A stretch of DNA of 10,949 nucleotides from Asterionellopsis glacialis (taxonomy: Eukaryota; Bacillariophyta; Plagiogrammaphyceae; Rhaphoneidales; Asterionellopsidaceae), in NCBI GenBank assembly GCA_014885115.2, contig WKLE02001831.1, positions 6,941 through 17,889 of the forward strand, written 5' to 3'. Below are positions 1 through 10,949 of this stretch, piece by piece. The notes beneath the pieces are model-generated. The model did not search any database. It saw only the letters and a list, made by a program, of their open reading frames with translations, and had not been told where the DNA came from. Positions within the stretch are counted from its first letter, which is position 1, and each line of letters begins with the position of its first letter. Both the position numbers and the translations under genes were made by a program.

Positions 1-559
1 CAACAACAACAAAAGCAACAGGGAGACCCCAATACGGCACGTGCAGTTGGTCCCCACTGGTCTTCCGTACCTTATCTACCGGTCATGACAGAGACAGAAG
101 CCTCTTGTGATCATCAAGGGACACCAATTCACAGATGTTTATTTCGAAAGTAAAGGAAGGACTGGAATAAAGTGTTCTACGGTTAACTGCGATCGAGTGT
201 CTCGCTGGTAGAGTTGCAGATGTTCCGACAAATGATGTTAATGGAAGAAGGTACTGCAACCCTAAATGCCTTGGAAGGTGCAATCTTTGAACTTTACCAA
301 GAAAACCATTTCGATTTAATCCTTTGCTGTGTGGAAAGGAGACAGTCAACTCCGTCTCATACCAGCTTTTTACAATGGGATCCCTGGGAAATTCTTGGAT
401 TTTCCATCCAGTAAATTGATTGAAAGGTTCAACACTACGTCTATTCAGTCTTGTCGTATCCCAAAAAATTGCCTATAGGTGTACCCTGTTGCTCTGGTAA
501 CAAATGATACGTACGCAGGCTTGAGAGAAGGATGTGAACTTGTTGGAGATGGAAAGTGA
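1..559 (+). CDS. 3' end of an unrecognised multi-exon gene (partial; in-frame TGA)
   Basis: I do not recognise this protein. Frame 1 is open from the window edge to base 149 (starts QQQQKQQGDPN, ends HRCLFR). It joins by a GT-AG intron (150-211) to an exon at 212-410, starting VADVPTNDVNGRR and ending MGSLGNSWIFHP. A second intron (411-478) leads to 479-559, starting VYPVALVTNDTYAGLREG and ending at TGA 557-559. Both junctions keep frame (149+199 coding bases divide by 3), which argues against chance. The segment is Cys-rich in the middle (YCNPKCLGRC), suggesting an extracellular or luminal protein. Oddity: TGA at 288-290 lies in frame inside the middle exon. Removing a 51-bp GTACTG...AAG segment (251-301) would skip it in frame. 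Otherwise the gene is broken or the base is a sequencing error. The frame after TGA 557-559 stays open to 898, so the true 3' end is uncertain. Confidence 0.4.
150..211 (+). other. putative intron of the left-edge gene
   Basis: 62 bp from GTAAAG to a TAG acceptor. It joins CGAAA to AGTTGCA, completing a Lys codon and continuing as VADVPTND. Short for an intron but in phase. Confidence 0.4.
411..478 (+). other. putative intron of the left-edge gene
   Basis: 68 bp from GTAAAT to CCTATAG, phase 0. It joins ...SWIFHP to VYPVALV. The donor and acceptor are good matches to the other introns in this window. Confidence 0.45.
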
Positions 560-852
560 TGTTGTCAATTATTTTTCTGGAAAGTTATTTTTCAACCCTT
601 TGTCTTAGTTGCTAATGAGAGTGAAAATTCTCTCGCCGAGCCGAAGAGAAATGCTAACTCCTCCCCGGTCAATTTTTTGGGCTTCTACTGCTTATTCAGT
701 ATTGCGATAGTACCCTACTGGTACCTCCTGCCGACCACTGTCGTGCATTGTGGGTTACATGCCATTCAATCACCAACAAAGCTTCAAGTTAACTTTTCAA
801 CGAATATTCATTATGTTTTCACTCAAAGTTTCCAATTACTTTATCAACAATA
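560..852. other. intergenic or 3' region without a firm gene
   Basis: No recognisable gene. The plus-strand frame of the preceding exon stays open from 560 to a stop at 896-898 (about 112 codons). It includes a Ser/Asn/Glu-rich stretch (ANESENSLAEPKRNANSS) and then a hydrophobic stretch (GFYCLFSIAIVPYWYLL). A pyrimidine-rich acceptor-like site (CCCTTTGTCTTAG) ends at 608. This may be 3' UTR or an undetected further exon; I cannot decide from sequence alone. Confidence 0.3.
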
Positions 853-1404
853 TTATGGTTGTGAAGTGACGACTGTCAGGGGGTGCAAAAATGCCTGAAA
901 CTCAAGTTGGCGTCCTTCTGGATCTACAGCAAAAAATTGATAAATTTGATATCGTTCGTTCAAACGCGGTGGTTTATCGGCAATATCTTTCAGTTGATCA
1001 TACATCTCATCGACTTGTCCTTTGGAGGGGCACACAAAGGTATACATACCAGATAAATCAGGACATTCAATAGTTTGGTGAAAACCTAAAAGCATGTTTC
1101 CATGTGCGAGGATGCTAATATTTGGTTGCTCTAGCCAAGCTGACATTCCAACCCTGTTCTTGTAGAATTGGACAAGTGATTTTCTGTCGGTGGATTTTAA
1201 AAAAACAATACCTCCATACATCTGACCAACTTCTTCTCCGACCGCAGCAGCCGCCATACTTTTAACAGAATTTGTTTCCTTTCGTTGCACAAACGAGGCG
1301 CCAATTGATATCGGGAGTAATGATACTAGTAAGGGTAAAAGGAGGATTTTCATAAAGAAATAAGACGTTGTTTTAGATTGGTGAAGATGTATGCCTGCTC
1401 TCAT
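853..1404 (-). CDS. VOC-superfamily (glyoxalase/dioxygenase fold) protein with N-terminal leader
   Basis: Intronless frame of 183 residues. Residues ~62-176 form a single VOC module: GGIVFLKSTD as first strand, FYKNRVGM (80-87) as the usual FYxxxLGM helix end, ILAHGNMLLGF (98-108), and a closing DPEGRQLEF (161-169) with the Glu that is commonly a metal ligand at 168. The usual first-strand His/Gln ligand is not obvious, so glyoxalase I activity should not be assumed; substrate unknown. The N-terminus is hydrophobic (KILLLPLLVSLLPISIGA, 19-36) followed by SFVQR, similar to the diatom ASAFAP-type plastid-import motif, so ER or plastid entry is likely. Met18 (base 1353) sits directly before the hydrophobic core and is an equally good start, giving 166 residues. 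It is head-to-head with the Rid gene at 1888. The fold is confident, the function is not. Confidence 0.82.
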   Translation of the reverse strand: MRAGIHLHQSKTTSYFFMKILLLPLLVSLLPISIGASFVQRKETNSVKSMAAAAVGEEVGQMYGGIVFLKSTDRKSLVQFYKNRVGMSAWLEQPNISILAHGNMLLGFHQTIECPDLSGMYTFVCPSKGQVDEMYDQLKDIADKPPRLNERYQIYQFFAVDPEGRQLEFQAFLHPLTVVTSQP

Positions 1405-1454
1405 TCTGACCTCGTAGACTAGTACAACCGGTATTCATACCGCTAACTTGACCC

Positions 1455-1483
1455 AGGACGAGTCCTAAGTTAGGACTCGTCCT
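1455..1483. repeat. 29-bp perfect palindrome made of two AGGACnnGTCCT units
   Basis: The arms AGGACGAGTCCTAA (1455-1468) and TTAGGACTCGTCCT (1470-1483) are exact reverse complements around one G. Each half also contains its own palindrome, AGGAC-GA-GTCCT and AGGAC-TC-GTCCT, 17 bp apart. It lies 51 bp upstream of the first VOC ATG, so a dimeric or tetrameric regulator site is plausible. A further AGGAC half-site is at 1526-1530. Confidence 0.85.
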
Positions 1484-1592
1484 ACTTTTCGCACGGGTAC
1501 TGTATTCTCTATGGAAAGATTTTTTAGGACCTACATTCACTTTTGGTGAGTATCTTTTCGGTCCACCTGTAGAAATTGGACAGATCCTACCT

Positions 1593-1609
1593 GGTACAGA
1601 GAGTGTACC
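1593..1609. repeat. short inverted repeat GGTACA/TGTACC
   Basis: 6-bp exact arms (1593-1598, 1604-1609) around GAGAG. Weak alone, but it shares the GGTAC core with the 1714-1743 repeat. Confidence 0.4.
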
Positions 1610-1713
1610 TGCCCGGAGATACGCAACGTGTCGTAATACTAAATGCCTGGTAGTAGGTTCCTCTGGATGAAACCTGGCTCAGAACGATCAAGCTTCACGT
1701 ATAATTCTTAGGG

Positions 1714-1743
1714 ACTACGGTACCAGGCACCAGGTACCGTAGT
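1714..1743. repeat. inverted repeat ACTACGGTACC / GGTACCGTAGT
   Basis: Exact 11-bp arms (1714-1724, 1733-1743) around an 8-bp spacer. The 10-mer GGTACCGTAG of the right arm recurs at 10659-10668, upstream of the CHD gene, so it may be a motif used at more than one promoter. Confidence 0.75.
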
Positions 1744-1748
1744 TAGTT

Positions 1749-1760
1749 AGCCAGCTGGCT
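1749..1760. repeat. 12-bp perfect palindrome AGCCAGCTGGCT
   Basis: Self-complementary across all 12 bases. The centre CAGCTG is an E-box form. It overlaps the second CTGGCTCAG direct repeat. Confidence 0.6.
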
Positions 1761-1797
1761 CAGGATGATCTGAGATCCCAACATTTCACTCTGATGG

Positions 1798-1848
1798 ACT
1801 TTCAACTTGTGTTGACATTAGAAGTAGACACTTTCAAACTTGTAGACA
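1798..1848 (+). repeat. tandem-spaced direct repeats ACTTTCAA(A)CTTGT
   Basis: ACTTTCAACTTGTGTTGACA (1798-1817) and ACTTTCAAACTTGTAGACA (1830-1848), start-to-start 32 bp, just upstream of the Rid start codon at 1888. GTAGACAC also occurs twice (1824-1831, 1842-1849). Confidence 0.55.
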
Positions 1849-1887
1849 CACCAGTACATCTTCGGATCCTAACATTGGACAAGTGCC

Positions 1888-2464
1888 ATGTATGCTCGCA
1901 ATTTCCGTAGCCTTGGTAGCAGCTTGCTTACACATGTTCAGAAAACATCTGGTCACCGTTTCTCATCGATTACACGAATTGGCGTTGACGATCCTAGAAT
2001 GAGTAAAGTTGTTGTTCATAATGGAACGGTTTACCTGAGCGGGCTAGTTGATGCGACTCTACCTGATGGTGCGTCATGCGTCACGAGTATTGTTATGATT
2101 CCTTGATGGAAATAATCTTCCATTCTCGTTACGTTTCTGTTTCTTGATTTGAAAAAATGAATGGCTCATGTATTTTCTTGGCTTTTACATCACACTACTG
2201 CATTTTTCAACAGTGGAAGGGCAAACAAAGGTTGTTTTAGCTCAGGTAGATGATTTACTTACAGAGGCAGGTACCTCGAAGTCTAATCTTTTGACAGCAT
2301 CTATTTGGTTGAAAGATATCGATCGTGATTTTAAAGCATTCAATTCAGTTTGGTGCGATTGGGTGGATCCAGAAAACAAACCTGTGCGTGCGACTGTCCA
2401 GTCGCCTATGGCAACTCCGCGTATTCTTGTTGAAATCCAGGTAACGGCTGCTACAGTCGAGTAG
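1888..2464 (+). CDS. Rid/YjgF/UK114-family protein (reactive enamine/imine deaminase), likely mitochondrial
   Basis: Two exons, 1888-2068 and 2214-2464, joined in phase 1 (GATG|TGGAAG), give 143 residues, typical for a Rid domain plus a leader. Known family role: hydrolysis of reactive enamine/imine intermediates such as 2-aminoacrylate released by PLP enzymes; Rid proteins form trimers with active sites between subunits. Visible family blocks: RMSKVVVHNGTVYLSG (37-52), VEGQTKVVLAQVDDLL (61-76), IWLKDIDRDFKAFNSVW (91-107), and PVRATVQ (117-123), where Arg119 aligns with the catalytic Arg of RidA, then ILVEIQVTAA (131-140). Residues 1-30 contain Arg, Lys, His and Ser but no acidic residue (MYARNFRSLGSS...), fitting a mitochondrial presequence. 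It diverges from the VOC gene and converges on the CHD gene 249 bp away. Family confident; substrate and Rid subgroup are not. Confidence 0.92.
2069..2213 (+). other. intron of the Rid gene
   Basis: 145 bp, donor GTGCGT, acceptor TTTTTCAACAG. Removing it restores the conserved ...DVEGQTKVVL block. Reading through instead reaches a stop at 2104-2106. Confidence 0.88.
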
Positions 2465-2713
2465 GCGCTCAAGGATTTGAAAGTTTTGTATCCCATTCTT
2501 TTGGAATTCAGGAAGTCTTGTATATATCATAAATCCTTGGTCGTGTGGTATTAATCTATAATATTAGATAGTCACGAGCGTGTACAGTACCGTTTACTAG
2601 TCATCGTCTTCCTCTGTGGTTCTTCACTTATAATCCCACAGCTGAAAGGATGGAACACAGATATGAGTAATACTGTATGTTTGTAAACTGTTGAGAAATT
2701 CTATCTATGCTTA
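2465..2713. other. convergent intergenic gap
   Basis: 249 bp of AT-rich sequence between the 3' ends of the Rid gene (plus) and the CHD gene (minus). It presumably holds both 3' UTRs and polyadenylation sites. No clear AATAAA on either strand and no strong hairpin were seen. Confidence 0.5.
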
Positions 2714-5700
2714 TCAATTAGTTGGTCTTTGTTCCTTGTCGGAATTACCATCAACAACCTCGTCTGCTGTTTTCGAAGTACTCGAAGATACAAGATCGAT
2801 ACATTTCCCCCCAGCCTCGTCAGAGTCAGATAAAACAATCACTTCATTACGCGCTGGTTGCGATTTAGCAAAGTAAGCCTGAATTGCTGCCTGTACACCG
2901 CTGCTTCCTGACGAGGCTTCACCGACGAGATTTGCCATACATGCTAGGCCATTATTATTTGAAGGGCGATTTCGACGCTCGACTACCATTCTAATACTCC
3001 TTTGTGTATCATCAATATCGTTGAGTTCTCGAGCTAACTGATTGACCCGATCCTGTGCAGCAGACCTAGTGAAACTTGCCTTCTCTTGCGATATGGTTTC
3101 TTCGCTACCGTCTTTTTGTTGCAAATGTTGGTGGAATTCTGATTTCTGCTCAACCATTTCATCAAATCCACTGAAACCGTATTCCAATAATCCAGACAGT
3201 AATTCGTGGTCCAACAAAGTTGAATCATCCCCAGAATCATCTTTCGTTTCACTCCACCATGACGGTCGACCCTGCCATATATCTTCTCCTGCTGGCAAAT
3301 TTTTCAAAGCTTTCCCCACAAGCTCTTCGACTTCCACGTCAGTGTATTTCAAAAATATGGACCTGGTTCTTGTTTGCTGTGCTATTTGTGAATAAACCAA
3401 ACGGCATGCTTTTTTATCCAGAATTGCCGAGACATGGAATTCTTCCTTTCCGCCACGTCTTGGAAGATCTTCAATGAAGTCGGCTGCTGTGTGCGCAAGA
3501 ACTTTTCCGGTGCCATCTAAAACATCCAAAGACTCCCCCCAGCGTGCCAGTTCCTTGTTAGTCCATAAAAGGACCTTGTTTCCCAGTCCACTCTTCTTCG
3601 ATCCCCCTCCTCTTTTCGTTTCAATGGATCCCATCCGTCTTCGAAGACATTCCAACACCATGATGCATTTCTTGGCAAGCTTCTCAGGGTCATCGTGGTA
3701 ATCAAGTGCTTTTTCCAACGCGTTTCTTTTGATCTTCTCGTCAAGTTCACAGATGGCTATCTTTTCTCTGACCTTACCAACTTCCGGGGTGTCTTTGCCA
3801 TTACTAGCAACTAGCTTATCTTGGAGCAGTTTCTGTCGTTCTTTCAACTTCGATCGGGCCGTTATGTGCCAAACCTCCGCAGCACTCTTAACTACTAGTC
3901 CCATCCCAAACCATGTTATTGCGTACTGACATCCAGGTCCTTGTTTCTCTGGATCAACATCACCGCAAAAAATTAGGTCTTCCCAATTTGCGGTCCACAC
4001 AGGAAGACCTTGAGAGCAAACAACGCTGAGAAGCAGAGTCTCGATCGCTGTGAGCCTCATGAGTGTTTGGTCATCGATTTCGTTGAACTTCTTAGGAGTG
4101 CCATTGTTTTGTGCACGAAACATTCCACGACTAATCGCCCGATCACCAGATGCATTTTTATCCTTGTCTTTCTTCTTTTCACTACTATCGCTCTTCCTTT
4201 TTTTGCGTGGAGGAGGCTTCTCGCTAATACTCAATGTCGTGAGTGGTTTCTTCTTCTCGGAAGGAAAAAGTTCTTCTGATAAATCATTTTTAGAGGGTAC
4301 TGGCGGAATACCAAGCATAACTCTCAAAACGTTTTTCGTGGGGCGAGATGCAGCCTTTATGTGTCGGCTAACTTCTTCAATGTGCTCTCCGATCTTTTTC
4401 ATTTCGTCACGAAAACTTCGCGCAGGGTCATTGCTACTATCACTAGTTGAGTCCTCTATTAATCCATTTATCGAATCAAACCGCCGCCGCGCTTCTTGGC
4501 TGGCATAAGCGCACACCTTTCGGCACATGTTGGTGGAAGATCCTTTCTTGGCAACGAAAGAAGCTTTCAATAATCCTCGAAGCATTTCGGCAAGAAGAAT
4601 GTTACAGTGATCACCTTGGTTGAGAACGGAGTATTTATGTGTGATTGGTGTTTGGGGTTCTGGTTTCTCGCTAGCACACCCTGCTCCTGCAGGTTTCAAA
4701 GACACTGCCGTCAAAGATGAAACTGAACGGGACAAAACTGTCTTTGCCCGTTTCAGAAGGTCTTTCTTCGTTGGAAGCTCAGCCAGCTCCTCTGCTTTCT
4801 CTTCTTCGTCATTTTCGTCAGCTTGATCTACACATGCACCTTCTTCTGCCTGCTTCAGGAGTGCATCATCGACGATCCAAGTTATCGTGTCGGGGTCTTC
4901 GCCTTCGTTCTGCTGTTGTATTAGCCCGTACGCTTTTATAACTAAATTTTGGTTGAAGCCTTTTAGTTCTTGAATCATGTCGTACTCTGCACTAAAGAAC
5001 GTTGCAGCCCGATTCGCGGTATCCCGCAAGAGTTTTGAACTCAATTCCTTTCTCCGCAATTCTGCTTCCGATATGGGTTCGGCAGTACTTTTTGCAACTT
5101 CATTTTGGATTCCATCATCAAACGGTGCCCCCCATTTGATTGAGCTATCGTTTGTGATGGATCGACAACTGACATCATGTTCGATCCAGCCATGCTTTGC
5201 AATTGCAGCAACAAGTACAGCATCATGCCGTGGAGTCCAAGAAGGATGCGGCAGCGCTGTTCTCTTATCGACATGTAGATGTCTAGCCAATTGATCATGA
5301 AAGTCTTCCCCTTCATTGGCCTTGCATCGTTTTACAAGAGTGTTTGCAGCATGTAGTGCAGAGCAAGCTCCCAAAACCTTTCGTGAAAGATGGATTCTCC
5401 GGTTTGATTTGTTTCTATCAACCATCAATTGAAGAGGTGCATAGAGTTTCAAGAACAACACTAAAGTATCACGACACATTGGATCAAGAGTTGCTCTGGC
5501 AGCCTCTGCCAATTGAGCATGTTGGTGCTCCTTTGCTACGGCAGCAGAGTTGGCAAGCACCTGATCGACTACAGTTGAAAGTTCCGTATGAATTCCAGGA
5601 ACAGCAGCAAGCACTGCTTGCGGAGAACGATACTATAAAGATAGCCAATGGAATGGGATAGCGATTGTATGTGTGAGAAAAATCGATTGCGCACTCGATG

Positions 5701-8700
5701 TCCTGAAGTCTTTCGTGGTAAGCTTACCTGTCTCTTCTCGTAAAAGTAGTGAGTCTGTCCAGCGTATTTGCCCTCCACAACTGTTCGAGATGTCCAACCA
5801 CGAGTCTTGAGTTGTTGCCAAAGGTTTTGGGTAAACGTGGACAACAACCCTTCTTCCGCCTTTGTCCGTAACGGTTTCTTGTTTTCGCCGCTCATAGCAT
5901 GCTGAAACACTTCATCGGAACGAGATTCGTTCGATTTTGAATATTCCTTGGCGTCCTGTACAAGCTGGGATGTCCACGAAGAATTGGCCGCCCATAACTT
6001 CAGAAAGGCTCCTCGTTTCGCTGCAAGTATTTCTAAAGTTTCTTCGTTTTTCTTTCCTTTAGTGGACGCCCCAAGAACTCCCCCCTTACTGGGAGAGGGA
6101 GGAGGCGTTGCCTTACCTTCCGACTCCCGCCTCTTTTCGGCCGCACGTTCGGCTCTTTTCATGGCACCTAAAGCATCTTCCTCGGCAGAGTCGCGAAGAA
6201 CCACAAATATCAGTGACCAACACATACGCTTGATCTATAATTTCAAGAAGATGCAACCATCTGTTAGTTTCGACTTCAAAACATTTCAAAATAGCTGCGG
6301 ATTTCAGATTTTTGTTTTCTCACCTCTTCAATGCTGTACTGTCCTTCTCTCGATATGTCCAATTTCTTGGAGAATACATCCCATTCGAGATTCCCATACC
6401 CATACATTTGAAGTGCCTTGAAAACTTTTTCAACATCTGCCTTTTCCCACTCTGTGGGACCTGTTCCTCCCCATCGGCTCTTCTCTTTCTTCTTCCTGAT
6501 TCTCTTGGTTCGTCCAATTTTACCGCCTTCGTTTTCTGCTGAGGTGTCCGCAACTAGATCCTCGTCGTCGTCATCCCAGTTATCTGATTCAGAATCGGAT
6601 TCGTTCGAGGATGAGGATGACTCGCTATCACTTCCACCACTTCCGAGTGTACCGGTGAGCCTTCTATCGTAGTCTCTCTCAGAATAGTTTGCTTGAGTAC
6701 GTTTGCGCTTTTTGCCGGCTAGGTCGGTGGAATCATCTTCTACCTTCCCTTCTCCAACCATCTTTTTCCAAAACTCGGGGTCATCGATGTCGACATCTTC
6801 GTTACCTGACTTTTTAGTACCTCCGTCTGGAGTTTTTGGAGCTTTGAAACTTGCCTTTGAGAAGGTTCCCCCGGCTGCACTACTCTTGCTACCGGTATTT
6901 TCGTGAACCACGGTTTTACTCCGTCTTTCAAGGATAGAGTCAATGTCCTGCTGGACAAATTCGTTGGATTCTGCATCAGCTGCGCCAGATTTTTCTTCGT
7001 TGAAAATGTCGTAGGCCCCATGTCGTAAAAGTCGTTCCACTTCTTCTTTTGTCATGGCACCCTGAAAGAGCAAATACGAAAGTCGGCAGATGATTTAGCA
7101 AAAATTAAGTTTGATGTGGAGTATTACTCGAAAAGCACTCTTACCTCCCCGTCACCAGAATCTCCTTTTTCAAAACCCTGAAGGACAGCTTGATCCAGAC
7201 CCATTTTCAATGAACTCATATGAAACATCTGCATCTCGTAAGTTTTACGAGATAACAAGCGGTATACCTTGACGTTTTTCGTTTGGCCAATCCTATGGCA
7301 ACGTGCCTGGGCTTGGAGATCGTTCTGAGGATTCCAGTCCGAATCAAAAATGATACATGTATCGGCAGCTGTCAAGTTGATACCTATAATAAAACATTTA
7401 AAAAAATCAGTAATTCTGTTCGATACAAGTAATCTTCCAGATAAAAAGATGAAGACAACACTTACCAACACCGCCGGCTCGAGTTGATAGAAGCATGATG
7501 AAAGGTTGCTCTCTGTCACTTTCCGTATTCTTTGACTGAAATCTGTCGATTGCCATCTGGCGCTTACTGCCAGTGATGGAACCGTCAATTCGTTCGTGCT
7601 TGAACTTTCGAGCATGCAAATAGTCTTCAAGAATGTCAAGCATAATTTTAAACTGACTAAATATCAAGATGCGGTGGCCATTTTCCTTCAGTTTCGGAAG
7701 AAGTTTGTCCAAAAGGACAAGTTTGCCTGATGACTTTACGAGAAAATCACCTTCCAATAATTTGGAGCCAGATTTCTTCTCTTGGTTCCGTATCTCTTCC
7801 TCCACACCATTAAGCAAGAAAGGATGGTTGCAACACTTTCGCAACTGCATCGCGAGATTATTTATGCTTGGTCCGTCCAAAGCCTTCTTTTTGTTTCGGT
7901 GTAAAAATTGAACGTTCTTTTCATAGAGTGCACGATAGTACTGTTTCTGTGGAATCGTAAGTTCTACCTCAATCAGTGTTTCCTCCTTCGGGGGGACACT
8001 CTTTTCAACATCCTCCTTGAGTCGACGGAGGATGTAAGGACGGATTCCTTCGTGGAGCTCGTCGATTCTTTCCTTACTTTTAATATCTCCATATCTTTCC
8101 AGAAAGTCATCCATGTCTTCAAACGCCGCCTCATCTACAATATTCATGAGCGTCCACAGCTCAGTCATGTTATTTTGAATGGGAGTACCAGTTAAAAGCA
8201 GCTTCTGTTTGAAAGTGAATCTGCTGTCACGTAGATTGTTCGCAAGTTTGGAAGCATGATTTTTTAAACGATGGGCTTCGTCCACAACAAGAATGTCCCA
8301 TTCGATCGCAGTAAGTTCCGAGAAATCATCAGTCACAAGCATTTCAGGGGTCGTAATGACAACATCCACCATCCAAAAAGCTTCCGGTTTCTTCTTACTC
8401 CTCTTTCTATTCCACGGCGGGAGACACTTACGGAGATAGCTCTGATTGAATGCAACTCCATTTTTAGGTCTATCTACCTCGTAAGCCATTTCGAACTCCC
8501 GAGTGACCTCCCGATTCTTGGCACTGCCATGGTAGACAATGGTGTTAAGCTTCGTCCAGGATGTGAATTCTCGGTGCCAATGGGGCACAGTCGATAGCGG
8601 AGCAACAATGAGGAAGGGACCGCGTTGTTTAAGCGTCGTGGCAACGTGATTGACGTAAACAGCAGTCTGAATAGTTTTTCCCAATCCCATTTCATCGGCA

Positions 8701-10338
8701 AGAATGGAAGACCGATGGTTCACATGGTTAGCCATAAGCCAAGCAACACCTTCCGCCTGATAATCACGAAGTTGACCACCGTTTGGAAAAGTGATTTCCG
8801 CCAGCGATTTTTGGTACTCCTTTACTTTGGGTTCACGCACCTCCTCTGCAATATTTATCTTGTCACCAAATATTTTATAGAGGCGCCGCTCTTCCAAATC
8901 TCCAGCGGTATCATTTTTCCTCACTTCCGACTTGAGTGGTTTTTTCGACCTTTCAAAAAATGCGTCAACGTACTCTTGATACTCCACCTCGTTCAAAATT
9001 AGATCACGCTCAAATTCGTACGTTGCATCCGAATATGGTGTGTTCGACCACTTAATCAAGAACTGACGTCCAGTTCCCGACTCAAACTTGGGATCTGACT
9101 TATCCATAACGATACCGTAATTTTTTGAATTTTTGGGGACATTATCAGGAAGATGCACCTCGAGGATACGCTCTATCTGGACATACGCAGGGTCAAAGTA
9201 GTCTCCGTCGCAACGTTCATCAGCAGTGAACAGAAGGCCATTTACACTTTTCCGAAAGAATGTGGTCATGTAGGTTTTAGCACCGTCCACCTGATCAATA
9301 AGGTCGTCCTCAGTTTCCCACGAACAGTGTAAAAATGAAAGATCAGACCATTTGACGAGGAAGCGTTCTTCAAACAAATCATCTTCCTCGCCGTCTGGAT
9401 CGTCCTGAAACCATCTAGAACCGTAATCAATTTCGGATGTATTTATGCCTTTACATAGTTCCTTCCACTTCTTTCGGGGTTCTGACCTCGTTGCAAGAAT
9501 TCGCTGAATTTTAATTTCGTCTTCCTCTTCTTCCTCAGACGAATACTCATCATTGGAGTCTTCTGATTCGGACTCAGAAGATACCGGGACTTCGGTTTTC
9601 ATTCGACGACGCTGCGTAGAGTGGCGCACTGCTGGAGATTTTGGAGCCGTGTTTTTCTTTGTGTTCCTTCCGCGCTTTTGAGGTGAGGGTGTCACAGGAG
9701 TTTCCTTAATATCATCGTCGCTGTCATCTTCATCTTCGCCGTTATCACTAGCACTGGAACTATCATCGGATGAATTCTTCCCACCCTTGATTCGCATTGA
9801 TTCCCCCTTAAACAAATCTCTAATTGATTCACCGTTTGGTTCTCTCATGCTCGATTTAAACTTAGTAGTACGGGATGACCTTCTTTGTGATGGTTCTACT
9901 TCTTCTTTCTGTTTCCTGTTATTGTTGCCACGCTTTTCGGTAGTTGAATTGGAACTGTTTCTTGAACGGCGTTTGGCGGGAGCTGTCAGCTTTTCATCGA
10001 CACCATCACTTACGCTCAATATCTCAACATCGTCGTCATCATCACTATCCGTGCGTGTGTCGTCGTTCGATGATTTTTCATTGTCATGGGTAAGAGCAGC
10101 GGCCACTCTCCGCGGGCGTGTCCGAGTACGTTTCGATTCTGACTGCTGTCCTTCCTCTTCGGCATCTGTTTTGCTAGAGGCGCGCTTCTACAATTTTTGG
10201 AAAAAATGAAGGAGAACAGAAAATGGTAAGCTCAGATTCTGGCTTCGCGATTAGGTAGGAGAGAGACACCAATTCGCCTCATATTACAGAATACAAGATG
10301 TCCTTATTTACCTTGTTGTCGATCGCACGGGTGGGCAT
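2714..10338 (-). CDS. CHD-type chromodomain helicase/ATP-dependent chromatin remodeler
   Basis: Six coding exons (minus strand): 10338-10312, 10187-7466, 7383-7145, 7061-6324, 6234-5728, 5632-2714; 7152 nt, ~2383 residues. All junctions are GT-AG and in phase. CHD remodelers use ATP hydrolysis to slide or space nucleosomes in the nucleus. Order: acidic/Ser-rich N-terminus (1-230), chromodomains (~234-326, ~344-426), SNF2 ATPase (~482-960) with DEMGLGKT (507-514), DEAH (645-648) and the motif VI core QARCHRIGQ (942-950), CHD post-helicase segment with DIDDPEFW (1087-1094) as in CHD6-9, SANT-like domain (~1192-1255), MBD-like segment (~1380-1425), KHGW block (1543-1560), basic NLS-like PPPRKKRK (from 1884), and a PIP box plus SIM at the C-terminus. 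It is nearest CHD1/CHD6-9 and much longer than CHD1. The start is the only ATG joining a short exon in frame. Exact subfamily is uncertain. Confidence 0.95.
2816..2893 (-). other. PIP box plus SUMO-interacting motif in the CHD C-terminus
   Basis: Residues 2325-2332 read QAAIQAYF, an exact match to the PCNA-binding consensus Q-x-x-[ILM]-x-x-aromatic-aromatic. Nine residues later VIVLSDSDE (2342-2350) matches a SUMO-interacting motif: four hydrophobic residues followed by Ser/Asp acid. A second SIM-like IDLV follows at 2356-2359. The spacing and position, within the last 60 residues, suit a flexible binding tail. Binding itself is inferred. Confidence 0.6.
5590..5820 (-). other. MBD/TAM-like segment of the CHD protein, split by an intron
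   Basis: Residues ~1380-1425 read [10 protein letters not shown]...([13 protein letters not shown])...[12 protein letters not shown]. The GW, the GxxAGxxxxYF turn and the YRSPxxVLxxV end follow the methyl-CpG-binding-domain pattern (GW, AGxxDVYY, RSxxEVxxYL). Intron 5633-5727 falls after residue 1411, inside the segment. Similarity is by eye; methyl-DNA binding is not shown. Confidence 0.4.
5633..5727 (-). other. CHD coding intron 5
   Basis: 95 bp, donor GTAAGC, acceptor TCTTTATAG, phase 0. Joins ...YEKRQ to [11 protein letters not shown]. Confidence 0.92.
6235..6323 (-). other. CHD coding intron 4
   Basis: 89 bp, donor GTGAGA, acceptor AAATTATAG, phase 0. Joins ...QYSIEE to IKRMCWSLI within the SANT-like domain. 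Confidence 0.92.
6280..6480 (-). other. SANT-like domain of the CHD protein
   Basis: Residues ~1192-1242 are encoded here and ~1243-1255 follow after intron 4. The order [39 protein letters not shown] follows the CHD post-ATPase SANT pattern, with regularly spaced aromatics. A Lys/Arg cluster ([11 protein letters not shown]) lies just before it. In CHD proteins this region contacts linker DNA. Confidence 0.7.
7062..7144 (-). other. CHD coding intron 3
   Basis: 83 bp, donor GTAAGA, acceptor TTGCTCTTTCAG, phase 0. Joins ...GDSGDGE to [12 protein letters not shown]. Confidence 0.93.
7384..7465 (-). other. CHD coding intron 2
   Basis: 82 bp, donor GTAAGT, acceptor TTTTATTATAG. It splits the Gly codon of helicase motif V; splicing restores [15 protein letters not shown]. 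Confidence 0.96.
7466..8750 (-). other. SNF2 ATPase motor of the CHD protein (main part)
   Basis: Covers [12 protein letters not shown] (from 482), Walker A DEMGLGKT (507-514), DEAH (645-648), [10 protein letters not shown] (673-682), ILIFSQF (849-855) and motif V up to the intron; motif VI follows in the next exon. All catalytic motifs are intact, so an active ATPase is expected. Confidence 0.95.
8937..9515 (-). other. tandem chromodomains of the CHD protein
   Basis: First copy around [16 protein letters not shown] (285-300), second around [16 protein letters not shown] (385-400). In CHD1 the first copy carries a WxxW pair used as a methyl-lysine cage. Here the second Trp position is Leu (WSDL), so histone-mark preference may differ. 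Confidence 0.85.
10188..10311 (-). other. CHD coding intron 1
   Basis: 124 bp, donor GTAAAT, acceptor CCAAAAATTGTAG, phase 0. It joins a 27-nt first coding exon (MPTRAIDNK) to [12 protein letters not shown]; the latter frame has no ATG of its own upstream. Confidence 0.8.
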
Positions 10339-10359
10339 TGCTTTGGTCCCACAACTAGA

Positions 10360-10626
10360 CTGTAAGAAAAAATGATATTGCTCTTCGTTCCACTTTGAAT
10401 AAATTGGCAATGCAGTTGCTGATTCGCAAAGCTGTATGTCCTTTTATCACCACTGCTCTTCCCTCCAATGCAAGGACACGAGTACGAGCTGATTTTCAAG
10501 GAAGGAGATAACGATCTGTCGATTTCGTTTCTTTCCAACGGATAGATACTGTATGGAATGGAAGTGGTGTCGCTGCCAAAATTAGTGCCAACCTTCTCGT
10601 TATGTTTCTGTAGCACGACGTCTTAC
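10360..10626 (-). other. candidate 5'-UTR intron of the CHD gene
   Basis: A strong acceptor (CATTTTTTCTTACAG, ending at 10360) lies 21 bases before the ATG, and a good donor (CCG|GTAAGA, at 10626) lies 267 bp upstream. Both are minus strand. If used, the start codon sits in a 48-nt exon. Confidence 0.4.
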
Positions 10627-10949
10627 CGGTTACAGGTACGTCTTTTGTAAGTAAACTTGGTACCGTAGCCGATGAAGACTTTTGTTCTGTGCTTTAGCCA
10701 GTCTTCTCCTCACAGCGATTTTTTTGTCGTGAAATGGGACAGCCATGCGTACTATACTAGACTGTGTAAGATTTCTACGAGGTGGAACCGCAAACTATGT
10801 TTGGCGCGGCCGAGCAGCGGAGGCAGTCCTATGCTACGGTAGGGACTACATACAACACATACTGTACCTGGTATATGTTTTAGAAACCTCGTGCTGTACT
10901 GAACATGAGCAATCATCATCTGTCAATCAGCGGCCAAACGGCCAGACTA
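10627..10949. promoter_or_regulatory. upstream region of the CHD gene
   Basis: No coding frame recognised. It contains GGTACCGTAG (10659-10668), the same 10-mer as in the VOC/Rid promoter, and TACCGTAGC (10661-10669) recurs inverted as GCTACGGTA at 10833-10841. Likely holds the transcription start of the CHD gene. No TATA box identified. Confidence 0.35.

What the first reader, a model, noticed from the sequence alone, without database searches (positions are those of the whole stretch)
2816..2893. CHD remodeler ending in a PIP box followed by a SUMO-interacting motif
QAAIQAYF (2325-2332) is a textbook PCNA-binding motif and VIVLSDSDE (2342-2350) a textbook SIM, nine residues apart in a disordered-looking tail. 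Yeast Srs2 reads SUMO-PCNA through a PIP-like element plus a SIM at its C-terminus. I know of no CHD remodeler described with this pair. It suggests recruitment of nucleosome remodeling to SUMO-modified PCNA at replication forks or repair sites.
Basis: partly seen in the sequence, partly recalled or inferred. Interest (0 to 1): 0.78.

Follow-up and report, generated by a model that had tools for sequence, protein, structure and literature searches.

The report
Diatom chromatin remodeler with PCNA-binding tail
A chromatin-remodelling enzyme of diatoms ends in a floppy tail that carries a sequence known elsewhere for docking onto the DNA-replication clamp PCNA, followed by one known for binding the protein tag SUMO; both recur in related proteins across diatoms, so this remodeler probably works on freshly copied or repaired DNA.

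Summary
The minus strand encodes a 2383-aa CHD ATPase in six exons. QAAIQAYF lies at 2325-2332 and VIVLSDSDE at 2342-2350, nine residues apart, at exactly 2816-2893.

It is not chance. Among 38 orthologues with complete tails (window plus 37; those with names are diatoms), 29 have a strict PIP box; shuffled tails predict 0.013. A SIM-like motif is in 28 of 38 (6.2 expected; definition written after seeing the tails). PIP then SIM within 60 residues occurs in 23 of 38 (0 of 76,000 shuffles). Positions outside the search pattern are also conserved. Leptocylindrus and Corethron, outside the other diatoms in the tree, have both; Triparma (one sequence) has no PIP. The tail is predicted disordered.

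I read it as PCNA tethering through a canonical PIP, with SUMO binding as an accessory. Specific reading of SUMO-PCNA, as in Srs2, is possible but unproven: the PIP looks stronger than that of Srs2, linkers vary from 7 to 34, and either motif occurs without the other. PCNA was not found in the held assembly. No CHD with this pair turned up in ten open-licence literature searches.

The parts
2714..10338 (-). CHD-type remodeler gene, 2383 aa, exons 10338-10312, 10187-7466, 7383-7145, 7061-6324, 6234-5728, 5632-2714
   Evidence: Spliced model with GT-AG introns, single open frame; Pfam SNF2, Helicase_C and two Chromo stretches
7286..8762 (-). ATPase: SNF2 domain (residues 485-799) and Helicase_C (831-949), interrupted by the intron at 7384-7465
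   Evidence: Pfam PF00176 E 9.4e-74 and PF00271 E 8.2e-24
9291..9368 (-). best-scoring chromodomain stretch (residues 283-308; two Chromo stretches in all)
   Evidence: Pfam PF00385 E 2.3e-12, 2 stretches
3023..3049 (-). conserved anchor RVNQLAREL (2273-2281), used to define where the tail begins
   Evidence: MAFFT alignment of 44 rows; Triparma has RLNHLVREL
2717..2956 (-). C-terminal tail predicted disordered (residues 2304-2383)
   Evidence: AlphaFold2 pLDDT under 50 at exon residues 893-918 and 922-972
2870..2893 (-). PIP box QAAIQAYF (2325-2332)
   Evidence: 29 of 38 tails carry the strict motif, 0.013 expected; a short low-confidence helix (2326-2332) is the only one predicted in residues 2304-2383
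2816..2842 (-). [12 protein letters not shown] (2342-2350)
   Evidence: SIM-like motif in 28 of 38 tails, 6.2 expected, post-hoc definition; identical in P0002
2774..2803 (-). second SIM-like stretch [10 protein letters not shown] (2355-2364)
   Evidence: Part of a 25-residue block identical between window and P0002; conservation beyond this pair not shown

Best explanation
This is a diatom CHD remodeler whose disordered C-terminal tail works as a tether. The canonical PIP box inserts into the interdomain-connector pocket of PCNA and so brings a nucleosome-sliding ATPase to newly replicated or repaired DNA. The SIM just downstream binds SUMO on proteins gathered there (possibly PCNA itself) and lengthens or times the stay. 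Shown by computation: the motifs, their conservation, the predicted disorder and the ATPase domains. Inferred: PCNA binding, SUMO binding, nucleosome sliding, and a role in resetting nucleosomes behind the fork.
For: Strict PIP in 29 of 38 complete tails against 0.013 expected. Positions that the pattern did not select are also conserved: Ile/Val before Q in 22 of 29, Gly at position 3 in 21, Ala/Ser at position 6 in 27. Leptocylindrus and Corethron, outside the other 36 tail-bearing rows in the tree, have both motifs. Tail predicted disordered with a short helix at 2326-2332. SIM-like motif in 28 of 38. The genome encodes a SUMO exon and a MIZ-type ligase domain. Precedents: the ATRX PIP box is needed for its replication role (PMC13372662, passages); yeast CHD1 was a strong high-copy suppressor of elg1 srs2 synthetic lethality, a genetic tie of a CHD to the SUMO-PCNA pathway (PMC3656737, passages).
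Against: Nine of 38 tails lack the strict PIP and ten lack a SIM by my definition, which was written after the tails had been seen. No PCNA gene was found in the held assembly, and PCNA binding was not modelled. The predicted helix is low in confidence: pLDDT is under 50 at 2326-2329. The core resembles that of CHD6-9, which are known at enhancers and promoters (PMC5512084, passages), so a transcriptional role fits as well. In ATRX the replication role needs the PIP box but not the ATPase, so a PIP box need not imply remodelling at forks.
Confidence: 0.58

Rival explanations
1. Dedicated reader of SUMO-PCNA, as in yeast Srs2: PIP and SIM must both engage one SUMO-modified PCNA, so the remodeler comes only to SUMO-marked forks.
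For: Order, C-terminal position and short spacing match Srs2 (PIP 1148-1161, SIM 1168-1174; PMC6116012, passages). Both motifs occur in 23 of 38 tails, and 0 of 76,000 shuffles give the pair. The window's linker could span up to 38 A at full stretch against the 36 A quoted for Srs2. Srs2 and Elg1 are both recruited to SUMO-PCNA by PIP and SIM (PMC3656737, passages).
Against: A canonical PIP may need no SUMO help (inference). Linkers vary from 7 to 34 residues. Six PIP tails lack a SIM by my definition and five PIP-less tails keep one. PCNA SUMOylation in diatoms is untested here. The same review calls simultaneous binding implausible for the Srs2 linker.
Confidence: 0.25
2. PIP and SIM act separately: the PIP for replication, the SIM for recruitment to SUMOylated chromatin regulators, as CHD3 is linked to SUMOylated KAP1.
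For: SIM-like motifs persist in Attheya, Fistulifera, Mayamaea, Epithemia and P0030, which lack the strict PIP. KAP1 auto-SUMOylation and CHD3 are linked (PMC12528215, passages).
Against: In 12 of 23 tails with both motifs they lie 7-12 residues apart, closer than two unrelated docking sites need to be.
Confidence: 0.12
3. The PIP is a PIP degron that destroys the protein on PCNA in S phase through CRL4-Cdt2.
For: Cdt2 degrons contain PIP boxes (recalled).
Against: The Thr-Asp at positions 5-6 that marks degrons (recalled) is absent: position 6 is A, S, C or F in 29 of 29.
Confidence: 0.02
4. Chance matches in a low-complexity tail, without function.
For: SIM-like matches arise in about one shuffled tail in six (6.2 of 38).
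Against: 29 of 38 against 0.013 for the PIP, and conservation at positions that were not selected.
Confidence: 0.03

Closest known systems
Yeast Srs2 C-terminal tandem receptor (PIP-like + SIM)
   Same: PIP then SIM at the C-terminus, 9 residues apart here and 6 in Srs2 (PMC6116012, passages)
   Different: Srs2 is an anti-recombinase helicase with an atypical PIP lacking one or both aromatics; this is a SNF2-type CHD protein with a canonical PIP
Yeast Elg1
   Same: Recruited to SUMO-PCNA through PIP and SUMO-interacting motifs (PMC3656737, passages)
   Different: Elg1 belongs to an RFC-like complex linked to PCNA unloading (PMC4865505, passages); not a remodeler
Human PARI
   Same: PIP and SIM in one protein (PMC4865505, passages)
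   Different: PARI suppresses recombination by removing Rad51; it is no CHD remodeler (recalled)
ATRX PIP box
   Same: SNF2 remodeler with a PIP box needed during replication (PMC13372662, passages)
   Different: PIP at 1843-1850, not C-terminal; no adjacent SIM in the passages read; the replication role does not need the ATPase; ATRX is not a CHD
ZRANB3
   Same: Translocase with PIP plus a modifier-binding module (PMC6116012, passages)
   Different: Reads K63-linked polyubiquitin through an NZF, also has an APIM, and reverses forks
CHD6-9 / Kismet (group III CHD)
   Same: Tandem chromodomains, SNF2 ATPase, and a post-ATPase module of the same type
   Different: No BRK domain found; a C-terminal extension with a PIP+SIM tail that is found in diatoms, its distal domain also in Triparma; no PIP in group III CHDs in the papers found

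Membership tests
Canonical PIP box | Q1, aliphatic at 4, aromatics at 7 and 8 | tested here: met
   QAAIQAYF; 29 of 38 tails
Canonical PIP box | Binds PCNA | not testable with these tools
   No complex prediction or assay; PCNA not found in the held assembly
SUMO-interacting motif | Short hydrophobic core next to acidic/Ser residues | tested here: met
   VIVLSDSDE; 28 of 38 tails against 6.2 expected, post-hoc definition
SUMO-interacting motif | Binds SUMO | not testable with these tools
   No assay
Srs2/PARI SUMO-PCNA readers | UvrD-type (SF1) helicase fold (recalled as defining) | tested here: not met
   Pfam finds SNF2, Helicase_C and Chromo, no UvrD family
Srs2/PARI SUMO-PCNA readers | PIP followed by SIM at the C-terminus | tested here: met
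   Window, and 23 of 38 tails in all, within 60 residues
Srs2/PARI SUMO-PCNA readers | Preference for SUMO-PCNA over PCNA | not testable with these tools
   No assay
CHD remodelers | Tandem chromodomains plus SNF2 ATPase | tested here: met
   Two Chromo stretches, SNF2, Helicase_C
CHD group III (CHD6-9) | Brahma and Kismet (BRK) domains at the C-terminus (PMC5512084, passages) | tested here: not met
   No BRK in Pfam scans of the window protein or P0002
CHD group III (CHD6-9) | CHD6-9-like post-ATPase module (recalled as typical) | tested here: met
   Profile of this module hits fish P0059 at 3.6e-23 and does not list CHD1-type P0086 at 1e-4; that P0059 is of CHD6-9 type is recalled from its motif
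PIP degron | Thr-Asp at positions 5-6 (recalled) | tested here: not met
   Position 6 is never Asp in 29 of 29

The most novel reading that the evidence does not exclude
The common ancestor of diatoms turned a CHD ATPase into a clamp-tethered, SUMO-gated nucleosome remodeler: its tail reads SUMO-modified PCNA, so nucleosome sliding is switched on behind forks or at gaps by PCNA SUMOylation. That would be a chromatin counterpart of Srs2.
Probability: 0.25. Interest if true: 0.82.

Novelty: new variant of a known kind. Interest (0 to 1): 0.64.

Why it matters
How nucleosome remodelers are brought to newly copied DNA is an open question. Here a CHD-family ATPase carries, in its own polypeptide, a clamp-binding motif that recurs in 29 of 38 diatom-type orthologues, deep lineages included. 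That gives a direct, testable physical link between a CHD remodeler and PCNA, and a possible control by SUMO. The rows without the motif (among them Attheya, Thalassionema, Fistulifera, Mayamaea and Epithemia) make a natural experiment: compare replication-coupled chromatin in diatoms that have or lack it.

Tried and rejected
Chance was rejected for the PIP. A PIP degron was rejected because no Asp occurs at position 6. A splice artefact was rejected because the motifs are inside one 972-codon exon, and the PIP also occurs in transcriptome-derived proteins: of nine such rows among the 38, seven carry it (P0004, P0007, P0009, P0020, P0022, P0040, P0044) and two do not (P0012, P0027) (sources as listed; motifs).

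Searches for PCNA in the held assembly gave nothing with PF02747, PF00705 or a plant PCNA. TIGR00590 gave only a divergent clamp-like protein under its cut-off (L020). This is inconclusive: the assembly may lack the gene, or the first look may miss it. The search for FEN1 as a PIP-bearing control in the same genome gave three XPG-type matches; no PIP was found in the open frames of 120 aa or more of those loci, and which of them, if any, is FEN1 was not settled, so this control failed. The fold search with the C-terminal region gave no match at E 0.001 or better. A third protein search started from Triparma returned only itself, so the bolidophyte outgroup rests on one sequence. Of eight hits to the SUMO-like family profile, only L012 read as SUMO; the others read as ubiquitin or ubiquitin-like.

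PIP-pattern matches outside the tails: among P0045-P0121 the pattern Q..[ILM]..[FY][FY] occurs in P0045, P0047, P0049, P0050, P0066, P0074, P0094 and P0117. In P0074 and P0094 it is internal (QQDLFDFF) and lies in what looks like folded sequence; I did not pursue whether any of these bind PCNA.

Full report
Gene. The minus strand of the window holds one large gene. Five GT-AG introns join six exons (10338-10312, 10187-7466, 7383-7145, 7061-6324, 6234-5728, 5632-2714) into a 2383-aa protein. Pfam finds two chromodomain stretches, a SNF2 domain (485-799) and Helicase_C (831-949). A profile of the module just after the ATPase, built from the diatom rows, matches a fish CHD (P0059, E 3.6e-23) and oomycete CHDs, but the CHD1-type fish protein P0086 is not among its hits at 1e-4. 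The label CHD6-9 for P0059 is mine, recalled from its motif. BRK domains, which mark group III CHDs (PMC5512084, passages), were not found. I therefore call it a CHD remodeler with a group III-like core, not a member of group III.

The motifs. QAAIQAYF (2325-2332) and VIVLSDSDE (2342-2350) lie at window 2893-2870 and 2842-2816, nine residues apart, in the last exon. A second SIM-like stretch, [10 protein letters not shown], follows at 2355-2364. A search of the held genome with the tail found only this locus.

Relatives. One search, using residues 1480-2383, returned 7 proteins. One search, using their alignment, scored 7969 candidates, of which 7772 passed E 0.001 and only the best 120 were listed (P0002-P0121, the first 7 included); the rest were not seen. 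P0002-P0044 (43 rows) and the window were aligned; 38 of these 44 reach past the anchor RVNQLAREL, and 6 do not (P0010, P0029, P0033, P0036, P0037, P0042). The 14 rows P0045-P0058 were left out; none is among the hits to the profile of the distal C-terminal domain at 1e-4. Of the 38 tails, 16 carry an organism name or taxid in the listings (five checked) and all 16 are diatoms (for the others among them from general knowledge); P0016 bears a locus prefix that I recall as Cyclotella cryptica. The remaining 21, the window included, have no name and fall among these in the tree.

Census. A strict PIP (Q..[ILMV]..[FY][FY]) is in 29 of 38 tails; 2000 shuffles of each tail predict 0.013. A SIM-like motif is in 28 of 38 against 6.2. 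That definition was written after I had seen the tails; ELM-style patterns recalled from memory give 27 of 38 for the PIP (0.018 expected), 28 of 38 for a parallel SIM (7.5) and 23 of 38 for an antiparallel SIM (5.2). PIP followed by SIM within 60 residues is in 23 of 38, and in none of 76,000 shuffled tails. The strict pattern occurs 5 times in 81,579 aa of the rest of these proteins and 29 times in 4,075 aa of tail. Of the 63 rows P0059-P0121 (oomycetes, Triparma, fish, unnamed; some partial), none has the pattern in its last 150 residues; one, P0117, has it in its last 400. This is a weak control, since apart from Triparma they lack the diatom-type extension. The tails are related by descent, so 29 of 38 is not 29 independent events; the shuffles test chance, not the number of origins.

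What is conserved. In the 29 PIP tails, position 1 is Q in 29, position 4 Leu/Ile in 29, position 7 Phe in 28 (Tyr only in the window) and position 8 Phe in 29. Positions that the pattern did not select are kept as well: Ile/Val before the Q in 22, Gly at 3 in 21, Ala/Ser at 6 in 27. In eight hand-chosen pairs of related tails, identity is 51 of 64 in the PIP, 56 of 80 in the SIM and 455 of 880 elsewhere (P0008 is in two of the pairs). In two of those pairs (P0011/P0016, P0004/P0015) the stretch I marked as SIM is poorly matched, 3 of 10 and 4 of 10. For the window and P0002 the PIP is 5 of 8, but the block [25 protein letters not shown] is identical, 25 of 25.

Losses. Nine of 38 tails lack the strict PIP: Attheya (QTSLDLFV instead), Thalassionema, P0030, Fistulifera (QTGLLTFL instead), Mayamaea, Epithemia, P0039, P0041, P0043. 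Five of these keep a SIM-like motif. Six PIP tails lack a SIM by my definition: P0020, P0022, P0024, P0025, P0026, P0028. Three of these six end in VEVVVID or carry DGVIELVAV at the end, which may be a displaced SIM. A quick tree of the ATPase core (LG+G4; 13 of 40 inner branches open; Triparma and P0066 flagged as long branches) needs four changes of PIP state, with Triparma counted as lacking it and states coded by hand. Leptocylindrus and Corethron stand, with Triparma, outside a clade of the other 36 tail-bearing rows (support 99), in an order that is not resolved; both have PIP and SIM. Triparma shares the distal C-terminal domain and the anchor but has no PIP. The simplest reading is gain on the diatom stem and a few later losses, with one bolidophyte sequence as the only near outgroup; loss in Triparma is not excluded.

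Structure. AlphaFold2 on exon 6, with 35 of the 38 tail-bearing rows in the alignment (P0007, P0025 and P0043 left out), gives mean pLDDT 76.5 and pTM 0.50. Residues 2304-2329 and 2333-2383 are below 50. The only helix predicted in this tail is 2326-2332, at the PIP, and its first four residues are below 50 too. The helical region before it has no fold match at E 0.001 or better.

Partners. The held genome encodes SUMO (L012 exon, best match E 7.4e-27 to a solved SUMO) and a MIZ-type SUMO ligase domain. No PCNA proper was found, which is inconclusive for an assembly of 1503 contigs.

Mechanism. I favour tethering through PCNA with SUMO binding as an accessory. In Srs2 the PIP is atypical (PMC10127746, passages), and the 36 A between PIP and SIM on SUMO-PCNA is said to be too long for its six-residue linker (PMC6116012, passages). 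Here the PIP is canonical, so PCNA binding need not depend on SUMO (inference). The window's nine-residue linker could just reach 36 A when fully stretched (38 A at 3.8 A per step, 34 A at 3.4); 22 of 23 linkers could at 3.8 and 19 of 23 at 3.4. A specific SUMO-PCNA reader is therefore possible but not shown.

Known relatives by function. ATRX has a PIP box needed during replication, independently of its ATPase (PMC13372662, passages). Srs2 and Elg1 (PMC3656737, passages) and PARI (PMC4865505, passages) use PIP and SIM. ZRANB3 has PIP, APIM and an NZF. CHD proteins have been tied to this pathway before, without a PIP: yeast CHD1 in high copy suppresses elg1 srs2 lethality, and a network analysis joined human CHD1 to PDS5 through PCNA (PMC6586844, passages). 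Ten searches of an open-licence library listed no paper that I could recognise as describing a CHD protein with a PIP box or with this pair. One search found 123 papers and listed 20. Of the two papers that held 'PIP box', 'chromodomain helicase' and 'PCNA' together, the PIP box is that of RTEL1 in one (PMC9403131, passages) and of Eco1/ESCO2 in the other (PMC8700348, passages). Most listed papers were seen as listings only, and subscription papers were not searched.

Noticed in passing
L020:793-2319 (+), G000:C615: A 509-aa open frame with a divergent PCNA-like clamp domain in its C-terminal half (TIGR00590 26 bits, under cut-off; PDB entry 3k4x, PCNA, at 2.5e-7), a Cys-rich stretch before it and SIM-like stretches such as EIDLTADDD.
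   Followed up: partly
window 3050-5632 (residues 1412-2272): A large helical C-terminal region, predicted with high confidence in parts, shared by the diatom rows and in its distal part by Triparma, with no Pfam family and no fold match in the PDB search.
   Followed up: partly
P0005, P0007, P0017, P0018, P0022, P0025, P0026 C-termini: These tails end in or near a further hydrophobic-acidic element (such as GEIEVVNVE, DGVIELVAV, VEVVVID) that may be an extra or displaced SIM.
   Followed up: no
P0014, P0017, P0021, P0032 and other tails: Many tails end in paired basic stretches (KRK or similar, then EKK with basic residues after it) that look like a bipartite nuclear localisation signal; the window and P0002 show none at the end.
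   Followed up: no
P0074 residue 1735, P0094 residue 1778: Two bromodomain-bearing CHD relatives from unnamed sources hold an internal QQDLFDFF that fits the PIP pattern.
   Followed up: no
window 2168-2464 (+): Part of a RidA/YjgF-type gene (PF01042, E 1.5e-16) on the opposite strand just downstream of the remodeler gene.
   Followed up: partly
window 853-1404 (-): 183-aa open frame with no Pfam match.
   Followed up: partly
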